From Streptomyces sp. RPA4-2 (GTDB taxonomy: Bacteria > Actinomycetota > Actinomycetes > Streptomycetales > Streptomycetaceae), in the NCBI RefSeq assembly GCF_012273515.2, contig NZ_CP050975.2, positions 3,534,001 through 3,598,000 on the forward strand: a stretch of DNA of 64,000 nucleotides, given 5' to 3'. Positions 1-64,000 of the stretch are shown in pieces. Position 1 is the stretch's first letter, and every line of letters starts with the position of its first letter. The notes below the pieces were generated by a model, which worked only from the letters and a program-made list of their open reading frames with translations, did no database searches and had not been told where the DNA came from. Position numbers and translations under genes: made by a program.

Positions 1-723
1 CAGGGCAAGCGCAGCGGGCGGTTGCGGCTCCGGCTGCGGGACGGCGCCGACCCGCTGCTGCAGGCCACCGGCGGCAGGCTCGCCGAGCCCAACGACCCCT
101 ATCAGCTGACCGTCGAGTCCGAGCGCTACGGCGTCGCCGAGTACGTCGTGGACGAGGTCCGCAACGCGCTGCTCCTGGACCAGGTCCCGGCCGGTCCGGT
201 CGACGGCTATCTGCTCCCCGGTCCCGCCGTACCGCTGTCCGCCTCCGCGGGCGACGGCACGGCGAGCTTCGACGGGGAGCAGGTGCGCCTGGAGTGGAAC
301 TGGAAGACCGAGGACGCGAAGGCGTCCGCCGGCACCCGCCGCCTCGCGCTCCGCGACATCACGGGCGTCGAGTGGCACCCCGCGGTCGGCCTGGAGAACG
401 GCTGCCTCCGCTTCACCGTGCGCGGTGCCGGCACCAAGGCTCCGCCGAAGTACGACCCGCACGCGGTGGAGCTGTGGGGCTTCAAGAAGGATCCGCTGAT
501 GGCGCTGGTCGCGGCGGCGGTGCAGGCGCGACTCGACCATCCGACGGCGCCTCCCGAGCGGCCGCCGGTGAAGGGAACTCCGGCGGTCCCGCACCCGGCC
601 CCGGAGGCCGACCACGACGCCCTGCTGCGGCGTCTGCGCGAACTGGGCGACCTCCACAGGTCCGGCGTCCTGACGGACGACGAGTTCGCCCTCGCCAAGC
701 AGGCGGTCCTCAGGCGCATGTGA
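1..723 (+). CDS. DUF4429/SHOCT domain protein, 5' end missing
   Basis: The frame is open from the first base of the window (Q-G-K-R-S-G-R before the first possible internal start, a TTG at 22), so the gene begins upstream. The visible 240 residues contain a β-rich DUF4429-type segment (for example RLALRDITGVEW followed by LRFTVRG). The last 30 residues form a SHOCT-like short helical hairpin (LRELGDLHRSGVLTDDEFALAKQAVL), a module often found at the C-terminus of bacterial proteins and thought to mediate oligomerisation. A proline-rich linker separates the two. Function is unknown; the family is common in Streptomyces. The gene runs convergent to the phosphoesterase at 844–2424. Confidence 0.75.
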   Translation, partial: QGKRSGRLRLRLRDGADPLLQATGGRLAEPNDPYQLTVESERYGVAEYVVDEVRNALLLDQVPAGPVDGYLLPGPAVPLSASAGDGTASFDGEQVRLEWNWKTEDAKASAGTRRLALRDITGVEWHPAVGLENGCLRFTVRGAGTKAPPKYDPHAVELWGFKKDPLMALVAAAVQARLDHPTAPPERPPVKGTPAVPHPAPEADHDALLRRLRELGDLHRSGVLTDDEFALAKQAVLRRM

Positions 724-762
724 GCGCCCGAGGACCGCCTGCGGCGCCTACGCCCCGGCGTG

Positions 763-838
763 CGGGCGTACGGGCGTACGGGCGTACGGGCGTACGGGCG
801 TACGGGCGTACGGGCGTACGGGCGTACGGGCGTACGGG
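763..838. repeat. Tandem array of 8-bp unit CGGGCGTA (nine full copies)
   Basis: Nine perfect head-to-tail copies of CGGGCGTA occupy 763–834 and a partial copy follows to 838. Each junction creates the palindrome CGTACG. The array lies between the stop codons of two convergent genes, so it may help terminate transcription or may simply be a replication-slippage microsatellite. No known element is recognised. Confidence 0.95.
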
Positions 839-843
839 GTGGC

Positions 844-2424
844 CTACTTGGCCCGGCGGGCCACCGTGAAGTGGTCGACCTCGGCACCGGTCTCGGCGAT
901 GCCGCGCACCGTCAGCGTGGTCAGGCGGCCCCTCGACGCGGGGGTGACGTCCACGCGCAGGAACGAGTAGTTGAGGTAGCGCACCCGCGACCAGGCGACC
1001 GTCTCGTTCTGCTTGCCGTCCTTCAGGTTGATGAAGGAGGCGACCGAGTCGACCTCGTTCTCGTGACCCTCGTACGACTCCGCCGCGCTGAACGCGTACA
1101 GGCTGCGCCCGGCCGCGCCCGCCGTCACGTACACGACACCGTCGGTCTCCGGGTACGCGGTGCCGCCGATCGGCAGCTTCTTGGTGACCTTGTTGCCCTT
1201 GATGACGTCCGTGCGCTCGTACTGGTGGTTGTGGCCGTTGATCACCAGGTCCACCGTGTACTTCTCGAACAGCGGCACCCACTCCTGTCGCACGCCCCCC
1301 TCCGAGGCGTGCGCCGTGGAGGTGCAGTAGGCGCAGTGGTGGAAGAAGACGACCACGAAGTCGACGTCCCTGGAGGCCCGGAACTTCTTGAGCTGCCCCT
1401 CCAGCCACTTGGTCTGGGTGCCGCCGGAGATGCCGAGGTTGGCCGGGATCTCGAACGAGATGTCGTTGGCGTCCAGCGAGATGACCGCCGTGTTGCCGTA
1501 GACGAAGGAGTACACACCCGGGAGGTTCTTCGCGTCCGGGCCGTTGTCCGGGAGGCTCCAGCGGGCCTCTTCGCCGCCGTAGCCGTTGGGCGAGTACCAG
1601 GCCTCCATGTCGTGGTTGCCGTACGCCGGCATCCACGGGACCTGCTTGGCGACCGTCTCGGTCTGGGCGAGGAACTGGTCCCATACGCGCGAGTCGAAGC
1701 CGGTGTCCTCCGTCTTGCCCGCGCCGGACGGGTCCGCGTACGCGATGTCGCCGGCGTGCAGGTGGAAGGCCGGGTTCTGGCCGAGGAGCAGGGCGTCGTT
1801 GGCGAGGCCGTGGTAGCCGACACCCTCGTCGCCGAAGGCCGTGAAGGTGAACGGCTCGGAGCGGTCGGGCGCGGTGGTGAAGGTGCCGAGGGTGCCCAGC
1901 AGGTGGGACGCCGCCGGGTCGAAGCCCGCGTGGCCGACTCCGTAGTAGTACGTCTTGCCGGGGCGCAGGTGGGTGAGCTTGGCGTGCAGGTAGTACTGGG
2001 TGTGGTCGCCGCTCACGCCGACGCCGGCGGGGGTGTAGAGCGTGCGCACCTCGGCCTCGATCTTGCGGGAGAGGTCCCAGGGGTGGGCGCCGATACGGAT
2101 GTACGGCTTCTTCACCGCGGTCGGGACCTGCCAGGAGACCGTGATCTCCGTGCGCGGGTCGTTGCCGAAGGCGAGGTGGCGGCCGAAGGGGGCGACGAGA
2201 GCGCCGTCGACCTTCTCGGCCTGGGGCGCGGTGGACCGGGTCGGGACCGCGGCCTGCGCGACGGCGCCCGGTACGAAGGCACCGCCCGCGACGGCGCCGA
2301 GGGTCACGGCACCGCCTCTGATCATGTTGCGCCGCGAGAACTTGGCGCGGAGATACTCGTGCTGCTCGGCCATGCTCATGTTCTCGGCGAGCTTCTCCGG
2401 TACGCCCATGCGTGGAGTGTCCAT
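844..2424 (-). CDS. Tat-exported purple acid phosphatase-like metallophosphoesterase
   Basis: A 526-aa secreted phosphoesterase. The N-terminus carries a twin-arginine signal (FSRRNMIRGG, about residues 25–34) followed by a hydrophobic Ala/Gly stretch, so folded export is expected. A fibronectin-III-like purple acid phosphatase N-domain (TEITVSWQVP; LRPGKTYYYGVGH) comes first. The calcineurin-like metal site follows: AFGDEG, HAGDIAYAD, GNHDME, and histidines in FFHHCAY and INGHNHQYER. These are the expected dinuclear metal ligands. Start chosen at the ATG at 2424 because it precedes the Tat motif at a normal distance and has GGGAG upstream, though spacing is long (about 14 nt). The gene is divergent from the 85-aa gene at 2574. 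Likely role is phosphomonoester or phosphodiester hydrolysis outside the cell; substrate unknown. Confidence 0.88.
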   Translation of the reverse strand: MDTPRMGVPEKLAENMSMAEQHEYLRAKFSRRNMIRGGAVTLGAVAGGAFVPGAVAQAAVPTRSTAPQAEKVDGALVAPFGRHLAFGNDPRTEITVSWQVPTAVKKPYIRIGAHPWDLSRKIEAEVRTLYTPAGVGVSGDHTQYYLHAKLTHLRPGKTYYYGVGHAGFDPAASHLLGTLGTFTTAPDRSEPFTFTAFGDEGVGYHGLANDALLLGQNPAFHLHAGDIAYADPSGAGKTEDTGFDSRVWDQFLAQTETVAKQVPWMPAYGNHDMEAWYSPNGYGGEEARWSLPDNGPDAKNLPGVYSFVYGNTAVISLDANDISFEIPANLGISGGTQTKWLEGQLKKFRASRDVDFVVVFFHHCAYCTSTAHASEGGVRQEWVPLFEKYTVDLVINGHNHQYERTDVIKGNKVTKKLPIGGTAYPETDGVVYVTAGAAGRSLYAFSAAESYEGHENEVDSVASFINLKDGKQNETVAWSRVRYLNYSFLRVDVTPASRGRLTTLTVRGIAETGAEVDHFTVARRAK

Positions 2425-2573
2425 GGGCTCAGAAGTTGCTCCCGGCAATCGACGCGGCGCAAGACGGAGTATGGACAGATCGCAAACAGCGGCCCATAAG
2501 AGATTCAACAGCCCCTTGCCCGATATCGGGCAGGATTCTTGCGAATCGACTCTTCGTACTCCAGGATCAACGG

Positions 2574-2831
2574 GTGCACGACGAACTTGCGGATCATCTG
2601 ACGCGCTCCACACCCCTGAACCGGGGCGAGGCGCTACGGGTGATCCAGGACGTGCTCGCCTATTTCGACGAGCCGACCGAGGAGTACGTCCGCCGCCGCC
2701 ACCGCGAGCTCCAGGCCCAGGGCTGGGTCAACACGGCGATCTTCGAACGGATCGAGGCGGACCTGAAGTACCGGGCGGTCGCACCGCCGGAGCTCACGCT
2801 CCGGCAGCTGCGCCGCATTGTCTACGGCTGA
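2574..2831 (+). CDS. Conserved small protein upstream of glmS
   Basis: An 85-aa protein starting at GTG 2574, chosen because AGGA lies 7 nt upstream; longer in-frame extensions run back into the divergent phosphoesterase start. It is predicted mostly helical and charged (EALRVIQDVLAYFDEPTEEYVRRRHRELQ; LTLRQLRRIVYG at the end), with no signal peptide or membrane segment. It ends 13 nt before glmS and is probably cotranscribed with it. I do not recognise a function; it could be a small regulator or partner of hexosamine metabolism, but only the adjacency suggests that. Confidence 0.7.
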   Translation: MHDELADHLTRSTPLNRGEALRVIQDVLAYFDEPTEEYVRRRHRELQAQGWVNTAIFERIEADLKYRAVAPPELTLRQLRRIVYG

Positions 2832-2844
2832 GGAATACGTATAT

Positions 2845-4662
2845 ATGTGCGGAATCGTCGGATACATCGGCAGGCGTGACGTGGCTCCGCTGCTGCTCGA
2901 AGGTCTGCAGCGGCTGGAGTACCGCGGCTACGACTCGGCGGGCATCGTGGTCACCACGCCGAAGTCGGCCGGTCTGAAGATGGTCAAGGCCAAGGGCCGG
3001 GTCCGCGACCTGGAGGCCAAGGTCCCCGCGCGCTTCAAGGGCACCACCGGCATCGCCCACACCCGCTGGGCCACCCACGGCGCCCCCTCCGACGTCAACG
3101 CGCACCCGCACATGTCGGCCGACAACAAGGTCGCGATCGTCCACAACGGCATCATCGACAACGCCTCCGACCTGCGGAAGAAGCTCGAGGCCGACGGCGT
3201 CGAGTTCCTCTCCGAGACCGACACCGAGGTCCTCACCCACCTCATCGCCCGCTCCCAGGCCGAGACCCTGGAGGAGAAGGTCCGCCAGGCACTGCGCGTG
3301 ATCGAGGGCACCTACGGCATCGCCGTGATGCACGCCGACTTCCCCGACCGCATCGTGGTGGCCCGCAACGGCTCCCCGGTCGTCCTCGGCATCGGCGAGA
3401 AGGAGATGTTCGTCGCCTCGGACATCGCCGCCCTGGTCACCCACACCCGGCAGATAGTGACGCTGGACGACGGCGAGATGGCGACCCTCAAGGCCGACGA
3501 CTTCCGCACGTACACCACCGAGGGCACCCGGACCACGGCCGAGCCGACCACCGTCGAGTGGGAGGCCGCGTCGTACGACATGGGCGGCCACGACACGTAC
3601 ATGCACAAGGAGATCCACGAACAGGCCGACGCCGTGGACCGCGTGCTGCGCGGCCGCATCGACGACCGCTTCTCCACCGTGCACCTCGGCGGCCTGAACC
3701 TGGACGCCCGCGAGGCGCGTCAGATCCGCCGGGTGAAGATCCTCGGCTGCGGCACCTCGTACCACGCGGGCATGATCGGCGCCCAGATGATCGAGGAGCT
3801 GGCGCGCATCCCCGCGGACGCCGAGCCGGCCTCCGAGTTCCGCTACCGCAACGCCGTGGTCGACCCCGACACGCTGTACGTCGCGGTCTCCCAGTCCGGC
3901 GAGACGTACGACGTCCTCGCCGCCGTCCAGGAGCTGAAGCGCAAGGGCGCGCGGGTCCTGGGCGTGGTCAACGTCGTCGGCTCGGCGATCGCGCGCGAGG
4001 CGGACGGCGGCATGTACGTGCACGCGGGTCCCGAGGTCTGCGTCGTCTCGACGAAGTGCTTCACCAACACCACCGTCGCCTTCGCGCTGCTCGCGCTGCA
4101 CCTCGGCCGCACCCGTGACCTGTCGGTCCGCGACGGCAAGCGGATCATCGAGGGGCTGCGCAGGCTGCCCGGGCAGATCTCCGAGATCCTGGCGCAGGAG
4201 GACGAGATCAAGAAGCTGGCCGAGCAGTACGCCGAGGCCCGCTCGATGCTCTTCATCGGCCGGGTCCGCGGCTACCCGGTGGCCCGCGAGGCCTCGCTGA
4301 AGCTCAAGGAGGTCTCGTACATCCACGCCGAGGCCTACCCGGCCTCCGAGCTCAAGCACGGCCCCCTGGCGCTCATCGAGCCCGCGCTGCCGACGGTCGC
4401 GATCGTCCCCGACGACGACCTGCTGGAGAAGAACCGCGCCGCCCTGGAGGAGATCAAGGCGCGCAGCGGCAAGATCCTCGCGGTCGCGCACCGGGAGCAG
4501 GAGAAGGCCGACCAGACGATCGTCGTCCCGAAGAACGAGGACGAGCTGGACCCGATCCTGCTGGGCATCCCGCTGCAGCTCCTCGCGTACCACACGGCGC
4601 TCGCGCTGGGCCGGGACATCGACAAGCCGCGGAACCTCGCGAAGTCGGTGACGGTCGAGTAG
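2845..4662 (+). CDS. glmS: Glutamine--fructose-6-phosphate aminotransferase (isomerizing)
   Basis: A 605-aa cytoplasmic enzyme converting fructose-6-phosphate plus glutamine into glucosamine-6-phosphate, the first step to UDP-GlcNAc for peptidoglycan. The class II glutamine amidotransferase domain begins with the catalytic cysteine at position 2 (MCGIVGYIG), followed by GRxxLxxLEYRGYDSAG-type residues and THGAPSDVNAHPH. Two SIS domains follow (GCGTSYHAG; SQSGETYDVL; REASLKLKEVSYIHAEAYPASELKHGPLAL near the end), and the conserved C-terminus ends NLAKSVTVE. Length is normal for GlmS. GAGG lies about 11 nt before the ATG. No glmS ribozyme-like structure is evident in the 13-nt gap upstream. A strong hairpin follows the gene. 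Confidence 0.97.
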   Translation: MCGIVGYIGRRDVAPLLLEGLQRLEYRGYDSAGIVVTTPKSAGLKMVKAKGRVRDLEAKVPARFKGTTGIAHTRWATHGAPSDVNAHPHMSADNKVAIVHNGIIDNASDLRKKLEADGVEFLSETDTEVLTHLIARSQAETLEEKVRQALRVIEGTYGIAVMHADFPDRIVVARNGSPVVLGIGEKEMFVASDIAALVTHTRQIVTLDDGEMATLKADDFRTYTTEGTRTTAEPTTVEWEAASYDMGGHDTYMHKEIHEQADAVDRVLRGRIDDRFSTVHLGGLNLDAREARQIRRVKILGCGTSYHAGMIGAQMIEELARIPADAEPASEFRYRNAVVDPDTLYVAVSQSGETYDVLAAVQELKRKGARVLGVVNVVGSAIAREADGGMYVHAGPEVCVVSTKCFTNTTVAFALLALHLGRTRDLSVRDGKRIIEGLRRLPGQISEILAQEDEIKKLAEQYAEARSMLFIGRVRGYPVAREASLKLKEVSYIHAEAYPASELKHGPLALIEPALPTVAIVPDDDLLEKNRAALEEIKARSGKILAVAHREQEKADQTIVVPKNEDELDPILLGIPLQLLAYHTALALGRDIDKPRNLAKSVTVE

Positions 4663-4690
4663 GACGGGCCGCCCGCGGCTCCCCGGACAT

Positions 4691-4733
4691 GAACGGCCCC
4701 CTGTGCGCGCCACCTTCGCACAGGGGGCCGTTC
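4691..4733. terminator. Bidirectional hairpin terminator between glmS and the SatP-like gene
   Basis: A perfect 17-bp inverted repeat (4691–4707 and 4717–4733) encloses a 9-nt loop. It lies just after glmS and between two convergent genes, so it probably terminates both. There is no long T-tract, as is usual in Streptomyces. Confidence 0.88.
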
Positions 4734-4774
4734 CTTCCAGGCCGGAGCCGCCTGTACCCCGGCCCGCGCCGGGC

Positions 4775-5344
4775 TCAGCCGGTGGCCGTCACCCCCCGGC
4801 CGGCGGCGCGTCCGGGAAGCGCGGTGGGCCAGTGGGCGAGCGCCGCCGTGGCCGCGTACCAGGCCAGCAGTCCGCCGGCCGCGGCGAACCAGCCGCCGGC
4901 CTTGGCGAGGGCGGCGCTGTCGCCGAACTGGCTGACGGCCAGCAGGAGCAGGGCCACGAACAGCAGCGCGTACGTCCCCCGGGCGAGCAGCGGGGCACCG
5001 CTCGCGCCGGCGGTCAGGCTCAGCGCGACGAGCGCGAACAGGAGCAGGAAGAGGCCGGTGGCGTTGGCGGACATCCGCCCGTCGGAGGTGACGCCCCAGG
5101 TGAACCAGAACGCGCCGAGTGCCGTGAACGCCGTACCCGTGAAGGCGTCGCGGTCGCGGAAGGCGAACAGGCCCGCGACGAAGAGCGCGATCCCGCCGAC
5201 GTACGTGGCGAGGGAGACGGAGTCGGCCGCCGTCACTCCGTCGATCACCCGGGTGTTCCCGAGACCGAAGAGCAACAGGGTGAGACCGAGGGCGAGTTGG
5301 CCGAGAGTCGAGGTGGTGCTTCCCGAGGAGACGTCATTGTCCAC
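4775..5344 (-). CDS. GPR1/FUN34/YaaH (SatP-like) family membrane protein
   Basis: A 189-aa integral membrane protein with six hydrophobic segments, matching the length and topology of the acetate uptake transporter family (SatP/YaaH). The first segment (LGQLALGLTLLLFGLGN) corresponds to the family's N-terminal signature, but the NPAPLGL motif typical of acetate/succinate carriers is not preserved, so the substrate is uncertain. Residues such as FAFRDRDAFTGTAFTALGAFW match the family's conserved FxxGxxFG-like central region. Start ATG at 5344. It is convergent with glmS across a hairpin and transcribed alone. Confidence 0.8.
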   Translation of the reverse strand: MDNDVSSGSTTSTLGQLALGLTLLLFGLGNTRVIDGVTAADSVSLATYVGGIALFVAGLFAFRDRDAFTGTAFTALGAFWFTWGVTSDGRMSANATGLFLLLFALVALSLTAGASGAPLLARGTYALLFVALLLLAVSQFGDSAALAKAGGWFAAAGGLLAWYAATAALAHWPTALPGRAAGRGVTATG

Positions 5345-5555
5345 GGCGGGGTCCCTTCATGCGGGTGCAGTCGTGCTGCGCGGTGCCGGCCGAGGGATGG
5401 GGCCGGTGACCGGTATGTACCCTTCACAAAGGCACAATCCACCTCGTCGCACGAGTGGATTCGCGCGTTTTCGGGCGCGCGTCAAAGGGAGTTGACGATC
5501 CGTCGGGACATCGACCGGATCACCCCGCCTGGAACAACGGCGAGTTGACGGCCGG

Positions 5556-6083
5556 TCAGGGAATGACGATCACCGGGCGCCGCGCGCGCTTCGCCAGCCG
5601 CCCGGCCACCGAGCCGAAGATACGCCCGACGAGGCCGTGCGTGGAGCCGACGACGATCGCGTCCGCCTCGTACTCGCGCCCCACCTCCTCGAGTTCGTGG
5701 CAGATGTCTCCGCCGCGCTCGACGAGGATCCACGGCACCTCGGCCAGGTACTCGGCGCAGGCGAGCTCGAGTCCGAGCACCTCGGTGCGGTGGTCGGGCA
5801 CGTCGACGAAGACCGGTGGTTCACAGCCCGCCCACACCGTGGTGGGCAGCCGGTTCGCGACATGCACGATGATCAGGCCCGAGCCCGAGCGATGGGCCAT
5901 GCCGATCGCGTACGCGAGGGCACGTTCACTGGACGTCGAACCGTCGAAACCGACGACGACGCCGTGTTTGAAGGCGGGATCGCAGGACTGGCGGGTTTCT
6001 TCCGCCGCCAGGGGCTCGGCCGCCGTGGGATCGGCGAGCGGGCGCTTGCGGTCCGCGGGATCGAAGAATTCGTGACCGGCCAT
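5556..6083 (-). CDS. Universal stress protein, single UspA domain
   Basis: A 175-aa cytoplasmic protein with one Usp domain. After a disordered N-terminal 35 residues comes the first strand (GVVVGFDGSTSSERAL, with the Asp that contacts nucleotide). The C-terminal ATP-binding signature G-x2-G-x9-G-(S/T) is intact in GSTHGLVGRIFGSVAGRLAKRA, ending with PVIVIP. The protein is therefore an ATP-binding type, generally linked to dormancy, oxygen or starvation stress. Start ATG 6083 gives the expected N-terminus; reading upstream gives only low-complexity sequence. The next gene at 6429 is divergent. Confidence 0.92.
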   Translation of the reverse strand: MAGHEFFDPADRKRPLADPTAAEPLAAEETRQSCDPAFKHGVVVGFDGSTSSERALAYAIGMAHRSGSGLIIVHVANRLPTTVWAGCEPPVFVDVPDHRTEVLGLELACAEYLAEVPWILVERGGDICHELEEVGREYEADAIVVGSTHGLVGRIFGSVAGRLAKRARRPVIVIP

Positions 6084-6428
6084 GGGTATCTCGGCGTTTG
6101 GATCCTCGTGGTGGGGACGACAACGATCGGCAGAGCTGTGTCCGGGAATCATCTTCCCAACCCCATACCCCCAAGGGTACGGCGGCACTCCTCCTCTGCC
6201 CAGATACCGCGTGCGCTGTGCGGCGCTCCCCGGAGCATGCATGAGAGGCGCCCGTAACGCAATGGTTGCTGCCCCGTACAGGCGGTTTGCGCAGGGTTCA
6301 CCCAGGGATGTGCCTCCGCGGACCGGTACACCGCAGGCCGGGCAGTGACCGGCCGGTCGAACACGCGTTGAACAGGTGAGCCACCGCCATGGAGAGCAAT
6401 GGAGTACCAGGGAACCAGGGAGCAGACC
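6084..6428. other. Divergent intergenic region, usp / membrane protein
   Basis: These 345 bases separate two divergent genes and must hold both promoters. The only structure I see is a short inverted repeat TACCC-CCAA-GGGTA at 6166–6179. Open frames here have low-complexity translations and no ribosome-binding sites, so no gene is called. Confidence 0.5.
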
Positions 6429-7055
6429 GTGCCCGGACCAGACACCGTGTCCCGCCCCTCCTCCGGAGCGCGCCCCGGACCGCCCCCCGCGCCGGACACG
6501 GCGAGCGAGGTGGCACGCTGGGCGGCCTTCAGCTGTGTCCTCGTCCCGGTCGTCCTCGTCTGGTTCGGCACCTCGCTCGCCGGGGCGGCCGGCACGGCAC
6601 TGGGCCTGGCGGCCGTGACCGCGGCGTGCCTGGTGCTGCTGCGCCAGTCGGAACGGGGCGCGGCGCGCATGCGCGCCGCGGAGCGGGCCCCGCACCGCGC
6701 ACGCCACGGCAGGACCGGACCGCGGGAACGCGGACCCCGGGAGCGCACGCATCGGGACCGGGGCGGACGGGACCGGGACGAACGGGATCCTGCCGCCCGG
6801 AATCCTGTCGCCGGCGTGCGGGATCCCGGCGTGCGGAATCGTGACGGCGGAGATCATCGCGGGGGAGATCGTCACGGGGGAGGTCGTGTCATGGGAGTTC
6901 CCGGGCCCGGCAGCGGCTCGGGGGGCGCTCCGGTGCCGGCTCCCGGCGCGCAGGATGTGGCCGACACGCACATCATGAATGGCTTGCCGGGCAGGAGTGG
7001 CTCGGGGGCGCACAGGGGCGGGCGCCGCGGTGCGGGAAAGAAGCCGGTTGACTGA
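6429..7055 (+). CDS. Small membrane protein with long Arg/Gly-rich tail
   Basis: A 208-aa protein starting at GTG 6429, selected because GGGAG sits 6 nt upstream; an earlier in-frame ATG at 6399 has no such site. Two hydrophobic segments form a membrane hairpin (ARWAAFSCVLVPVVLVWFG and AAGTALGLAAVTAACLVLL, roughly residues 27–73). A highly basic, low-complexity cytoplasmic tail rich in R, G, D and H follows (ERGPRERTHRDRGGRDRDERD) and ends GGRRGAGKKPVD. The function is unknown. The tail could bind nucleic acid or be a disordered tether. The exact 3' half is low-complexity, but codon use remains high-GC3 throughout. Confidence 0.6.
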   Translation: MPGPDTVSRPSSGARPGPPPAPDTASEVARWAAFSCVLVPVVLVWFGTSLAGAAGTALGLAAVTAACLVLLRQSERGAARMRAAERAPHRARHGRTGPRERGPRERTHRDRGGRDRDERDPAARNPVAGVRDPGVRNRDGGDHRGGDRHGGGRVMGVPGPGSGSGGAPVPAPGAQDVADTHIMNGLPGRSGSGAHRGGRRGAGKKPVD

Positions 7056-7433
7056 CCGGTTTGCGCGCACGCCCCCGCTTCTTTTCAGCCAACTTCGGTC
7101 TCCCGGGCATCCCTTGCCCGAACGACCCCCCAACCCGCGTTCGACCTGCGCCTAAAGGCCCCTGGAGGCCTCGTGCACCCTATGTGGATTGGCCACTGAC
7201 ACGAGGCGCACTTCCCTGCACGGCCCGCGAGTGCAACGCTTCGTGATCGAATGCTTCACGCCAAGTTGCCATGTCGACATTCTGTCGAGTGTCGAAGTGG
7301 TCACCCAGGCGCGACGGGACACAGTAGATTCGATCTTGACTGTCTTACGGCGGGGGACTCGTGCAGGACCGAGGGGAAACGTGCAGGAGCGACACAACCG
7401 AGGAGCCGCGACCACCGAGGGGGGCTTAGCAGT
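7056..7433 (+). promoter_or_regulatory. adpA upstream regulatory region and leader
   Basis: These 378 bases precede adpA. They are less GC-rich than the flanking coding DNA and contain AT-richer islands around 7240–7340 (for example TTCGTGATCGAATGCTTCAC). In other streptomycetes adpA has a long leader and is bound by a gamma-butyrolactone receptor, BldD and AdpA itself. Here TTGGCCACTGACA at about 7190 resembles the loose AdpA consensus TGGCSNGWWY, but I cannot prove any site. No credible gene is present. Confidence 0.5.
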
Positions 7434-8675
7434 ATGAGCCACGACTCCACTGCCGCGCCGGAAGCCGCGGCCCGGAAACTCTCCGGGCGACGCCGCAAGG
7501 AGATCGTCGCGGTGCTGCTGTTCAGCGGCGGCCCCATCTTCGAGAGTTCCATACCGCTGTCGGTGTTCGGGATTGACCGCCAGGACGCCGGCGTGCCGCG
7601 CTACCGACTTCTGGTGTGCGCCGGCGAGGACGGCCCGCTGCGGACCACAGGGGGCCTGGAACTCACCGCGCCGCATGGCCTGGAGGCGATCTCGCGAGCG
7701 GGCACCGTCGTGGTGCCCGCCTGGCGCTCGATCACCTCACCGCCACCGGAGGAAGCGCTCGACGCGCTGCGCCGGGCGCACGAAGAAGGGGCCCGCATAG
7801 TCGGACTGTGCACCGGTGCGTTCGTACTGGCCGCCGCCGGACTGCTGGACGGCCGCCCGGCGACGACACACTGGATGTACGCGCCGACGCTGGCCAAGCG
7901 CTATCCGTCCGTACACGTCGATCCGCGCGAGCTGTTCGTCGACGACGGTGACGTACTGACGTCGGCGGGCACCGCGGCCGGAATCGATCTCTGTCTGCAC
8001 ATCGTGCGGACGGACCACGGCAACGAGGCGGCCGGCGCGCTGGCCCGTCGTCTGGTGGTCCCACCGCGCCGGAGCGGCGGACAGGAGCGCTATCTCGACC
8101 GGTCTTTACCAGAGGAGATCGGCGCCGACCCCCTCGCGGAGGTCGTCGCCTGGGCGCTGGAACACCTTCACGAGCAGTTCGACGTCGAGACGCTGGCGGC
8201 GCGCGCGTACATGAGCCGCCGCACGTTCGACCGCCGCTTCCGCTCGCTGACGGGGAGCGCGCCGCTGCAGTGGCTGATCACCCAGCGTGTGCTGCAGGCG
8301 CAGCGGCTGCTGGAGACGTCCGACTACTCGGTCGACGAGGTCGCCGGACGCTGCGGCTTCCGCTCGCCGGTCGCGCTGCGCGGGCACTTCCGGCGCCAGC
8401 TCGGCTCGTCCCCGGCCGCCTACCGGGCGGCGTACCGGGCGCGTAGGCCGCAGTCCGAGCGGCCGTCGGACCCGGACGGTTCCGTGGGCTCGGCCGGGCA
8501 GTCACCGGTCCTGAGCCAGGAGAGTGCGGTCCCGTCGCAGACCCGTCGTACGGCGGCCGCCGGTGCTCTGAGCCCGGCCTCGGCGCTGTCGACCGCGACG
8601 GATCCGGGCAAGCCGGGCGCCGAGCTGTACGCGGCGGGCCGGCCGAGCCTGCCGGGGCAGCGCAGCGCTCCCTAG
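7434..8675 (+). CDS. adpA: AdpA (BldH), AraC-family master developmental regulator
   Basis: A 414-aa transcription factor whose sequence I recognise as AdpA, the central activator of aerial growth and secondary metabolism in Streptomyces. The N-terminal half is a ThiJ/PfpI/DJ-1-like dimerisation domain ([49 protein letters not shown]). The C-terminal AraC/XylS domain holds two helix-turn-helix motifs ([19 protein letters not shown] and [25 protein letters not shown]). A Ser/Pro-rich tail follows. Codon 225, in the inter-domain linker, is TTA (8106–8108), so translation needs the bldA leucyl-tRNA. Start ATG 7434 is the standard AdpA N-terminus ([15 protein letters not shown]). Oligoribonuclease follows in the same direction, as in other streptomycetes. 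Confidence 0.98.
8106..8108 (+). promoter_or_regulatory. TTA leucine codon in adpA (bldA control point)
   Basis: In-frame TTA in the linker reading R-S-L-P-E-E-I. TTA is extremely rare in Streptomyces and is read only by the developmentally controlled bldA tRNA. The position between the dimerisation and DNA-binding domains is the established site of bldA control of AdpA. Confidence 0.97.
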
Positions 8676-8715
8676 CGCTCGGGCGCCCTGGCGCCGTCAC
8701 ACCGCCCGGCCGTGA

Positions 8716-8745
8716 ACGGCCCGGGGCCCTCGGGTCCCGGGCCGT
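8716..8745 (+). terminator. adpA downstream hairpin, first copy
   Basis: A 10-bp perfect stem ACGGCCCGGG/CCCGGGCCGT with a 10-nt loop, starting 41 nt after the adpA stop. It probably terminates or attenuates transcription between adpA and orn. Confidence 0.75.
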
Positions 8746-8763
8746 CGCCGTGTGCGGGCGCCC

Positions 8764-8786
8764 ACGGCCCGCGGGTCCCGGGCCGT
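8764..8786 (+). terminator. adpA downstream hairpin, second near-identical copy
   Basis: An 8-bp stem ACGGCCCG/CGGGCCGT with a 7-nt loop, almost a copy of the hairpin just upstream. The paired arrangement suggests a local duplication of the terminator. Confidence 0.6.
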
Positions 8787-8836
8787 TGCCGTCCCGGACC
8801 TGCCCGTGCGCCGGGGCGCGCCGTAGGGTTGGGGCC

Positions 8837-9439
8837 ATGAACGATCGCATGGTGTGGATCGACTGCGAGATGACCGGGCTCTCGCTGTCGGAGGACGCAC
8901 TCATCGAGGTGGCCGCGCTGGTCACCGACTCGGAGCTGAACGTGCTCGGCGAAGGGGTGGACATCGTGATCCGCCCGCCGGACGCGGCCCTGGAGACGAT
9001 GCCGGACGTGGTGCGCCAGATGCACACGGCCTCCGGCCTCCTCTCCGAACTCGCCGCGGGCACCACCCTGGCCGACGCCGAGGAACAGGTCCTCTCCTAC
9101 GTGCGTGAGCACGTCAAGGAGCCGGGCAAGGCCCCGCTGTGCGGGAACTCGGTCGGCACGGACCGGGGTTTCCTGCTCCGCGACATGCCCACACTGGAGG
9201 ACTATCTCCACTACCGCATCGTGGACGTCTCCTCCGTCAAGGAGCTGGCCCGCCGCTGGTACCCGCGGGCGTACTTCAACAGCCCGGACAAGAACGGCAA
9301 CCACCGCGCCCTCGCCGACATCCGCGAGTCCATCGCCGAACTCCGCTACTACCGCGAGGCGATCTTCGTCCCGCAGCCCGGCCCCGACTCGGAGACCGCC
9401 CGCACCATCGCGGCGAAGCACGTACTGCCCGTGGAATGA
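8837..9439 (+). CDS. orn: Oligoribonuclease
   Basis: A 200-aa DEDDh 3'-to-5' exoribonuclease that degrades 2–5 nt RNAs (and pGpG from c-di-GMP turnover) to mononucleotides. The acidic motif WIDCEMTGL gives the first Asp and Glu; [11 protein letters not shown] and the terminal NHRALADI (His plus Asp) complete the DEDDh set. Length is normal. Start ATG 8837 has GGTTGGGG just upstream. Location next to adpA is conserved in Streptomyces, where orn loss impairs sporulation. Its pGpG activity links it functionally to the c-di-GMP protein at 34730–36667. Confidence 0.97.
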
Positions 9440-9545
9440 CGCGTGTCCGGGGTCCCGGGGGACCCCGGACAAAAGCCGGGCGCGAGCACCCCTCCGGACC
9501 CTGTACACTTTTTCTCGGCCGGTCAGGGAAACCAGGACCGGACAT

Positions 9546-9619
9546 GGTGGGTGTAGCTCAGCTGGTAGAGCACCTGGTTGTGGTCCAGGATGCCGCGGGT
9601 TCAAGTCCCGTCACTCACC
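9546..9619 (+). tRNA. tRNA-His (GTG)
   Basis: Full cloverleaf: 7-bp acceptor GTGGGTG/CACTCAC with one G:U pair, D-arm GCTC…GAGC, anticodon stem CCTGG/CCAGG with loop TTGTGGT giving anticodon GTG at 9580–9582, and T-arm with GGTTCAAGTCC. The extra 5' G at 9546 can pair with C 9619, the tRNA-His identity element. CCA is not encoded. Confidence 0.97.
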
Positions 9620-9625
9620 CTGACA

Positions 9626-9665
9626 GACCGAGGCCCGGTCCGCGCAAGCGGACCGGGCCTCGGTC
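9626..9665. terminator. Hairpin terminator after tRNA-His
   Basis: A perfect 18-bp inverted repeat (9626–9643 and 9648–9665) with a GCAA tetraloop directly follows the tRNA gene. Confidence 0.9.
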
Positions 9666-9819
9666 ATGTGCGGATCCTGGTCATGTCCGGTGCGCGGTCG
9701 TACGCGGGAAGGTCTGCCGGGCGAAGTCCGCCGGCAGCGATCGGCGCGGGCCTCGCGGACCGCGGCCAGGGTCGGGGCCGAGGCCGAGGCCGGCGCACCG
9801 TCCGCGAGGCGCCGGACCC

Positions 9820-9965
9820 CGGATGCCTGACGCTTGATGCAGAACGTCGGATGCCTGACGCCGGGCGCGGGACGTCTGACGCCGGGCGCCTGAATCCGCG
9901 CGCCCGGCGTCGGACAGCCGGCCTCAGCCACCCGGCCTCGGACAGCCCGCCTCGGGCACCCGACC
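9820..9965. repeat. Degenerate GC-rich direct repeats
   Basis: Imperfect short units related to GATGCCTGACGCCGGGCGC and, further on, CCGGCCTCGGACAGC recur several times between the tRNA-His terminator and the end of the kinase-like gene. No gene or known element is recognisable; it looks like slippage-derived intergenic sequence. Confidence 0.55.
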
Positions 9966-10796
9966 TCAGGCGCCCGGCGCGGTGTTGGCCGCCCGCCACG
10001 CCTCGGCGAAACGGTGGACGTTCTCGAAGCGCTCCCCGGGATCGGTCCGGGTGGCACGGACGATCACCGTCTGCTGGGCCGCGGTGCCCCGCCAGGCGCG
10101 CTCCTCGTCACCCGCGTCCAGCAGGAGCCGGGCGGCACGGCCCAGTGTGAACACGGTCGTCCGGGTGTCGATCACGGCCCCGCGCACCCATTCCTCGGGA
10201 GCCATGAACCGCCGGGAGCCCGGCAGGCGTTCCTCCTCGACCACGAACGGACCCGGCCGGTACTCGTCGAGGTCGACCAGATGGGCGACGTCACGGTCGA
10301 AGTCGTACAGCAGCGCCCCGTCGTAGAAGTCGACGGCGACCTGGCCGGCGGCCTCCACCGCGAGGTGGGCGTCCAGGACCCGGTCGAAGGCGCGCAGGAC
10401 CGCGTCGGCCGGCAGCGCGCGGAAGCGTGCCATCGCACTGGCCGGGTCCGTACGGTCGCGCGCCCCGTCCACCTCCGCGGGGTACAGCACCTCGCCCTCC
10501 CGCCAGGGCATCACCACCGCCCAGCCGCCGTCCTGCACGGCGATGCGGTGCACCTGCGGGACGATCGCCCGGTGCCGTACCGACCGGTGGAAGGCCCAGC
10601 CGCGCTCCAGCGAGCGCCGGCCGTGATCGGTGACCGCCTCCTTGAGGAACCACCGGCCGCCGTCGAGCAGTCTCACCCCGTACGACACGCACCCCGAGTC
10701 CTGCTCGCGGAACGCCCGGAACACCTCGCCCACCCGGCCCAGATAGGGCTCCACGGCGGGCACTTCATCGACTCCCAGCAAGGGATGCAGGACCAT
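9966..10796 (-). CDS. Protein-kinase-fold / phosphotransferase-like protein
   Basis: A 276-aa cytoplasmic protein with a divergent kinase fold. The β3 lysine is visible in RWFLKEAV, the hinge region in WAVVMPWREG, a catalytic-loop equivalent in VAVDFYDGALLYDFD and a metal-binding Asp in AHLVDLDEYRPGPF. FMAPEEW resembles the APE motif after the activation segment. The HRD motif is not canonical, so it may be a small-molecule kinase, an atypical protein kinase or a pseudokinase. Start ATG 10796. It is separated from cebR by 178 nt and is not obviously part of that regulon. Confidence 0.7.
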   Translation of the reverse strand: MVLHPLLGVDEVPAVEPYLGRVGEVFRAFREQDSGCVSYGVRLLDGGRWFLKEAVTDHGRRSLERGWAFHRSVRHRAIVPQVHRIAVQDGGWAVVMPWREGEVLYPAEVDGARDRTDPASAMARFRALPADAVLRAFDRVLDAHLAVEAAGQVAVDFYDGALLYDFDRDVAHLVDLDEYRPGPFVVEEERLPGSRRFMAPEEWVRGAVIDTRTTVFTLGRAARLLLDAGDEERAWRGTAAQQTVIVRATRTDPGERFENVHRFAEAWRAANTAPGA

Positions 10797-10974
10797 ACCC
10801 GCCAGACTGCCCTACGGAGCTCTTCCCGTGCGGCAACAGCGGCAACAGCGGCGGGGCGGCTCCGCCGTCAGCGGTACAGAGCGGTGCAGGACAGCGGCGG
10901 TGACGGATGACGATGCCAGTGACGGAGACGGTGACTGCGACGGGACCGTGGCGGCGGGGCGGTGGCGTGCGGCG

Positions 10975-12030
10975 TCAGGACGACGCCCGCGCCACCAGCT
11001 CGGTGGGCAGCACGACCTGACGCTTCTCCAGCTCCCGCGACACCGCCGGGCGGCGGTCGGCGATCTCCCCGAGCAGCAGGTCGATCATCGCCCGGCCCAT
11101 CTCCTCTATCGGCTGGCGCACACTGGTCAGGGGTGGATCCATGTGGCGGGCGATGGCGGAGTCGTCGTAGCCGACCAGGGCCACGTCGTCCGGTATACGG
11201 CGGCCCGCCTCGCGCAGGACCTGGCGGGCGCCGGCCGCCATCACGTCCGAGCCCGCGAAGACGGCGTCCAGATCGGGGCAGCGGGCCAGCAGCTCGGTCA
11301 TCGCACGGCGCCCGCCCTCCTCCGTGAAGTCGCCGGCGGCGATGAGGCCGTCGTCCACCGGGTGGCCCGCGGCACGCAGACCCTCGCGGTAGCCGTCGAC
11401 ACGGCGCTGGGCGCCGAAGACGTCGAGGCGGCCCGCGAGGTGGGCGATCCTGCGGCGCCCCCGGGCGACCAGATGCTCGACGGCGAGGCGCCCCCCGCCG
11501 TAGTTGTCGGAGTCCACGGACGGCAGCGTCTCGTCCGCCGAGCGCCGGCCGCTGATCACCGCCGGGATCTCCAGCTGGGAGAGCAGGTCGGGCAGCGGGT
11601 CGTCCGCGTGCACCGAGACGAGCAGGACGCCGTCCACGCGGTGCGCCGCCAGATACTGGGCCAGGCGCTGCCGCTCCCGGTCGCTGCCCGCGAAGATCAG
11701 CAGCAGCTGCATCTCGGTGTCGGAGAGCTCCGCGCCGACACCCCGGAGCATGTCCGAGAAGTACGGTTCCGCGAAGAACCGGGTCTCCGGCTCGGGGACG
11801 ACGAGCGCGATCGCGTCCGTGCGGTTGGCGGCGAGCGCGCGCGCCGCCGTGTTCGGAACATAACCGAGCTCCGCCACCGCCGCCTCGACCGCGGCGCGGG
11901 TCGCGTCGCTGACCCGCGGGGAACCGTTGATCACCCGGGACACCGTGCCGCGGCCCACACCGGCGCGCGCGGCGACCTCCTCGAGGGTCGGCCGCCCGCC
12001 GCTCCGGCCCCGCGCTCCGTGGCCTGCCAT
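10975..12030 (-). CDS. cebR: CebR, LacI-family repressor of cello-oligosaccharide use
   Basis: A 351-aa LacI/GalR regulator. The N-terminal helix-turn-helix and hinge are clear (TLEEVAARAGVGRGTVSRVINGSPRVS; LGYVPNTAARALA), followed by a periplasmic-binding-protein-like effector domain (VVPEPETRFFAEPYFSDMLRG; DAVFAGSDVMAAGA; VGYDDSAIARHMDPPLTSVRQP). In Streptomyces CebR binds TGGGAGCGCTCCCA and releases it on cellobiose or cellotriose. Two matching operators lie in this window, before cebE and over the bglC start. The gene is divergent from cebE, which identifies it as CebR rather than another LacI member. Start ATG 12030 has GGGAGG 7 nt upstream. Confidence 0.95.
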   Translation of the reverse strand: MAGHGARGRSGGRPTLEEVAARAGVGRGTVSRVINGSPRVSDATRAAVEAAVAELGYVPNTAARALAANRTDAIALVVPEPETRFFAEPYFSDMLRGVGAELSDTEMQLLLIFAGSDRERQRLAQYLAAHRVDGVLLVSVHADDPLPDLLSQLEIPAVISGRRSADETLPSVDSDNYGGGRLAVEHLVARGRRRIAHLAGRLDVFGAQRRVDGYREGLRAAGHPVDDGLIAAGDFTEEGGRRAMTELLARCPDLDAVFAGSDVMAAGARQVLREAGRRIPDDVALVGYDDSAIARHMDPPLTSVRQPIEEMGRAMIDLLLGEIADRRPAVSRELEKRQVVLPTELVARASS

Positions 12031-12455
12031 GGTCCGCCTCCCGTCGACGCCGCGCTTCTGAGCGGCTGGCCTGGAATCTAACAGTCCCGTTCATGGACAG
12101 GGGCCCGGCCGCGGTGGCAACCTCACCGAGGCTGCTGGTGCCGGCCTCGCCGACACCGCCGGCCGGCCCCGTGAAGTCACCTCGGTACGAGCGGCTCCAC
12201 CCGTCCCCCCACCCTTTTTCGCCCTGCCCCCCGGAGTTAGTTAACAGGCCGATAACTGAACGCGTCTCTCCGTGTCCACTCCCTTGACACCCCCGCGCGA
12301 ACCGACGACTCTTCAACACATCACCTGTGGGAGCGCTCCCACGGTACCTGACACCTAAACATCCCGCACGTTCCCCGCCCGAGCCGCAGCGAGAAAAACG
12401 GGCCCAACAATGCAGTTGGCCGGGGGGTCGGCACGTCAGGCAACAGGAGGACGCA
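12031..12455. promoter_or_regulatory. cebR–cebE divergent control region
   Basis: These 425 bases hold the divergent promoters. A TTGACA hexamer at 12284–12289 is a good −35 for cebE; the −10 about 17 nt on (GACTCT, 12307–12312) is weak. The CebR box at 12328–12341 falls just downstream, where a bound repressor would block initiation or escape. An AT-richer patch GTTAGTTAACAGG lies near 12237. The cebE ribosome-binding site AGGAGG is at 12445–12450. Confidence 0.7.
12328..12341. promoter_or_regulatory. CebR box, perfect palindrome TGGGAGCGCTCCCA
   Basis: Exact match to the 14-bp CebR operator consensus, extended by one base pair on each side (G…C at 12327 and 12342). It lies 115 nt before the cebE start and downstream of a TTGACA hexamer. 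Confidence 0.95.
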
Positions 12456-13784
12456 ATGCGCACGAGTACCCGCCGGTCCCGCAGGCTGGGGGCCCTCGCG
12501 GCCGTCGCCGCGCTGACCACAGGGCTGCTGGCCGGCTGCGCCAACGACTCGAACGACGGATCGTCGAACTCGGGCGACGGCGGTGGGGGCGGCAAGGGCA
12601 AGACCACTCTGACGATCGGCACCTTCGGCGTCTTCGGCTACAAGCAGGCCGGTCTCTACGACGAGTACATGAAGCTGCACCCGGACATCACCATCAAGGA
12701 GAACGTCACCACCCGTACCGACGTGTACTGGCCCAAGACGCTCACCCGTCTGCAGGCCGGCTCCGGTACCGACGACATCCAGGCGATCGAGGTCGGCAAC
12801 ATCACCGAGGCCGTCCAGACCCAGGCCGACAAGTTCGTCGACCTCGGCAAGGAGGTCGACAAGTCGCAGTGGCTGGACTGGAAGACCGCCCAGGCCACCA
12901 CCAAGGACGGCAAGACCATCGGGCTCGGTACGGACATCGGCCCGATGGCGATCTGCTACCGCAAGGACCTCTTCGAGAAGGCCGGTCTGGAGACCGACCG
13001 CACCAAGCTCGCCGCGCAGTGGAAGGGCGACTGGGCCAAGTACGTCGACCTCGGCAAGCAGTACATGAAGAAGGCGCCGAGCGGCACCAAGTTCGTGGAC
13101 TCCGCCTCCTCGGTCTACAACGCGGCGCTCGGGGGCGAGAGCGAGCGGTACTACGACAAGGACGGCAACGTCATCTGGGACAAGTCCACGGGCGTGAAGA
13201 AGTCCTGGAACGCCGCGATGACGGTGGCGACCAGCAACATGTCGGCGAAGCTGAAGCAGTTCGACCCGACGTGGGACCAGGGCTTCGCCAAGGGTTCGTT
13301 CGCGACGGTGGCCTGCCCCGCTTGGATGATGGGCTACATCCAGGAGAAGTCCGGTGACGCCGGGAACGGCAAGTGGGACGTGGCTGCCGCGCCGACCGCG
13401 GCCAACTGGGGCGGTTCGTTCATCGGCGTGCCGACGGCGGGCAAGCACCAGAAGGAGGCCATCGCCCTGGCCAAGTGGCTGACCGCGCCCGAACAGCAGG
13501 CGAAGGTCTTCGCCAAGCAGGCCAGCTTCCCGTCGACGCCCGCGGCGTACGACACCCTGAAGCCGGCGGCCGCGACGACGTCGTACTTCTCGGACGCGCC
13601 GATCACGCAGATCTTCGCCGACTCGGCGAAGACCATCCCCGTGCAGAACTTCGGCACCAAGGACCAGCCGATCGGCACCGCGATCACCGACGTCGGCATC
13701 CTCCAGGTCGAGCAGAAGGGCAAGTCCCCCGACCAGGGCTGGAACGCGGCCAAGGCGGAGATCAAGGACGTGCTCGGCCAGTGA
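12456..13784 (+). CDS. cebE: CebE, cellobiose/cellotriose-binding lipoprotein
   Basis: A 442-aa extracytoplasmic solute-binding lipoprotein of the CUT1 sugar ABC family. The signal peptide (MRTSTRRSRRLGALAAVAALTTGLLAGC) has an arginine-rich start and the lipobox LLAGC with lipidated Cys at residue 28. A Gly/Ser-rich tether follows, then a family 1 binding protein (TLTIGTFGVFGY; QAGSGTDDIQAIEVGN; DIGPMAICYRKDLFEKAGL; ACPAWMMGYIQ). Start ATG 12456 with AGGAGG 5 nt upstream. It is the first gene of cebEFG and overlaps cebF by 4 nt. The ATPase is not encoded here; such importers use the shared MsiK ATPase. Confidence 0.95.
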   Translation: MRTSTRRSRRLGALAAVAALTTGLLAGCANDSNDGSSNSGDGGGGGKGKTTLTIGTFGVFGYKQAGLYDEYMKLHPDITIKENVTTRTDVYWPKTLTRLQAGSGTDDIQAIEVGNITEAVQTQADKFVDLGKEVDKSQWLDWKTAQATTKDGKTIGLGTDIGPMAICYRKDLFEKAGLETDRTKLAAQWKGDWAKYVDLGKQYMKKAPSGTKFVDSASSVYNAALGGESERYYDKDGNVIWDKSTGVKKSWNAAMTVATSNMSAKLKQFDPTWDQGFAKGSFATVACPAWMMGYIQEKSGDAGNGKWDVAAAPTAANWGGSFIGVPTAGKHQKEAIALAKWLTAPEQQAKVFAKQASFPSTPAAYDTLKPAAATTSYFSDAPITQIFADSAKTIPVQNFGTKDQPIGTAITDVGILQVEQKGKSPDQGWNAAKAEIKDVLGQ

Positions 13785-14809
13785 CCAGCTCCAACGAGGC
13801 TCTCGCGCACACCGCGACGAGCGCCGACGCCGCGCCCGGCTCCCAGCCGGGCGCGGCCCGGGGCGCTCAGGGTCGCGGTACGCCGCCGCCCGGCCCGGAT
13901 TCCTGGCGCAGCCGGCTGTACCGCTGGGACATGAAGGCGTCGCCGTACGCGTTCATCGCCCCCTTCTTCGTCATCTTCGGTGCCTTCGGGCTCGTGCCGC
14001 TGCTCTACACGGCCTGGTACTCGCTGCACAACGTGCAGTTGTCGGGCCTGGACCACCAGACCTGGGCCGGGCTGGACAACTACAAGAACCTGTTGTCCTC
14101 GGAGTTCTTCTGGAACGCCCTGGAGAACACCTTCACCATCGGCGTGATCTCCACGGTGCCGCAGTTGCTCATGGCGCTCGGAATCGCCCACCTGCTCAAC
14201 TACCGGCTGCGCGGCTCGACCGTGTGGCGGGTCGTGATGCTCACCCCGTACGCCACCTCGGTGGCGGCGGCGACGCTGGTCTTCACGCTGCTGTACTCGT
14301 GGGACGGCGGCATGATCAACTGGCTGCTGCACTTCGTCGGGGTGCACCCGATCAACTGGCGTGAGTCGGACTGGGGTTCGCAGTTCGCCGTCTCCTCGAT
14401 CGTGATCTGGCGATGGACCGGCTACAACGCGCTGATCTACCTCGCGGCGATGCAGGCGATCCCCACCGACCTGTACGAGTCGGCGGCTCTCGACGGCGCG
14501 GGCCGCTGGCAGCAGTTCCGCCATGTGACGGTCCCGATGCTGCGGCCGACGATCCTGTTCACGGTGGTCGTGTCCACGATCGGCGCGACGCAGCTGTTCG
14601 GTGAGCCGCTCCTGTTCGGCGGGGTCAGCGGCTCGAAGGGCGGCTCCGCGCACCAGTACCAGACGCTCGGCCTGTACATGTACGACCAGGGCTGGGGCAT
14701 CGGCAACCTCGGCAAGGCGTCAGCGATCGCATGGACGATGTTCCTGATCCTGCTGATCGTCGCCGCGATCAACCTGCTGGTCACCCGACGGCTGAGGAAA
14801 TCCCAATGA
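13781..14809 (+). CDS. cebF: CebF, cello-oligosaccharide ABC permease
   Basis: A 342-aa inner-membrane permease of the MalF type. Start GTG 13781 overlaps the cebE stop (GTGA), giving translational coupling. About 45 polar residues precede six membrane segments (FIAPFFVIFGAFGLVPLLYTAWY first; MFLILLIVAAINLLV last). The EAA-type loop that contacts the ATPase is YESAALDGAGRWQQFRHVTVPML. It pairs with CebG to form the channel for cellobiose and cellotriose delivered by CebE. Confidence 0.95.
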   Translation: MTSSNEALAHTATSADAAPGSQPGAARGAQGRGTPPPGPDSWRSRLYRWDMKASPYAFIAPFFVIFGAFGLVPLLYTAWYSLHNVQLSGLDHQTWAGLDNYKNLLSSEFFWNALENTFTIGVISTVPQLLMALGIAHLLNYRLRGSTVWRVVMLTPYATSVAAATLVFTLLYSWDGGMINWLLHFVGVHPINWRESDWGSQFAVSSIVIWRWTGYNALIYLAAMQAIPTDLYESAALDGAGRWQQFRHVTVPMLRPTILFTVVVSTIGATQLFGEPLLFGGVSGSKGGSAHQYQTLGLYMYDQGWGIGNLGKASAIAWTMFLILLIVAAINLLVTRRLRKSQ

Positions 14810-15717
14810 CCACCACAGAACTGACTGTTCCTCAGGCGGCGGCGAAGGGAACCCGGGACGACCGGCGCCCCGGACGGCGCCGGGTGCTCGGCGCGGGCAA
14901 GCAGCTGCACGCGGGTCCGGTCACCTATGTCGTGCTGGCCGTCTTCGCGCTGGTCTCGCTCGCTCCGCTGGTCTGGACGGCCATCGCGGCCTCCCGCAAC
15001 AACGAGCGGCTGGCGCAGACACCGCCGCCGCTGTGGTTCGGCGGGAACCTGTTCAAGAACCTCCAGGCCGCGTGGGAACAGGCCGGGCTCGGCACCGCGA
15101 TGCTCAACTCCACGATCGTCGCCGGGACCATCACCCTCGGTACGGTCGTCTTCTCCACGCTCGCCGGGTTCGCCTTCGCCAAGCTGCGGTTCAGGTTCTC
15201 CAGCACCCTGCTGCTGCTGACCATCGGCACGATGATGATCCCGCCGCAGCTGGCCGTCGTACCGCTGTACCTGTGGATGAGCGACCTGGGCTGGTCCAAC
15301 CAGTTGCAGACGGTCATCCTGCCCACCCTGGTGAGCGCCTTCGGTACGTTCTTCATGCGGCAGTACCTGGTCCAGGCGCTGCCCACCGAGCTGATCGAGG
15401 CGGCGCGGGTGGACGGCGCGAGCAGCCTGCGCGTCGTGTGGCACGTCGTCTTCCCGGCGGCGCGGCCGGCGATGGCGGTCCTCGGTCTGCTGACCTTCGT
15501 GATGGCCTGGAACGACTTCCTGTGGCCGATCATCGCCCTCAACCAGCAGAACCCCACCGTGCAGGTGGCCCTCAACTCGCTGGGCACCGGTTACGTCCCC
15601 GACCAGGCCGTGATCATGGCGGGCGCGCTGCTCGGCACGCTGCCCCTGCTCATCGCCTTCCTGCTGTTCGGAAAGCAGATCGTGGGCGGCATCATGCAGG
15701 GCGCGATCAAGGGCTGA
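14806..15717 (+). CDS. cebG: CebG, cello-oligosaccharide ABC permease
   Basis: A 303-aa MalG-type permease. ATG 14806 overlaps the cebF stop by 4 nt. Six membrane segments are visible ([22 protein letters not shown] to [15 protein letters not shown]). The EAA loop reads [25 protein letters not shown]. It completes the CebEFG importer. About 130 nt of C/T-rich sequence separate it from bglC, which has its own CebR operator. Confidence 0.95.
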
Positions 15718-15834
15718 CCCGCCGTACCGCCGCCCGTGGGGGCCGGGTCACCGCCGCCCCGGCCCCATCGTCCCCTTCACCTCCCCGTCTCCTCCCCCTT
15801 TCTCCTCCTTACCGTCGTTCTCCACGACCTTCCA

Positions 15835-15848
15835 TGGGAGCGCTTCCA
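15835..15848. promoter_or_regulatory. CebR box over the bglC ribosome-binding site (TGGGAGCGCTTCCA)
   Basis: Matches the CebR consensus at 13 of 14 positions. The GGAG ribosome-binding site of bglC (15837–15840) lies inside the box, and the last base of the box is the A of the bglC ATG. A bound repressor here would act as a roadblock within the leader. Confidence 0.92.
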
Positions 15849-17281
15849 TGCCTGAACCCGCATCGCCCGTGACCTTTCCCCCCGCGTTCCTCTGGGGCGC
15901 GGCGACCTCCGCGTACCAGATCGAGGGGGCGGTACGGGAGGACGGCCGCACGCCCTCCATCTGGGACACCTTCAGCCACACGCCCGGAAAGACGGCCGGC
16001 GGCGAGACCGGTGACATCGCTGTCGACCACTACCACCGCTTCCGTGACGACGTGGCCCTGATGGCGGAGCTGGGCCTGTCCGCGTACCGCTTCTCGGTCT
16101 CCTGGTCCCGGGTGCAGCCGACGGGCCGCGGACCGGCGGTCCAGCGGGGTCTGGACTTCTACCGCAACCTGGTCGACGAACTGCTGGCCCACGACATCAA
16201 GCCGGCCATCACCCTCTACCACTGGGACCTCCCCCAGGAACTGGAGGACGCGGGCGGCTGGCCCGCGCGCGACACGGCGCTGCGGTTCGCCGACTACGCC
16301 CAGATCGTGGGCGAGGCGCTGGGCGACCGGGTGGAGCAGTGGATCACCCTGAACGAGCCGTGGTGCAGCGCGTTCCTGGGCTACGGCTCCGGGGTGCACG
16401 CGCCGGGCCGTACGGACGCGGCGGCGTCGCTGAAGGCCGCCCACCATCTGAACCTGGCGCACGGCCTGGGCGCGAAGGCGCTGAGGTCCGTGATGCCGGC
16501 CCGCAACTCGGTCGCGGTGAGCCTCAACTCCTCGGTCGTCAGGCCGCTTTCGCAGAGTCCGGCGGATCTCGCGGCGGTCCGGCGCATCGACAACCTGGCC
16601 AACGGTGTCTTCCACGGCCCGATGCTGCACGGTGCCTACCCGGAGGGCCTGTTCGAGGAGACGTCCGCGATCACGGACTGGTCGTACGTCCTGGACGGCG
16701 ACCTGGCGGTGATCAAGCAGCCGCTCGACGCGCTGGGCCTGAACTACTACACCCCGACGCTGGTGTCGGCGGCGGAGGCGACCGCGTCCGGTCCCCGTGC
16801 GGACGGCCACGGGGCGAGCGCGTACACGCCGTGGCCGGGCGCCGACGACGTGATGTTCCACCAGACTCCGGGCGAGCGGACGGAGATGGGCTGGACGATC
16901 GACCCGACGGGCCTGCACGACCTGATCACGCGCTACACGCGGGAGGCGCCCGGCCTGCCGCTGTACATCACGGAGAACGGCGCCGCGTACGACGACAAGC
17001 CGGACCCGGAGGGCCGCGTCCACGACCCCGAGCGCATCGCCTATCTGCACGGCCACCTGTCGGCGGTCCGCCGCGCCATCGCCGACGGCGCGGACGTCCG
17101 CGGGTACTACCTCTGGTCGCTGATGGACAACTTCGAGTGGGCGTACGGCTACGACAAGCGCTTCGGCGCGGTGTACGTCGACTACGCGACCCTGGCCCGT
17201 ACGCCGAAGTCGAGCGCCCACTGGTACAGCCGCGCGGCCCGGACGGGGACGCTGCCGCCGGTGACGTCCGCGGCCGAGTAG
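15848..17281 (+). CDS. bglC: BglC, GH1 beta-glucosidase
   Basis: A 477-aa intracellular family 1 glycosidase that hydrolyses cellobiose and cellotriose imported by CebEFG. The N-terminus [15 protein letters not shown] is the GH1 signature. The acid/base glutamate is in [13 protein letters not shown] and the nucleophile in [12 protein letters not shown]. Sugar-binding residues in YHWDLPQ and [13 protein letters not shown] are conserved. There is no signal peptide. In other streptomycetes BglC turns over the CebR-inducing sugar and so feeds back on induction. Confidence 0.97.
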
Positions 17282-17323
17282 GCCGGGTCACGGCCCAGGG
17301 GGCGGAGGGGCTCGGCCCTGGAC

Positions 17324-17364
17324 GGCGACGGGCCCTTTGTCCGGGAGGGCAAGGGCCTGTCGCC
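17324..17364 (+). terminator. Hairpin terminator after bglC
   Basis: A 14-bp stem with one G:U-type mismatch (17324–17337 with 17351–17364) and a 13-nt loop follows the bglC stop by 42 nt, ahead of the convergent chitinase. Confidence 0.7.
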
Positions 17365-17490
17365 CGCGGAGACGGGGCGGGGGATCGGGGGGCGGGGCGC
17401 GGCGTCCGGAAAGGGGGCCGCGCCCCGGCCGGATGGGGGTGGTCCCGGCCGGGACGCTCTTCCCGTGGGGGAGGATTCGGTGGCTTGGGC

Positions 17491-18983
17491 CTACTTGTAG
17501 GCGCCGAACGCCTTCGAGAACGCCCCCGCGTCCTGGACGACCGAGCTGCAGGTCGCGTCCGCGGAGTTCTTCGCGCCGCCCGCGCACTGCTTGTCGCGGC
17601 TCGCGGACCACATCGACAGCCAGCCGAGACCCTTGGACTTGGCGAACGCCACCAGCTGGGCGGCGTCGTCGACCTTGAAGATCTCGGACGCCACGTCGTT
17701 GACGCCGATCATCGGGGTGACCGCCACGGCCTTCCAGGCCGCGCTGTCGGAGAGTCCGAGGACGCTCTTGACCTGGGCCTGCGTGGCGGTGGCGGCCTGC
17801 TCGGCGTAGCTGCCCATGTCACCGCTGTACGAGGGGCCGTAGTCCATCGCCATGATGTTGACGGCGGAGATCTTCACGCCGTTCGACCTGGCGTCGGACA
17901 GGAGGTTCACGCCGTCCTGGGTGAGGCCCTCGGGCATGACGGGGAGCGTGAAGGACACGTCCAGGCCCGGGTGCTGCTGCTGGAGCTTCGCGATGGCCTT
18001 CGCGCGGTTGGTGTTCGCGGTGGTGTTGGGCAGCGCGCCGCCCTCGACGTCGAAGTCGACCTTCGTCAGCCGGTACGCGTCCACGGCCTTCCCGTACGCC
18101 GTCGCCAGCGCGTCCGCCGACGAGCAGGTCGTCGCCAGCTCCGCACCGGAGGCGCCGCCGAAGGAGACGCGGACGTCGCCGCCCTTCGCCCGCAGTGCGC
18201 CGATCTGCGCGGCCACCGCGTCACTGGCGAGGTCGCTCACCCCGCCCCACTTGGGCGTGCAGCCGCCGCCGTCGGTGATGAAGGCGAGGTTGTAGTTCTT
18301 GACCCCGGTGGCCGTCGCGCTGCCGACCAGGTCGAAGGCCGGGTAGAGGGAGGTGTCGACGTAGGGCGCGAAGCCGGCGCCGGTGGTGGTGCCGCTGCCG
18401 GTGCTCGCCGGGGCGGAGGGGGTCGGGGTGCTTAAGCCGGGGTGGAGGCGGGAGTGGTCGGGGTGCTGCTGTGGGAGGCGGTCGGGGTGGGCTTCGGCGT
18501 GGCCGTGGGGGTGGCCGACTGCGTGGGGCGGCCGCTCGGTTCCGGGGTCGCGCCGTCGTCCACGGAACACTTGGCGCCGTCGATGACACAGCCCTTCGGG
18601 TCCGCGGTGCCGTTCACGACGAAGCCGACGGTGACCGACTCGCCGGCCGCCAGGCCGTCCTTGTCCCAGGACGGCGGCTTCACCGTGACGTGGCTTCCGC
18701 TCACGCCGGCCTCGCCGTTCCACAGCGAGCCGAGCCGGGCGCCGGAGGGCAGGTCGAACTCCAGCGTCCAGTCGCTCTTCGTCCGGCCGGTGTCGTTCGT
18801 GATGACGTACTGAGCGGTGTAACCCGTGGACCAGTCACTGGTCTTGGTGTACGCGGCGCCGACACCGGCGGCGAGCGCGGTGCCGGAGAACAGGAAGGCG
18901 CCGCCGCCGACCACGGCAGCCGCCACGACGCCGCCTATCGCCTTGTTCCTGCCACTGACCTTGCGCCGGTGCGTACTGCTCAT
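17491..18983 (-). pseudogene. CBM2–linker–GH18 chitinase interrupted by a frameshift
   Basis: Two adjacent reading frames make one secreted chitinase of about 496 residues. The first (18983 down to 18432) has a signal peptide (IGGVVAAAVVGGGAFLFSGTALAA), a CBM2 carbohydrate-binding module (SDWSTGYTAQYVITNDTG; WNGEAGVSGSHVTVKPPSW; disulfide cysteines) and a Pro/Thr linker, then stops at TAA (18434–18432). The second frame resumes the same linker (STPTPSAPASTGSG) and carries the whole GH18 barrel with catalytic VDFDVEG and MAMDYGPSYSGDMG, ending at 17491. A one-base insertion, a two-base deletion or a −1 shift near 18432–18440 would restore it. It could be a genuine inactivating mutation, a sequencing error or recoding. 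The GH18 part alone has no export signal. Confidence 0.88.
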
Positions 18984-19017
18984 CGCGTGCCTGCCTTCGC
19001 GGTTTCACGGGAGTTCG

Positions 19018-19031
19018 CTGGGGATCCCCAG
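19018..19031. promoter_or_regulatory. 14-bp perfect palindrome upstream of the chitinase
   Basis: CTGGGGATCCCCAG lies about 35 nt before the chitinase start codon on the minus strand. It could be an operator or a small hairpin in the leader. It does not match the DasR consensus. No regulator can be assigned. Confidence 0.55.
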
Positions 19032-19195
19032 GGGGTGCGGGCAGCACGCTAGCGATCCGGAATCGGGCAAACCGCTTCATCCGGACGGAGGCCGGCGATC
19101 TTAGGGTGCGCTTAAGGAAGGCATCGGGGACGGTTAAAGGTCGAGACCTGTCCGGACCGGTTCAGGGCCGTGGACCGGCCGGGACCGGCCCCGGC

Positions 19196-20572
19196 TCAGC
19201 TCACGCCGACGCCGCGTCTGCGTCGCCGTACCGCCCCCCGGTGCCCGCGTCGCACCGGCGCTCGCCCGTCCAGCTGGATCCATATCCGCACCTCGGTGCC
19301 CCCCAGCACCGACGACCCCAGCCGTACGTCCCCGCCCGTCGACTCCGCCAGGCGCCGCACGATGTCCAGCCCGAGACCGGTCGAGCCGTCGCTGCCCGAG
19401 CCCCGCCCCCGGGTGATCGCCGACTCCGGGTCCACGATCCCCGGTCCCGCGTCCGACACCAGCACGATCACGGCGTCGTCGCCGTTGTGCACGTCGACCG
19501 CGAAGGCCGTGCCCTCCGGGGTGTGCCGGAAGACGTTGCCGAGGAGCGCGTCGAGCGCGGCCACCAGGTCGGCCCGCGCGACCGGTATGCGGACCGGACG
19601 GTCCACGCCCGCGACCCGCACCTCGCGGCCCTCGTCCTCGGCGAGCGCCGACCAGAAGTCCATCCGCTCGCGGACCACCTCGGACGCGTCGCACCCGGCC
19701 CCGACACCGAGCGCCACCGTCCGCGGCTTGGCCTCGCGCGCCGTCCGGATGATCGTGTCGACCTCCCGCTCCAGCTGTGCCACGGCCGCCCGGGTCTGCT
19801 CGGCGGCCGGACCGTCGCCGAGCGAGGCCGTGTTCAGCCGCAATACGGTCAGCGGGGTGCGCAGGCGGTGCGAGAGGTCCGCCGCCAGCTCCCGCTCGTT
19901 CGCCAGGAGTTGGACGACCTGGTCGGCCATCGAGTTGAACGCGACCGCCGCCAGCCGCAGTTCGGTGGGGCCCTCCTCGGGGACCCGCGCTCCGAGCTTG
20001 CCCTCCCCCAGTTCGTGCGCGCCCTCGACCAGCCGCTGGGCCGGCTGCACCATGCGTACGCCCAGCCGGTCGGCGACCGCGACCGAGCCGACGATGAGCG
20101 CGACGCCGACCGCGGCGAGCACCGCCCAGGCCGTCCCCACGCCGTTGCTGACCTCGGACTCGGGGACGTACACCTCGACGACCGCGATCTCGCCCGAGCT
20201 CAGTGCGGTGGGCTGGAGCAGGGTGGAGCCGCCCGGGACCTCGGAGGTGGAGGCCCGGCCCAGTGCGCGGGTGGCCGCGATGTCCTTGGCGGCGGCGCGC
20301 TGCCGGCCGATGTCGACCGCCCTGGCGCCGTCGCCCGCCGGTATGTGCACGGCCATGCCGTCGTCGGAACCGGCGGAGGCGACGACCCGCTCCAGCTGAT
20401 CCCGGTCGGTGGTGATGGAGAGCGCGGGCGCGACGGCCGCGGCCTCCCGCTCGGCGTTCGAGAACGCGCGGTCGCGGGCCATCTCCTTGATGACGAGCCC
20501 GAGCGGCACCGCGAAGGCCACCACCACCATCGTGGTCACCGCCACGCACACCTTGACCAGTGCCCACCTCAC
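19196..20572 (-). CDS. Two-component sensor histidine kinase
   Basis: A 458-aa membrane sensor. Start GTG 20572 overlaps the stop of the upstream response regulator (GTGA), so the pair is translationally coupled. Membrane segment 1 is at residues 5–25 (VKVCVAVTTMVVVAFAVPLGL). An extracytoplasmic sensor domain of about 120 residues follows, then membrane segment 2 (AWAVLAAVGVALIVGSVAVA), a HAMP linker (RMVQPAQRLVEGAHELGEGKL) and the H-box ELAADLSHRLRTPLTVLR with the phosphorylated His. The ATPase domain shows N-box LLGNVFRHTP, G1 SDAGPGI and G2 GSTGLGLDIV. The signal is unknown. Confidence 0.93.
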   Translation of the reverse strand: MRWALVKVCVAVTTMVVVAFAVPLGLVIKEMARDRAFSNAEREAAAVAPALSITTDRDQLERVVASAGSDDGMAVHIPAGDGARAVDIGRQRAAAKDIAATRALGRASTSEVPGGSTLLQPTALSSGEIAVVEVYVPESEVSNGVGTAWAVLAAVGVALIVGSVAVADRLGVRMVQPAQRLVEGAHELGEGKLGARVPEEGPTELRLAAVAFNSMADQVVQLLANERELAADLSHRLRTPLTVLRLNTASLGDGPAAEQTRAAVAQLEREVDTIIRTAREAKPRTVALGVGAGCDASEVVRERMDFWSALAEDEGREVRVAGVDRPVRIPVARADLVAALDALLGNVFRHTPEGTAFAVDVHNGDDAVIVLVSDAGPGIVDPESAITRGRGSGSDGSTGLGLDIVRRLAESTGGDVRLGSSVLGGTEVRIWIQLDGRAPVRRGHRGAVRRRRRGVGVS

Positions 20573-21285
20573 AGCGGCGGCTCCGCTCGCGGGAACTCCG
20601 TCCGCGGTGGCTCCAGCTTCACGCCGACACCGCGCAGGGTGTGCAGATAGCGCGGCCTCGCCGCCGTCTCGCCCAGTTTCCGCCGCAGCCAGGACAGATG
20701 GACGTCGATGGTCTGGTCGTCCCCGTACGACTGCTGCCACACCTCGGCGAGCAGCTCCTTGCGGGCCACGACGACACCGGGCCGGCCGGCGAGGAAGGCG
20801 AGCAGGTCGAACTCGCGCCGGGTGAGGTCGAGTCGGACGCCGTCCAGCTCGGCCCGGCGGCGCAACGGGTCGATGGCCAGGCCGCCGACCCGGATGACCG
20901 GCGACGCGGGCGCCTCCCCCACCGACCGCGAACGGCGCAGGACTGCCGCCATCCGCGCGGACAGGTGCTCGACCGAGAACGGCTTGGTCAGGTAGTCGTC
21001 CGCGCCGTCGTTCAGCAGGCGGACGATCTCCGTCTCGTCGTCCCGGGCGGTGGCGATGATCACGGGGACGTCGGTGATGCCGCGCAGCATCTTCAGGGCC
21101 TCGGCCCCGTCCAGATCAGGCAGACCGAGGTCCAGGATGACGACGTCGAAGGGGAAATGGGCGACCTCGCGCAGCGCCTCCAGCGCGGTGCCGACGCTGC
21201 GCACCGTGTGCGAAGCGTCGGTCAGATGCCGGATGAGGGCCGAGCGTACGAACTGGTCGTCCTCGACCACGAGCACACTTGCCAT
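20569..21285 (-). CDS. OmpR/PhoB-family response regulator
   Basis: A 238-aa regulator partnered with the kinase that follows it. The receiver domain has the acidic pair (VVEDDQ), phospho-Asp in VVILDLGLPDLDG, Thr/Ser in IIATARD and Lys in YLTKPF. The C-terminal winged helix (LTRREFDLLAFLAGRPGVVVARKELLAEVW; IDVHLSWLRRKLG; YLHTLRGVGVKLE) identifies the OmpR/PhoB class. Start ATG 21285 gives the canonical MASVLVVEDD N-terminus. The promoter must lie in the 100-nt gap to the divergent gene at 21386. Confidence 0.95.
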   Translation of the reverse strand: MASVLVVEDDQFVRSALIRHLTDASHTVRSVGTALEALREVAHFPFDVVILDLGLPDLDGAEALKMLRGITDVPVIIATARDDETEIVRLLNDGADDYLTKPFSVEHLSARMAAVLRRSRSVGEAPASPVIRVGGLAIDPLRRRAELDGVRLDLTRREFDLLAFLAGRPGVVVARKELLAEVWQQSYGDDQTIDVHLSWLRRKLGETAARPRYLHTLRGVGVKLEPPRTEFPRAEPPL

Positions 21286-21385
21286 GGGCGGCACCGTACG
21301 CCATCCGTGCGATGCCGGTCCGGCGCCTGTGGACAACTCCCGCCGCACGACCGGAAGGAGACACCCGTGGGGCGCGTGGGGCAGT

Positions 21386-21931
21386 ATGGCCGCGATGCGC
21401 AGAGGACTCGTACACGTACTGGCTTGGACGCTCGCCACGGGCGCGGCGGTCACGCTGTCGTGGTGGGGTGTCCACACGGTCATGACGGGGACGGCGTACG
21501 ACCCGCCGCGGGCGCTGCCCGTCACGGTGGGCGACTCCGTCACGCAGAAGGCGAAGCCGCTTCCAACCCCGACCGCCCGGACCGGGACGCCGACCACCTC
21601 GGCGACCCCGGAGCCGGAGCGGAGCCGACGGCCGGCCGCCACTCCCTCGCCCTCGAAGTCGCCCTCCTCCGCGCCGAGTACGAGCGCCTCCGCGCAGAAC
21701 GGACCGGCGGGCCAGGTCAGGAGTTACGACACCGACGGCGGGCGGGCGGTCTTCGACCTGGGCACGGCCTCCGCGACGCTCGTCTCCGCGACGCCCGGCT
21801 CGGGCTGGTCGATGCAGCTGTGGAAGACCGAGTCGTGGATCCGGGTGGAGTTCACCTCGGGTGCGGATCGGGTGTCGGTGTTCTGCACGTGGCACGACGG
21901 GCCGCCGCATGTGGAGATCGGCACCTACTAG
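21386..21931 (+). CDS. Membrane-anchored secreted protein, Pro/Ser/Thr-rich
   Basis: A 181-aa protein with an N-terminal membrane segment (GLVHVLAWTLATGAAVTLSWWGV) and no cleavage or lipobox motif, so it is probably a type II anchored or secreted protein. A Pro/Ser/Thr-rich linker (about residues 45–110) leads to a small C-terminal β-rich domain (SYDTDGGRAVFDLGTASATLVSATPGSG; WIRVEFTSGADRVSVFCTW). ATG 21386 is chosen with GGGG just upstream; ATG 21395 is an alternative. It is divergent from the two-component system and may be its target or a sensor partner, but this is inferred only from position. Confidence 0.72.
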   Translation: MAAMRRGLVHVLAWTLATGAAVTLSWWGVHTVMTGTAYDPPRALPVTVGDSVTQKAKPLPTPTARTGTPTTSATPEPERSRRPAATPSPSKSPSSAPSTSASAQNGPAGQVRSYDTDGGRAVFDLGTASATLVSATPGSGWSMQLWKTESWIRVEFTSGADRVSVFCTWHDGPPHVEIGTY

Positions 21932-21971
21932 GGCGGGTGGCCTCGGGTCGTACGCGGTGGGGGCCGTGCCG

Positions 21972-22841
21972 TCAGCGGAACACCGAGGGGGGCGGGGCCG
22001 GTGACGCCACCGCCGCCGCGTCCAGGACCGGTGCCGCTCCCCCGGTGAAGTCGGCGAGCTGCCTGCCGTGTTCGACCCGTCCGGGGTGCGGGTCCGAGGC
22101 CGCGCGGCGGGTCAGTTCGGCCAGCGGCAGCGGCCGGTCGCAGGCGACGAGGACGGCGTTGCCGAAGCGCTTGCCGCGCAGCACCGTCGGGTCGGCGACG
22201 AGGGCCAGTTCGGGGAAGACCGCCGCGGCGGTGGCGATCTGGCCGCGCAGATGGGCCAGCGGGGGCCCGTCGGCGAGATTGGCGGCGTACACGCCACCGG
22301 GCTTGACGACCCTGCGGACGTCGTCGAGGAATTCCACGGAGGTCAGGTGGGCCGGGGTCCGCGCGCCGCTGAACACATCGGCGATGACGAGGTCCGCCCA
22401 GCCGTCCGGCACCTTGGCCAGCCCCTCACGGGCGTCCACGGAACGCACCCGGACACGGGCGTTGGGGTCCAGCGGGAGTTCACGCCGGACGAGTTGGACG
22501 AGGAGACCGTCGCGTTCGACGACCTGCTGGGTGGAGCGGGGGCGGGTCGCGGCGGTGTAGCGGGCCAGGGTGAAGGCGCCCCCGCCGAGATGCACGGCGT
22601 GCACGGGCTTGCCGGGCGGGGCGACCAGGTCGATGACGTGGCCGAGCCGGCGCTGGTACTCGAAGCTCAGGTGGGCGGGGTCGTCGAGGTCGACGTGGGA
22701 CTGCGGGGCGCCGTCGATCAGCAGGGTCCAGGCGCGCGGACGGTCCCGGTCGGGTATCAGCTCGGCGAGCCCGCCGTCGACCGTCTCGACGAGGGGCTCG
22801 GTGGGCGCCTGGCCGCGCCGCGCGTTCTTCGACCTTCCCAT
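21972..22841 (-). CDS. Spermidine-synthase-like methyltransferase-fold protein
   Basis: A 289-aa cytoplasmic protein with the Rossmann fold of polyamine aminopropyltransferases. AVHLGGGAFTLARYTAATRP is the nucleotide-binding glycine motif, VERDGLLVQLVR gives the acidic end of strand 2, and DLVIADVFSGARTPAHLTSVEFLDDVRRVVKPGGVYAANL is the region around the catalytic Asp. The protein matches actinobacterial spermidine-synthase-like proteins rather than SpeE proper, because the DxDY-type motif is absent. It may be a methyltransferase or a polyamine-related enzyme. It is convergent with the gene at 21386. Confidence 0.82.
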   Translation of the reverse strand: MGRSKNARRGQAPTEPLVETVDGGLAELIPDRDRPRAWTLLIDGAPQSHVDLDDPAHLSFEYQRRLGHVIDLVAPPGKPVHAVHLGGGAFTLARYTAATRPRSTQQVVERDGLLVQLVRRELPLDPNARVRVRSVDAREGLAKVPDGWADLVIADVFSGARTPAHLTSVEFLDDVRRVVKPGGVYAANLADGPPLAHLRGQIATAAAVFPELALVADPTVLRGKRFGNAVLVACDRPLPLAELTRRAASDPHPGRVEHGRQLADFTGGAAPVLDAAAVASPAPPPSVFR

Positions 22842-22894
22842 TCCGCCATTATCAGGGGCTCCGGGACGGTCGGCCCAGCGGCCGCTTCGGGCGG

Positions 22895-23338
22895 TCAGCG
22901 ACAGTTGTCCGCGGCCTCGATGAGCCGTGCCGCCTCACCCAGCGCCGCCCGCAGGACGGCCGGGTCAGTCGCGAGGTCCGCCTCCCCCGGCGGCAGCAGC
23001 CAGTCCGAGCCCTCGACCGGCGGCTCGGGGGCCGGCCGCAGGCCGCGGCCGACGGTCTGCGTACAGGTGCTGCCCGGCACGTCCCAGGCGTCGGCGGTGC
23101 CGCGCGGCACCAGGAAGCCGAGGGTGTCGCAGCCGCCGTCGAGCAGGACGGGCCCGACGGATTCGCAGGCGCCGCGGCGGAGGATGTCGACCGCCTCCAG
23201 GCCCTGGCGCGCCGGAACGGTCACCAGGTCGCAGCCGGCGACCGGCTGCGGTGGGGCGCCGTACTCCGGGGACGGCCCGTACCCGGCGGTCGACAGCGGT
23301 CTACGGAACTCGGTGCTCTCCAACCCGGCCTCCAACAC
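22895..23338 (-). CDS. Conserved hypothetical protein, prim-pol-like C-terminal motifs
   Basis: A 147-aa soluble protein starting at GTG 23338 with GGAGG a few nt upstream. Recognisable blocks are ESVGPVLLDGGCDTLGFLVPRGTA, STCTQTVGRGL and EGSDWLLPPGEAD. These resemble segments of actinobacterial bifunctional DNA primase/polymerase-like proteins, a second divergent example of which lies at 31881–32840. Four cysteines could form disulfides or bind metal. Function unknown. It is divergent from the gene at 23624. Confidence 0.65.
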   Translation of the reverse strand: MLEAGLESTEFRRPLSTAGYGPSPEYGAPPQPVAGCDLVTVPARQGLEAVDILRRGACESVGPVLLDGGCDTLGFLVPRGTADAWDVPGSTCTQTVGRGLRPAPEPPVEGSDWLLPPGEADLATDPAVLRAALGEAARLIEAADNCR

Positions 23339-23623
23339 GGAACCCCTCCTCCTGCTCGAGCGGGTCGGGAGTTCGGGTGCGCTCCCGGTCCATCGGGTTC
23401 AACGCGTCAGAACGTCAACGGCTACGGCGGAACACCGCCGCAAAGGATGGCAGTTCATGGCAGATCATGCATGAGATATCCGTTTTGTAGCCAAACCCAG
23501 CGTGGCGACGTCGTCACAGCAGGTACGTTCTTGCTCCGCCGGAGCAGGGCACCACACGGCACGACACAGACACTTCGCCCTGATTCCGGCATGGTTCGAC
23601 GGTTCGCAAGAGAGGGCCCGGCC

Positions 23624-25156
23624 ATGGCGTCGTCAACGGTGACCTCGTCCCAGTCCCCCCGGCCACCGCGGCCGAACCTCGCCTTCCGGCGGCTGCGCGG
23701 ACAGCGCTCGCCCGGCGAGTTCGCCGCGGCGGTCCGGCGGGCCGCGCGCGAGATCGGCGAGCGGGTCAGCTGCGACGCGCGCTATGTCGGGCGGGTGGAG
23801 GCCGGCGAGATCCGCTGTCCCAACTACGCGTACGAGCGGGTGTTCCTGCACATGTTCCCCGGCCGCACGCTGACCGACCTGGGCTTCTCGCCCCGCTCGT
23901 CCGTGCGCGGACGAGGGGCGCGCGGCACGGACGAAGAGCCCCCCGCGCACACCACAAGCCTTTCGTGCACCACGGGTGAGACGGAAGGAGCGTGCGAGAC
24001 GTATGAGACCACGCTGAACCCGTACGACCCGCAGAACCCTCACGACCCGTACGACCCGCAGAACCCGCATGAACCGCATGACCCGCACGAGCACCATGAA
24101 CAGAACCACGAGGAGAGCGACGTGCAGCGTCGCGCATTCATGACCGGCGGCACCGCCACCATGGCGGCAGCCACACTGGGCCCCTTCGCGGGCACGTTCG
24201 GCGCTACGGCCGAGGCCGAGGCCGCGGACCACCGTGTCCGCCGCACCCACCGGGTGGGGACGTCCGAGGCGGGCGCCCTCGAAGAGGCCGTACGAAGGAT
24301 CCGGCTGCTCGACGACCGGCACGGGGCCGACGGCCTCTACCGGCGGGCCGCCGCCCCCCTGCGCACCGCGTACGAACTGCTCGACGCGGGCACCACCCGT
24401 CAGCGGACCGCCGACCGGCTGTACGCGGGGGCGGGCGAACTGGCCATCTCGGTCGGCTGGTTGGCACACGACTCCGGGCGCTTCGACGACGCGCGCTCGC
24501 ACTACGCCGAGGCACTGGCGACCGCACGGATGTCCGGCGACCCCGGCCTGGAGGCGCACGCCTTCTGCAACACGGCCTTCCTCGCCCGCGACGCGGGCCG
24601 CCCACGTGAGGCGGTGCGCGCGGCACAGGCGGCGCAGCGGGCGGCGCGCCCGCTCGGCTCCTCGCGACTGCTCTCGCTGCTCGCGCTGCGCGAGGCGGGC
24701 GGCTGGGCGGGGCTCGCCGACCGCGCGGAGTGCGAACGGGCCCTCGTCCGCGCCCAGGCCCTCTTCGAGCGCGGCCCCTCGGAGACCGACCCCGAGTGGA
24801 TGACCTTCTACGGAGAGGCCGAACTGGAGGGCCTGGAGGCGCAGTGCTGGTCCACGCTGGGCGACTGGCCGCGCGCGGCCCGTCACGCCCGTCGCGCGGC
24901 ACACCTGCAGGATCCGCACTTCACCCGCAACATCGCCCTCTACACCGCGGAACTCGCCGACGACCTCGCCCTCGGCGGCCGCCCCGACGAGGCCGCGGTC
25001 GCGGGTCTGCGCGTCCTCGACCTGCTGGGCGAGGTCCAGTCGTCCCGCATCCAGACCATGCTGGCGGCCACCGCGCGGGTGCTGCTGCCGCACCGCAGGG
25101 CGTCGGGCGTCTCCGCGTTCCTGGAGCGCCACGCGAATCTGCCGCGGACCGCGTGA
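23624..25156 (+). CDS. HTH-like N-terminus plus tetratricopeptide-like helical protein
   Basis: A 510-aa protein of a Streptomyces family with an XRE-like N-terminus (LAFRRLRGQRSPGEFAAAVRRAAREIG; RYVGRVEAGEIRCPNYAYERVF, about residues 15–85). A low-complexity insert rich in N, P, H, D and E follows (from about residue 130: NPYDPQNPHDPYDPQNPHEPH), then QRRAFMTGGTATMAAATLG, which looks like a Tat-type or linker sequence, and about 300 residues of helical repeats (RFDDARSHYAEALATARMSGDPGLEAHAFCN; WPRAARHARRAAHLQDP). Start ATG 23624 has GAGAGG 8 nt upstream. It is likely a regulator whose C-terminal repeats bind a partner or small peptide. Confidence 0.72.
   Translation: MASSTVTSSQSPRPPRPNLAFRRLRGQRSPGEFAAAVRRAAREIGERVSCDARYVGRVEAGEIRCPNYAYERVFLHMFPGRTLTDLGFSPRSSVRGRGARGTDEEPPAHTTSLSCTTGETEGACETYETTLNPYDPQNPHDPYDPQNPHEPHDPHEHHEQNHEESDVQRRAFMTGGTATMAAATLGPFAGTFGATAEAEAADHRVRRTHRVGTSEAGALEEAVRRIRLLDDRHGADGLYRRAAAPLRTAYELLDAGTTRQRTADRLYAGAGELAISVGWLAHDSGRFDDARSHYAEALATARMSGDPGLEAHAFCNTAFLARDAGRPREAVRAAQAAQRAARPLGSSRLLSLLALREAGGWAGLADRAECERALVRAQALFERGPSETDPEWMTFYGEAELEGLEAQCWSTLGDWPRAARHARRAAHLQDPHFTRNIALYTAELADDLALGGRPDEAAVAGLRVLDLLGEVQSSRIQTMLAATARVLLPHRRASGVSAFLERHANLPRTA
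24015..24112 (+). repeat. Tandem codon repeat encoding NPYDPQ/NPHDP units
   Basis: About 98 bases inside the preceding gene repeat variants of AACCCGTACGACCCGCAG and AACCCGCATGACCCGCAC in frame. They encode an Asp/His/Pro-rich stretch between the HTH-like and helical domains. All units are multiples of three, so the frame is preserved. Confidence 0.8.
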
Positions 25157-25208
25157 GCCCGCCCCGGCGTGAAGGGCCTGGTGAAGGGCCGGACCCGGTC
25201 CACGCGCT

Positions 25209-25805
25209 CTACGCGGTCAGATGTCCGAGGTCGTTCCAGGTCTCGATCGCGGGCTCCCCGTAGGCCCAGCCGAGCACCGACAGCGAGGTCGGGTGGAGAC
25301 GGATCCGGGCGGCGAAGTCGAGCGGGAGGCCCAGCCAGCGCGCACCGATGGAGCGCAGGATGTGCCCGTGCGCGAAGACCAGCACGTCGCGGTCGGCGGC
25401 GCGGGCCCGGCCGACGACCTCGTCCGCGCGCGCGGTGACCTGCTCCAGGGTCTCGCCCCCGGGCACCCCGTCGCGCCAGATGAACCAGCCCGGACGTACG
25501 GCCTGGATCTCGGCCGGGGTCATCCCCTCGTACGCGCCGTAGTCCCACTCCATCAGCGTGTCCCAGGAGGTGGCGCGCTCACCGAAGCCGGCCAGCTCGC
25601 ACGTCTCACGCGCGCGGGCCAGCGGGCTGGTGAACACCTCCGCCCCGGGGAGCCCGTCGAAGGGCGCCCGGTGCAGTCGCTCGCCCAGCGTCTTGGCACC
25701 GCGCCGGCCCTCGTCCAGCAGCGGTACGTCGGTCCTGCCGGTGTGCTTGCCGGACAGCGACCACTCCGTCTGTCCATGCCGGGCCAGCAGGATGCGCGGT
25801 GCCAT
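25209..25805 (-). CDS. Histidine phosphatase (phosphoglycerate-mutase-like)
   Basis: A 198-aa cytoplasmic enzyme. Catalytic phospho-His and Arg lie in [23 protein letters not shown] gives the second Arg, [11 protein letters not shown] the acid/base Glu region, and VFAHGHILR the second His. Start ATG 25805 directly precedes the conserved N-terminus ([11 protein letters not shown]) with GGGAAGG upstream. It probably hydrolyses a small sugar phosphate or phosphoprotein; substrate cannot be read from sequence. Confidence 0.92.
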
Positions 25806-26075
25806 GAGGAGAAGCCTTCCCGATTCGCCGGATAAATGGGTCAGTCCATCATCGCGCACCCCCGCGAGGGGCAACCCGCAGGGCGATCTCAGCGTCCTTG
25901 ACGACCGGGGGCGCTTCCAGGGGCCGTTCACATACGCCGTAAAATCCGGTGCGGCCACGCATCGTCACGGACAGACTTGCGCACCGTCACACCGCGAGCG
26001 GTCGCTCGCGCGGGGCCGGTGCGGCCGCCGGCGGGGCCGCCGGGGCACGACGAGCAGATGGGGGAGGGCGATCGG

Positions 26076-27113
26076 ATGCCGCAGACCGATGCACGGCGGA
26101 CCGGGACGGCACCGCGCGCCCGGCTCGGCCGGTGGACCGAGCTGCGCCCGTCGGCACCTCACCTCCGGCTGCGCTGGTGGACCGAGCTGCCGCTGATAGT
26201 CCTCGTGTACGCGTCGTACTCGGCGGGCCGGCTGCTCGCCCGGGGCGACACGGACAGCGCCGTCGGTCACGGCCTGGAGATCCTGCGCATCGAGAAGGCC
26301 CTCCACCTCAACGCCGAGCACCCGCTCAACCGGCTGTTCACCCGCGAGGCCTGGCTCGGCGTGCCCGCCGACTTCTGGTACGCGTCACTGCACTACCTGG
26401 TGACGCCCGCCATCCTGATCTGGCTCTTCCGCTCCCGCGCCGTCCTGTACCGCGCGGCCCGCACCTGGCTCATGACGTCCACCCTCATCGGTCTGATCGG
26501 CTTCACCCTGATGCCGACCTGCCCGCCCCGGCTGCTCTCGGCGGGCCACGGCTTCGTCGACACGATGGCCCAGTACAGCTCGTACGGCTGGTGGGGCGGC
26601 GAGGCGAGCGCTCCACGGGGTCTCGGCGGCATGACGAACCAGTACGCGGCGATGCCGAGCCTGCACGTGGGCTGGTCGCTGTGGTGCGGAGTGATGCTGT
26701 GGCGCTACGGCCGCACACGCGTCGTCCGGCTCGCGGGCATCGCGTACCCGCTGCTCACCACGATCGTCGTGATGGGCACGGCCAACCACTACTTCCTCGA
26801 CGCGGTCGCCGGCGTCGCGGTGATGGGAACGGGGCTGCTGCTCGCCCCGCAGGTGACACGGCTCGCGGACCGTGTGAAGACACTCCTGGCTACCCGGATC
26901 CCGTGGATCGCGGGCGCCTCCCACGACGCGGGTTCCCACATTGTCAGTGCCGGATGCCAGACTTCCACGGGTGAACGCATTCCCCGACAGCGCGAGTCCC
27001 GCACCGGACCGGGAGCCGACCCCGGTGTCCCTCCCAAGGATGCGGGGGACGGAGCTGCGGACTGGGATCTCCCCTCCTCCAGCGAAGCCGGGAGTCTGGG
27101 GAAGACTCGCTGA
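26076..27113 (+). CDS. PAP2-superfamily (inositol phosphorylceramide synthase-like) membrane protein
   Basis: A 345-aa integral membrane protein. The lipid-phosphatase/phosphotransferase motifs are present: AMPSLHVGWSLW (C2-type His) and TANHYFLDAVAGVAV (C3-type His and Asp), separated by membrane segments. The upstream FTLMPTCPPRLL loop is typical of the AUR1-like branch. Start ATG 26076 has GGAGGG 7 nt upstream. The last 50 residues (from about 26935) are low-complexity and overlap the start of the next gene by more than 140 nt, so they may not be conserved. Likely role is lipid phosphate transfer or phosphatidyl-head-group chemistry. Confidence 0.85.
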   Translation: MPQTDARRTGTAPRARLGRWTELRPSAPHLRLRWWTELPLIVLVYASYSAGRLLARGDTDSAVGHGLEILRIEKALHLNAEHPLNRLFTREAWLGVPADFWYASLHYLVTPAILIWLFRSRAVLYRAARTWLMTSTLIGLIGFTLMPTCPPRLLSAGHGFVDTMAQYSSYGWWGGEASAPRGLGGMTNQYAAMPSLHVGWSLWCGVMLWRYGRTRVVRLAGIAYPLLTTIVVMGTANHYFLDAVAGVAVMGTGLLLAPQVTRLADRVKTLLATRIPWIAGASHDAGSHIVSAGCQTSTGERIPRQRESRTGPGADPGVPPKDAGDGAADWDLPSSSEAGSLGKTR

Positions 27114-28230
27114 GCTGCGCGGCCAGGCGGTACCGCCCAAGGCCCTGGACGCGCGCGCGCTCGCGGCGCTCGCCGCGAACCCCGGATGCGAGCGGCGCGC
27201 CCTGCTCGACGGCGCGGGCGTCGACAAGGCGAAGCTGGCGGAAGGGCTGGGCTCACCGTCCGCCTTCGGCCAGTCCCAGTTCGCGTTCATGCGGGGCAAC
27301 GCGTTCGAGGCCCGGGTCAAGGCGGACGGCGGCGCGGAGCTGCTGCGCCTCGTGCACGAGAGGCTGGACCCCGGCGCCGAGCCGCCCCGGGCCGGGACGG
27401 TCCCCGACCTGACCGCCGCCGGCCCCGAGGGCCGCACGGCCCGTACCGCACTGGCGCTGCGCGACGCCACCGCCGCCGGCGTCTGGACCCTGCTCGACCA
27501 CCCCATGCTCGCCCTCGACGTCGCGGGCTCCCCCGCCTTCCTCGAACCGGACGCCGTCGTCGTGCACCCCGACGGGACCTGGACGGTCGTCGAGATCAAG
27601 TCCTTCCCCATGCTGGACGGCTCGGCCGACCCGGCGAAGGTGGGCGCGGCCGCCCGTCAGTCGGCGGTGTACGTCCTCGCGCTGGAGGAGGTCGCCGCGC
27701 GCCTGGACCCGGCCCCCGACGTCCGCCACCGCGTCCTGCTGGTCTGCCCCAAGGACTTCTCCAACCTCCCGACCGCGTCCGCCGTCGACGTCCGCAAGCA
27801 GCGCGCGGTCACCCGCCGCCAGCTGGACCGGCTCACCCGCGTCGAGGACATCGCGGCCGCCCTCCCCGAGGACACCTGCTTCGCTCCCGGTCTGCCGGCC
27901 GGGCGGCTGACGGCGGCGGTCGAGGCCGTCCCCGCGGCCTACGCCCCCGAGTGCCTGGCCGCCTGCGAGCTCGCCTTCCACTGCCGCGCCCGCTCCCGGG
28001 AAGCGGGCGCGGTGACCGCGCTGGGACGGTCACTGCGCGCGGAGCTGGGCGGTCTGACCACCGTGGACGACGTCCTGGCGGCGGCTCGCGGAGACGCCGG
28101 GGACCCGCAGGATCCGGCGGTCGCCGCCTTGCGCGCAGCGGCCCGGCTGCGGGCGGAGGCCCTGCGGGGACACGAGCCGGCGCACCCCACCGGCCGGGCC
28201 GCGCTTGCGGAGGTGGCCCCTTGTCGCTGA
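26971..28230 (+). CDS. Cas4/Dna2-type Fe-S PD-(D/E)XK (RecB-like) nuclease
   Basis: A 419-aa protein, unannotated by any name I know, with a full set of RecB-family nuclease motifs in order: a first cysteine in NPGCERRALLDG, helix motif RGNAFEARV, Asp in EPDAVVVHPDG, the core E-x-K in WTVVEIKSFP, Q-x3-Y in ARQSAVYVLAL, and a C-terminal cysteine triad in PECLAACELAFHCR. One N-terminal plus three C-terminal cysteines is the 4Fe-4S arrangement of Cas4, AddB and Dna2. Start is uncertain: GTG 26971 overlaps the PAP2 gene and has a weak ribosome-binding site; ATG 27041 is an alternative that loses nothing conserved. It overlaps the next gene by 10 nt, indicating coupled expression with the 540-aa protein and the helicase. 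Confidence 0.85.
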   Translation: MNAFPDSASPAPDREPTPVSLPRMRGTELRTGISPPPAKPGVWGRLAELRGQAVPPKALDARALAALAANPGCERRALLDGAGVDKAKLAEGLGSPSAFGQSQFAFMRGNAFEARVKADGGAELLRLVHERLDPGAEPPRAGTVPDLTAAGPEGRTARTALALRDATAAGVWTLLDHPMLALDVAGSPAFLEPDAVVVHPDGTWTVVEIKSFPMLDGSADPAKVGAAARQSAVYVLALEEVAARLDPAPDVRHRVLLVCPKDFSNLPTASAVDVRKQRAVTRRQLDRLTRVEDIAAALPEDTCFAPGLPAGRLTAAVEAVPAAYAPECLAACELAFHCRARSREAGAVTALGRSLRAELGGLTTVDDVLAAARGDAGDPQDPAVAALRAAARLRAEALRGHEPAHPTGRAALAEVAPCR

Positions 28231-29843
28231 TCGCCACCCTCGCCCGGCTGGAAGCCGTCGAGAGCGGGCGGGCGCAGCCCCTCGCCACCGTCCGCCACCG
28301 GCATCTCTCCGACCGGCCGCTCGTCCTCGTGCCCCTGATCACCGCCGGTGAGGCCGGGGCCCCCCTCGGGGCCCTGGTCGGTACGGACCGGGACGCGCCG
28401 CGGCTGCTGGTCGTGCCGCAGCCCCGGGACCGCGATCTGCGGTTCGCGTTCCTCGCCGAGCTCGCGGACGTCGTCCTGCCGTACGTCGACTCCTACGCGG
28501 ACGTCGTCGAGGCGGCCGAGCGCAACGAGACCGATCCGGAGACCGGGAAGCGGGTCAAGGTCGAGGTCGAGCTGTGCGCGGACGCGCCCCAGCTGATCGT
28601 GCCGAGCCGGGCCGGTGCGGAGTTCGTACGACTCCTCGGGCGCTCCATGCGATTCCGGCGCACCGCGGAGCAGGAGCCGGAGGCACCTCATCCGGCGCCG
28701 CCCCGGGTGCCGCTGCTCGGGCGGTGGCTGACGCACTTCGGGGAGCGGGCCCGGGTGCCCGGTTCCGCTCTGCTGCTCGCCCTCGGCGACGTGCTGTCCC
28801 GGCACTGGGCCACCGGCCAGAGCAGCCTGGAGGACCAGCACCTCGGAGCGCTGCTCGCCTGGATCGATCCCCCGGCGGGCGAGTCGGGCGCGCGGGCGGC
28901 CCTGGAGGCGGAGCTCCGGCGGGACCCCGGCGGCCAGCTCGTCCGGCCGCCCGCGGGACCGGCCACCGATCCCGCCCTCGACAACAAGCTGCTGGCTCCC
29001 GCCATCGAGCGCTACGACCGCGCGCGGACGGCACTCGCCGCCGCCGAGGACGGTCTGGAGGCGGACGACCGGCTCGGTGAACTCACCGCGGCGGAGCGGG
29101 AGATCCGCGCCCTGGTGGAGCGCGTCGCCAAGCCCACCTGGGACGCGGTGTGGCAGGGCCTCGACCTGCTGCGGACCCTGCCCGAGGGGGTGCACGCGGC
29201 CGGCCGGTGGACCCGCGACCGCTGGTCGTTCACCGGTCACCGCGACCGGGTCGTCGCGGGTGAGCCGCCGCAGCCGCGCCGCGACGACGCGGTCACGGCT
29301 GCGAACAAGCTGGCCACGCGCGAGCGCGAACAGGCCCGCCTGGACGCGCAGGAGGCTCTCGACGATCCGCTCGTCATGGCCGGCCGGCGCCTGGTCGGCG
29401 AGGCCTTCACGGGCGAGGTCGTCGACGTCGTCATGGCGTACAGCGAGAGCAGACGCCCGAGCCCCCGCCCCCTGGTGACCGTCCGCACGGACGACCGGCC
29501 GCATCTCGGTGAGCGCGCGAAGGTGTACCGGTCGCTGGACGGCAAGCCGCAGGCGGCGGAATTCGTCGGACCCGCGCAGTCCACCGGACCGCAGGAGCCG
29601 GAGGAGGAGGGCGGTCTGCTCGTGCTGCGGATCGTCGACAAGATGGGCCGCGGCAAGGAGCCCGAGCCCGGTTCCGTGCCGGAGAAGGGGGACCTCGTCT
29701 GCTTCACGCTCTTCGAGCACGAGCAGCGCGGCGGCGCGAAGCTGCCCGACCCGGAGAACACACCGTGGACGCACGGCGGCCCGCCGGGCGACCCCGACGC
29801 CGTACCGCGGCCGGATCCGGTGACGGAGGAGGACATCCTGTGA
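28221..29843 (+). CDS. Unknown 540-aa protein between nuclease and helicase genes
   Basis: Starts at TTG 28221 with GGAGG 7 nt upstream, inside the end of the nuclease gene. The N-terminal half (LVLVPLITAGEAGAPLGALVG; RLLVVPQPRDRDLRFAFLAELADVV) is mixed α/β. The centre is helical and charged (AAEDGLEADDRLGELTAAEREIRALVERVAKPTWDAVWQGLDLL). The C-terminal 120 residues are β-rich (RPLVTVRTDDRPHLGERAKVYRSLDG; GGLLVLRIVDKMGRG; PEKGDLVCFTLFE) and could be an OB- or SH3-like barrel such as the 1B barrel missing from the partner helicase. No catalytic motif is recognised. I infer that it bridges or regulates the nuclease and helicase. Confidence 0.8.
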   Translation: MSLIATLARLEAVESGRAQPLATVRHRHLSDRPLVLVPLITAGEAGAPLGALVGTDRDAPRLLVVPQPRDRDLRFAFLAELADVVLPYVDSYADVVEAAERNETDPETGKRVKVEVELCADAPQLIVPSRAGAEFVRLLGRSMRFRRTAEQEPEAPHPAPPRVPLLGRWLTHFGERARVPGSALLLALGDVLSRHWATGQSSLEDQHLGALLAWIDPPAGESGARAALEAELRRDPGGQLVRPPAGPATDPALDNKLLAPAIERYDRARTALAAAEDGLEADDRLGELTAAEREIRALVERVAKPTWDAVWQGLDLLRTLPEGVHAAGRWTRDRWSFTGHRDRVVAGEPPQPRRDDAVTAANKLATREREQARLDAQEALDDPLVMAGRRLVGEAFTGEVVDVVMAYSESRRPSPRPLVTVRTDDRPHLGERAKVYRSLDGKPQAAEFVGPAQSTGPQEPEEEGGLLVLRIVDKMGRGKEPEPGSVPEKGDLVCFTLFEHEQRGGAKLPDPENTPWTHGGPPGDPDAVPRPDPVTEEDIL

Positions 29844-31174
29844 CCACGGTCTTCGATCCCGGGGCCGCGGCCGCCCGCGCCACCGACGCGATCCTGCGCG
29901 ACACCCTGCACGGCACGCACCGCGGAGTCGTCGTCGACTCCCCGCCCGGCGCCGGGAAGTCGACCCTCGTGGTGCGCGCGGCACTCGAACTCGCCTCCGC
30001 CGGACGCCCCCTGATGGTCATCGCGCAGACGAACTCCCAGGTCGACGACCTGGTCGCACGGCTCGCCGAGAAGGACCCCGAGCTGCCGGTGGGGCGCCTG
30101 CACAGCAGTGACGCCGACCCGTACGACAAGGCACTCGACGACCTGGGGAACGTCCGCAAGTCGGCGAAGGCCACCGACCTGGCGGGCCTCCCGGTCGTCA
30201 TCTCGACCGCCGCGAAGTGGGCCCACGTCAAGAACGTCGAGCCCTGGCGGCACGCGATCGTCGACGAGGCGTACCAGATGCGCTCCGACGCGCTGCTGGC
30301 CGTGGCCGGCCTCTTCGAGCGGGCGCTGTTCGTGGGCGATCCGGGCCAGCTGGACCCGTTCGCCATCGTGGGCGCGGAGCAGTGGGCGGGACTGTCGTAC
30401 GACCCCTCGGCGTCCGCCGTCACGACCCTGCTCGCGCACAACCCCGAACTGCCGCAGCACCGGCTGCCGGTGTCGTGGCGGCTCCCGGCGTCCGCGGCCC
30501 CGCTGGTCTCGGACGCGTTCTACCCGTACACGCCGTTCCGCAGCGGCACGGGACACGGTGACCGGCTGCTGAACTTCGGTGTGCCGTCGGACGGTTCCGG
30601 CCCCGACCTGGTCATCGACGAGGCCGCGGAGACGGGTTGGGGGCTCCTGGAGCTGCCGGCCCGGCACACGCCGCGCACCGACCCCGAGGCGGTACGGGCG
30701 GTGGCCCAGGTCGTACGGCGGCTGCTGGAGCGCGGCGGCGCGGCGACCTCGGAGCGGTCGCCCGATCCGGCACCGCTGACGGCCGACCGGATCGCCGTCG
30801 GCACGGCGCACCGGGACCAGGCGGCGGTGGTGCGGGCGGCGCTGGCGGATCTCGGTGTCACGGACGTCACCGTCGACACGGCGAACCGGCTCCAGGGCCG
30901 CGAGTTCGACGTGACGGTGGTGCTCCACCCGCTCTCCGGGCGGCCGGACGCGACGGCGTTCCACCTGGAGACGGGACGGCTGTGCGTCCTCGCCTCCCGG
31001 CACCGGCACGCGTGCATCGTGGTCTGCCGGGCGGGGGTGACCGAGCTGCTGGACGACCACCCCTCCACCGAGCCCGTGCAGCTGGGTGTCACGGTGAAGT
31101 TCCCGGACGGCTGGGAGGCGAGCCACGCGGTGTTGTCGCATCTGGCGGAGCACCGGGTGAGATGGCGGCCCTGA
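29840..31174 (+). CDS. UPF1-like SF1 helicase/ATPase
   Basis: A 444-aa SF1 helicase. GTG 29840 overlaps the previous stop (GTGA). Motifs appear in order: I DSPPGAGKSTLV, Ia AQTNSQVDDLV, II AIVDEAYQM (DEAY instead of the usual DEAS/DEAG), III LFVGDPGQLDPF, IV VGTAHRDQAAVV, V VDTANRLQGREFDVTVV and VI VLASRHRHACIVV. This matches UPF1/Dna2/RecD2-type SF1B enzymes. The protein is short for the group and lacks obvious 1B or N-terminal accessory domains, which may be supplied by the 540-aa partner. With the Fe-S nuclease it would form a split Dna2/AddAB-like machine. Confidence 0.88.
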   Translation: MTTVFDPGAAAARATDAILRDTLHGTHRGVVVDSPPGAGKSTLVVRAALELASAGRPLMVIAQTNSQVDDLVARLAEKDPELPVGRLHSSDADPYDKALDDLGNVRKSAKATDLAGLPVVISTAAKWAHVKNVEPWRHAIVDEAYQMRSDALLAVAGLFERALFVGDPGQLDPFAIVGAEQWAGLSYDPSASAVTTLLAHNPELPQHRLPVSWRLPASAAPLVSDAFYPYTPFRSGTGHGDRLLNFGVPSDGSGPDLVIDEAAETGWGLLELPARHTPRTDPEAVRAVAQVVRRLLERGGAATSERSPDPAPLTADRIAVGTAHRDQAAVVRAALADLGVTDVTVDTANRLQGREFDVTVVLHPLSGRPDATAFHLETGRLCVLASRHRHACIVVCRAGVTELLDDHPSTEPVQLGVTVKFPDGWEASHAVLSHLAEHRVRWRP

Positions 31175-31278
31175 ACCCCGGTCCGCCCCGTTCCACGGGC
31201 CCCCTTGCGCGAGCGGGGGACAATGGACGGTGGCCCACCCACGAAGCGGGCCCCTGAACCGTACGAGGAGGAGAAGAC

Positions 31279-31656
31279 ATGGCGGAGCCCACGCCGCGTC
31301 GGAACGAACCGCGGCTACGCCCCGCGCCCCTGCTCTTCGAGCCCGCGGAGGCGGCCGGTGACCCGGAGCACTTCTTCGATCTCGAGTCGATAGACGATCC
31401 GCGGGCGCTGCTGGCGCGGGCCACGGAGCTGACGCTCGCCTTCCGGGCGGCGGCCGACCGGGCGCTGGAGTTCCAGGCCATCGCCGCGGCACAGCTCGCC
31501 GATCCCCGCCGCTTCGACCGGCTCACGACGGCGGACATCGCCGAGCGCGCCGAGTGGACCGAGGACTACGCGAAGAAGATGGTCGAGTTCGGCCGTGATC
31601 TGCTCCGGGGGGCGGACGGGAACGGACACGGGCACGGCGTGGGCGACCACGCCTGA
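31279..31656 (+). CDS. Conserved actinobacterial hypothetical protein
   Basis: A 125-aa soluble helical protein with a strong ribosome-binding site (GAGGAGGAG, about 6 nt before ATG 31279). Conserved-looking core: DPEHFFDLESIDDPRALLARATELTLAFRAAADRALEFQAIAAAQLADPRRFDRLTTADIAERAEWTEDYAKKMVEFG, described here by its ends only; residues about 28–110. The end is a His/Gly-rich tail. It lies 104 nt after the helicase gene and could be cotranscribed. No function is recognised. Confidence 0.75.
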   Translation: MAEPTPRRNEPRLRPAPLLFEPAEAAGDPEHFFDLESIDDPRALLARATELTLAFRAAADRALEFQAIAAAQLADPRRFDRLTTADIAERAEWTEDYAKKMVEFGRDLLRGADGNGHGHGVGDHA

Positions 31657-31880
31657 GCGGCACGGTGTGACCGCCGGGGGCCCGCCCCCGGCATCCCCCC
31701 GGCATCTCCGGCTCCTGGCATCCCCGGCCCCAGGCGGCCTCCTCCTGCCAGGTGGACGGCGCCCGCAGGATCTCCTGGCATACGCCGGCGGCGGGTGACA
31801 TACCCCATTCCCGACCTCCCTGTCCCGATTTCCCACAACCCTCGGAGACGGGATGCTCACCGACGGTAGACCTTGTCGTC

Positions 31881-32840
31881 ATGAGCAGCACACGGAACAC
31901 CGTCGGCACCTCCCCCCACGGCACCGGCGCCCCGCTGTCCGACCGGTTCGACGCCGCGGGCGTCACCGCGGAGGGAGCCGCCTGGCTCGCCTCGGCAGGA
32001 ACGTATCCGCGCAGCACCCTCGCCCTCTGGGAGGACCGGCCGACCGCGCCGGTCGTGCTGCCCTGCGGCACCGCTTTCGACGTCGTCAACGCGCCCGCGA
32101 TCTTCGGTCGGCGGATGCTGGACCGCCTGTGGGACGAGGGGCCGGGCTCCGGCCCGGTGGCCGTGTTCCGCGGGCGGATGCTGCTGTTCAGCGCGCCGGG
32201 CACGGCTCAGCGACTCCCGTCGCTCCTGGAGTGGGAGGAGTGGGGTTCCCGCGGCGCCGAGGGCTCGTGGGACGCCTGGGACGCCGGCGCTCTCAGCACC
32301 TTCGACGACGGGGACGGCGACGGCTTCGACGACTGCATCGGCGACATCGACAGCAACAAGGGCACCAATGGCGTCAAGGGCATCGACGACGGCTTCCAGG
32401 ACCCGCGCGAGCCCATGGGGTGGCGCGGCCGTCCGGGTGACGCCGGGCCGTCAGGTGTCGCCGGCGTCACCGGACGGCACGGCGTCACCGGCGATCCGGT
32501 CTGTCCGGGCGGCCTGGGACGCGTCGGCGCGATCCCTCCCCTGCTCTGTCACGGCACCGGCGACGCGGTGACCGTCCCCGCTCCGGGAGACGGCCGTACG
32601 ACCCGCGTCCGCACCCCCGGCGACCGCACCGGCGGTACCGGCCCGGACCCGGCCGGCCGTCCCGAATCCCGCTGGCTGGTGGCCCCCGACACCCGGCATC
32701 CCTGGCTGCCCGGCGCCGAGATCCTGGTCTGGGCGGCCATCCGTGCGGCCCGCGCGGCGGCCTCCGCCGCGGTGCGGATATCGATTTTTCCTCCCGCCGA
32801 TCAGGATGCTAAGGTCTACGACGTCAGCAGGCGCCGCTAG
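31881..32840 (+). CDS. Prim-pol-like (bifunctional DNA primase/polymerase N-domain) protein
   Basis: A 319-aa protein related to the actinobacterial family annotated as bifunctional DNA primase/polymerase. Recognisable blocks: FDAAGVTAEGAAWLASAGTYPRSTLALW, VLPCGTAFDVVNAPAIFGRRMLDRLW, VAVFRGRMLLFSAPGTAQRLPSLLEWEEWG and, late, ESRWLVAPDTRHPWLPGAEILVWAAIRAAR. Between them sits a low-complexity Gly/Asp/Thr-rich insert (about residues 130–260, for example DDGDGDGFDDCIGDIDSNKGTNG) not expected in a polymerase. Catalytic acidic triad is not obvious, so it may be a regulatory relative. The stop codon (TAG 32838–32840) lies inside the tRNA-Lys gene that starts at 32831. Confidence 0.75.
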   Translation: MSSTRNTVGTSPHGTGAPLSDRFDAAGVTAEGAAWLASAGTYPRSTLALWEDRPTAPVVLPCGTAFDVVNAPAIFGRRMLDRLWDEGPGSGPVAVFRGRMLLFSAPGTAQRLPSLLEWEEWGSRGAEGSWDAWDAGALSTFDDGDGDGFDDCIGDIDSNKGTNGVKGIDDGFQDPREPMGWRGRPGDAGPSGVAGVTGRHGVTGDPVCPGGLGRVGAIPPLLCHGTGDAVTVPAPGDGRTTRVRTPGDRTGGTGPDPAGRPESRWLVAPDTRHPWLPGAEILVWAAIRAARAAASAAVRISIFPPADQDAKVYDVSRRR

Positions 32841-32904
32841 CTCAGTTGGTTAGAGCAGCTGACTCTTAATCAGCGGGTCCGGGGTTCGAGTCCCTGGCGG
32901 CGCA
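32831..32904 (+). tRNA. tRNA-Lys (CTT), copy 1
   Basis: Acceptor GCGCCGC/GCGGCGC, D-arm GCTC…GAGC, anticodon stem GCTGA/TCAGC with loop CTCTTAA (anticodon CTT at 32865–32867), T-arm with GGTTCGAGTCC, discriminator A. CCA not encoded. Identical to copies at 47166 and 55447. Its first 10 bases overlap the end of the upstream coding sequence. Confidence 0.97.
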
Positions 32905-32910
32905 CGCTAG

Positions 32911-32956
32911 CGATGGCGAGGTTTGTTCGCGGAAACGTGAACGGGCCTCGCCATCG
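32911..32956. terminator. Terminator after tRNA-Lys copy 1
   Basis: An 11-bp perfect stem (32911–32921 with 32946–32956, GATGGCGAGG-type arms) with a 24-nt apical region that can itself fold partly. It lies between the tRNA and the convergent metalloprotease. Confidence 0.75.
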
Positions 32957-32972
32957 TCATGTCCAAGGCCGC

Positions 32973-34364
32973 TCAGCCCGTCGTGATCTTCACCGTCCAC
33001 TCCCCCGCGGCCGTCCAGTCCTCCACCTCGACGCGCACCTTCTCGCCGGGGACCGTGAAGCTCTCGCCGAGCCCCACCGGCGCGTCCGCGAGCGGCGGGT
33101 AGACCGACTCGCCCCAGCAGGACTCCGAGTGCGGGTGGGCGTCGACGACCTGGATCGGGCCGTCACCGGAGGCGGCCTCGCTGCGGACCCGGTAGACGAG
33201 GATGCCCTGCGTACAGGTCGTCCCGTCATTCCCCGCCGAGCCGCGCGCCTCGAAGGCGAGGGCGCTGTCGGGCCCCGTACGGACGACCGCCAGCTTGGTA
33301 CCGCGCCCGGAGCCGAAGACCGGTACGCCGGAGCCGACGGGCACGGGACCTGGAGCGCCGCCGGAAGCGCCGTAGGGGTCCGCCGCCGGAGGGGCCCCGG
33401 CGGCCGGTGCCCCCGCCGCGCCCACACCGGCCGCCGGCGGCCCGGCGCCCAGCGGCTCCAGCGTCAGCCGTGTACTCCCGTGGGCGCCCACACACACGAC
33501 CTGCCGCGGCTCCAGCCACCCCAGCTTCCACTTGTGCCAGCCGAACAGATCCGGCGCGAGGCCGAACTGGCTGCCCATGAGGTCCCAGTCGCCGACGTAT
33601 GTGTCCCAGTCGCCCTTGCCGTCGGAAGGCCGGTGGTAGAGGTCCGGCAGGTCGAAGACGTGCCCCGTCTCATGGGCGAGGACGAGCCGGTCCGGCGGGT
33701 GCTTCTCGAAGACCGTGACGACGCGGCTGATGTCCTTGCCGTCGGCCCGCAGAGGGGTCTCGAGGTTGACGACCTTCGTCGCGTCGGAGTCGACGCCCGG
33801 CGCGTCCGGATCGGCGACGAAGTAGACGATGTCGTAGCGCGAGAAGTCGACCTGCCGGTCGGCCACGCCGATCGCGTCGCGCAGATAGGCGGCGCGCCGC
33901 GCGGAGTTCCAGTCGCGCCGCATGGCGTACGAGGTGGAGGCGTGCGGCATCCGGATCCAGTCGCGCTGGGCATGCGGGCGCAGCGTGAACCTGCCGTAGG
34001 AGGCGCGCTCGAAGAAGCGGCTGGTGGACGGGAAGTAATCGGCCGTCAGTTCGGCCGGCGTGGTGCGCGGGCGGGAGTCGGGGAACGAGAGGAAGACCAG
34101 TACCGCGTCGAGGGGACGGGTGGGGCGCGGATAGGCGGCGTTCCAGACGTCCAGGCCCTCCGAGTGGTGGGCGTCGGTCCGTTTCAGGGCGCAGGGGGCG
34201 AAGAGGGGTTCGGCGAGGGCGGGGCCCGTCACCAGGGAGGTCGCGACCACCGCCGCCATCGAGGTGAACGCGGCCGCGGTACTGCGCCAGCGGGACGCCC
34301 CATGGGGAGCGAGACCCAGCAGGACCTCACGGGCGAGACTCCTCAAGGGGAGCTGACGCGGCAC
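32973..34364 (-). CDS. Secreted M6-family (immune inhibitor A-like) metalloprotease
   Basis: A 463-aa exported protease. GTG 34364 is chosen because GGAGG lies 5 nt upstream; a GTG 30 nt earlier lacks such a site. A signal peptide ends near GPALAEP. The zinc motif is HETGHVFDLPDLYH, matching HExxHxxGxxD of the M6 family, followed by the Met-turn region DWDLMGSQFG. A Gly/Ala/Pro-rich segment (about residues 320–365) interrupts the C-terminal β domain (QGILVYRVRS; VRVEVEDWTAAGEWTVKITTG). It degrades extracellular protein. It is divergent from the c-di-GMP protein across a 365-nt control region. Confidence 0.9.
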   Translation of the reverse strand: MPRQLPLRSLAREVLLGLAPHGASRWRSTAAAFTSMAAVVATSLVTGPALAEPLFAPCALKRTDAHHSEGLDVWNAAYPRPTRPLDAVLVFLSFPDSRPRTTPAELTADYFPSTSRFFERASYGRFTLRPHAQRDWIRMPHASTSYAMRRDWNSARRAAYLRDAIGVADRQVDFSRYDIVYFVADPDAPGVDSDATKVVNLETPLRADGKDISRVVTVFEKHPPDRLVLAHETGHVFDLPDLYHRPSDGKGDWDTYVGDWDLMGSQFGLAPDLFGWHKWKLGWLEPRQVVCVGAHGSTRLTLEPLGAGPPAAGVGAAGAPAAGAPPAADPYGASGGAPGPVPVGSGVPVFGSGRGTKLAVVRTGPDSALAFEARGSAGNDGTTCTQGILVYRVRSEAASGDGPIQVVDAHPHSESCWGESVYPPLADAPVGLGESFTVPGEKVRVEVEDWTAAGEWTVKITTG

Positions 34365-34729
34365 GTCGACCTCCGGGCGCGGATTTCGGGACACCGCACC
34401 CAGCTTGTGTTACTTCGTACTACTTCGCCCTGTTTGTCTGCCCCAGAAGAGTGAGGGGTCGCGCGCCACGGGCCTCCCGGCCGACACCCCGAACACTCAC
34501 GGAACGTCACATATGATCGCCGGGCAAAGGATCCGGTCCAGATGCAGGCAGAAACGATCTGTCAGAACGGGTGGTTGTTCAGGGACACTGGAGAGTGGCT
34601 GCAAGGCCCGAGAGCAGCCTCTATGATCGGCACACTTTCCTGCACGGACACGGCTTGTTCGGCCGTTCAGCACCGGCCGACCACTCCGAGCGACCCATAC
34701 GAAGAACGAGTGCACTGCGGGAGCGAGCG
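34365..34729. promoter_or_regulatory. Divergent control region, M6 protease / cdgA
   Basis: These 365 bases are the least GC-rich stretch nearby (GTGTTACTTCGTACTACTTC at about 34408; CATATGATC at 34509). TCACGGAACGTCA at 34497–34509 agrees with most informative positions of the BldD operator core TNACNCWGNGTNA (7 of 9 by eye). BldD is known to control cdgA in other streptomycetes. The site is a hypothesis. The cdgA ribosome-binding site GGGAG is at 34719–34723. Confidence 0.5.
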
Positions 34730-36667
34730 GTGAGCGGAACGTCCGAAGGGCCGGCGCCCGCGGCAGACCTCGACCGGCCGGCCGTCACAGAACGTCACAC
34801 CACTACATCTCCTCGTACGTCCACCGGATCGCCCTCCGGCGCATCCGCACCACCCGTCTCCCCGTCCGCCTCCGCGTCCGGCCCATACGACCCGGTGGAA
34901 CAGCTCCCCGACCCGGCCGGACCTCCCGGGACGTCACCGCGCACGTTTCGCGCCGCCTTCGCCGCGGCGCCGCTCCCGATGGCCGTCGTGGACCGCGAGG
35001 GCCTGGTCGTCACCGCCAACGAGTCGCTGAGCGCACTGCTCGGCTTCGGATCCGGCGCGCTCGCCGGACGGATCGCCGCCGATCTGGTGGACCTGGCCTC
35101 CGACGCCCGCACCTGGCACGCCTATCGGGAGGTACTGCGCGGCCGGCAGGCCCGGCTGCGCTGCACCCGGCGGCTCAAACACCCCGACGGGCACGCGCTG
35201 TGGGTTCAGGTGACGGTCGCGCCGCTGCCCCCGGACGAGGAGGCGGTGCTGCTGTCCGTCACGGACCTCAGCCCCCGCCGTGAACTCCAGGCGCGGCTGC
35301 GGCACTTGCAGATGCACGACCCGGTGACCCGGCTCCCCAACCGCTCCCTGTTCTTCGAACGTCTGACGTCCGCGCTGGAGGCGGGGGCGTACGAGGACGG
35401 CGGCACCGGCCGGATCGGGCTCTGCTATCTGGACCTGGACGGGTTCAAGGCGGTCAACGACACGCTCGGCCACCGGGTGGGCGACCGGCTGCTCGCGGCC
35501 GTCGCCGAGCGGCTGACGCGGTGCGCCGACGCGGCCGGCTCCGGGCGAGCGGCCACTCCGCTGGTGGCCCGGCTGGGCGGCGACGAGTTCGCGCTGCTCG
35601 TCGAGGACTCCACGGGCACCGACCAGGTGGCGGACCTCGCCGAGTCGGTCCTGACGTCACTTCAGGCGCCGTTCGACCTCTCCGGCCGGCAGCTGTCGCT
35701 CTCCGCGTCGATCGGGGTCGTCGAGCGCCGCGCCGCCGGGACGACCGCGACCGGTCTGATGCAGGCCGCGGACACGACGCTGTACTGGGCGAAGGCGGAC
35801 GGCAAGGGCCGCTGGACGCTCTTCGACCCGGAGCGCAACGCCCACCGCATGACCCGTCAGGCACTCGCCTCCACCCTCCGGGCGGCCGTCGAGCGGAATG
35901 AATTCGCCCTGGAGTACCAGCCGTTGGTGGGCATGGAGGACGGCGGCGTACGCGGCGTCGAGGCGCTCGTGCGCTGGAACCACCCGCAGTTCGGCATGCT
36001 GACGCCGAATCGGTTCATCGGACTGGCCGAGGAGGACGGTTCGATCGTGCAGCTCGGCCGCTGGGTGCTGGCCACCGCCTGCCGGCAGGCACGCCGCTGG
36101 CAGCTGGACCACCCGGACGCGCCCCCGATCTTCGTCAGCGTCAATGTCGCCGTCCGGCAGGTGTGGGACTCCGACCTGGTAGCGGACGTCGGGGAGATCC
36201 TCGCGGAGACCGGCCTCGCCCCGCATCTGCTCCAGTTGGAGCTGACCGAGTCGGCGGTGATGGGATCGGCGGGCCGGCCGCTGCAGGCCCTGCAGGCCCT
36301 CAGCGACATGGGCGTCCGTATCGCCATCGACGACTTCGGCACCGGCTACTCGAACCTCGCCTACCTCAGCCGGCTGCCGGTCTCCGTCCTGAAGCTGGAC
36401 GGTTCCTTCGTCCGCGGCTTCCAGTACGACGCCCATGACGGCGGCTCCGCCCGGCCCAGCCCCGCCGACGAGGTCATCGTCGAGGCGCTCATCCAGCTCG
36501 CGCACCGGCTGGGCCTGACGGTGACCGCCGAGTGCGTGGAGACCGCCTCCCAGGCGTCCCGGCTGCGCGGGATCGGCTGCGACACCGGACAGGGGTGGCT
36601 GTACTCCCGCCCGGTGGCGCCGGACCGTATCTCCGCGCTGCTGACCGCGGCCTGCGCTCAGGCCTGA
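34730..36667 (+). CDS. cdgA: CdgA-like PAS-GGDEF-EAL cyclic-di-GMP enzyme
   Basis: A 645-aa soluble protein. A disordered Ser/Pro/Thr-rich N-terminus (to about 65) precedes a PAS domain (FRAAFAAAPLPMAVVDREGLVVTANESLSALLG), then a diguanylate cyclase domain with intact GGDEF at residues 283–287 (ARLGGDEFALL) and an EAL domain with EAL at 411–413 (VEALVRWNHP), NVAVRQ and DDFGTGYSNLAYL. Both active-site signatures are present, so it could make and hydrolyse c-di-GMP. Domain order and neighbourhood match CdgA of S. coelicolor, which acts mainly as a cyclase affecting development. Start GTG 34730 has GGGAG 6 nt upstream. The 3' end overlaps the convergent gene by 10 nt. Confidence 0.9.
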   Translation: MSGTSEGPAPAADLDRPAVTERHTTTSPRTSTGSPSGASAPPVSPSASASGPYDPVEQLPDPAGPPGTSPRTFRAAFAAAPLPMAVVDREGLVVTANESLSALLGFGSGALAGRIAADLVDLASDARTWHAYREVLRGRQARLRCTRRLKHPDGHALWVQVTVAPLPPDEEAVLLSVTDLSPRRELQARLRHLQMHDPVTRLPNRSLFFERLTSALEAGAYEDGGTGRIGLCYLDLDGFKAVNDTLGHRVGDRLLAAVAERLTRCADAAGSGRAATPLVARLGGDEFALLVEDSTGTDQVADLAESVLTSLQAPFDLSGRQLSLSASIGVVERRAAGTTATGLMQAADTTLYWAKADGKGRWTLFDPERNAHRMTRQALASTLRAAVERNEFALEYQPLVGMEDGGVRGVEALVRWNHPQFGMLTPNRFIGLAEEDGSIVQLGRWVLATACRQARRWQLDHPDAPPIFVSVNVAVRQVWDSDLVADVGEILAETGLAPHLLQLELTESAVMGSAGRPLQALQALSDMGVRIAIDDFGTGYSNLAYLSRLPVSVLKLDGSFVRGFQYDAHDGGSARPSPADEVIVEALIQLAHRLGLTVTAECVETASQASRLRGIGCDTGQGWLYSRPVAPDRISALLTAACAQA

Positions 36668-37800
36668 GCGCTCGGGTCCGCCGCGGCCCCCTGGCCCGGC
36701 CGGGCCTTCGGCAGCCCGTAGGCGTCCGCGATCAGTTCGTACGAGCGCAGGCGTACGTCGCCGCTGTGGGCGTTGCCCGTGATCATCAGCTCGTCGGCGC
36801 CGGTGCGCTTGTGGAGGTCGTCGAGACCTGCGCGGACCTCGTCGGCGGTGCCGTGGATGACGTTGGCGTTCCAGGAGGTGATGAACTCCCGCTCCATCGG
36901 CGAGAAGGTGTACGCCTCCGCCTCCTCCGGTGTCGGGACCAGGCCGGGGCGGCCGGTGCGCAGACGGACCATGTTCAGCGCGGCGGCCATGACCTGGCGG
37001 CGGGCCTCCTTCTCGTCGTCCGTGGCGAGCGCGGAGACGCCGATCAGGGCGTACGGGGAGTCCAGTACCTCACTCGGCCGGAAGGACTCGCGGTACAGGT
37101 CCAGGGCCGGGATCGTGTTCTGCGCCGAGAAGTGGTGCGCGAAGGCGAAGGGGAGGCCGAGGACACCGGCCAGGCGGGCGCTGAAGCCGGAGGAGCCGAG
37201 GAGCCAGACCGGGGGGCGGTGCGGGGACTGGACGCCGCCGGGCGAGGTGGCCTGGACCGGGCCGGGCACGGCGTGGATACGGCCGTAGGGGTGACCTTCG
37301 GGGAAGTCGTCGTCCAGGAAACGGGTCAGCTCCGCGAGCTGCTCGGGGAAGTCGTCGGCACCTTCGCCCAGGTGGTCGGTGCGGCGCAGGGCCGCCGCGG
37401 TGGCGCCGTCCGTGCCGGGGGCGCGGCCGAGACCGAGGTCCACCCGGCCTGGGGCCATGGCCTCCAGGGTTCCGAACTGCTCCGCGATGACCAGGGGGGC
37501 GTGGTTCGGGAGCATCACGCCGCCGGAGCCGAGGCGGATGCGGGTGGTGTGGGCGGCCAGGTGGGCGAGGATCACCGCCGGTGAGGACGAGGCCACGCCC
37601 GGCATGGAGTGGTGCTCGGCCACCCAGTAGCGGTGGAAGCCGCGGGACTCCGCGAGGCGGGAGATGGCGACGCTGGTGCGCAGGGCGTCGGTGGCGGTGC
37701 GGCCGGCGCCCACGGTGACCAGGTCCAGCACGGAGAGGGGTACGGGGGCGGTGCCCTGGGCGGTGCCTCGGATCTCGTCCGTGTTGTCCGTCGCGTCCAC
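36658..37800 (-). CDS. LLM-class flavin-dependent oxidoreductase (luciferase-like)
   Basis: A 380-aa bacterial-luciferase-like monooxygenase of the MsnO8-type group. Family hallmarks: PLSVLDLVTVGAG at the N-terminus, GFHRYWVAEHHSMPGVASSSPAVILAHLAAHT, RLGSGGVMLPNHAPLVIAEQFGTLEAMAPGRVDLGLGRAPG and PPVWLLGSSGFSARLAG. It should use FMNH2 or F420H2 with an unknown substrate. Start GTG 37800 with AGGAGG 7 nt upstream. It converges on cdgA with overlapping stops. Confidence 0.92.
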   Translation of the reverse strand: MDATDNTDEIRGTAQGTAPVPLSVLDLVTVGAGRTATDALRTSVAISRLAESRGFHRYWVAEHHSMPGVASSSPAVILAHLAAHTTRIRLGSGGVMLPNHAPLVIAEQFGTLEAMAPGRVDLGLGRAPGTDGATAAALRRTDHLGEGADDFPEQLAELTRFLDDDFPEGHPYGRIHAVPGPVQATSPGGVQSPHRPPVWLLGSSGFSARLAGVLGLPFAFAHHFSAQNTIPALDLYRESFRPSEVLDSPYALIGVSALATDDEKEARRQVMAAALNMVRLRTGRPGLVPTPEEAEAYTFSPMEREFITSWNANVIHGTADEVRAGLDDLHKRTGADELMITGNAHSGDVRLRSYELIADAYGLPKARPGQGAAADPSAQA

Positions 37801-37895
37801 CGGGGGGCCTCCTGATTGCGTACGTGGTGCGGTCCTTCCTCACGGAACAGGAGACAGTCCCCGCTTATTCCCGCCCGCCGGCGTTCGTGGCATCC

Positions 37896-38038
37896 CTGGG
37901 GGCTCCGCCCCCAGCCCTCAAGGGGCTGCGCCCCCTGGACCCCCGCATCGCCCGAAGGGCTCGTCCTCAAACGCCGGACGGGCTGAAGATCTCCAGCCCA
38001 GGCCCGCACCACCAGCCCGTCTGGGGCGGAGCCCCCAG
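37896..38038. repeat. 143-bp intergenic element with 16-bp terminal inverted repeats
   Basis: The ends CTGGGGGCTCCGCCCC (37896–37911) and GGGGCGGAGCCCCCAG (38023–38038) are exact inverted repeats. Inside are further GC-rich hairpins and the block CGTCCTCAAACGCCGGACGG (from about 37961), which I recognise from many Streptomyces intergenic regions. There is no open frame. It resembles a REP/MITE-like repeat and lies between two genes transcribed in the same direction. Confidence 0.85.
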
Positions 38039-38060
38039 CAACGGATGAGACAACCCAGGT

Positions 38061-38792
38061 TCAGGACTGGACCAGCGGCTCCCGGGTGAAGAGGGCGCCG
38101 AGGGCGGGCGCGTTGACGCGGCGGTCCGCCAGCCGCAGCGCCTCCCACACACTGACCTGGTTCGCGGTGAGCACCGGCTTCCCCAGCTCCTTCTCCAGCG
38201 CCGTCAGATGAGCCACCGTGTGCAGAGCCGTGTCCGGCAGAAGCACCGCGTCGGCGTCGGCGTGATCCCCACCCCGCGCCAGCGCGAACACCTCCGCCTC
38301 ACCCCACGTCCCGACCTCCGCCCCCGTCACGATCCCGGACGCCCGCACCGAGACCACCTCCGCCCCGGCCTTCCGGAGAAAGTCCGCGAACAGTTCCGCC
38401 ACGTCGTCCGGATACGTCGCGGCGACAGCGACCCGCCGCGCCCCGATCTCCCGTACGGCGTGCGCGAAGCCGAAGGACGTCGAGGAAGCCGGCAGGCCCG
38501 CCGCACGGGCCAGGGAGCGCACCTGCTCGTGGGCACCCTCCCAGCCGTACACGAAACTGCCGCTGGTGCACGCCCAGACCACCGCCTCGGCCCCGGACAG
38601 CCGCAGCTCCTCGACGCCCGGCGAGAGCCGCGCCAGGGAGCCCATCTCGAGCAGGGCGTCCACCCGGTGCGCGTCCTCGCCGATGTCCGTGTGGATCAAC
38701 GGCAGCCGGATGTCGCTGCCCAGGAGCTGCTCCATACGCGGGTAGTCGTCCTCGGCCGAGTGGCCCGGGTAGAGGAATCCGAGTGCGGTCAT
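38061..38792 (-). CDS. Maleate isomerase/Asp-Glu racemase-family protein, single-cysteine paralogue
   Basis: A 243-aa cytoplasmic enzyme of the Asp/Glu/hydantoin racemase superfamily nearest maleate cis-trans isomerases and arylmalonate decarboxylases. The first catalytic cysteine is in AVVWACTSGSFVYG. The second cysteine position, SCTN in the neighbouring paralogue, reads LLPDTALHT, so the second thiol is replaced. Other blocks: LGFLYPGHSAEDDYPRM at the N-terminus and PVLTANQVSVWEALRLA near the end. ATG 38792 overlaps the stop of the upstream paralogue by 4 nt. It could have a one-base mechanism or need the paralogue in a heteromer. Confidence 0.82.
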   Translation of the reverse strand: MTALGFLYPGHSAEDDYPRMEQLLGSDIRLPLIHTDIGEDAHRVDALLEMGSLARLSPGVEELRLSGAEAVVWACTSGSFVYGWEGAHEQVRSLARAAGLPASSTSFGFAHAVREIGARRVAVAATYPDDVAELFADFLRKAGAEVVSVRASGIVTGAEVGTWGEAEVFALARGGDHADADAVLLPDTALHTVAHLTALEKELGKPVLTANQVSVWEALRLADRRVNAPALGALFTREPLVQS

Positions 38793-39616
38793 GTCCAGCC
38801 TTCCTGTTCTTCCGGCAGTACGGGAGCCCCGTGCGCGGGCTGTCCCCCAGAGCCTGAGGGGCGGGGAAGGTGTCCCCGGACCAGCCGCTGGCGCGGGCCC
38901 ACTGCCCGGGTACCCAGATGACGCAGCGCCGCCCACATCGTCACCTGGTTGGCCGAGATGACCGGAATGTTCAGTTCCGTCTCCAGCTGGGCGATGACGT
39001 CGTACGTCGGCAGATTGGTGCAGCTGATGAAGAGCGCGTCCGCCGGGCCGTTCCGGACGGCGCGGCGGGCCATGTCCACCACGTCGCGGTAGGGCACCTT
39101 CCAAATATGCCTGGTCAGACCCATGAAGGCACGCCCGGTGACCTCCGTGCCCGCCTCGGCGAGGTACTCCTCCAAGGACTGGGTGACCGAGACCGTGTAC
39201 GGCGTCACCAGGGCGATCCGGCGCGCGCCCAGCTCGGCCAGGGCCTCCAGCAGCGCCCCGGACGTGGTCAGGGAGGCCACCTCGCCCGCCCGCCGCATGG
39301 CCTCGCACATCGCCCGCTCGCCCGCGACCCCGCCCACGAAACTGCCCGAGGCGCACGCGTACGCCACGACCTCGGGCGCGACGGCGTTCAGCGCCCGGAC
39401 CGCGTCGCCGAGCGTCTCGTGCTCGGAGACCAGGCGTGCCAGGTCCAGGCTGACCTCGACCGGCACGAACGGGGTGCGGGTGACGTGCAGGGAGACCTCG
39501 TCCGGGACCCAGCGCCACAGCTCCCGGTCGAGGGCGAAGTCGAAGGGCGCGACGACACCCACCCCGCGCTGCGGGCGGGGACCGCCCAGAAACGAGATGT
39601 CCAGGGAGACGTCCAT
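38789..39616 (-). CDS. Maleate isomerase/Asp-Glu racemase-family protein, two-cysteine paralogue
   Basis: A 275-aa paralogue of the next gene. Both cysteines are present: VVAYACASGSFVGG and ALFISCTNLPTYDV, matching the two-thiol mechanism of maleate cis-trans isomerase or Asp/Glu racemases. Other family blocks: RRIALVTPYTVSVTQSLEEYLAEAGTEV and IPVISANQVTMWAALRHLG. Start ATG 39616; a longer extension has no ribosome-binding site. The C-terminal 35 residues are Gly/Pro-rich and unlikely to be structured. It is divergent from the dehydrogenase at 39915. Confidence 0.85.
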   Translation of the reverse strand: MDVSLDISFLGGPRPQRGVGVVAPFDFALDRELWRWVPDEVSLHVTRTPFVPVEVSLDLARLVSEHETLGDAVRALNAVAPEVVAYACASGSFVGGVAGERAMCEAMRRAGEVASLTTSGALLEALAELGARRIALVTPYTVSVTQSLEEYLAEAGTEVTGRAFMGLTRHIWKVPYRDVVDMARRAVRNGPADALFISCTNLPTYDVIAQLETELNIPVISANQVTMWAALRHLGTRAVGPRQRLVRGHLPRPSGSGGQPAHGAPVLPEEQEGWT

Positions 39617-39914
39617 GGCAGCACCGGCCTCACGAAGGCGGAAGGTGGGACCCACGCGGCGGCACCGACGGACAACAGGCCGTGCGCGCCACCGTGTTGA
39701 CGAAGGTAGGTTCGGGTGCGAGCGTGGTCAATCCGCGCATCTCAGACGGCTCCGGCCCCGCCCCGCTCCCCCGGCTTCGCCCCCTCGGCCGCGCCTCACG
39801 CACGCCCCGCACTCCCGTCCCCGTACGCTCGCCCCGCAGGTTCCTCCGGCAGGTTCGTCCTCTCAGGAAAGCGGACTCGCATTGCGAAACGGTTTCCCCC
39901 GAACGCCCCGCCCC

Positions 39915-40904
39915 GTGTCCGCGACCGCGTCCACGCCGTTGTCCGCCGCCGCGTCCGGGGACCGCACCACGCTGCTCGTCCTGGACGCCGAACCGCTCCC
40001 CCGCCTCGGCAGGCTCACCGGCCGGGTGCGGATCGAGCACGCCGACGAGTCGACGCTCGCCGAACGGCTGCCACGCGCGGACGTGCTGCTGGTCTGGGAC
40101 TTCACCTCGCGGGCGGTGCGGCGCGCCTGGCCGGGCGAGGGCCGGCGGCCGCGCTGGGTGCACACGGCGAGCGCGGGTGTCGACCATCTGCTGTGTCCCG
40201 AACTCGCCTCGTCCGACACGGTGGTGACCAACGCGCGGGGCATCTTCGACCGGCCGATCGCCGAGTACGTCACCGCGCTGGTGCTGGCGATGGCGAAGGA
40301 TCTGCCGCGGACCTGGGAGCTCCAGGGGCGGCGGGAGTGGCGGCACCGGGAGTCGCAGCGGGTGGCGGGCACCCGCGCCTGCGTGGTCGGCTCCGGGCCG
40401 ATCGGACGCGCGATCGTCAAGTCGCTCAAGGCACTTGAGGTGACGACGGCGCTGGTGGGACGCACCCCGAGGACCGGGATCCACGGGCCCGGGGAGCTCG
40501 ACCGGCTGATGGCACGCGCCGACTGGGTGATCTCGGCGGCGCCGCTCACCGAGGCCACGTACGGCATGTTCGACGCCCGGCGCTTCGGGATGATGCAGCC
40601 GTCGGCCCGCTTCATCAACGTGGGGCGCGGGCCGCTCGTCGTCGAGGACGCGCTCGCCGAGGCCCTGTCGAAGCGGTGGATCGCGGGCGCGGCCCTCGAT
40701 GTCTTCCAGCACGAGCCGCTCGGTCCGACGAGCCCGTTGTGGGACGTTCCCGGACTGATCGTGTCACCGCACATGAGCGGGGACACGGTCGGCTGGCGGG
40801 ACGAACTCGGCGCGCAGTTCGTGGAGATGTACGAGCGCTGGGAGGCGGGCCGACCGCTGCCGAACGTGGTGGACAAGAAGCGCGGGTACGTGCCCGGACA
40901 CTGA
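39915..40904 (+). CDS. D-2-hydroxyacid dehydrogenase
   Basis: A 329-aa NAD(P)-dependent enzyme. The nucleotide-binding motif is ACVVGSGPIGRAIVKSLKA. Catalytic Arg lies in RFINVGRGPLV, Glu in ALDVFQHEPLG and His in VSPHMSGDT, the conserved triad. Substrate-domain signature: HTASAGVDHLL. Start is uncertain; GTG 39915 gives a normal length and TTG 39882, 33 nt earlier, is the alternative. An amidase follows 29 nt downstream, so the two are probably one operon. It would reduce or oxidise a 2-oxo/2-hydroxy acid produced in the island. Confidence 0.88.
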   Translation: MSATASTPLSAAASGDRTTLLVLDAEPLPRLGRLTGRVRIEHADESTLAERLPRADVLLVWDFTSRAVRRAWPGEGRRPRWVHTASAGVDHLLCPELASSDTVVTNARGIFDRPIAEYVTALVLAMAKDLPRTWELQGRREWRHRESQRVAGTRACVVGSGPIGRAIVKSLKALEVTTALVGRTPRTGIHGPGELDRLMARADWVISAAPLTEATYGMFDARRFGMMQPSARFINVGRGPLVVEDALAEALSKRWIAGAALDVFQHEPLGPTSPLWDVPGLIVSPHMSGDTVGWRDELGAQFVEMYERWEAGRPLPNVVDKKRGYVPGH

Positions 40905-40933
40905 ACCGCCGAACTTCCTGGAGGGGCAGGCCG

Positions 40934-42355
40934 ATGACCGAACTCACCGAGCTGACCGCGGTCCAACTCGTCGACGGCTACCGCAAGGGCGAGTTCGGCC
41001 CGGTGGACGCGGTGCGGGCCGCGCTGCGCAGGGCCGAGGAGGTCCAGCCGGCCGTGAACGCGTTCGTCCGGCTCGACACGGACGCGGCGCTCGCGGGGGC
41101 GGCGGAGTCCGCGGACCGCTGGCGGCGGGGCGAGCCCGCGGGGCTGCTGGACGGCGTTCCGGTCTGGGTCAAGGACATCCTGCTGCTGCGTGGCGGCCCG
41201 ACTCTGCGGGGCTCGAAGACCGTTTCCCCGGAGGGTGGTTGGGTCGAGGACGCGCCGTCCGTCGCCCGGCTGCGCGAGCACGGCGCCGTCTTCCTCGGCA
41301 AGACGACGACACCCGAGTTCGGCTGGAAGGGCGTCACCGACTCACCGCTGTCGGGGGTCACGCGCAATCCGTACGACGTCTCGCGCACGGCGGGCGGCTC
41401 CAGCGGCGGCAGCGCGGCGGCCGTCGCCCTGGGCGCGGGACCGCTGGCGCTGGGCACGGACGGGGGCGGCAGTGTGCGCATCCCGGCCTCGTTCTGCGGG
41501 ATCTTCGCGCTGAAGCCGACGTACGGGAGGGTGCCGCTGTATCCGGCGAGCCCCTTCGGGACGCTCTCGCACGTGGGGCCGATGACCCGGGACGCGGCCG
41601 ACGCGGCGCTGATGATGGACGTGATCAGCGGGCCCGACGCCCGTGACTGGTCGGCGCTCGGGCCGGTCGGCGGTTCCTTCGTGGACGCGCTGGAGGGCGG
41701 GGTGCGCGGGCTGCGGGTCGCCTACTCGCCGTCCCTCGGCGGGCAGGTCGCGGTCCGCCCGGACGTCGCGGCGGCCGTGCGGCGGGCGGTGGAGCGGCTG
41801 GCGGCCCTGGGCGCGTACGTCGTGGAGGCCGACCCCGACGTCAGGGACCCGGTGGACGCCTTCCACGCCCTGTGGTTCGGCGGAGCGGCCCGGGTGGTGC
41901 AGCGACTCGGGCCGCGGCAGCGGGAGTTGCTGGACCCCGGGCTCCGGGAGATCTGCCGGGAGGGCGCACGGCTCAGCGGCCTGGACCATCTGGCCGCCGT
42001 GGACGTCCGGATGGACCTGGGCCGCCGCACGGGCCGTTTCCACGAGTCGTACGACGTACTGGTGACGCCGACGCTGCCGATCACCGCGTTCGAGGCGGGC
42101 GCCGAGGTCCCGAAGGGCTCCGGGCACCGGCGCTGGACGGGCTGGACCCCGTTCACCTATCCCTTCAACATGACGCAGCAGCCGGCGGCGTCGGTCCCGG
42201 TGGGTACCGACGCCGCGGGGCTGCCCGTCGGCCTGCAGATCGTCGCCGCCCGTCACCGTGACGACCTGGTCCTGCGGACGGCGCACGCGCTGTACGAGGC
42301 GGGGGCGGCCGGGGTCGCTCCGCCGCCCGGCTTCGCTACGTCCGCCGGAAGCTGA
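40934..42355 (+). CDS. Amidase (AS family)
   Basis: A 473-aa amidase-signature enzyme. The Ser-cisSer-Lys triad is visible: Lys in VPVWVKDILLL, cis-Ser and nucleophilic Ser in RTAGGSSGGSAAAVALG and GTDGGGSVRIPASFCG. The C-terminal FNMTQQPAASVPVG segment is typical. ATG 40934 with AGGGGCAGG upstream. It follows the dehydrogenase and converges on the DUF3830 gene, with 20 nt of 3' overlap. It probably hydrolyses an amide formed or imported in the same pathway. Confidence 0.93.
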   Translation: MTELTELTAVQLVDGYRKGEFGPVDAVRAALRRAEEVQPAVNAFVRLDTDAALAGAAESADRWRRGEPAGLLDGVPVWVKDILLLRGGPTLRGSKTVSPEGGWVEDAPSVARLREHGAVFLGKTTTPEFGWKGVTDSPLSGVTRNPYDVSRTAGGSSGGSAAAVALGAGPLALGTDGGGSVRIPASFCGIFALKPTYGRVPLYPASPFGTLSHVGPMTRDAADAALMMDVISGPDARDWSALGPVGGSFVDALEGGVRGLRVAYSPSLGGQVAVRPDVAAAVRRAVERLAALGAYVVEADPDVRDPVDAFHALWFGGAARVVQRLGPRQRELLDPGLREICREGARLSGLDHLAAVDVRMDLGRRTGRFHESYDVLVTPTLPITAFEAGAEVPKGSGHRRWTGWTPFTYPFNMTQQPAASVPVGTDAAGLPVGLQIVAARHRDDLVLRTAHALYEAGAAGVAPPPGFATSAGS

Positions 42356-42851
42356 GGGTCTCCCCCAGCGCGCCGGAGCGCCACAGGTCGTTGCAGGCCT
42401 CGGCCATGGTGTCGAGGCCCTCGACGATCCGGCCCCAGACGATGCCCGGCACCCAGCCCACGTCACCGTTGAGCAGCAGGTTGTTGCGTTCGTAGAAGAC
42501 GGCGAGGTCGACGACCGTGGTGCCGGGGCGCACGTCGGTGTCGTAGCCGTAGGCCTTGGTGCCCAGCTCGGTGCCCGCGAAGGCGAAGTAGCAGAGGTCG
42601 CCGGGGACGGGGGTCACCGTGGGGTTCTCCAGCGGGGGTTCGGTGGCCGCGAAGGGCGGGAACAGGGCGTAGATCTCGTTGCGCGCGTACTTGGCGTGAT
42701 AGACGTCACCGGCCAGGGGGAGGGCGTCCCACACCGCCGCGCAGGTGAGGGGTGCCCGGTCGTCGAGCAGTCTGGCCGTGCAGTGGACTCCCCGCTTGAC
42801 CAGGGAGACTTCGATGTACCGGTCGGTCATGCGCTCGGTCATGCGTTCCAT
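42336..42851 (-). CDS. DUF3830 (cyclophilin-like fold) protein
   Basis: A 171-aa soluble protein of the DUF3830 family: YIEVSLVKRGVHCTARLLDDRAPLTCAAVWDALPL, HAKYARNEIYALFPPF, PGDLCYFAFAG and LLLNGDVGWVPGIVWGRIVEGLD. The family has a cyclophilin-like β-barrel and often neighbours amidases and racemases in catabolic clusters, but its role is not established. Three closely spaced in-frame ATGs (42851, 42839, 42827) compete for the start; 42851 is chosen. It is divergent from ehuB across only 66 nt. Confidence 0.85.
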   Translation of the reverse strand: MERMTERMTDRYIEVSLVKRGVHCTARLLDDRAPLTCAAVWDALPLAGDVYHAKYARNEIYALFPPFAATEPPLENPTVTPVPGDLCYFAFAGTELGTKAYGYDTDVRPGTTVVDLAVFYERNNLLLNGDVGWVPGIVWGRIVEGLDTMAEACNDLWRSGALGETLSFRRT

Positions 42852-42917
42852 GGTCCCGCCGGGGTCAAGGGCGCCTCGTCGACGGACGGGGCGCACGGTG
42901 GCCGGAATGGGTCGTGA

Positions 42918-43883
42918 ATGGATCGTGTGGTCCCGGGTAGCCGCGCCGCCATGGCTCCACCACTACGCAATGACGGAAGAGACGGGCCCGGTGCGCGGAC
43001 ACGAGGACCGAGCCGGCGGGCGCTGCTCACGGGTGTCTCGGCGCTCGGGGCGGCCGGCGCGCTGGGCGCCGCGGGCTGCAGCCGGGTGGCCACGGCCGCC
43101 GGGACGGACGGCGGCGATCTCCTCGGCCGGCTGAGGGCGCAGGGTGTCGTGCGACTGGGCATCGCGGGCGAGATCCCGTTCGGCTACATCGGCCGGAACG
43201 GTGAACTGACCGGAGAGGCGCCCGAACTCGCGAAGGCGGTCTTCAAGCGCCTGGGGGTCGACCGCGTCCAGCCGGTCCCGACCGAGTTCGGCTCGCTCAT
43301 CCCCGGGCTCAACTCGCAGCAGTTCGACGTCGTGTCCGCCGGGATGTACATCAACGCCGAGCGGTGCGAGCAGGTCATCTTCGCCGACCCCGATTACCAG
43401 ATGCTCGACGCCTTCATCGTGCGCAAGGGCAATCCGAAGGACCTGCACGACTACAAGGACGTCGTGGCGAAGAAGGCCAGGTTCGCGACCGGCACCGGGT
43501 ACGCCGAGATCCAGTACGCCGTCGAGGCCGGGTACAAGGAGAGCGACATCCTGATCGTGCCCGACCAGGTCGCCGGGCTGAACGCCGTCGAGGCGGGGCG
43601 CGTCGACGTCTTCGCCGGGACCGCGCTGACCGTCCGCGAGGTGGTCGGGAAGTCCCGCAAGGCCGAGAGCACCAAACCGTTCGCGCCCCTGGTCAAGGGC
43701 AAGCCGCACGTCGACGGCGGCGGCTTCGCGTTCCGTTCGGCCGAGACGCGGCTGCGGGACGCCTTCAACGGGGAGCTGCGGAAGATGAAGAAGAGCGGCG
43801 AGCTGTTCCGCATCCTGCGGCCGTTCGGCTTCACCAGGGCCGAGATGACCGACATGACCGCGAAGGAGCTCTGCCGCGGATGA
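42918..43883 (+). CDS. ehuB: EhuB-like ABC transporter solute-binding lipoprotein
   Basis: A 321-aa polar amino-acid (SBP_bac_3) binding protein. A twin-arginine-like start (GPSRRALLTGVSALGAAGALGAAGC) ends in a lipobox with lipidated Cys at about residue 54. The domain begins LRAQGVVRLGIAGEIPFGYIGRNGELTGEAPELAKAVFKRLGV and includes FDVVSAGMYINAERCEQVIFADPDY, as in ectoine/hydroxyectoine-binding EhuB. ATG 42918 or ATG 42951 could be the start. It overlaps ehuC by 4 nt. Ectoine specificity is inferred from family only; no ectoine-degradation (eut/doe) genes other than racemase-like ones are nearby. Confidence 0.88.
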   Translation: MDRVVPGSRAAMAPPLRNDGRDGPGARTRGPSRRALLTGVSALGAAGALGAAGCSRVATAAGTDGGDLLGRLRAQGVVRLGIAGEIPFGYIGRNGELTGEAPELAKAVFKRLGVDRVQPVPTEFGSLIPGLNSQQFDVVSAGMYINAERCEQVIFADPDYQMLDAFIVRKGNPKDLHDYKDVVAKKARFATGTGYAEIQYAVEAGYKESDILIVPDQVAGLNAVEAGRVDVFAGTALTVREVVGKSRKAESTKPFAPLVKGKPHVDGGGFAFRSAETRLRDAFNGELRKMKKSGELFRILRPFGFTRAEMTDMTAKELCRG

Positions 43884-44608
43884 CCCCGGGACTCTGGGAA
43901 CTCGTACTCAAGGGGATCTGGGTCACCCTCCAGCTGCTGTTCCTCGGCTCGCTGGTGGCCGGAGCCGTCTCCTTCGTGGTGGGCGTCGCACGCACCTCCC
44001 GGCGGTGGATCGTCCGCTTCCTCGCGGGCCTCTACACCGAGGTGTTCCGCGGGACCTCCGCGCTGATCATGATCTTCTGGGTGTACTTCGTGCTGCCGCT
44101 GGCCTTCGGCTGGCAGCTCGTCCCGCTGTGGGCGGGCACGCTGGCGCTGGGGCTGACCTACGGGGCGTACGGCAGCGAGATCGTGCGCGGCGCCCTGAAC
44201 GCCGTCGACCCCGCCCAGCGCGAGGGCGGCATCGCGCTCAGCTTCACGCCCTGGCAGCGGATGCGGCTGATCCTGCTGCCGCAGGCGGTGCCCGAGATGA
44301 TCCCCTCCTTCTGCAACCTGCTGGTCGAGCTGCTCAAGGGCACGGCCCTGGTCTCGATCATGGGCATGGGCGATCTGGCCTTCAGCGGCAACCTGGTGCG
44401 GCTCGCGCTCCAGGAGAGCGCGGAGATCTACGCGTACATCCTGCTGATCTACTTCGTGATCGCCTTCGTGATCACCCGGCTGATGCGCGTCCTGGAGCGG
44501 CGGCTGAAGGCCGGGCTCGGCAGGGCGCCCGAGCGCCCCGCCGCCGCGCGGGAGACGCGCCGCGCCTCAGCGAGCGGAGTCGGCGCGGCGAGCGGAGGTA
44601 CCTCATGA
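43880..44608 (+). CDS. ehuC: EhuC-like ABC permease
   Basis: A 242-aa His/Glu/Gln/Arg/opine-type permease. ATG 43880 overlaps ehuB (ATGA). Membrane segments begin ELVLKGIWVTLQLLFLGSLVAGAVSFVVG. The ATPase-contacting loop is AQREGGIALSFTPWQRMRLILLPQAVP. About 35 polar, Ala/Arg-rich residues extend beyond the last membrane segment. Partner of EhuD. Confidence 0.9.
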   Translation: MTPGLWELVLKGIWVTLQLLFLGSLVAGAVSFVVGVARTSRRWIVRFLAGLYTEVFRGTSALIMIFWVYFVLPLAFGWQLVPLWAGTLALGLTYGAYGSEIVRGALNAVDPAQREGGIALSFTPWQRMRLILLPQAVPEMIPSFCNLLVELLKGTALVSIMGMGDLAFSGNLVRLALQESAEIYAYILLIYFVIAFVITRLMRVLERRLKAGLGRAPERPAAARETRRASASGVGAASGGTS

Positions 44609-44646
44609 CCCGGTACAGGACGGCCGACGTGGGAGGTGTCGCATGA
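44605..44646 (+). CDS. 13-codon mini-ORF bridging ehuC and ehuD
   Basis: ATG 44605 overlaps the ehuC stop (ATGA) and its own stop TGA (44644–44646) overlaps the ehuD start (ATGA). It reads MTRYRTADVGGVA. The otherwise non-coding 34-nt gap is thereby spanned by a translatable frame with GGAGG inside it. It may be a translational-coupling relay rather than a functional peptide. Confidence 0.5.
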   Translation: MTRYRTADVGGVA

Positions 44647-45293
44647 CGTGGGACTGGAGCGCGGTCGGTGACTTCATGCCGCTCTTCCGGGACGGCCTGC
44701 TGGTCACCCTGAAGGCGCTGGCCCTCGGCTCGTTGATCTCCTTCGCCCTCGGGCTGGTGTGGGCGCTGCTGATGCGGGCGCCGACCCGCTGGGTGCGCTG
44801 GCCGGTGGGGGCCGTCACGGAGTTCGTGCGCAACACCCCGCTGCTGGTGCAGCTGTTCTTCCTGTTCTACGTGCTGCCCGAGTGGAACATCACGTTCTCC
44901 GCGCTGACCACCGGGGTCGTCGCGATCGGGCTGCACTACTCGACGTACACGATGCAGGTCTACCGGGCCGGCATCGAGGGCGTGCCGGCCGGTCAGTGGG
45001 AAGCGGCCACGGCGCTCAACCTGCCTCTGCGGCGCACCTGGACCGCGGTGATCCTGCCGCAGGCGATCCGCCGCGTGGTGCCCGCGCTGGGCAACTACGT
45101 CATATCCATGCTCAAGGACACCCCGATGCTGATGGCGATCACGGTCCTGGAGATGCTCGGCGAGGCACGGCTGTACTCGCAGGAGCACTTCCAGTTCACC
45201 GAGCCCCTCACGGTCATCGGCGTGGCCTTCATCCTCATTTCCTATCCGGCCTCCCTTCTTCTGCGAGCCCTGGAGCGACGTCTTGTCCGTTGA
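44643..45293 (+). CDS. ehuD: EhuD-like ABC permease
   Basis: A 216-aa permease of the polar amino-acid family. Start ATG 44643 with GGGAGG 6 nt upstream. Family features: FRDGLLVTLKALALGSLISFALGLVWALL, TEFVRNTPLLVQLFFLFYVLPE and the EAA-like loop AGQWEAATALNLPLRRTWTAVILPQAIR. It overlaps ehuA by 11 nt. Confidence 0.92.
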   Translation: MTWDWSAVGDFMPLFRDGLLVTLKALALGSLISFALGLVWALLMRAPTRWVRWPVGAVTEFVRNTPLLVQLFFLFYVLPEWNITFSALTTGVVAIGLHYSTYTMQVYRAGIEGVPAGQWEAATALNLPLRRTWTAVILPQAIRRVVPALGNYVISMLKDTPMLMAITVLEMLGEARLYSQEHFQFTEPLTVIGVAFILISYPASLLLRALERRLVR

Positions 45294-46068
45294 CATCGAC
45301 AATCAGACCCCCGACACCCGTCACCAGCGGACCCAGGAACTGATCCGGTTCGACAAGGTCACCAAGCGCTTCGGGGACAACACCGTCCTGGACGGGCTCG
45401 ACTTCCGTGTCGAGCCCGGCAAGCACGTCACGCTGATCGGCCCCTCGGGCTCCGGCAAGACGACGATCCTGCGGCTGCTGATGACCCTGGCCGAGCCCGA
45501 CGAGGGGACGATCACGGTGGCCGGGGAACGGCTCTTCCCGGCGGAGGAGAAGCAGATCCGTGAGGTCCGCAAGAAGATCGGGATGGTCTTCCAGCAGTTC
45601 AACCTGTTCCCGAACATGAAGGTGCTCCGCAACATCACCGAGGCGCCGGTCACCGTCCTCGGCCTGTCCAGGGACGAGGCCGAGGAGCGGGCCCGTGAGC
45701 TGCTCGACCTGGTGGGCCTCGCGGACAAATGCGACGCCTACCCGAGCCAGTTGTCCGGCGGGCAGCAGCAGCGGGTCGCGATCGCGCGGGCGCTGGCGAT
45801 GCGGCCGCAGGTGCTGTTGCTGGACGAGGTGACGTCCGCGCTCGACCCCGAGCTGGTCGCGGGGGTCCTCGACGTCCTCCGTGACATCGCCCGCACCACC
45901 GACATCACCATGCTCTGTGTGACCCACGAGATGAATTTCGCCCGTGACATCTCGGACCAGGTGCTGATGTTCGATTCCGGCCGTGTCATCGAGGCCGGTC
46001 CGCCGGAGCGGATGTTCGGCGATCCGGAGCACGAACGGACCCGGGAATTTCTCAGCGCGGTCCTGTGA
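45283..46068 (+). CDS. ehuA: EhuA-like ABC transporter ATPase
   Basis: A 261-aa ABC ATPase. Walker A GPSGSGKTT, Q-loop MVFQQFNLFP, signature QLSGGQQQRVAIARALA, Walker B LLLDEVTSALDPE and H-loop CVTHEMNFA are all intact. Start is TTG 45283, with GGAG 7 nt upstream, inside the end of ehuD. This energises EhuB–EhuCD uptake of a small zwitterionic or amino-acid-like compound. Confidence 0.94.
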   Translation: MSVDIDNQTPDTRHQRTQELIRFDKVTKRFGDNTVLDGLDFRVEPGKHVTLIGPSGSGKTTILRLLMTLAEPDEGTITVAGERLFPAEEKQIREVRKKIGMVFQQFNLFPNMKVLRNITEAPVTVLGLSRDEAEERARELLDLVGLADKCDAYPSQLSGGQQQRVAIARALAMRPQVLLLDEVTSALDPELVAGVLDVLRDIARTTDITMLCVTHEMNFARDISDQVLMFDSGRVIEAGPPERMFGDPEHERTREFLSAVL

Positions 46069-46131
46069 CTACAAGGAGTGAACGCGGGAAGGCCCGAGGT
46101 CCGACCCTCGGCGCATGCCCGACGGGCCATG

Positions 46132-46151
46132 ACCCTGGCATATGCCAGGGT
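46132..46151. promoter_or_regulatory. 20-bp perfect palindrome between ehuA and the IclR gene
   Basis: ACCCTGGCATATGCCAGGGT is fully symmetric, 63 nt after the ehuA stop and 133 nt before the IclR start. With no loop and an AT centre it looks more like a dimeric-repressor operator than a terminator. Autoregulation by the IclR protein is plausible but unproven. Confidence 0.65.
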
Positions 46152-46284
46152 GTCACGCCGCTGCTGAGAGCACCGCGGGCGACGAACATTCTGGTCAACA
46201 GCCCCTCCTCGTCCACCGTTTGACAGTTATCGTGGAGGAGCTCAGCTGTCCGGACCGAGGACCCAGGAAGCGCAGGGGGAAACC

Positions 46285-47043
46285 GTGGCGCTGATGAACG
46301 AGCCGACCGCGCCGTACCACTCGGCCCAGGACGCCCTGCGCGTCCTGGAGGCGGTGGCCCGGCACTCCGGCGGTATCACCGACGCCGAACTCGCCCGCAG
46401 GACGCGCCTCGGGCCTGACCGACTGCCCGCGCTGGTGCGGATGCTGCGCCGCGAGGGATACGTCGAGCAGGTCACCGACGGCGTGTTCGTCGCCGGTGCC
46501 GCCCTCGGCCGGCTGGACTCCGCTCACGGCCGTGACCTGGCGCTGCGCGAGAAGCTCCAGCAGACCATCGACCGGCTGCGCGACTCGGTGGGCGCCGCGA
46601 TCTACATCAGCCGCTACATCGACGGCGAGGTGCAGGTCACCCAGTGCGCCGAGGGCCCGGCGACCCCCGCGGTCAACGAATGGGTCGATTTCCGTTCCTC
46701 CGCCCACGCCAGCGCCGTGGGCAAGAGCCTGCTCGGCCAACTCGACCTCGACGCCCGCCGCGACCACCTCTCCCGGCACAGGATGGCCCGCCTCACCTCG
46801 CGCACCATCACCGACGAGCGGCTGCTGCTGTCCCGGCTGGACGCCCAGCCGCCGACGGTGCCGGTGCTCGACCTCCAGGAGTACGCGATCGGCACGGTCT
46901 GCGCGGCCGTCCCCATCACCGCGGGCTCCTCGGTCGGCTGCCTCGCCCTGTCCCTCCCGGTCGAACACGCCCACCGGCTGCGCCGGGCCGCGGACACCCT
47001 GAACCGCGAGGCGACCCCGGTGCTCGTGTCGCTCGCCCTCTAG
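46285..47043 (+). CDS. IclR-family transcriptional regulator
   Basis: A 252-aa regulator with an N-terminal winged helix (AQDALRVLEAVARHSGGITDAELARRTRLGPDRLPALVRMLRREGYV) and a C-terminal ligand-binding domain (AAIYISRYIDGEVQVTQ; AHASAVGKSLLGQLD; DLQEYAIGTVCAAVPITAGSSVGCLALSLP). GTG 46285 with GGGGGA 4–5 nt upstream. Being immediately downstream of ehuA, it is the prime candidate regulator of the transporter/amidase/racemase island. Confidence 0.9.
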   Translation: MALMNEPTAPYHSAQDALRVLEAVARHSGGITDAELARRTRLGPDRLPALVRMLRREGYVEQVTDGVFVAGAALGRLDSAHGRDLALREKLQQTIDRLRDSVGAAIYISRYIDGEVQVTQCAEGPATPAVNEWVDFRSSAHASAVGKSLLGQLDLDARRDHLSRHRMARLTSRTITDERLLLSRLDAQPPTVPVLDLQEYAIGTVCAAVPITAGSSVGCLALSLPVEHAHRLRRAADTLNREATPVLVSLAL

Positions 47044-47165
47044 AGCCTGCCCTTCGTCGGCCGCCCGACCGGAAGGCGGACCCGACGCGGGTGGTCCGGA
47101 GCACCCCGTCGGACCAGGTAGTATTTCTTTCGTCGCCGACCGCGGAAGCGGAAGGCGGGAGTCAT

Positions 47166-47239
47166 GCGCCGCTAGCTCAGTTGGTTAGAGCAGCTGACTC
47201 TTAATCAGCGGGTCCGGGGTTCGAGTCCCTGGCGGCGCA
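47166..47239 (+). tRNA. tRNA-Lys (CTT), copy 2
   Basis: Same 74-nt sequence as copy 1, anticodon CTT at 47200–47202. An AT-rich TAGTAT hexamer about 45 nt upstream may be its −10 element. CCA is not encoded. Confidence 0.97.
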
Positions 47240-47244
47240 CAGAA

Positions 47245-47276
47245 TGAAGGCCCTCCACGACCGTGGGGGGCCTTCA
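47245..47276. terminator. Terminator after tRNA-Lys copy 2
   Basis: An imperfect 12–13-bp stem (GAAGGCCCTCCA paired with TGGGGGGCCTTC, one mismatch) directly follows the tRNA and precedes the convergent aminopeptidase stop. Confidence 0.75.
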
Positions 47277-47295
47277 CGCATGTCCGGGGTCCGGC

Positions 47296-48588
47296 TCAGC
47301 CCGCCGTGACGAACTCGGTCAGCACCCGCGCCAGCAGACCGGGGTCCCTTGCCCCGCACAGTTCGCGGGCGGAGTGCATCGACAGCCCCGGTACGCCCAC
47401 GTCGACGGTGGGGACCCCCAGCCGGGCCGAGGTGATCGGTCCGATCGAGGTCCCGCACGGTATGGCGTTGTGGGAGACGAACGGCTGCCAGGGCACCGAC
47501 GCCCGCTCGCAGGCCGCGGCGAAGACGGCGACCCCGGTGCCGTCGGTGGCGTACCGCTGGTTGACGTTGACCTTGACGACGGGGCCGCCGTTGGGCAGCG
47601 GGTGGTGATCCGGGTCGTGGCGCTCGGCGTAGTTGGGGTGCACGGCGTGCGACATGTCGGCGGAGACGCAGAAGCCGCCGGCGAGGGCGCGGTGGAAGTC
47701 CTCGGCGCTGCCGCCCCGCGCGCCGACGGACCGGCTCAGCACCCGCTCCAGCAGCGGCCCCTGGGCCCCCGACCAGGAGCCGCTGCCGACCTCCTCGTGG
47801 TCGAAGGCGGCGAGCACGGGGACGTACGCGGGCGGCCGTGCGGCGGTCGCGGCGGCGACCAGCGCGGTGATGCCCGCGTGCACGGAGATCTGGTTGTCGA
47901 GTCGGGAGGAGACGAGGAACTCCTCGTCCGCGCCCAGGTAGCCGGGCGGCTGGATGTCGTGCAGCATCAGGTCCCAGCCCAGGATGTCGGCGACACGGGC
48001 GTCCGCCTCGTCGGCGATCCGGCCGAGCAGGGCGCCGGGCCGGGTGGCGCCGAGCCCCCACAAGGGGGTGAGGTGCCGCTGTGGGTCCAGCGCGACCCCT
48101 TCGTTGACGCCGCCGTCGAGGTGGATGGCGAGCTGCGGCACCCGCAGCAGCGGCCGGTCGACGCGGACGAGGCGGCTGGAGCCGTCCCGCATCATCAGCC
48201 GTCCCGAGATGCCGAGGTCCCGGTCCAGCCAGGTGTTGAAGGGCACACCGCCGTAGACCTCCACGGCGATCTGACGCCAGCCCGCCGTGCCGGTGTCCGG
48301 TTCGGGTTTGATCCGCAGGTTCGGGGAGTCGGTGTGGGCGCCGACGATCCGGAACGGCGTACGGGCCGGAGCGCCTTCGGGGACGTACCAGGCGAGCAGC
48401 GCTCCCGCGCGGACCACGTACCGGCCGCCCTCGGCGCCGGCCGCCCAGTCGTCCGTCTCGCGCAGCTCCAGGAAACCCGCCTTCTCCAGGCGCTGGGCCG
48501 CGTTCGCGACCACGTGGTACGGCGAGGGGCTGGAGCGTACGAAGGACAGCAGATCGTCGCTGTGACTGCGGTCATGCGTGGGGGACAT
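47296..48588 (-). CDS. apeB: M18-family aminopeptidase
   Basis: A 430-aa zinc aminopeptidase of the aspartyl/M18 family. Metal-binding and catalytic blocks: VGAHTDSPNLRIKP, FDHEEVGSGSWSGAQGPLL, SADMSHAVHPNY and the late MHSARELCG. Length is normal for M18 and no signal peptide is present, so it acts in peptide turnover in the cytoplasm. Start ATG 48588 yields the usual N-terminus (HDRSHSDDLLSFVRSSPSPYHVV). Confidence 0.95.
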   Translation of the reverse strand: MSPTHDRSHSDDLLSFVRSSPSPYHVVANAAQRLEKAGFLELRETDDWAAGAEGGRYVVRAGALLAWYVPEGAPARTPFRIVGAHTDSPNLRIKPEPDTGTAGWRQIAVEVYGGVPFNTWLDRDLGISGRLMMRDGSSRLVRVDRPLLRVPQLAIHLDGGVNEGVALDPQRHLTPLWGLGATRPGALLGRIADEADARVADILGWDLMLHDIQPPGYLGADEEFLVSSRLDNQISVHAGITALVAAATAARPPAYVPVLAAFDHEEVGSGSWSGAQGPLLERVLSRSVGARGGSAEDFHRALAGGFCVSADMSHAVHPNYAERHDPDHHPLPNGGPVVKVNVNQRYATDGTGVAVFAAACERASVPWQPFVSHNAIPCGTSIGPITSARLGVPTVDVGVPGLSMHSARELCGARDPGLLARVLTEFVTAG

Positions 48589-49297
48589 GGGCGCTCACGC
48601 CTTTCGGGAAGGACTGACGAGGGTCGAGGAGCGGGTCGACGGGCCGTCCGGCCGAGTGCACGGTTCGGGGGACGGAGGACGGGTCGCCGGGGAACTCGCG
48701 GGCCTTGGCGGGGTACCACGGTCCGGCGGACACCTGGGGAGGGGGCGCGGCGGCCCGGGCCGGACCGCCGCACGGGGAGGGACCGACGGAGGGGTCACCG
48801 CGGGACACGGGCGGGGTGTGCCGCCGGTCCCGGCGTCAGCCGCCGAAGCCCGGCACCTCGATCAGCAGGAGCATGACAAGAACGTGACCGAGGTCCGCCC
48901 GCGGCGTCACGCCCGTAGGCCGTCACGGGTGCGCCGCCATGAACCGTCCGCGCCGTCCACGCCGTCCACGCCGTCCGAGTGGCCTGCTTGGCCCGCATGG
49001 CCCCGACCGTCCGGACCCACCGGGCCCTCCGGGGCGCGCGCGGACGGCCGGTCGCGCCCGCGTGGGGCGGTGCGGCGCCGACGGCCTCCGTGACCCGGAT
49101 CCGGATCAGGTGACGCATGATCCCTCTTTCCTCGGCGCGGCACCGTCCTCGGCACGCGCGACACGGGTGTCCGGGTGCATCCTCCCCCTGTCGGGCGGCC
49201 GGGATTCCTCCGCCGGCCGAGACCTCACCACGGCCTCCGCCGGTCGTGCGGACAGACCGGTACACACCGTCCGAACGAGGGGGGATCCGGGGTGGCG
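48589..49297. other. 709-nt gene-poor spacer
   Basis: No convincing gene. A 107-residue minus-strand frame (48795–49118) begins MRHLIRIRVTEAV but becomes Arg/Ala/Pro-rich and has no recognisable domain. A 24-codon minus-strand frame (48836–48910) would encode a short hydrophobic peptide ending LVMLLLIEVPGFGG without a good ribosome-binding site. Short tandem CCGTCCACG repeats occur at about 48950–48980. Neither frame is called. Confidence 0.5.
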
Positions 49298-50965
49298 TCA
49301 GCCCTGCGCCGCCGGCAGCAGGTCCTCGCGCCCCCGCGCCCGGTACTCGGCCAGCAGGCCCCGCACGTCCGCCTGCCCGAGCCTGCGGTAGGCGGGCGCG
49401 CCGGACGGCCGCCACCACACCGGGTCGGCGCAGCGAAAGCCCGCGCGCCGCAGCGCCGCCCGGTGGATCTTGTTGGTGGCGGTGACCGGCATCCGCTCCA
49501 CGATCCGCACGAAGCGGGGCGCCATCTTGGTCCCCAGGTCGGGCTGCCCGGCCAGGAAGGCGGCGAAGGCGTGCGGGTCGAAGGGGACACCGTCGCGCGG
49601 CGCCACCGTCGCCATCACCTGGTCCCCCGCCACCGGGTCCGGCACCGCGTACACCGCGACGGCCGCCGCGCCCCGGTACCGGGCGAGGATGTTCTCGATC
49701 ATCGCGGCGGCGAGGTTCTCGCTGTCGACGCGCAGCCGGTCGTCCGTGCGGCCGGCGAAGTAGAGGAAGCCGTCGGAGTCCCGGTAGAAGAGATCGCCCG
49801 TCCAGTACCAGCCGTCGCGCCGCCGGGCCAGGTCGGCGGCCGGGTTGCGCCAGTACCCCTCGAAGGGGCTGGCTCCGCGGTTCACCAGTTCCCCTATCGC
49901 CGCACTCCCGTTGAGCAGCCGGCCGTCCGGGCCGAAGACGGCCGCCGGGCATTCGGCGCGGGTCTCCGGGTCGATCACGGCCAGGTCGTCGCCGGATGCC
50001 GCCCGCCCGATCGCGCCCGCCGGAGTGCCGGGCGTGCGCTGGATGGCGGCCCCGCCCTCCGAGGAGCCGTATCCCTCCACCAGCCGCACTCCGAAGCGCT
50101 GTTCGAAGGCGGCCGCGTCGACCGCTCCGGCCTCCGTCCCGAATCCCGTCCGCAAGGGGTTGTCCCGGTCGTCGGGACGGGCGGGCGTGGCCAGCAGGTA
50201 CTGGACGGCACGGCCCACGTAGGTGAAGTACGTGGCTCCGCAGGCCCGTACGTCCGGCAGGAAGCCCGACGCGGAGAAGCGGCGCCGGAGCGCGACGCGC
50301 GCGCCCGCCGCCAGTGCGGGCGCCCAGTCGGCGATCACCGCGTTGCCGTGGAACATCGGCATGCAGATGTAGTGCGTGTCCTGCGGGCGCACCCCGAAGT
50401 GGTCGACCAGCGAGTGTCCGGCGGCGGCCAGCCTGCCCTGCGTGCAGATCGCGGCCTTGGGGGCACCGGTCGAGCCGGAGGTGAAATAGAGGAGGAGGCG
50501 GTCGTCCGGCGACGCGGACGACGCCTCGGGCCGCACCCCGTCGTACGGCGCGAGGAGGTCCTCGTACGCCTCGGTGCCGGTCACCAGGACGCGGACGCCG
50601 GGGAGTTCGAGGCCGTCGAGGAGGGGCAGATGGGTCCGCTCGGTGATCAGGACGCGGCATTCGGTGTGCAGGATGTCGCGGGCCAGTTCGGGGCCGCGGC
50701 GGGTCGGATTGATCCCGGCGACGGCGGCGCCCCCGAGGGCGGCGGCGCTCAACCACATCGGATACTCGGGGGTGTTGTCGAGCAGGACACCGAGGTGCGG
50801 CTCGGCGCCCGCGGGCAGCAGGTCGGCGAGGAGCGCGGCCCGTGCCGCCGCGGCCGCCGTCACCATGTGATGGCTCAGAACCCGCCCCTCGAACCACAGC
50901 CCCGGCCGGTGGTCGCCCCACCGCTCCAGTACGAGCTCCGCGACGGTTCGCCTCATGAACCCCAT
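49298..50965 (-). CDS. Acyl-CoA synthetase / AMP-dependent ligase (FadD/FATP-like)
   Basis: A 555-aa adenylate-forming enzyme. The phosphate-binding loop is LLYFTSGSTGAPKAA, the A5-type motif EGYGSSEGG, the ATP-ribose Asp region YWTGDLFYRDSDGFLYFAGRTDDRLRVDSENL and the terminal Lys region VTATNKIHRAALRR. It is closest to long/very-long-chain acyl-CoA synthetases. Start ATG 50965 precedes the FMRRTVAELV helix typical of these proteins. It activates a carboxylic acid as the adenylate and then the CoA ester; chain length cannot be read. Confidence 0.93.
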   Translation of the reverse strand: MGFMRRTVAELVLERWGDHRPGLWFEGRVLSHHMVTAAAAARAALLADLLPAGAEPHLGVLLDNTPEYPMWLSAAALGGAAVAGINPTRRGPELARDILHTECRVLITERTHLPLLDGLELPGVRVLVTGTEAYEDLLAPYDGVRPEASSASPDDRLLLYFTSGSTGAPKAAICTQGRLAAAGHSLVDHFGVRPQDTHYICMPMFHGNAVIADWAPALAAGARVALRRRFSASGFLPDVRACGATYFTYVGRAVQYLLATPARPDDRDNPLRTGFGTEAGAVDAAAFEQRFGVRLVEGYGSSEGGAAIQRTPGTPAGAIGRAASGDDLAVIDPETRAECPAAVFGPDGRLLNGSAAIGELVNRGASPFEGYWRNPAADLARRRDGWYWTGDLFYRDSDGFLYFAGRTDDRLRVDSENLAAAMIENILARYRGAAAVAVYAVPDPVAGDQVMATVAPRDGVPFDPHAFAAFLAGQPDLGTKMAPRFVRIVERMPVTATNKIHRAALRRAGFRCADPVWWRPSGAPAYRRLGQADVRGLLAEYRARGREDLLPAAQG

Positions 50966-50991
50966 GGAGGCGCACCATAATTGACGTGTCG

Positions 50992-51492
50992 TCAGAAAGG
51001 GAGCCCCGCGCCCTCGAACTCGTCCCCTCCCGTCCAGACCGAGTCCCACTCCGAGGAGAACGCGTGGAAGCCCACCATGAAGCCGACGCAGAAGACGATG
51101 ACCACCGAGCAGAAGGCCAGGACGAAGACCGTGCCCGCCACCAGCACTCCCCGGCGCGGCGCGTGGGCCGTCGCCTTCTCCGGGCGGTCGGCGGTGTAGT
51201 GGACGGTGACGATGTCGCCCTCGACGACCGTCGCCGGGCCGTTCGGCTCCTCGAAGCGGATCGTGCGGCCGTCGCGCGTCATGAACTCGTACACGTGGTG
51301 CAGCGTCGTGGACACGGAGGTGTCGCCACCGCCGCCACCGATCGTCGTGTACGAGCGCAGACAGCGCGCCTCCGCGGTCAGTCCGCTGTTCCAGGCGCGC
51401 CGCACGTCCAGCGAGCGGCGGATCACGGTGACCGCCATGAGGACCGCCCCGGTCATGATCAGCGCGGGTACGGCGTAGAAAACGAACTCCAT
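50992..51492 (-). CDS. DUF3592 membrane protein
   Basis: A 166-aa protein with N-terminal and C-terminal membrane segments (FVFYAVPALIMTGAVLMAVTVI; VLVAGTVFVLAFCSVVIVFCVGFMVGF) flanking an external or cytoplasmic β domain of about 85 residues (AEARCLRSYTT; HVYEFMTRDGRTIRFEEPNGP; GDIVTVHYTADRPEKA), the DUF3592 signature. ATG 51492 has GGGGGA upstream. It lies 26 nt upstream of the acyl-CoA synthetase start in the same direction, so cotranscription is likely. Function unknown. Confidence 0.85.
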   Translation of the reverse strand: MEFVFYAVPALIMTGAVLMAVTVIRRSLDVRRAWNSGLTAEARCLRSYTTIGGGGGDTSVSTTLHHVYEFMTRDGRTIRFEEPNGPATVVEGDIVTVHYTADRPEKATAHAPRRGVLVAGTVFVLAFCSVVIVFCVGFMVGFHAFSSEWDSVWTGGDEFEGAGLPF

Positions 51493-51619
51493 GACATTCC
51501 CCCGTTTGTCGGTTCAGCTCCACGCACATCGTCATGGTCATGGCGATGTGCGTGGAACCTACCCGTGGGGGGTGGACCGGCGCCTCAAGGGAGGCTCAGA
51601 ACATCCGGGCTCGGCACCT

Positions 51620-52243
51620 TCAGAACGTGACGTCCGCGCACGAGTAGAACGCGTTCGCGGTGTCGGCGATCGTCCACACGCCGAGGATGACGTGGTGTCC
51701 GCTCAGACCGGTGGGCAGGGTGCCGGAGTGGGAGAGGGTGGACGGTGGGCGCTGGCCGTTGTAGGGGACCGTCAGGAACGGTGTGGTGTTCAGGTCGGCC
51801 CGGGTCAGCGCGTGGTTCTGGTTCCAGCCGGGCTTGGTGACGAAGTACTTGAAGTCGGTCGTGGCGTGCACGGCCGTGAACTGCCAGCGGAAGCTGTAGC
51901 TCTGGCCGCCGGTGACCCTGGTGGTGGGCCAGGCGCCGCCCGAGGGGGTCTTGGGCTGGTCGAGCTGGCCGAAGTTGGTGTGGTTCGCGGAACAGATCCG
52001 GCCGTCCGCGGGGCCCGCCGCCGGGAAGCCCTTGGGACCCTCGACGCTCTGAGGTTCCCACTGGATGTCACCGCAGTTGGCGACGGTGCCGCCACTGGCG
52101 CACATCTTCTGCCGGCTGAGGGGCTGGTCGGTGTAGCCGTGGGCGCCGGCGCTGCCGGTGGAGAGCGCGAAGGTGCCCGCGGTGGCGAGGCCGACGACGG
52201 CCGCGTACCACTTGGCGTTGTTCCTGGTCGTCCGTATGCGCAT
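51620..52243 (-). CDS. AA10 lytic polysaccharide monooxygenase (chitin/cellulose-active)
   Basis: A 207-aa secreted copper enzyme. The signal peptide is cleaved after GSAGA, leaving mature His35 (HGYTDQPLSRQKMC), the N-terminal histidine of the copper brace. The second copper His is in FTAVHATTDFKYF. Disulfide cysteines (KMCASGG, VANCGD, RICSAN, YSCADVTF) match small single-domain AA10 proteins of Streptomyces, which lack a CBM. ATG 52243 has AGGAG 7 nt upstream. Two DasR-like sites upstream suggest N-acetylglucosamine control and therefore chitin. Confidence 0.95.
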   Translation of the reverse strand: MRIRTTRNNAKWYAAVVGLATAGTFALSTGSAGAHGYTDQPLSRQKMCASGGTVANCGDIQWEPQSVEGPKGFPAAGPADGRICSANHTNFGQLDQPKTPSGGAWPTTRVTGGQSYSFRWQFTAVHATTDFKYFVTKPGWNQNHALTRADLNTTPFLTVPYNGQRPPSTLSHSGTLPTGLSGHHVILGVWTIADTANAFYSCADVTF

Positions 52244-52296
52244 GCTGCCGCTCCTGGAGGACGTGGGGGAGGTTCTCGTGAGCCGTGCGCGCGTTT

Positions 52297-52352
52297 TCAG
52301 GTCTAGACCAAGTCCCAGATTATTGCGCCTTCTTGAACATGTCCAGACCAAT
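52297..52352. promoter_or_regulatory. Two DasR (dre)-like sites upstream of the LPMO gene
   Basis: Site 1 (52297–52312) contains the perfect core GGTCTAGACC of the dre consensus AGTGGTCTAGACCACT. Site 2 (52337–52352) repeats GTCCAGACCAA, one base off the same half. They are exactly 40 bp apart, four helical turns, on one face of the DNA. DasR is the GlcNAc-responsive GntR regulator of Streptomyces chitin genes. Confidence 0.82.
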
Positions 52353-52505
52353 CACACACCGGCCGGAGCCCGTCGTCGTCCGGACCAGGCGGTGCCGGAG
52401 CGCGGTGCCTGGTCAGCCGCCCCGCGTCCCGCCGCGTGATCCGAACGGCGGCCCCTACTAGGGCATGTTGCGAAAGCCCCGCCTGCCTCGCGACGCCTGC
52501 ACGCC

Positions 52506-53693
52506 CTAGGAGCCCTCCTGGCGCCCGGTGCAGAACGCCACCGTCAGGTCCTTCACCAGCGCCTTGCGTTCGTAGTCGTCCAGTTCGACCAGCCCGCGCA
52601 GGGTCAGCCGGGTCACCGTGTCCTCGACGGAGTCGACGACCGAGTCGAGCACGGAGTCGCGGTGCCGGGCGTCCAGGGCGGCGATCCGGTGACGCTGCAT
52701 CACGGCGGCGATCTCGGGCGCGTACTCGATCCGGGTCGGCTGCGCCGAGAACACCTCCAGACCGACCGGCGCCGCCTCCTCGGCCACCAGCCCGGTCAGC
52801 GCCTCGCCGACGGCGTCGGTGTTGCGCAGGGTCAGGTCCTTGACCACCGACGAGGGCAGATCCGCCGGCAGCCGCGTGAGCACCCGCGACAGCGCCGCCT
52901 CCACACACTCGCGCAGATACGTCTCATGGTCCTCGACCCCGAGCACGGCCCGCGCGGTGTCCTTGATCCGCCACACGACGAGCACCACCACCCGCAGCGC
53001 CACGCCGTTCCCGTCGGCCACCGGCATCGGCTCGCTGCGCCAGTGCCGCAGCCGTACGTCGGCCCGGCGCCGGATCACCAGCGGGTTGATCCACATCAGG
53101 CCGGTGCGCCGGACCGTGCCGCGGTAACCCCCGAAGAGACCTAGCACCCAGGCCCGGCCGGTCCGGCCGCGGGCCAGACCGCCGAAGCCGAACAGGCCGA
53201 GCGCGCCCGCTCCGGCGTAGGCGCCCAACTGCGTGGGCCCGAGCCCGGCACCCGCGTGCCCGGGCAGCCCGAACGCGTGCCCCGCGGCCGACGGCAGCGA
53301 CCCCGCCCACCAGGCGGTGAGGACACACCCGGCCACCCCGCAGGCCCCGGCCAGCACACCCGCCACCGCGGGCAGCACCCGCGCGGGCCGCTCCACCAGA
53401 TCGGGATCGACCTCCGGCACCGGGCGCGCGGCCCGGCCCGACGCGGGCCGGCGCACCCGTGGCTGCTCGCGCTCCCCCTTTCGCACCTGCGCCCGCAGGG
53501 GGACGGTGGTGTCCGGCCGGCGCTCCACGGCATCGGACGCGAGCGGGACCGGCACCGGCTCGGGCTCGTCCCGGAAGAGCAGGTGGACGGGGATCTCGGT
53601 GGTCGCCTCGTTGTGGATGAGCCGGGCGGACCGGATGGCACCGCTCTCCGGAGTCCCCTCGGGCTCCGGAGTGGGTGAAGTGGTCGAAGTCAT
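52506..53693 (-). CDS. SPFH/band 7 domain membrane protein
   Basis: A 395-aa protein. A disordered cytoplasmic N-terminus (to about 90) rich in E, P and R precedes two membrane segments (LPAVAGVLAGACGVAGCVLTAWWAG and LGAYAGAGALGLFGFGGLA). The SPFH domain follows (LGLFGGYRGTVRRTGLMWINPLVIRRRADVRLRHWRSEPMPVADGNGVALRVVVLVVWRIKDTARAV; described by its ends) and a helical tail with AALSRVLTRL and EIAAVMQRHRIAALDARH. ATG 53693 is chosen because GGAGG lies 5 nt upstream. Members scaffold membrane microdomains. It faces the LPMO gene in the same direction but 262 nt upstream of it. Confidence 0.88.
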   Translation of the reverse strand: MTSTTSPTPEPEGTPESGAIRSARLIHNEATTEIPVHLLFRDEPEPVPVPLASDAVERRPDTTVPLRAQVRKGEREQPRVRRPASGRAARPVPEVDPDLVERPARVLPAVAGVLAGACGVAGCVLTAWWAGSLPSAAGHAFGLPGHAGAGLGPTQLGAYAGAGALGLFGFGGLARGRTGRAWVLGLFGGYRGTVRRTGLMWINPLVIRRRADVRLRHWRSEPMPVADGNGVALRVVVLVVWRIKDTARAVLGVEDHETYLRECVEAALSRVLTRLPADLPSSVVKDLTLRNTDAVGEALTGLVAEEAAPVGLEVFSAQPTRIEYAPEIAAVMQRHRIAALDARHRDSVLDSVVDSVEDTVTRLTLRGLVELDDYERKALVKDLTVAFCTGRQEGS

Positions 53694-53833
53694 ACCTGCC
53701 TCCATGCCTCCGCGCGTGGAAGTACGATCACGGACCGCGTCGGGACCGTGGGCCGTGCGGCCCCGTCAGGGACCCCCGTGACGACTCGGGGACCTGCGCC
53801 GCGCCCGGGTTCCGTGCCGCTTCGGGGACCCGG

Positions 53834-55264
53834 TCACGAGAAGATCCGCCGCCAGGTCTCCGGACCCGGACGGCCGTCCACCGCACCGCCCCGCCAGCCC
53901 TGCGCCCGCTGGAAGGCCTCGACGGCGCGCCGGTCCGACTCGCCCCAGTCCGGCCCTGGTCCGTGCGCGTAGTAGGCGCCGAAACCCTTCTTGACCAGCT
54001 GCTTTCCGAGCAGGGTGACGAACGCGTTGCGCGCACCCGGCCGGAACGTCCCGCGCCCGGGAAAGGCGGGAACGGCGACGGACGGCGCCCCGCCCGCCCC
54101 CGCGGTGCTCGCGGTGCCCGTCGTGCCCGTCGTGCCCGTCGTGCCCGTCGTGCCCGTCGTGCCCGTCGTGCTCGCAGTGCCCGTCGTACTCGCAGTGCCC
54201 GTCGTGCCCGTCGTGCCCGTCGCGCCCGCCGCGGGCGGGATGTCCCTGCCCTTCTTCTCCACCAGGTACGACCAGGTCCGCGGCCCCGGCAGTCCGTCCG
54301 CGCCGGTCCCCTTCCAGCCCTGGGCGAGCTGGAAGGCCCGGGTGGCCCGCCGGTCCGCGTTCGACCAGCGCGGCCCCGGTCCCGAGGTGTAGAAGCGGCG
54401 CCCGCCCCGCTCCACCAGGAGCCGGCCCAGCTGGGTGACGTACGCGTTGTTCGTACCGGGGCCGAAGGCGGACGGGCCCGGGTAGGGGGCGGCCTTGGTA
54501 CCCGGTACCGAGGACTGCGCGCCGCTCGCGCCGTCAGCCAGCCCCTTGTGACGGTAGGGCAGATAGTGGGTCGAGTTGCTCCAGTACGCGTACGGCGTGG
54601 ACTGCCTGCGGGTGCGCGGGCGGGTCTGTTCGTAGGCGATGTAATACGTGTGCGTGTAGTCCGTCCAGCCGCCGAAAAGCACGACGTGCGAACCGTTCTG
54701 GGGGTCCGCCGGATTATGGAAGAGAAGAATGTCGCCGGGTTGCAGCTGATCGCGGGAAATGCGTACGCCGAACGAGTGGAGACTGCCCGTCCATTCGTTT
54801 CCCGGCAGATTCCAGGCCATCGAGACGAATCCGGAGCAGTCCTGCCGGTATCCGTCCGACCAGTACGCGCTCATGCTGTACGGCACCTGCGCGGTGATCC
54901 ACTTCTTGGCCCGGTTGATGATCGCCGCCCGGGTGGTGGCGGGCACCTCGACCCCGGTCCCCGGCTTCGCGGGACTGCCGGCCGGCCCATGCAGCGGAGC
55001 TTCGCCGCCCTGCGGCGTGTCGGGCTCGTCACCTGCGGGGTCGCCCGGCCGGGCGGGTCCGTGCGCGACGGCGACGGCCGGCACCGACGGGACCGCGACG
55101 AGGGCCGCGCCCGCCGCCGCAGCGATCACGAAGGCCCTGTGCGACACCGGGCGGCCGAGCGGTCCCGGGAGCACGGAAGGGGCCGGGAAACGCCGCCCGC
55201 GCACGCATCCGGGGCAATCGCAGTCACTCGCGGGTTCGAATTCCTCGAATACCGGAGTCTCCAT
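53834..55264 (-). CDS. NlpC/P60-type amidase with two peptidoglycan-binding domains
   Basis: A 476-aa secreted cell-wall protein. The N-terminus has an unusual DCDCPGC cysteine cluster (residues 14–20) before the export helix (SHRAFVIAAAAGAALVAVPSVPAVAVAHG). The NlpC/P60-like domain has catalytic Cys in YRQDCSGFVSMAW and His in GSHVVLFGGW; DQLQPGDILLFHN is typical. Two C-terminal binding repeats follow (ADRRATRAFQLAQGWKGTGADGLPGPRTWSYL and DRRAVEAFQRAQGWRGGAVDGRPGPETWRR), separated by a Thr-Gly-rich linker encoded by tandem repeats. It should cleave peptidoglycan stem peptides. ATG 55264 follows GGGG by 7 nt. Confidence 0.88.
   Translation of the reverse strand: METPVFEEFEPASDCDCPGCVRGRRFPAPSVLPGPLGRPVSHRAFVIAAAAGAALVAVPSVPAVAVAHGPARPGDPAGDEPDTPQGGEAPLHGPAGSPAKPGTGVEVPATTRAAIINRAKKWITAQVPYSMSAYWSDGYRQDCSGFVSMAWNLPGNEWTGSLHSFGVRISRDQLQPGDILLFHNPADPQNGSHVVLFGGWTDYTHTYYIAYEQTRPRTRRQSTPYAYWSNSTHYLPYRHKGLADGASGAQSSVPGTKAAPYPGPSAFGPGTNNAYVTQLGRLLVERGGRRFYTSGPGPRWSNADRRATRAFQLAQGWKGTGADGLPGPRTWSYLVEKKGRDIPPAAGATGTTGTTGTASTTGTASTTGTTGTTGTTGTTGTTGTASTAGAGGAPSVAVPAFPGRGTFRPGARNAFVTLLGKQLVKKGFGAYYAHGPGPDWGESDRRAVEAFQRAQGWRGGAVDGRPGPETWRRIFS
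54105..54235 (-). repeat. Tandem 9-bp repeat encoding the Thr-Gly linker
   Basis: Repeated GTGCCCGTC units (plus strand) within the NlpC/P60 gene encode TGT/TGA-type linkers of variable length between the two peptidoglycan-binding domains. All units are in frame, so length may vary between strains without disrupting the gene. Confidence 0.85.
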
Positions 55265-55446
55265 GCGTCGCCCCTCACACTCCAGATAGAAATCTCCGCT
55301 TTTCTGCACAGTCGTCAGTTTCTCAACTGTCATCCGGTGTCGCATGTTGACGGTCCGAATGATGTACGGGGCCACCCATGGGCGGCCGGGGCCGCACCGC
55401 GGTCGGGAGCACCCGTTCGCATCGGGTAGGGTTCTCGGGTCAGCAG

Positions 55447-55520
55447 GCGCCGCTAGCTCAGTTGGTTAGAGCAGCTGACTCTTAATCAGCGGGTCCGGGG
55501 TTCGAGTCCCTGGCGGCGCA
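55447..55520 (+). tRNA. tRNA-Lys (CTT), copy 3
   Basis: Third identical 74-nt copy, anticodon CTT at 55481–55483. The bases immediately 5' (GTCAGCAG) match those of copy 1. CCA is not encoded. Confidence 0.97.
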
Positions 55521-55526
55521 CCGACA

Positions 55527-55559
55527 GAAGGGCCCCTCGCCACAGGCGAGGGGCCCTTC
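55527..55559. terminator. Terminator after tRNA-Lys copy 3
   Basis: A perfect 15-bp inverted repeat (55527–55541 and 55545–55559) with a 3-nt loop follows the tRNA. Confidence 0.9.
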
Positions 55560-55922
55560 GTCGTACGGAGACGTCCCCTCTTCGTACAGACGTCCCAATT
55601 AGATCGTATGACCGGTTAACACCGCGTTTCACACCTTGCGATCATGGCGGGCGCCGTAGAACCCTGGGCGGCAAGGGACTGCCGTTATACGGCAGTTGGG
55701 GGTTCGGCCGGTTGCGTCCGTGGGGGGCTGGGGGCCCCGCTCACGAACGGGTGCCGAGGGGGCGCCGTGCAACCGGATGGTCGCGTTTCCGTGGTCTTCC
55801 TGAGTGTGGACGAAGCGGTGACGCCGCCTGCCAGCATGCGTCCGTGACGGTCGAGGGGGATCCGAGCGGGCGACAAGAACCGACGGACACGCACGCGACC
55901 GTGCGTGTGGGGGGAATGACTC
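55560..55922 (+). promoter_or_regulatory. cslA upstream region
   Basis: These 363 bases contain an AT-richer patch (AATTAGATCGTATGACCGGTTAACACC, about 55598–55624) that may be the promoter, leaving a long leader. The cslA ribosome-binding site GGGGGGA is at 55910–55916. Open frames here are low in coding character and no other gene is called. Confidence 0.5.
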
Positions 55923-57875
55923 ATGACGTCGACGCCGACAGGCGCCCGACAGGACTTCGACGCGTCCGGGACGGCCCGGCTCCGGGTGCCGCCACAACGG
56001 ACCGGTGGCCCCGGCAGGATCGAGAAGACCCTGCCGAGATACGACTACGAGCACTACAGCAGGCTCGCCGGGCCCCTCACACAGCCCGATCCAGGCAAGC
56101 GGTACACGGTGCAGTACCGCTCCCTGCTGTCCCAGGAGCCGCACCGCGTACGGGCCGCCCTCATGCTGGGCGCGGCGCCGCTGCTCTCGCTGGTCCTGCT
56201 CGGCTGGCTGCTCCAGCCGGAGCACTGGACCGAACGCGACTACCCGGCCCACGACTTCCTGCCGGTGCTCGACACCGTGATGCTCGTCTCGATCGGTCTG
56301 ATCGAGTTCTTCCGCTGCATGAACGTGCTCTCGAACGCACACGCGACCCTGGTCGCCCGCGACCCGATCCCGGTGGTGCCCGAGACCGGCACCAGAGTGG
56401 CCTTCCTCACCTCCTTCGTGCCCGGCAAGGAGCCACTGGCGATGGTGACGAAGACCCTGGAGGCGGCCGTCAGGCTGCGCCACCGGGGCCTTCTGCACAT
56501 CTGGCTCCTCGACGAGGGCGACGACCCCGAGGTGAAGGAGGTCTGCGAGCGCCTCGGCGTGCACCACTTCTCCCGCAAGGGCGTCGCGAAGTGGAACCGG
56601 GCCAAGGGTCCGCACCGCGCCAGGACCAAGCACGGCAACTACAACGCCTGGCTGGAGGCGCACGGCGACGCGTACGACTTCTTCGCCTCCGTCGACACCG
56701 ACCACGTGCCGCTGCCGAACTACCTGGAGCGGATGCTCGGCTTCTTCCGCGACCCGGACATCGGTTTCGTGATCGGCCCGCAGGTGTACGGCAACTACGA
56801 CAACCCCATCACCAAGGCCGCCGAGTCCCAGCAGTTCCTCTTCCACGCGCTGATCCAGCGGGCCGGCAACCGCTACGGCGCGCCGATGTTCGTGGGCACC
56901 TCCAACGCCGTACGCATCGAAGCGCTGAAGCAGATCGGCGGTCTGTACGACTCGATCACCGAGGACATGGCGACCGGCTTCGAGATGCACCGCCACCGGA
57001 ATCCGGCCACGGGGCGCAAGTGGCGCTCGGTCTACACCCCGGACGTGCTCGCGGTCGGCGAGGGCCCGAACGCCTGGACGGACTTCTTCACCCAGCAGCT
57101 GCGCTGGTCACGGGGCACGTACGAGACGATCCTGAAGCAGTACTGGAAGGGCTTCTTCTCGCTGCCGCCGAGCAAGCTCTTCAACTACACCATGATGATC
57201 ATCTTCTATCCGATGTCGGCCCTCAACTGGATCCTCGCGGCGCTGAGTTGCGCGCTGTTCCTGGGCCTGGGCGCCTCGGGCGTGAACATCGACCCGACGG
57301 TCTGGCTGATGCTGTACGGCAACGCCTCCGCGCTGCAGATCGGTCTGTACGTGTGGAACCGCCGCCACAACGTCTCCCCGCACGAGCCCGAGGGCTCCGG
57401 CGGCGTCGCGGGCATGATCATGTCGGCGCTCTCCGCGCCGGTCTACGCCCGCTCGCTGATGGACGCCGTGCTGCGCCGCGGGAGCAGGTTCGTGGTGACC
57501 CCCAAGGGGGATTCGGCGAGCCCGGACACACTGTTCGGGACCTTCCGGATCCACCTGTTCTTCATCCTGGTCTTCGCCGGCTCGATCGTCGCCGGACTCC
57601 TGCTCGGGCACTCCCACCCCGCGATGATCACCTGGGCCTGCTTCGCCCTGCTGATCACGGCCTCGCCGATCCTGGCCTGGCAGTGGACTCTGCGCCAGGC
57701 CAGGAGGAAGCCCCCGGTCCCGTCCGAGGAGCCCGCTCCCCTGCCCACGCGGTCCTCCGTGCCGCGGCAGGAGCAGCACGCCCCGCACGCGCCTCAGCAC
57801 ACGCCCGGCTGGGCGGCGGCGCGGGAGGACACCGGACAGACCGTGCGGATTTCCCCTGGGGGACGCGAGAAATGA
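55923..57875 (+). CDS. cslA: CslA, cellulose-synthase-like glycosyltransferase
   Basis: A 650-aa family 2 glycosyltransferase in the membrane at hyphal tips. About 85 cytoplasmic residues precede membrane segments (ALMLGAAPLLSLVLLGWLL). The catalytic region has VDTDHVPLPNYLERM (DxD), ITEDMATGFEMH (TED) and QQLRWSRGTYE (QxxRW), the cellulose-synthase signature; further membrane segments follow. ATG 55923 has GGGGGGA 6 nt upstream. It overlaps glxA by 4 nt. In S. coelicolor/lividans CslA makes a β-glucan needed for tip growth and aerial development. Confidence 0.96.
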   Translation: MTSTPTGARQDFDASGTARLRVPPQRTGGPGRIEKTLPRYDYEHYSRLAGPLTQPDPGKRYTVQYRSLLSQEPHRVRAALMLGAAPLLSLVLLGWLLQPEHWTERDYPAHDFLPVLDTVMLVSIGLIEFFRCMNVLSNAHATLVARDPIPVVPETGTRVAFLTSFVPGKEPLAMVTKTLEAAVRLRHRGLLHIWLLDEGDDPEVKEVCERLGVHHFSRKGVAKWNRAKGPHRARTKHGNYNAWLEAHGDAYDFFASVDTDHVPLPNYLERMLGFFRDPDIGFVIGPQVYGNYDNPITKAAESQQFLFHALIQRAGNRYGAPMFVGTSNAVRIEALKQIGGLYDSITEDMATGFEMHRHRNPATGRKWRSVYTPDVLAVGEGPNAWTDFFTQQLRWSRGTYETILKQYWKGFFSLPPSKLFNYTMMIIFYPMSALNWILAALSCALFLGLGASGVNIDPTVWLMLYGNASALQIGLYVWNRRHNVSPHEPEGSGGVAGMIMSALSAPVYARSLMDAVLRRGSRFVVTPKGDSASPDTLFGTFRIHLFFILVFAGSIVAGLLLGHSHPAMITWACFALLITASPILAWQWTLRQARRKPPVPSEEPAPLPTRSSVPRQEQHAPHAPQHTPGWAAAREDTGQTVRISPGGREK

Positions 57876-59809
57876 AGGACGGTGCCCGCATCCGCCGCGC
57901 TCGCCGTCTCGCGATGGGCGGGGCGGTGGTCCTCGCCCTGGCCGGGATGAACGGCCCGTGGGTCTATCGCTTCAGCACGGAGAGATACCACCAGTACACG
58001 ATCAACAAGCCCGAGTACAAAGCCGAGAACGGTCACTGGGACGTCGTCCGGTTCCCCAGGCGGTACCGCCTGAACACCATCCACGCGGCCCTGCTGCACA
58101 CCGGCAAGGTCCTGCTGGTCGCGGGTTCGGGCAACAACCAGGACAACTTCGACGCGAAGAAGTTCGACACGCGGCTCTGGGATCCGGTCAAGGGGACCGT
58201 CAAGGCGGTCCCGACGCCGGCCGACCTGTTCTGCACGGGCCACACCCAGCTCACCGACGGCAATCTCCTGATCGCCGGCGGCACCAAGCGCTACGAGACG
58301 CTGAAGGGCGACGTCACCAAGGCCGGCGGCCTGATGGTCGTCCACAACGAGAACCCCGACAAGCCGGTCACGCTGCCCGCGGGCACCCGGTTCACCGGCA
58401 AGGAGAACGGCAGGACGTTCGTCTCCAAGGACCCGGTGCTCGTCCCGCGCGCGAAGAAGGTCTTCGACCGGGCGACCGGCGCGTTCCTGCGCAACGACCC
58501 CGGCCTGGGCCGGATCTACGTCGAGGCGCAGCGAAGCGGCCGGCGGTACGAGACGGGCACCCAGGACAACTACCGCGTGCGGGGCCTGACGGGCCCGGAC
58601 GCGCGCAACACGTACGGCATCGCCCAGAAACTCGCCCTGGACAAGAAGGACTTCCAGGGCATCAGGGACGCGTTCGAGTTCGATCCGGTCGCCGAGCGGT
58701 ACATCAAGGTCGATCCGATGAACGAGGCCCGCTGGTACCCGACCCTGACCACCATGAGCGACGGCAGGATCCTCAGCCTCTCCGGCCTGGACGAGATCGG
58801 CCAGCTGGTCCCCGGCAAGAACGAGGTCTTCGACCCGAAGACCAGGAAGTGGACGTACACCAAGGGCATCCGTCAGTTCCCGACCTATCCGGCGATCAGC
58901 CTGATGCAGAACGGCAAGATGTTCTACTCGGGCTCGAACGCCGGTTACGGACCGGACGACGTGGGCCGCGACCCCGGCGTCTGGGACGTGGCGGCGAACA
59001 GGTTCACCAGACTGCCCGGCCTGAGCGATCCCACCATGATGGAGACCTCCGGCACGGTGCTGCTGCCGCCCGCGCAGGACGAGAAGTACCTGGTGATCGG
59101 CGGTGGCGGAGTCGGCGAGTCCAGGCTCTCCAGCAGGAAGACCCGGCTCATCGACCTCAAGGACAGGAACCCGAGGTTCGTGGACGGCCCCGAGCTGGAG
59201 AAGGGGACCCGCTATCCGCAGTCCTCGATCCTGCCCGACGACACCGTCCTGGTGTCCGGCGGCTCCGAGGACTACCGCGGGCGCGGCGCCTCCGACATCC
59301 TCCAGGCACGGATCTACGACCCCCACGCCCACACCTTCGACCGGGTCGCCGACCCCCTGGTCGGCCGCAACTACCACTCGGGCTCGATCCTGCTGCCCGA
59401 CGGCCGCGTGATGTTCTTCGGCTCCAACCCGCTCTACGCGGACAAGGCCGACACCAAGCCCGCCACGTTCGAGCAGCGCATCGAGATCTACACGCCGCCG
59501 TATCTCTACCGCGACTCCCGGCCCGGCCTGGCCGGCGGCCCGAAGACCGTCGCGCGCGGCGGCTCGGCGACCTTCGCCACGGCGCACGCCTCGTCCATCA
59601 GGACGGCCCGCCTGATCCGGCCGAGCGCGTCCACCCATGTCACCGACGTCGACCAGCGCTCCATCGCGCTGGACTTCAGGAAGACGGCGAAGGGGATCAC
59701 GGTGACCGTGCCGAAGAACCGGAACCTGGTGGAGTCCGGCTGGTACATGCTGTTCGTGACGGACGACCAGGGAACGCCGTCCGAGGCCCGGTGGGTCAGG
59801 GTTCCCTGA
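57872..59809 (+). CDS. glxA: GlxA, mono-copper radical oxidase (galactose-oxidase-like)
   Basis: A 645-aa extracytoplasmic copper oxidase anchored by an N-terminal hydrophobic segment (LAMGGAVVLALAGMNGPWVY). Kelch-type seven-bladed repeats follow (GKVLLVAGSG; DGNLLIAGG; DGRILSLSGL). Active-site residues: Cys in ADLFCTGHTQ and Tyr in ARWYPTLTTMSDG for the thioether cofactor, Tyr-His in GRNYHSGSILLPDG and a late His in ASTHVTDVDQRS. It oxidises the CslA product or a related glycan and is required for normal tip glycan in S. lividans. ATG 57872 is coupled to cslA (ATGA). Confidence 0.95.
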   Translation: MKDGARIRRARRLAMGGAVVLALAGMNGPWVYRFSTERYHQYTINKPEYKAENGHWDVVRFPRRYRLNTIHAALLHTGKVLLVAGSGNNQDNFDAKKFDTRLWDPVKGTVKAVPTPADLFCTGHTQLTDGNLLIAGGTKRYETLKGDVTKAGGLMVVHNENPDKPVTLPAGTRFTGKENGRTFVSKDPVLVPRAKKVFDRATGAFLRNDPGLGRIYVEAQRSGRRYETGTQDNYRVRGLTGPDARNTYGIAQKLALDKKDFQGIRDAFEFDPVAERYIKVDPMNEARWYPTLTTMSDGRILSLSGLDEIGQLVPGKNEVFDPKTRKWTYTKGIRQFPTYPAISLMQNGKMFYSGSNAGYGPDDVGRDPGVWDVAANRFTRLPGLSDPTMMETSGTVLLPPAQDEKYLVIGGGGVGESRLSSRKTRLIDLKDRNPRFVDGPELEKGTRYPQSSILPDDTVLVSGGSEDYRGRGASDILQARIYDPHAHTFDRVADPLVGRNYHSGSILLPDGRVMFFGSNPLYADKADTKPATFEQRIEIYTPPYLYRDSRPGLAGGPKTVARGGSATFATAHASSIRTARLIRPSASTHVTDVDQRSIALDFRKTAKGITVTVPKNRNLVESGWYMLFVTDDQGTPSEARWVRVP

Positions 59810-59830
59810 TCCACCGGGGCCTGCCTGTAT

Positions 59831-59874
59831 GACCGGGGGCGCCCTCCGCGCGACGGCGGAGGGCGCCCCCGGTC
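59831..59874. terminator. Convergent terminator, glxA / GH6
   Basis: A perfect 19-bp inverted repeat (59831–59849 and 59856–59874) with a 6-nt loop, 21 nt past the glxA stop and before the GH6 gene's 3' end. Confidence 0.92.
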
Positions 59875-59890
59875 ACGTACCGGCCGCTGC

Positions 59891-59962
59891 TCGGAGGCCC
59901 TCACTCGGAGGTCTTCCCGCGGAAGCCTTCACTCGGAGGCCTTCACTCGGAGGCCTTCGCCA
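59891..59962. repeat. Repeated 14–15-bp units at the 3' end of the GH6 gene
   Basis: TCGGAGGCCTTCAC-type units begin at about 59891, 59905, 59933 and 59948. Each carries the reverse complement of the GH6 gene's last codons plus its TGA stop. It looks like slippage duplication of the gene's tail. Confidence 0.8.
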
Positions 59963-60962
59963 GCTCGAGCGCGTACTCGGGCCACCAGTCGCCCGCCTTC
60001 GGACCGCCCTTGCAGGTGCCGTCCGACTCGCCCGGCCGCTTCACCCACAGATAGGCGTCGACGAGCGGATCGGCGGTCTTCGTCGTCGGGCTCTCACCCA
60101 GCGCGCGTCCCGGCGGATTGCACCAGTTCTCGTCGGCCTCGCCGGCCGTGTACGGCCCGTTGCCGTTGCGGCTGGTGTCGATGACGAAGTGCTTGCCGCC
60201 GACCTTCGCGGACAGCCGCTTGCCGTACGCGAGCGAGTCCCGGGTCGAGTAGAAGTTGGAGACGTTCACCGCGAAGCCGTCGGCGAGATCGACGCCCGCC
60301 CGTTCGAGCGGCTGGAAGATCTGGTCGGGGTGACCCCAGCCCGCGTTGCCCGCGTCCAGGTACACCTTCGTGTTCTTCAGGGACTTGAGCTTGGTGACGG
60401 CCTCCTTCAGAAGGAAGTAGCGCTCCTCCCGCAGCGCGGCCGGAGTGCACTGGTCGACCAGGTGCAGGATCGCGTCCGGCTCCAGGACCACCGTGGCGGG
60501 CCGGTCACCGATTCCCCGGGCGACCCCGTCGATCCAGGTCCGGTAGCTGTCGCCGTCGGCGGCGCCGCCCTGCGAGAACTGGCCGCAGTCGCGGTGCGGG
60601 ATGTTGTAGAGGACCAGTACGGCGGACCGGTCGGCCCGCTGGGCGGCCTGCGTGAAACCGCGCGCCTCCCGCTCCGGGTTCTCCGGCCCGATCCACTCGC
60701 CGGTCGGCCGCTCGGCGATCTTGCGGATCTGCTCGGCGTCGTCCTTCCTGCCCGCCTTGACGTACGTGGCGACCTGCTCGGCCGCGCTGCCCGCCGGGTT
60801 GACCCAGAACGGGTCGGGATTCCCGGGCCCTCGGGTGACCCCGGATCCGGCACCCTCGCTCTCGCCCCCGCCGCCCCCCGCGGACGAACACCCCGCCAAC
60901 AGCAGGACCGCCCCCACCACCGCCAGGGACGCCCGTACCCCGGCCTCCTTGCCGCCGTACAT
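59943..60962 (-). CDS. GH6 endoglucanase-like lipoprotein (CslZ-type)
   Basis: A 339-aa secreted glycosidase. Signal peptide SLAVVGAVLLLAGC ends in a lipobox (Cys25), so it is membrane-tethered. GH6 features: VLVLYNIPHRDCGQFSQGG with the catalytic Asp, VVLEPDAILHLVDQC, VYLDAGNAGWGHPDQIFQPL and NGNGPYTAGEADENWCNPPGRALG. ATG 60962 has GGGGGAG 4 nt upstream. Conserved linkage with cslA–glxA implies trimming or release of the CslA glucan. Confidence 0.93.
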   Translation of the reverse strand: MYGGKEAGVRASLAVVGAVLLLAGCSSAGGGGGESEGAGSGVTRGPGNPDPFWVNPAGSAAEQVATYVKAGRKDDAEQIRKIAERPTGEWIGPENPEREARGFTQAAQRADRSAVLVLYNIPHRDCGQFSQGGAADGDSYRTWIDGVARGIGDRPATVVLEPDAILHLVDQCTPAALREERYFLLKEAVTKLKSLKNTKVYLDAGNAGWGHPDQIFQPLERAGVDLADGFAVNVSNFYSTRDSLAYGKRLSAKVGGKHFVIDTSRNGNGPYTAGEADENWCNPPGRALGESPTTKTADPLVDAYLWVKRPGESDGTCKGGPKAGDWWPEYALELAKASE

Positions 60963-61169
60963 GCAACTCCCCCTCGGGTGCACTGCGTTAAGGGTCAATC
61001 GTGACATAGGTGTCTCCTCGCCCACGAGAACGCCCGAGCCCTGTCGGAGAGCTGTTACAGGCCCGCACGCGCTGGGTAGGCGCCGCCGAACGGGACCCGG
61101 CACAGCGGGACGACACCGACGGAGACGACAGGGAAACGGGGGGACGACAACGGAATCGGGGTACGGGAG

Positions 61170-61964
61170 ATGCATCTGAGCACCCGGGAGACAGGGCTCG
61201 CGGCCGCGCTGCTGGAAGCCACGGACACCCTCTCCGACAGCTTCGACACCGCGCACCATCTGCAGCGCCTGTCCGACCACTGCGTGGAGATCGTCGGCGC
61301 GCACTCCGCCGGGATCATGCTGGTCGCGGGCGGCGAGAGGGTCTCGTTCGTCGGAAGCAGCCGCCGCCAGGCCATCGCGCTGGACCTGCTGACCGTCCAG
61401 GCGGCCCCGGACCACGGCGGCCCCTGCTGGGACAGTTACGGCACGGGAAGGCCCGTACCGCACGTCCCGATCGGCGCCGCCCGGACCGCCGCCCGCTGGC
61501 CCGACTTCACCCGGCGGGCGCTGCGCCACGGCATCGCCGCGACCTTCGCGGTCCCGCTGCGCCGCCGTGAGACCCTGCTCGGCGCGCTCAACGTGTTCGT
61601 AGCCCCGCCGCCCGGCCCTCCGGAGCCGCCCGGCCGGCCGGAGTCACCCGGCGAAGAGGAGAGCGTGCGGCTGGCGCAACTGCTCGCCGAAGCGGCGGCC
61701 GCCGGACTGCACAACCAGCGGTTGCACGCGGAATACCGCGCGCTGGCGGGGCAGTTGCAGTCGGCGCTCACCCACCGCGTCCGCATGGAGCAGGCGAAGG
61801 GCATGCTCGCCGAGCGCTGGAGCACGGGGGTGGACCAGGCCTTCGCGGCACTGCGCCGGTACGCGCGCCGGCACCGGATGCCGCTCGACGAGGCCGCGGC
61901 GCGGGCGGTGGAGGGCTCGCTGGACCGGGACGGCCTGGACGCCGAACGACCCCGGCCCGTATGA
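61170..61964 (+). CDS. GAF and ANTAR domain RNA-binding regulator
   Basis: A 264-aa protein. The GAF domain (LQRLSDHCVEIVGAHSAGIMLVAGG; GGPCWDSYGTGRPVPHVPI; GIAATFAVPLRRRETLLGALNVF) spans residues 25–160. A C-terminal ANTAR domain (ALTHRVRMEQAKGMLAERW; AFAALRRYARRHRMPLDEAAARAVEG) forms the antitermination helix bundle that binds paired RNA hairpins. A Pro-rich linker separates them. ATG 61170, with GGGG 8 nt upstream. It probably senses a small molecule or redox state and antiterminates a target transcript, not identifiable here. Confidence 0.9.
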   Translation: MHLSTRETGLAAALLEATDTLSDSFDTAHHLQRLSDHCVEIVGAHSAGIMLVAGGERVSFVGSSRRQAIALDLLTVQAAPDHGGPCWDSYGTGRPVPHVPIGAARTAARWPDFTRRALRHGIAATFAVPLRRRETLLGALNVFVAPPPGPPEPPGRPESPGEEESVRLAQLLAEAAAAGLHNQRLHAEYRALAGQLQSALTHRVRMEQAKGMLAERWSTGVDQAFAALRRYARRHRMPLDEAAARAVEGSLDRDGLDAERPRPV

Positions 61965-62326
61965 GGAGTTCACCAACCAGCCCGGAAGCGGCCGTCACCT
62001 GGGCGGATCACACAGCGCCACCAGGTGTCGACTGACGTCCGACAGCCTCTAGGCCGGAACGCTCATCCGCTCTAGAGTTGGCCCGAACGGCCCAGGCCCC
62101 CGGCCAGTCGCGCCATACCGGTCATCCGGATCACCGAGCTCCTCCCCGTGGTTCGCGATGTCCGGAATGGTCTCAGAACCTCCCGCGCCGTCGCCGGGTT
62201 ACTCCCGCAGCCCGTGCGTGCGCGGTCGAGGACCAGTCCGGTCGGTGGCCCCGGGGGGAGCGGGCCGCCGGCCGGGCCAGGTGTGCCGGGTCCGGGGGAC
62301 CGGGCCTTACGCGGGCCGCCCCGGGT
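61965..62326. other. 362-nt spacer between GAF-ANTAR and sortase genes
   Basis: Both neighbours end here (convergent). A TCTAGAG patch lies at 62071–62077. No strong hairpin, repeat or coding frame with a credible ribosome-binding site is visible. Confidence 0.5.
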
Positions 62327-62992
62327 TCAGAACCCCTTGCCGGTGAGGTACGCGGACACGACCACGTTCGCGGTGTACGTACGGCGGGTCCGGTCGAAGG
62401 TGCCGCCGCAGGTGACGAGCCTCAGCTCGGCCCGCCCCGACTGCCGTGGCCCGTAGGCCTGTTGGGCGTCGAAATGATCGCGCGGGAAGACCGCGACGTC
62501 GTCCACGGTGAACTCGGCGACGGTCCCGTCGTCGCGCATGACCCGGACCGTCTGGCCCGGCCGCATCGCGCTGAGCTTGTAGAAGACCGCGGGCCGGGTC
62601 TCGGTGTCGACGTGCCCCACGAACAGCGCGGTCCCGGCCGACCCCGGCTGCACTCCGGCGGCGTACCAGCCGACGACGCCCGGCTGCTCGTAGGGCGGCG
62701 GATCGATGGCGCCCTGTGTGTCGAGGCCGCGGGCCACGACCGGCGCCCGCACCCCCATCGACGGAATGTCGACGCGCTGGGGCCGCGCCCCGCCGAGCGG
62801 CTTCAGCGGGGGAGGCATCCGCACCTCCGGCGGCCGTCCCACCGCCGCGATGTCTCCCGTGGTCGGTGCCGACATCCCCAGCCGTACGTCGGTCACCTCC
62901 CGGCCCCACAGCCACAGTCCGATCAGCAGCAGCACCCAGGCGAAGCCCGTCAGCAGCCGCCCCGCACCTGAGAAACGCTCCCTGTCCGGCAT
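62327..62992 (-). CDS. Class F sortase
   Basis: A 221-aa membrane-anchored transpeptidase. An N-terminal membrane segment (LLTGFAWVLLLIGLWLWG) leads to the sortase barrel: PQRVDIPSMGVRAPVVARGLDTQGAIDPPP, catalytic His in ALFVGHVDTET, Cys in LRLVTCGGTFD and Arg in RTRRTYTANVVV. Actinobacterial class F sortases share this layout. The ATG 62992 follows the stop of the upstream secreted protein by one nt, so the two are co-translated. The anchored substrate is unproven; the partner lacks LPxTG. Confidence 0.92.
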   Translation of the reverse strand: MPDRERFSGAGRLLTGFAWVLLLIGLWLWGREVTDVRLGMSAPTTGDIAAVGRPPEVRMPPPLKPLGGARPQRVDIPSMGVRAPVVARGLDTQGAIDPPPYEQPGVVGWYAAGVQPGSAGTALFVGHVDTETRPAVFYKLSAMRPGQTVRVMRDDGTVAEFTVDDVAVFPRDHFDAQQAYGPRQSGRAELRLVTCGGTFDRTRRTYTANVVVSAYLTGKGF

Positions 62993-62993
62993 G

Positions 62994-63623
62994 TCACTCC
63001 GAGGTGTCCCGGCCGCGGCGGGCGCTGCGCAGCGCCACGGCCACCGCGGCGACGCCCGCGAGGACGAGACCGATCACCGCCTGGCGGGTCCCGGGTCCGG
63101 TCGCCCGCGCGTCCACGGCCACGGTGTGCGTGCCGTTTCCGTCGGCGCGCGCGGTGCCGCCACCGCCCGCGTGCACCGGGGCGATGGGCGAGGCGGGGAC
63201 CGGGAGCGACGCGGGGGCGGAGCGCGTGGAGAGCGGTTCCGCCTGCCCGGTGACGGTCACGGTGCCCGTGACCTGCCGCGGGCCCTGCCCGCCCTCGCAG
63301 CCGACCGTCACGTCGTAGCTGCCGGGCGACAGCGAGGTGCGGACCCGGGTCTCGCCGGTGAGCACGCCGTCCGAACCCGTGAGCCGCGCGTCCGACACGA
63401 ACGCGGTGGACGCGGCGGTGCCCGTGCTTCCCGTGCAGCCCTGTGCCCGCAGCCGGATGTCGCTGCCGGGCGCGGGGACCGCGGGTGTCACCGAGACGCC
63501 CGCCGTGTCACTTCGGGGAGCGGTCGCGTACGCGGCGGGGGCCGGCGCGGCCAGGTAGGCGGTGGGAGTCAGCACGGCCGCGACGACCGCACCGGTGCAG
63601 AGAGTGAGTTTCCGTGAACCCAT
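62994..63623 (-). CDS. Secreted protein with C-terminal membrane segment, sortase partner
   Basis: A 209-aa exported protein. Signal peptide GAVVAAVLTPTAYLAAPAPAAYA (cleavage near residue 33) precedes β-sandwich-like repeats with cysteines (LRAQGCTGSTGTA; YDVTVGCEGGQG). A Gly/Ala-rich region and a C-terminal hydrophobic segment with basic tail (AVIGLVLAGVAAVAVALRSARRGRD) follow. There is no LPxTG before the C-terminal segment, so if it is a sortase substrate the motif is divergent. It is transcribed before, and directly abuts, the class F sortase gene. Confidence 0.82.
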   Translation of the reverse strand: MGSRKLTLCTGAVVAAVLTPTAYLAAPAPAAYATAPRSDTAGVSVTPAVPAPGSDIRLRAQGCTGSTGTAASTAFVSDARLTGSDGVLTGETRVRTSLSPGSYDVTVGCEGGQGPRQVTGTVTVTGQAEPLSTRSAPASLPVPASPIAPVHAGGGGTARADGNGTHTVAVDARATGPGTRQAVIGLVLAGVAAVAVALRSARRGRDTSE

Positions 63624-63714
63624 CGTGAACCTCCAGATATCTGGAGACTCCCCCCGCGGGCCGCACGACGCATCCGCTGACGCCGACGACTACTCCGGAC
63701 GGGTCACAAATGGT

Positions 63715-64000
63715 TTAGACCCGGTCGACGAGGTCCGCGATCGAGTCGACGATCCTCGAGGGCCGGAACGGGTACTTCTCGATCTCCTCGCGCGTGGTGA
63801 GACCGGTCAGTACCAGGTAGGTCTCCATCCCCGCCTCCAGTCCGGCCAGCACGTCGGTGTCCATGCGGTCGCCGATCATCGCGCTGGTCTCGGAGTGCGC
63901 CCCGATGGCGTTCAGGCCCGTCCGCATCATCAGCGGGTTCGGCTTGCCCGCGAAGTACGGCTGCTTTCCGGTCGCCTTGGTGATCAGCGCGGCGACGGCG
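63715..64000 (-). CDS. HAD-superfamily (NagD/PGP-type) phosphatase, 5' end missing
   Basis: The frame continues to the window edge, so the start lies beyond 64000. The visible 94 residues include GKPNPLMMR (family motif III/IV region) and the acidic motif MIGDRMDTDVLAGLEAGMETYLVLTGLTTREEI, typical of HAD-IIA p-nitrophenyl-phosphate/NagD-type phosphatases. It ends SRIVDSIADLVDRV. The catalytic DxD lies in the missing part. Confidence 0.88.
   Translation of the reverse strand, partial: AVAALITKATGKQPYFAGKPNPLMMRTGLNAIGAHSETSAMIGDRMDTDVLAGLEAGMETYLVLTGLTTREEIEKYPFRPSRIVDSIADLVDRV

Follow-up and report, generated by a model that had tools for sequence, protein, structure and literature searches.

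The window, the whole 64,000-nucleotide stretch of Streptomyces DNA analysed here, contains three overlapping genes that probably encode one Dna2-like helicase-nuclease divided over three chains, with the core copy serving in end processing and mobile extra copies operating within defence loci. The first chain would be a RecB nuclease of the Cas4/AddB 'iron-staple' style. The middle chain would contribute an RNase H-like domain together with the stalk and beta-barrel expected of a UPF1-type motor, whose RecA-like domains 1A and 2A would come from the third chain. If the complex worked as Dna2 does, single-stranded DNA would be drawn by the motor in the 5' to 3' direction, passing through the barrel to reach the nuclease, and the trio would trim DNA ends, flaps or broken DNA. 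In mycelial actinomycetes the chromosomal copy would fulfil a conserved core function, for which the processing of DNA ends or forks is the likeliest candidate. The extra copies, with their fourth gene, would do the degrading at loci whose other components break foreign DNA or sense it, namely SbcCD with or without Wadjet, and pPIWI-RE.

The three genes and their products

The nuclease gene (P0001, 26971..28230), the middle gene (P0002, 28221..29843) and the helicase gene (P0003, 29840..31174) all lie on the plus strand. The middle gene starts at TTG 28221 and the nuclease gene stops at 28230, an overlap of 10 nt, and the helicase gene starts at GTG 29840 with the middle gene stopping at 29843, an overlap of 4 nt. 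The ORFs of the window thereby confirm the coupling given in the preliminary description and its division of the activities over three separate chains. All three genes occur in the window order at 79 of 81 loci (80 relatives and the window), the other two starting within the operon at a contig start, and at 68 of the 79 alignment also places the 10-nt overlap.

The nuclease is a Cas4/RecB-type PD-(D/E)XK protein with an uncertain start: its ORF opens at TTG 26941 and was searched as 26941-28230, and the GTG at 26971 chosen earlier is also possible. The four closest recorded proteins are 391-401 aa long, and alignment beyond Streptomyces starts only near residue 54. The RecB motifs comprise LEPD (D204), E218-x-K220 and Q240xxxY244, and the alignments place the active-site codons of D204, E218 and K220 at 27550-27552, 27592-27594 and 27598-27600 (plus strand). 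C83, the first predicted Fe-S ligand (27187..27189, plus strand; invariant in 21/21 and 39/39 rows), precedes the core, and C338, C342 and C348, the predicted C-terminal ligands (27952..27984, plus strand, from alignments), follow it with the spacing C-x3-C-x5-C. All four cysteines are kept in each of 39 nuclease rows, and neither the 21-row nor the 65-row alignment shows any variation at them. E-x-K is retained in 31 of the 39, the eight exceptions being a single clade of extra copies beside pPIWI-RE (type B, below). The core of the AlphaFold model (residues about 112-312) matches Cas4, MGME1, EXO5, RecB, AddAB and AdnAB, the best fold matches having a high rmsd; pLDDT for the whole model is only 58, and the model is poor outside the core, cysteine region included. 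Pfam PDDEXK_1 is found in six of the 21 nuclease rows (best E 0.0025), the window's own nuclease not being among them, and searches of the PDB with the single protein and with a profile gave nothing usable. The RecB-family motifs and four cysteines reported previously are all present, as is a predicted Cas4/RecB fold, and the nuclease would bind a 4Fe-4S cluster and cut DNA.

The helicase is a 444-aa protein with a UPF1/Dna2-type SF1 core that exceeds the cut-offs of Pfam AAA_11 and AAA_12, and its motif I (Walker A, SPPGAGKST) is placed by alignments at 29939..29965 (plus strand). The closest solved sequences are Dna2 (best by profile, E 1.3e-9) and SMUBP-2, and a UvrD_C_2 match (E 0.12) falls under the Pfam cut-off. 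The helicase gene is the single match in its own genome at E <= 10. The preliminary description of a complete UPF1-like helicase holds for the ATPase core and helicase motifs but not for the chain as a whole, which lacks a barrel or stalk because it begins about 30 residues ahead of motif I.

The middle protein is a 540-aa protein of no named family, with no Pfam, NCBIfam or PADLOC match above cut-off or below E 0.1. As for the nuclease, searches of the PDB with the single protein and with a profile gave nothing usable; one search among those run for the two proteins gave two hits, both designed repeat proteins aligning to a helical stretch. The AlphaFold model (pLDDT 86.9) comprises a DnaQ/RNase H-like fold (residues about 1-240; 28221..28940, plus strand), in which the usual first-strand D-x-E is absent, long helices proposed as a stalk (251-391; 28971..29393, plus strand) and a beta-barrel (393-499; 29397..29717, plus strand), proposed from the model and a fold search to be of the UPF1/Senataxin type. 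The RNase H-like domain is probably inactive. The barrel gave middling matches to Senataxin (Setx) and Sen1, tied with a ribosomal protein, and neither a UPF1 nor a Dna2 barrel is among the 50 fold matches listed. Judging from the model, the stalk and barrel seem to be the parts missing from the helicase chain. The earlier suggestion that the middle protein supplies the barrel is thus favoured by the predicted fold, but sequence and profile comparisons were negative.

Additional copies and their neighbours

Extra copies carry a fourth gene beside the trio, forming a quartet; its product has about 280 aa. The counts below cover 18 of them (14 taken by score and second-copy status, two from plasmids and two from the class survey), a sample from a larger set of extra copies in the Streptomyces survey. 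The fourth gene and the SbcCD, Wadjet and pPIWI-RE neighbours, together with the single-chain counterpart discussed below, were beyond the reach of the preliminary description.

Type A copies (10) have a divergently oriented SbcD match in every case and an SbcC match in nine, and both matches are full-length at seven loci. At L064 SbcD is diverged and SbcC partial, at L160 both are in short pieces, and at L165 171 residues of SbcD are left and SbcC has no match. Two type A copies are located on plasmids. Six of the ten run into Wadjet, of type I beside L159, L160 and L166 and of type II (JetB2, JetC2) beside L163, L165 and L167; at L064, L164, L168 and L169 only the Wadjet types used as queries were sought, with PADLOC additionally run on one L168 ORF and one L164 ORF. 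Wadjet as the rule for extra copies was rejected on this wider type A sample, SbcD being the constant neighbour. SbcCD and Wadjet act on DNA.

Type B copies (8) have pPIWI-RE genes next to them, along with a second nuclease (PDDEXK_1). REase and DinG-type genes, recognised by homology to those of L174, stand beside all eight, and the PIWI gene was found at L174, the sole type B locus where it was sought. The type B trio nucleases form one clade in which the E-x-K active site is degraded and the cysteines are kept in 8/8; this nuclease-dead clade offers a test of the role of the Fe-S domain beyond DNA cutting.

Since the spare copies lie beside plasmid- and phage-defence genes, they are suggested to be part of a shared DNA-chewing module. 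A tentative elaboration, which as a whole falls somewhat short of probable, makes the quartet a plug-in DNA-degradation module, a bacterial equivalent of Mre11-Rad50 plus Dna2, in which SbcCD, Wadjet or pPIWI-RE would open or sense foreign DNA and the split Dna2 would destroy it. Streptomyces would have domesticated one copy for end processing as a core enzyme, and one lineage would have swapped its own nuclease for its neighbour's, keeping the Fe-S scaffold. The four components would be a helper, the iron-staple nuclease, the RNase H-like/barrel protein and the motor. The repeated pairing with SbcCD and two Wadjet types promises a testable answer on the fate of DNA after Wadjet cutting.

The same neighbours bear on whether the trio is instead an RNA- or R-loop-directed system, in which a split Senataxin-like helicase would be paired with a nuclease whose task is to remove RNA-DNA hybrids or to nick the DNA at such sites. 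The helicase barrels among the middle protein's listed fold matches come from Senataxin and Sen1, UPF1 relatives act on RNA and DNA, and pPIWI-RE, which with its DinG-type helicase accompanies extra copies, has a proposed R-loop role in the available part of its description (PMC3702460). This is nonetheless unlikely, as the Cas4/RecB/EXO5 type to which the nuclease belongs cuts DNA, the helicase is closest to Dna2 and SMUBP-2 sequences, and the SbcCD and Wadjet neighbours work on DNA (PMC10586767, part available).

Distribution and co-inheritance

Most Streptomyces appear to carry the trio, some copy being found in 233 of 246 sampled, and the genes flanking the core copy are conserved in the genus. 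Neither a viral-contig relative of the middle protein nor a relative of the helicase in phages turned up. The idea that the core copy derives from a mobile element was rejected on account of the conserved flanks and the absence of viral-contig relatives. In PADLOC-DB 2023 no model is matched by the nuclease or the middle protein at E <= 1, and the helicase has weak matches only, the best being to part of the 1136-position model MkoC (E 8.7e-9). That the trio is a dedicated anti-phage or anti-plasmid defence everywhere, core copy included, would accord with the Wadjet, pPIWI-RE and plasmid settings of the extra copies. It is improbable, however, given a near-general presence and conserved core flanks unlike those of patchy defence genes, the missing viral and phage relatives, and the lack of a Pfam defence-family match among the eight window ORFs searched, not systematically, near the core copy.

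The co-occurrence survey covered 197 Actinomycetes genomes, of which 29 contain the middle gene. The other two genes are present in all 29 and the three are adjacent in 26; in two Micromonospora genomes distances of about 36 and 49 kb separate the helicase gene from the other two. Among the 13 Streptomyces without the middle gene, several of them fragmented drafts and two less than 90% complete, the helicase is missing as well in 11; the empty search behind this co-loss is not meaningful alone, and the same query matched 29 genomes in the Actinomycetes survey. The single-system reading of the preliminary description is supported by this co-occurrence and by the conservation of the cysteines. 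Divergence of the three proteins is correlated over 35 loci (r 0.95-0.97), as is also expected from shared ancestry alone. That the three proteins are co-transcribed yet act separately in related DNA jobs, for which the detached Micromonospora helicase genes might speak, is very unlikely in view of the co-loss, the parallel divergence, and a helicase without a barrel next to a middle protein that seems from its model to have one.

If the three chains do form a split Dna2-like machine, a Dna2-type enzyme, few and sporadic in bacteria according to the available part of an earlier study (PMC7430649), would now be found in most Streptomyces and in several other mycelial families, labelled 'hypothetical protein'. 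Such a natural division would make nuclease, barrel and motor separately testable.

Comparison with known helicase-nucleases

AddAB, AdnAB and RecBCD have UvrD-type SF1A motors. They have a Cas4/RecB-type nuclease fold in common with the predicted fold of the trio nuclease, whereas the trio motor is of the AAA_11/AAA_12 UPF1 type. Identity with AddAB or AdnAB was rejected because the motor is not UvrD-type; the nuclease is also on a separate ORF. The motor and nuclease families of the archaeal Mre11-Rad50-HerA-NurA system are unrelated to those of the trio. This system likewise sets an SbcCD-like pair beside a helicase and a nuclease, as at type A loci (PMC4351679, part available). The three-gene pPIWI-RE system supplies the REase, DinG-type and, where sought, PIWI genes adjoining type B copies; the word RecB is absent from the main text of its description, the available part of which describes neither the quartet nor the second PDDEXK_1 nuclease (PMC3702460).

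TM0106-type proteins (TIGR03491 with an IGHMBP2-type helicase) are single chains (the two tested have 1140 and 1183 aa), in contrast to the three chains of the trio. As in the trio, the nuclease comes first and the helicase last, the helicases are homologous, and invariant cysteines flank the nuclease motif on both sides in the five proteins aligned. The window nuclease (P0001) has no match to TIGR03491 (NCBIfam) at E <= 1, and the best TIGR03491 score in its genome, 14.6 bits against a cut-off of 97.45, falls at another protein. When the nuclease and middle protein were compared by profile with the five TM0106-type proteins, the result was no better than that of column-shuffled controls. TM0106-type proteins over the cut-off occur in one of 29 trio genomes (G031, which has both) against 58 of 168 others (Fisher p 3e-4, a test that ignores phylogeny), and in this phylogeny-uncorrected count the two nearly exclude each other; in three trio genomes TIGR03491 matches weakly, under the cut-off.

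The domains of Dna2 run in the order nuclease, stalk/barrel, helicase (PMC4716839, part available), and with the stalk and barrel placed in the middle protein the gene order of the trio would therefore be that of eukaryotic Dna2. The latter is one chain that carries an OB domain at its N-terminus, whereas the trio is spread over three chains and additionally has the predicted RNase H-like domain. Among the features that define Dna2 and Bad, the trio has the RecB motifs, one plus three cysteines around the nuclease core and UPF1-type motor domains, but as three ORFs it does not unite nuclease and motor in one chain. Bad (bacterial DNA2-like helicase-nuclease) is sporadic in bacteria, with one class in Mycobacteria and Rhodococcus, and the available part of its description mentions neither a split form nor Streptomyces (PMC7430649). 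Bad and the trio have in common a RecB nuclease with four cysteines, which in the trio would likewise form an iron staple, and a DNA2-type SF1B motor, carried by one chain in Bad and by three in the trio (PMC7430649, part available).

Coupling and co-inheritance of the three genes

The trio comprises a Cas4/RecB-type nuclease (P0001), a middle protein of 540 aa (P0002) and a UPF1/Dna2-type SF1 helicase (P0003), encoded by three plus-strand ORFs of the window (26971-31174) in a 9.86 Mb, one-contig genome whose near relatives by sequence search are Streptomyces. Successive ORFs share 10 and 4 nt, as the preliminary description had it; alignment places the 10-nt overlap in 68 of the 79 loci with all three genes (81 loci examined). 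The nuclease start is uncertain, with candidates at 26941 (TTG), 26971 (GTG) or later, and alignment with non-Streptomyces proteins starts near residue 54. An upstream ORF in another frame (25977-27113), by eye presumably a PAP2-type membrane phosphatase, overlaps this start. Only the helicase reaches Pfam cut-offs, with families including AAA_11 and AAA_12. The nuclease and middle protein match no NCBIfam or PADLOC model at E ≤ 1 and their named relatives, among the 120 matches listed for each, are mostly called 'hypothetical protein'.

The middle protein is present by sequence search in 29 of 197 Actinomycetes genomes and the nuclease in the identical 29, a weak match of 52 residues in genome G088 being left out of the count. 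Helicase matches occur in 76 of the 197 at E ≤ 0.001, those of the 29 trio genomes at E 4e-95 or better and the remainder at 4.8e-14 or worse. Sixteen trio genomes belong to the same genus, in which all 16 sampled carry the trio; of the other 13, the 12 compared with named proteins, from which the family names are inferred, group with Streptosporangium/Planobispora, Micromonospora, Parafrankia/Frankia and Pseudofrankia, except for G031 of family f4. In 26 of the 29 genomes the three genes lie side by side; in G152 they are split over two contig ends, and in two Micromonospora genomes ~36 and ~49 kb separate the helicase from the nuclease and middle gene. With a divergent plasmid copy as query, the middle protein is matched in 233 of 246 Streptomyces genomes, and P0002 itself finds no match in any of the other 13. 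Eleven of these 13 also have no helicase match; in the remaining two, which are fragmented assemblies, the helicase lies near a contig start. This co-loss, together with the nuclease and helicase in 29/29 middle-protein genomes, bears out the single-system reading, which required that the three genes co-occur across genomes. The pairwise distances of the three proteins correlate (r 0.95-0.97 over 35 loci), as shared ancestry alone would also give.

Degenerate helicase fragments at L072 (G196, Micromonospora) and L078 (G107, family f4) suggest past copies that have since decayed, and at L053 (G056, Frankia-like) the helicase is divided between two reading frames at about residue 330, by assembly error or in reality. 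Stretches of 72 bp matching the last 24 residues of the helicase recur downstream of its gene, as two copies ~269 bp apart in G123:C12 and three copies ~169 bp apart in G133:C1.

Surroundings of the core copy

Around the chromosomal Streptomyces trio (core copy), tblastn matches a downstream 125-aa protein and a Prim-Pol-like ORF in 70 of 80 loci each and a nearby GGDEF/EAL gene in 61 of 80, with contig ends truncating some of the loci. The Prim-Pol-like ORF (31752-32840), downstream of the trio, weakly matches the N-terminal domain of bifunctional primase/polymerase, narrowly passing the cut-off at E 6e-5. GGDEF-domain matches of 35-43% identity lie near the trio genes, as in Streptomyces, at L055, L070 and L074, which comprise one Pseudofrankia and two Micromonospora loci. 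Eight window ORFs near the trio show no Pfam match to defence families, and no relatives were found of the middle protein in viral contigs or of the helicase in phages.

Extra copies beside SbcCD, Wadjet and pPIWI-RE genes

The trio is a real finding with recurring ties to DNA-targeting defence. The 18 extra copies examined form two classes, type A and type B, in both of which a fourth gene of ~280 aa lies immediately upstream of the nuclease to give a quartet. This gene is also found in four Streptosporangium/Nonomuraea-type loci and G031; profile searches around seven core Streptomyces loci and around the Frankia-type and Micromonospora copies examined did not find it, and a single-sequence search gave no convincing copy elsewhere in the RPA4-2 genome. 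Two fourth proteins tested have no Pfam family. The middle protein has three matches in plasmid records, two of them the type A plasmids and the third a Nonomuraea record of 11.9 Mb.

Type A comprises ten loci (L159, L160, L163-L169 and L064), with a divergent SbcD match in all ten, an SbcC match in nine and both full-length in seven; the families of the L159 pair were assigned by Pfam. SbcCD is diverged or partial at L064 and in pieces at L160, and the SbcD match of L165 covers 171 residues only. Wadjet genes follow directly downstream at six of the loci; they are of type I at L159, L160 and L166, and of type II at L163 (JetB2 and JetC2 by PADLOC), L165 and L167 (both by 94-95% identity). In the tree the type II locus L165 has the type I locus L166 as its sister, and L163, also of type II, lies near L159/L160 of type I; this mixing implies repeated origin or exchange of the quartet-Wadjet pairing. 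At L160 (NZ_CP027023.1) and L165 (G217:C101) the quartet and Wadjet genes are still open beside broken or cut-off SbcCD, which may therefore be dispensable there. The accessible part of a Wadjet review mentions no helicase-nuclease partner (PMC10586767).

Three type A copies are possibly telomere-proximal: the distance from the trio to the end of the record is ~5.6-9.6 kb in L164 (G284:C1; one-contig chromosome of 8.27 Mb), ~12-16 kb in L159 (NZ_CP108489.1; linear plasmid of 300 kb) and ~3-7 kb in L160 (plasmid whose record is marked as circular). L164, without detected Wadjet genes, encodes directly after the quartet a 487-aa protein (L164:9728-11188, minus strand) with partial GajB/UvrD-like motor matches.

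The eight type B loci (L170-L176 and L063) all adjoin homologues of the L174 DinG-type protein, REase protein and 573-aa PDDEXK_1 nuclease; the PIWI gene is present at L174, the sole type B locus where it was sought. The quartet nuclease active site (D204, E218, K220) is degraded in all eight, by E218L and K220R in six and D204Q and K220R in two, and all four cysteines and the helicase motifs are kept. A pPIWI_RE_Y match over cut-off occurs in 46 of 246 Streptomyces, at least eight of which have a quartet beside that gene.

Comparison with known nuclease-helicases

Bad, a single-chain bacterial Dna2, is described in the part of its report available (PMC7430649) as containing an Fe-S cluster, having a 5'-3' motor and acting as an ssDNA endonuclease, and by analogy the three trio chains together are expected to share these activities. 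The core copy would be expected to act on ends, flaps or broken forks, and the extra copies to break down DNA that Wadjet, SbcCD or the pPIWI-RE nuclease has opened. The literature searched, which covered few subscription papers or preprints, described no such enzyme that was split, from Streptomyces or linked to Wadjet.

The single-chain nuclease-helicases of the TM0106 family (TIGR03491) score over cut-off in 59 of 197 genomes and in only one of the 29 trio genomes (Fisher p 3e-4, uncorrected for phylogeny), with weak matches below cut-off in three further trio genomes. Families f17 and f18 (relatives of Streptosporangium and Frankia) include both genera with the trio and genera with a TM0106-type protein. 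The nuclease and middle protein show no significant sequence match to these proteins, and the helicase profiles match at E 9e-20. TM0106-type proteins begin with a RecB-like nuclease and end with an IGHMBP2-type helicase, and the trio keeps this order in three chains. Between the two they carry what we take to be an RNase H-like motif block, in which case the trio would be collinear with them, extra domain included. Gene content and predicted folds point to the conserved, unnamed trio as a machine of a known type, divided among three chains. For Dna2 the order given in the part of the structural report available is nuclease, stalk and barrel, and helicase 1A/2A (PMC4716839); the predicted domain order of the trio is the same, spread over three genes.
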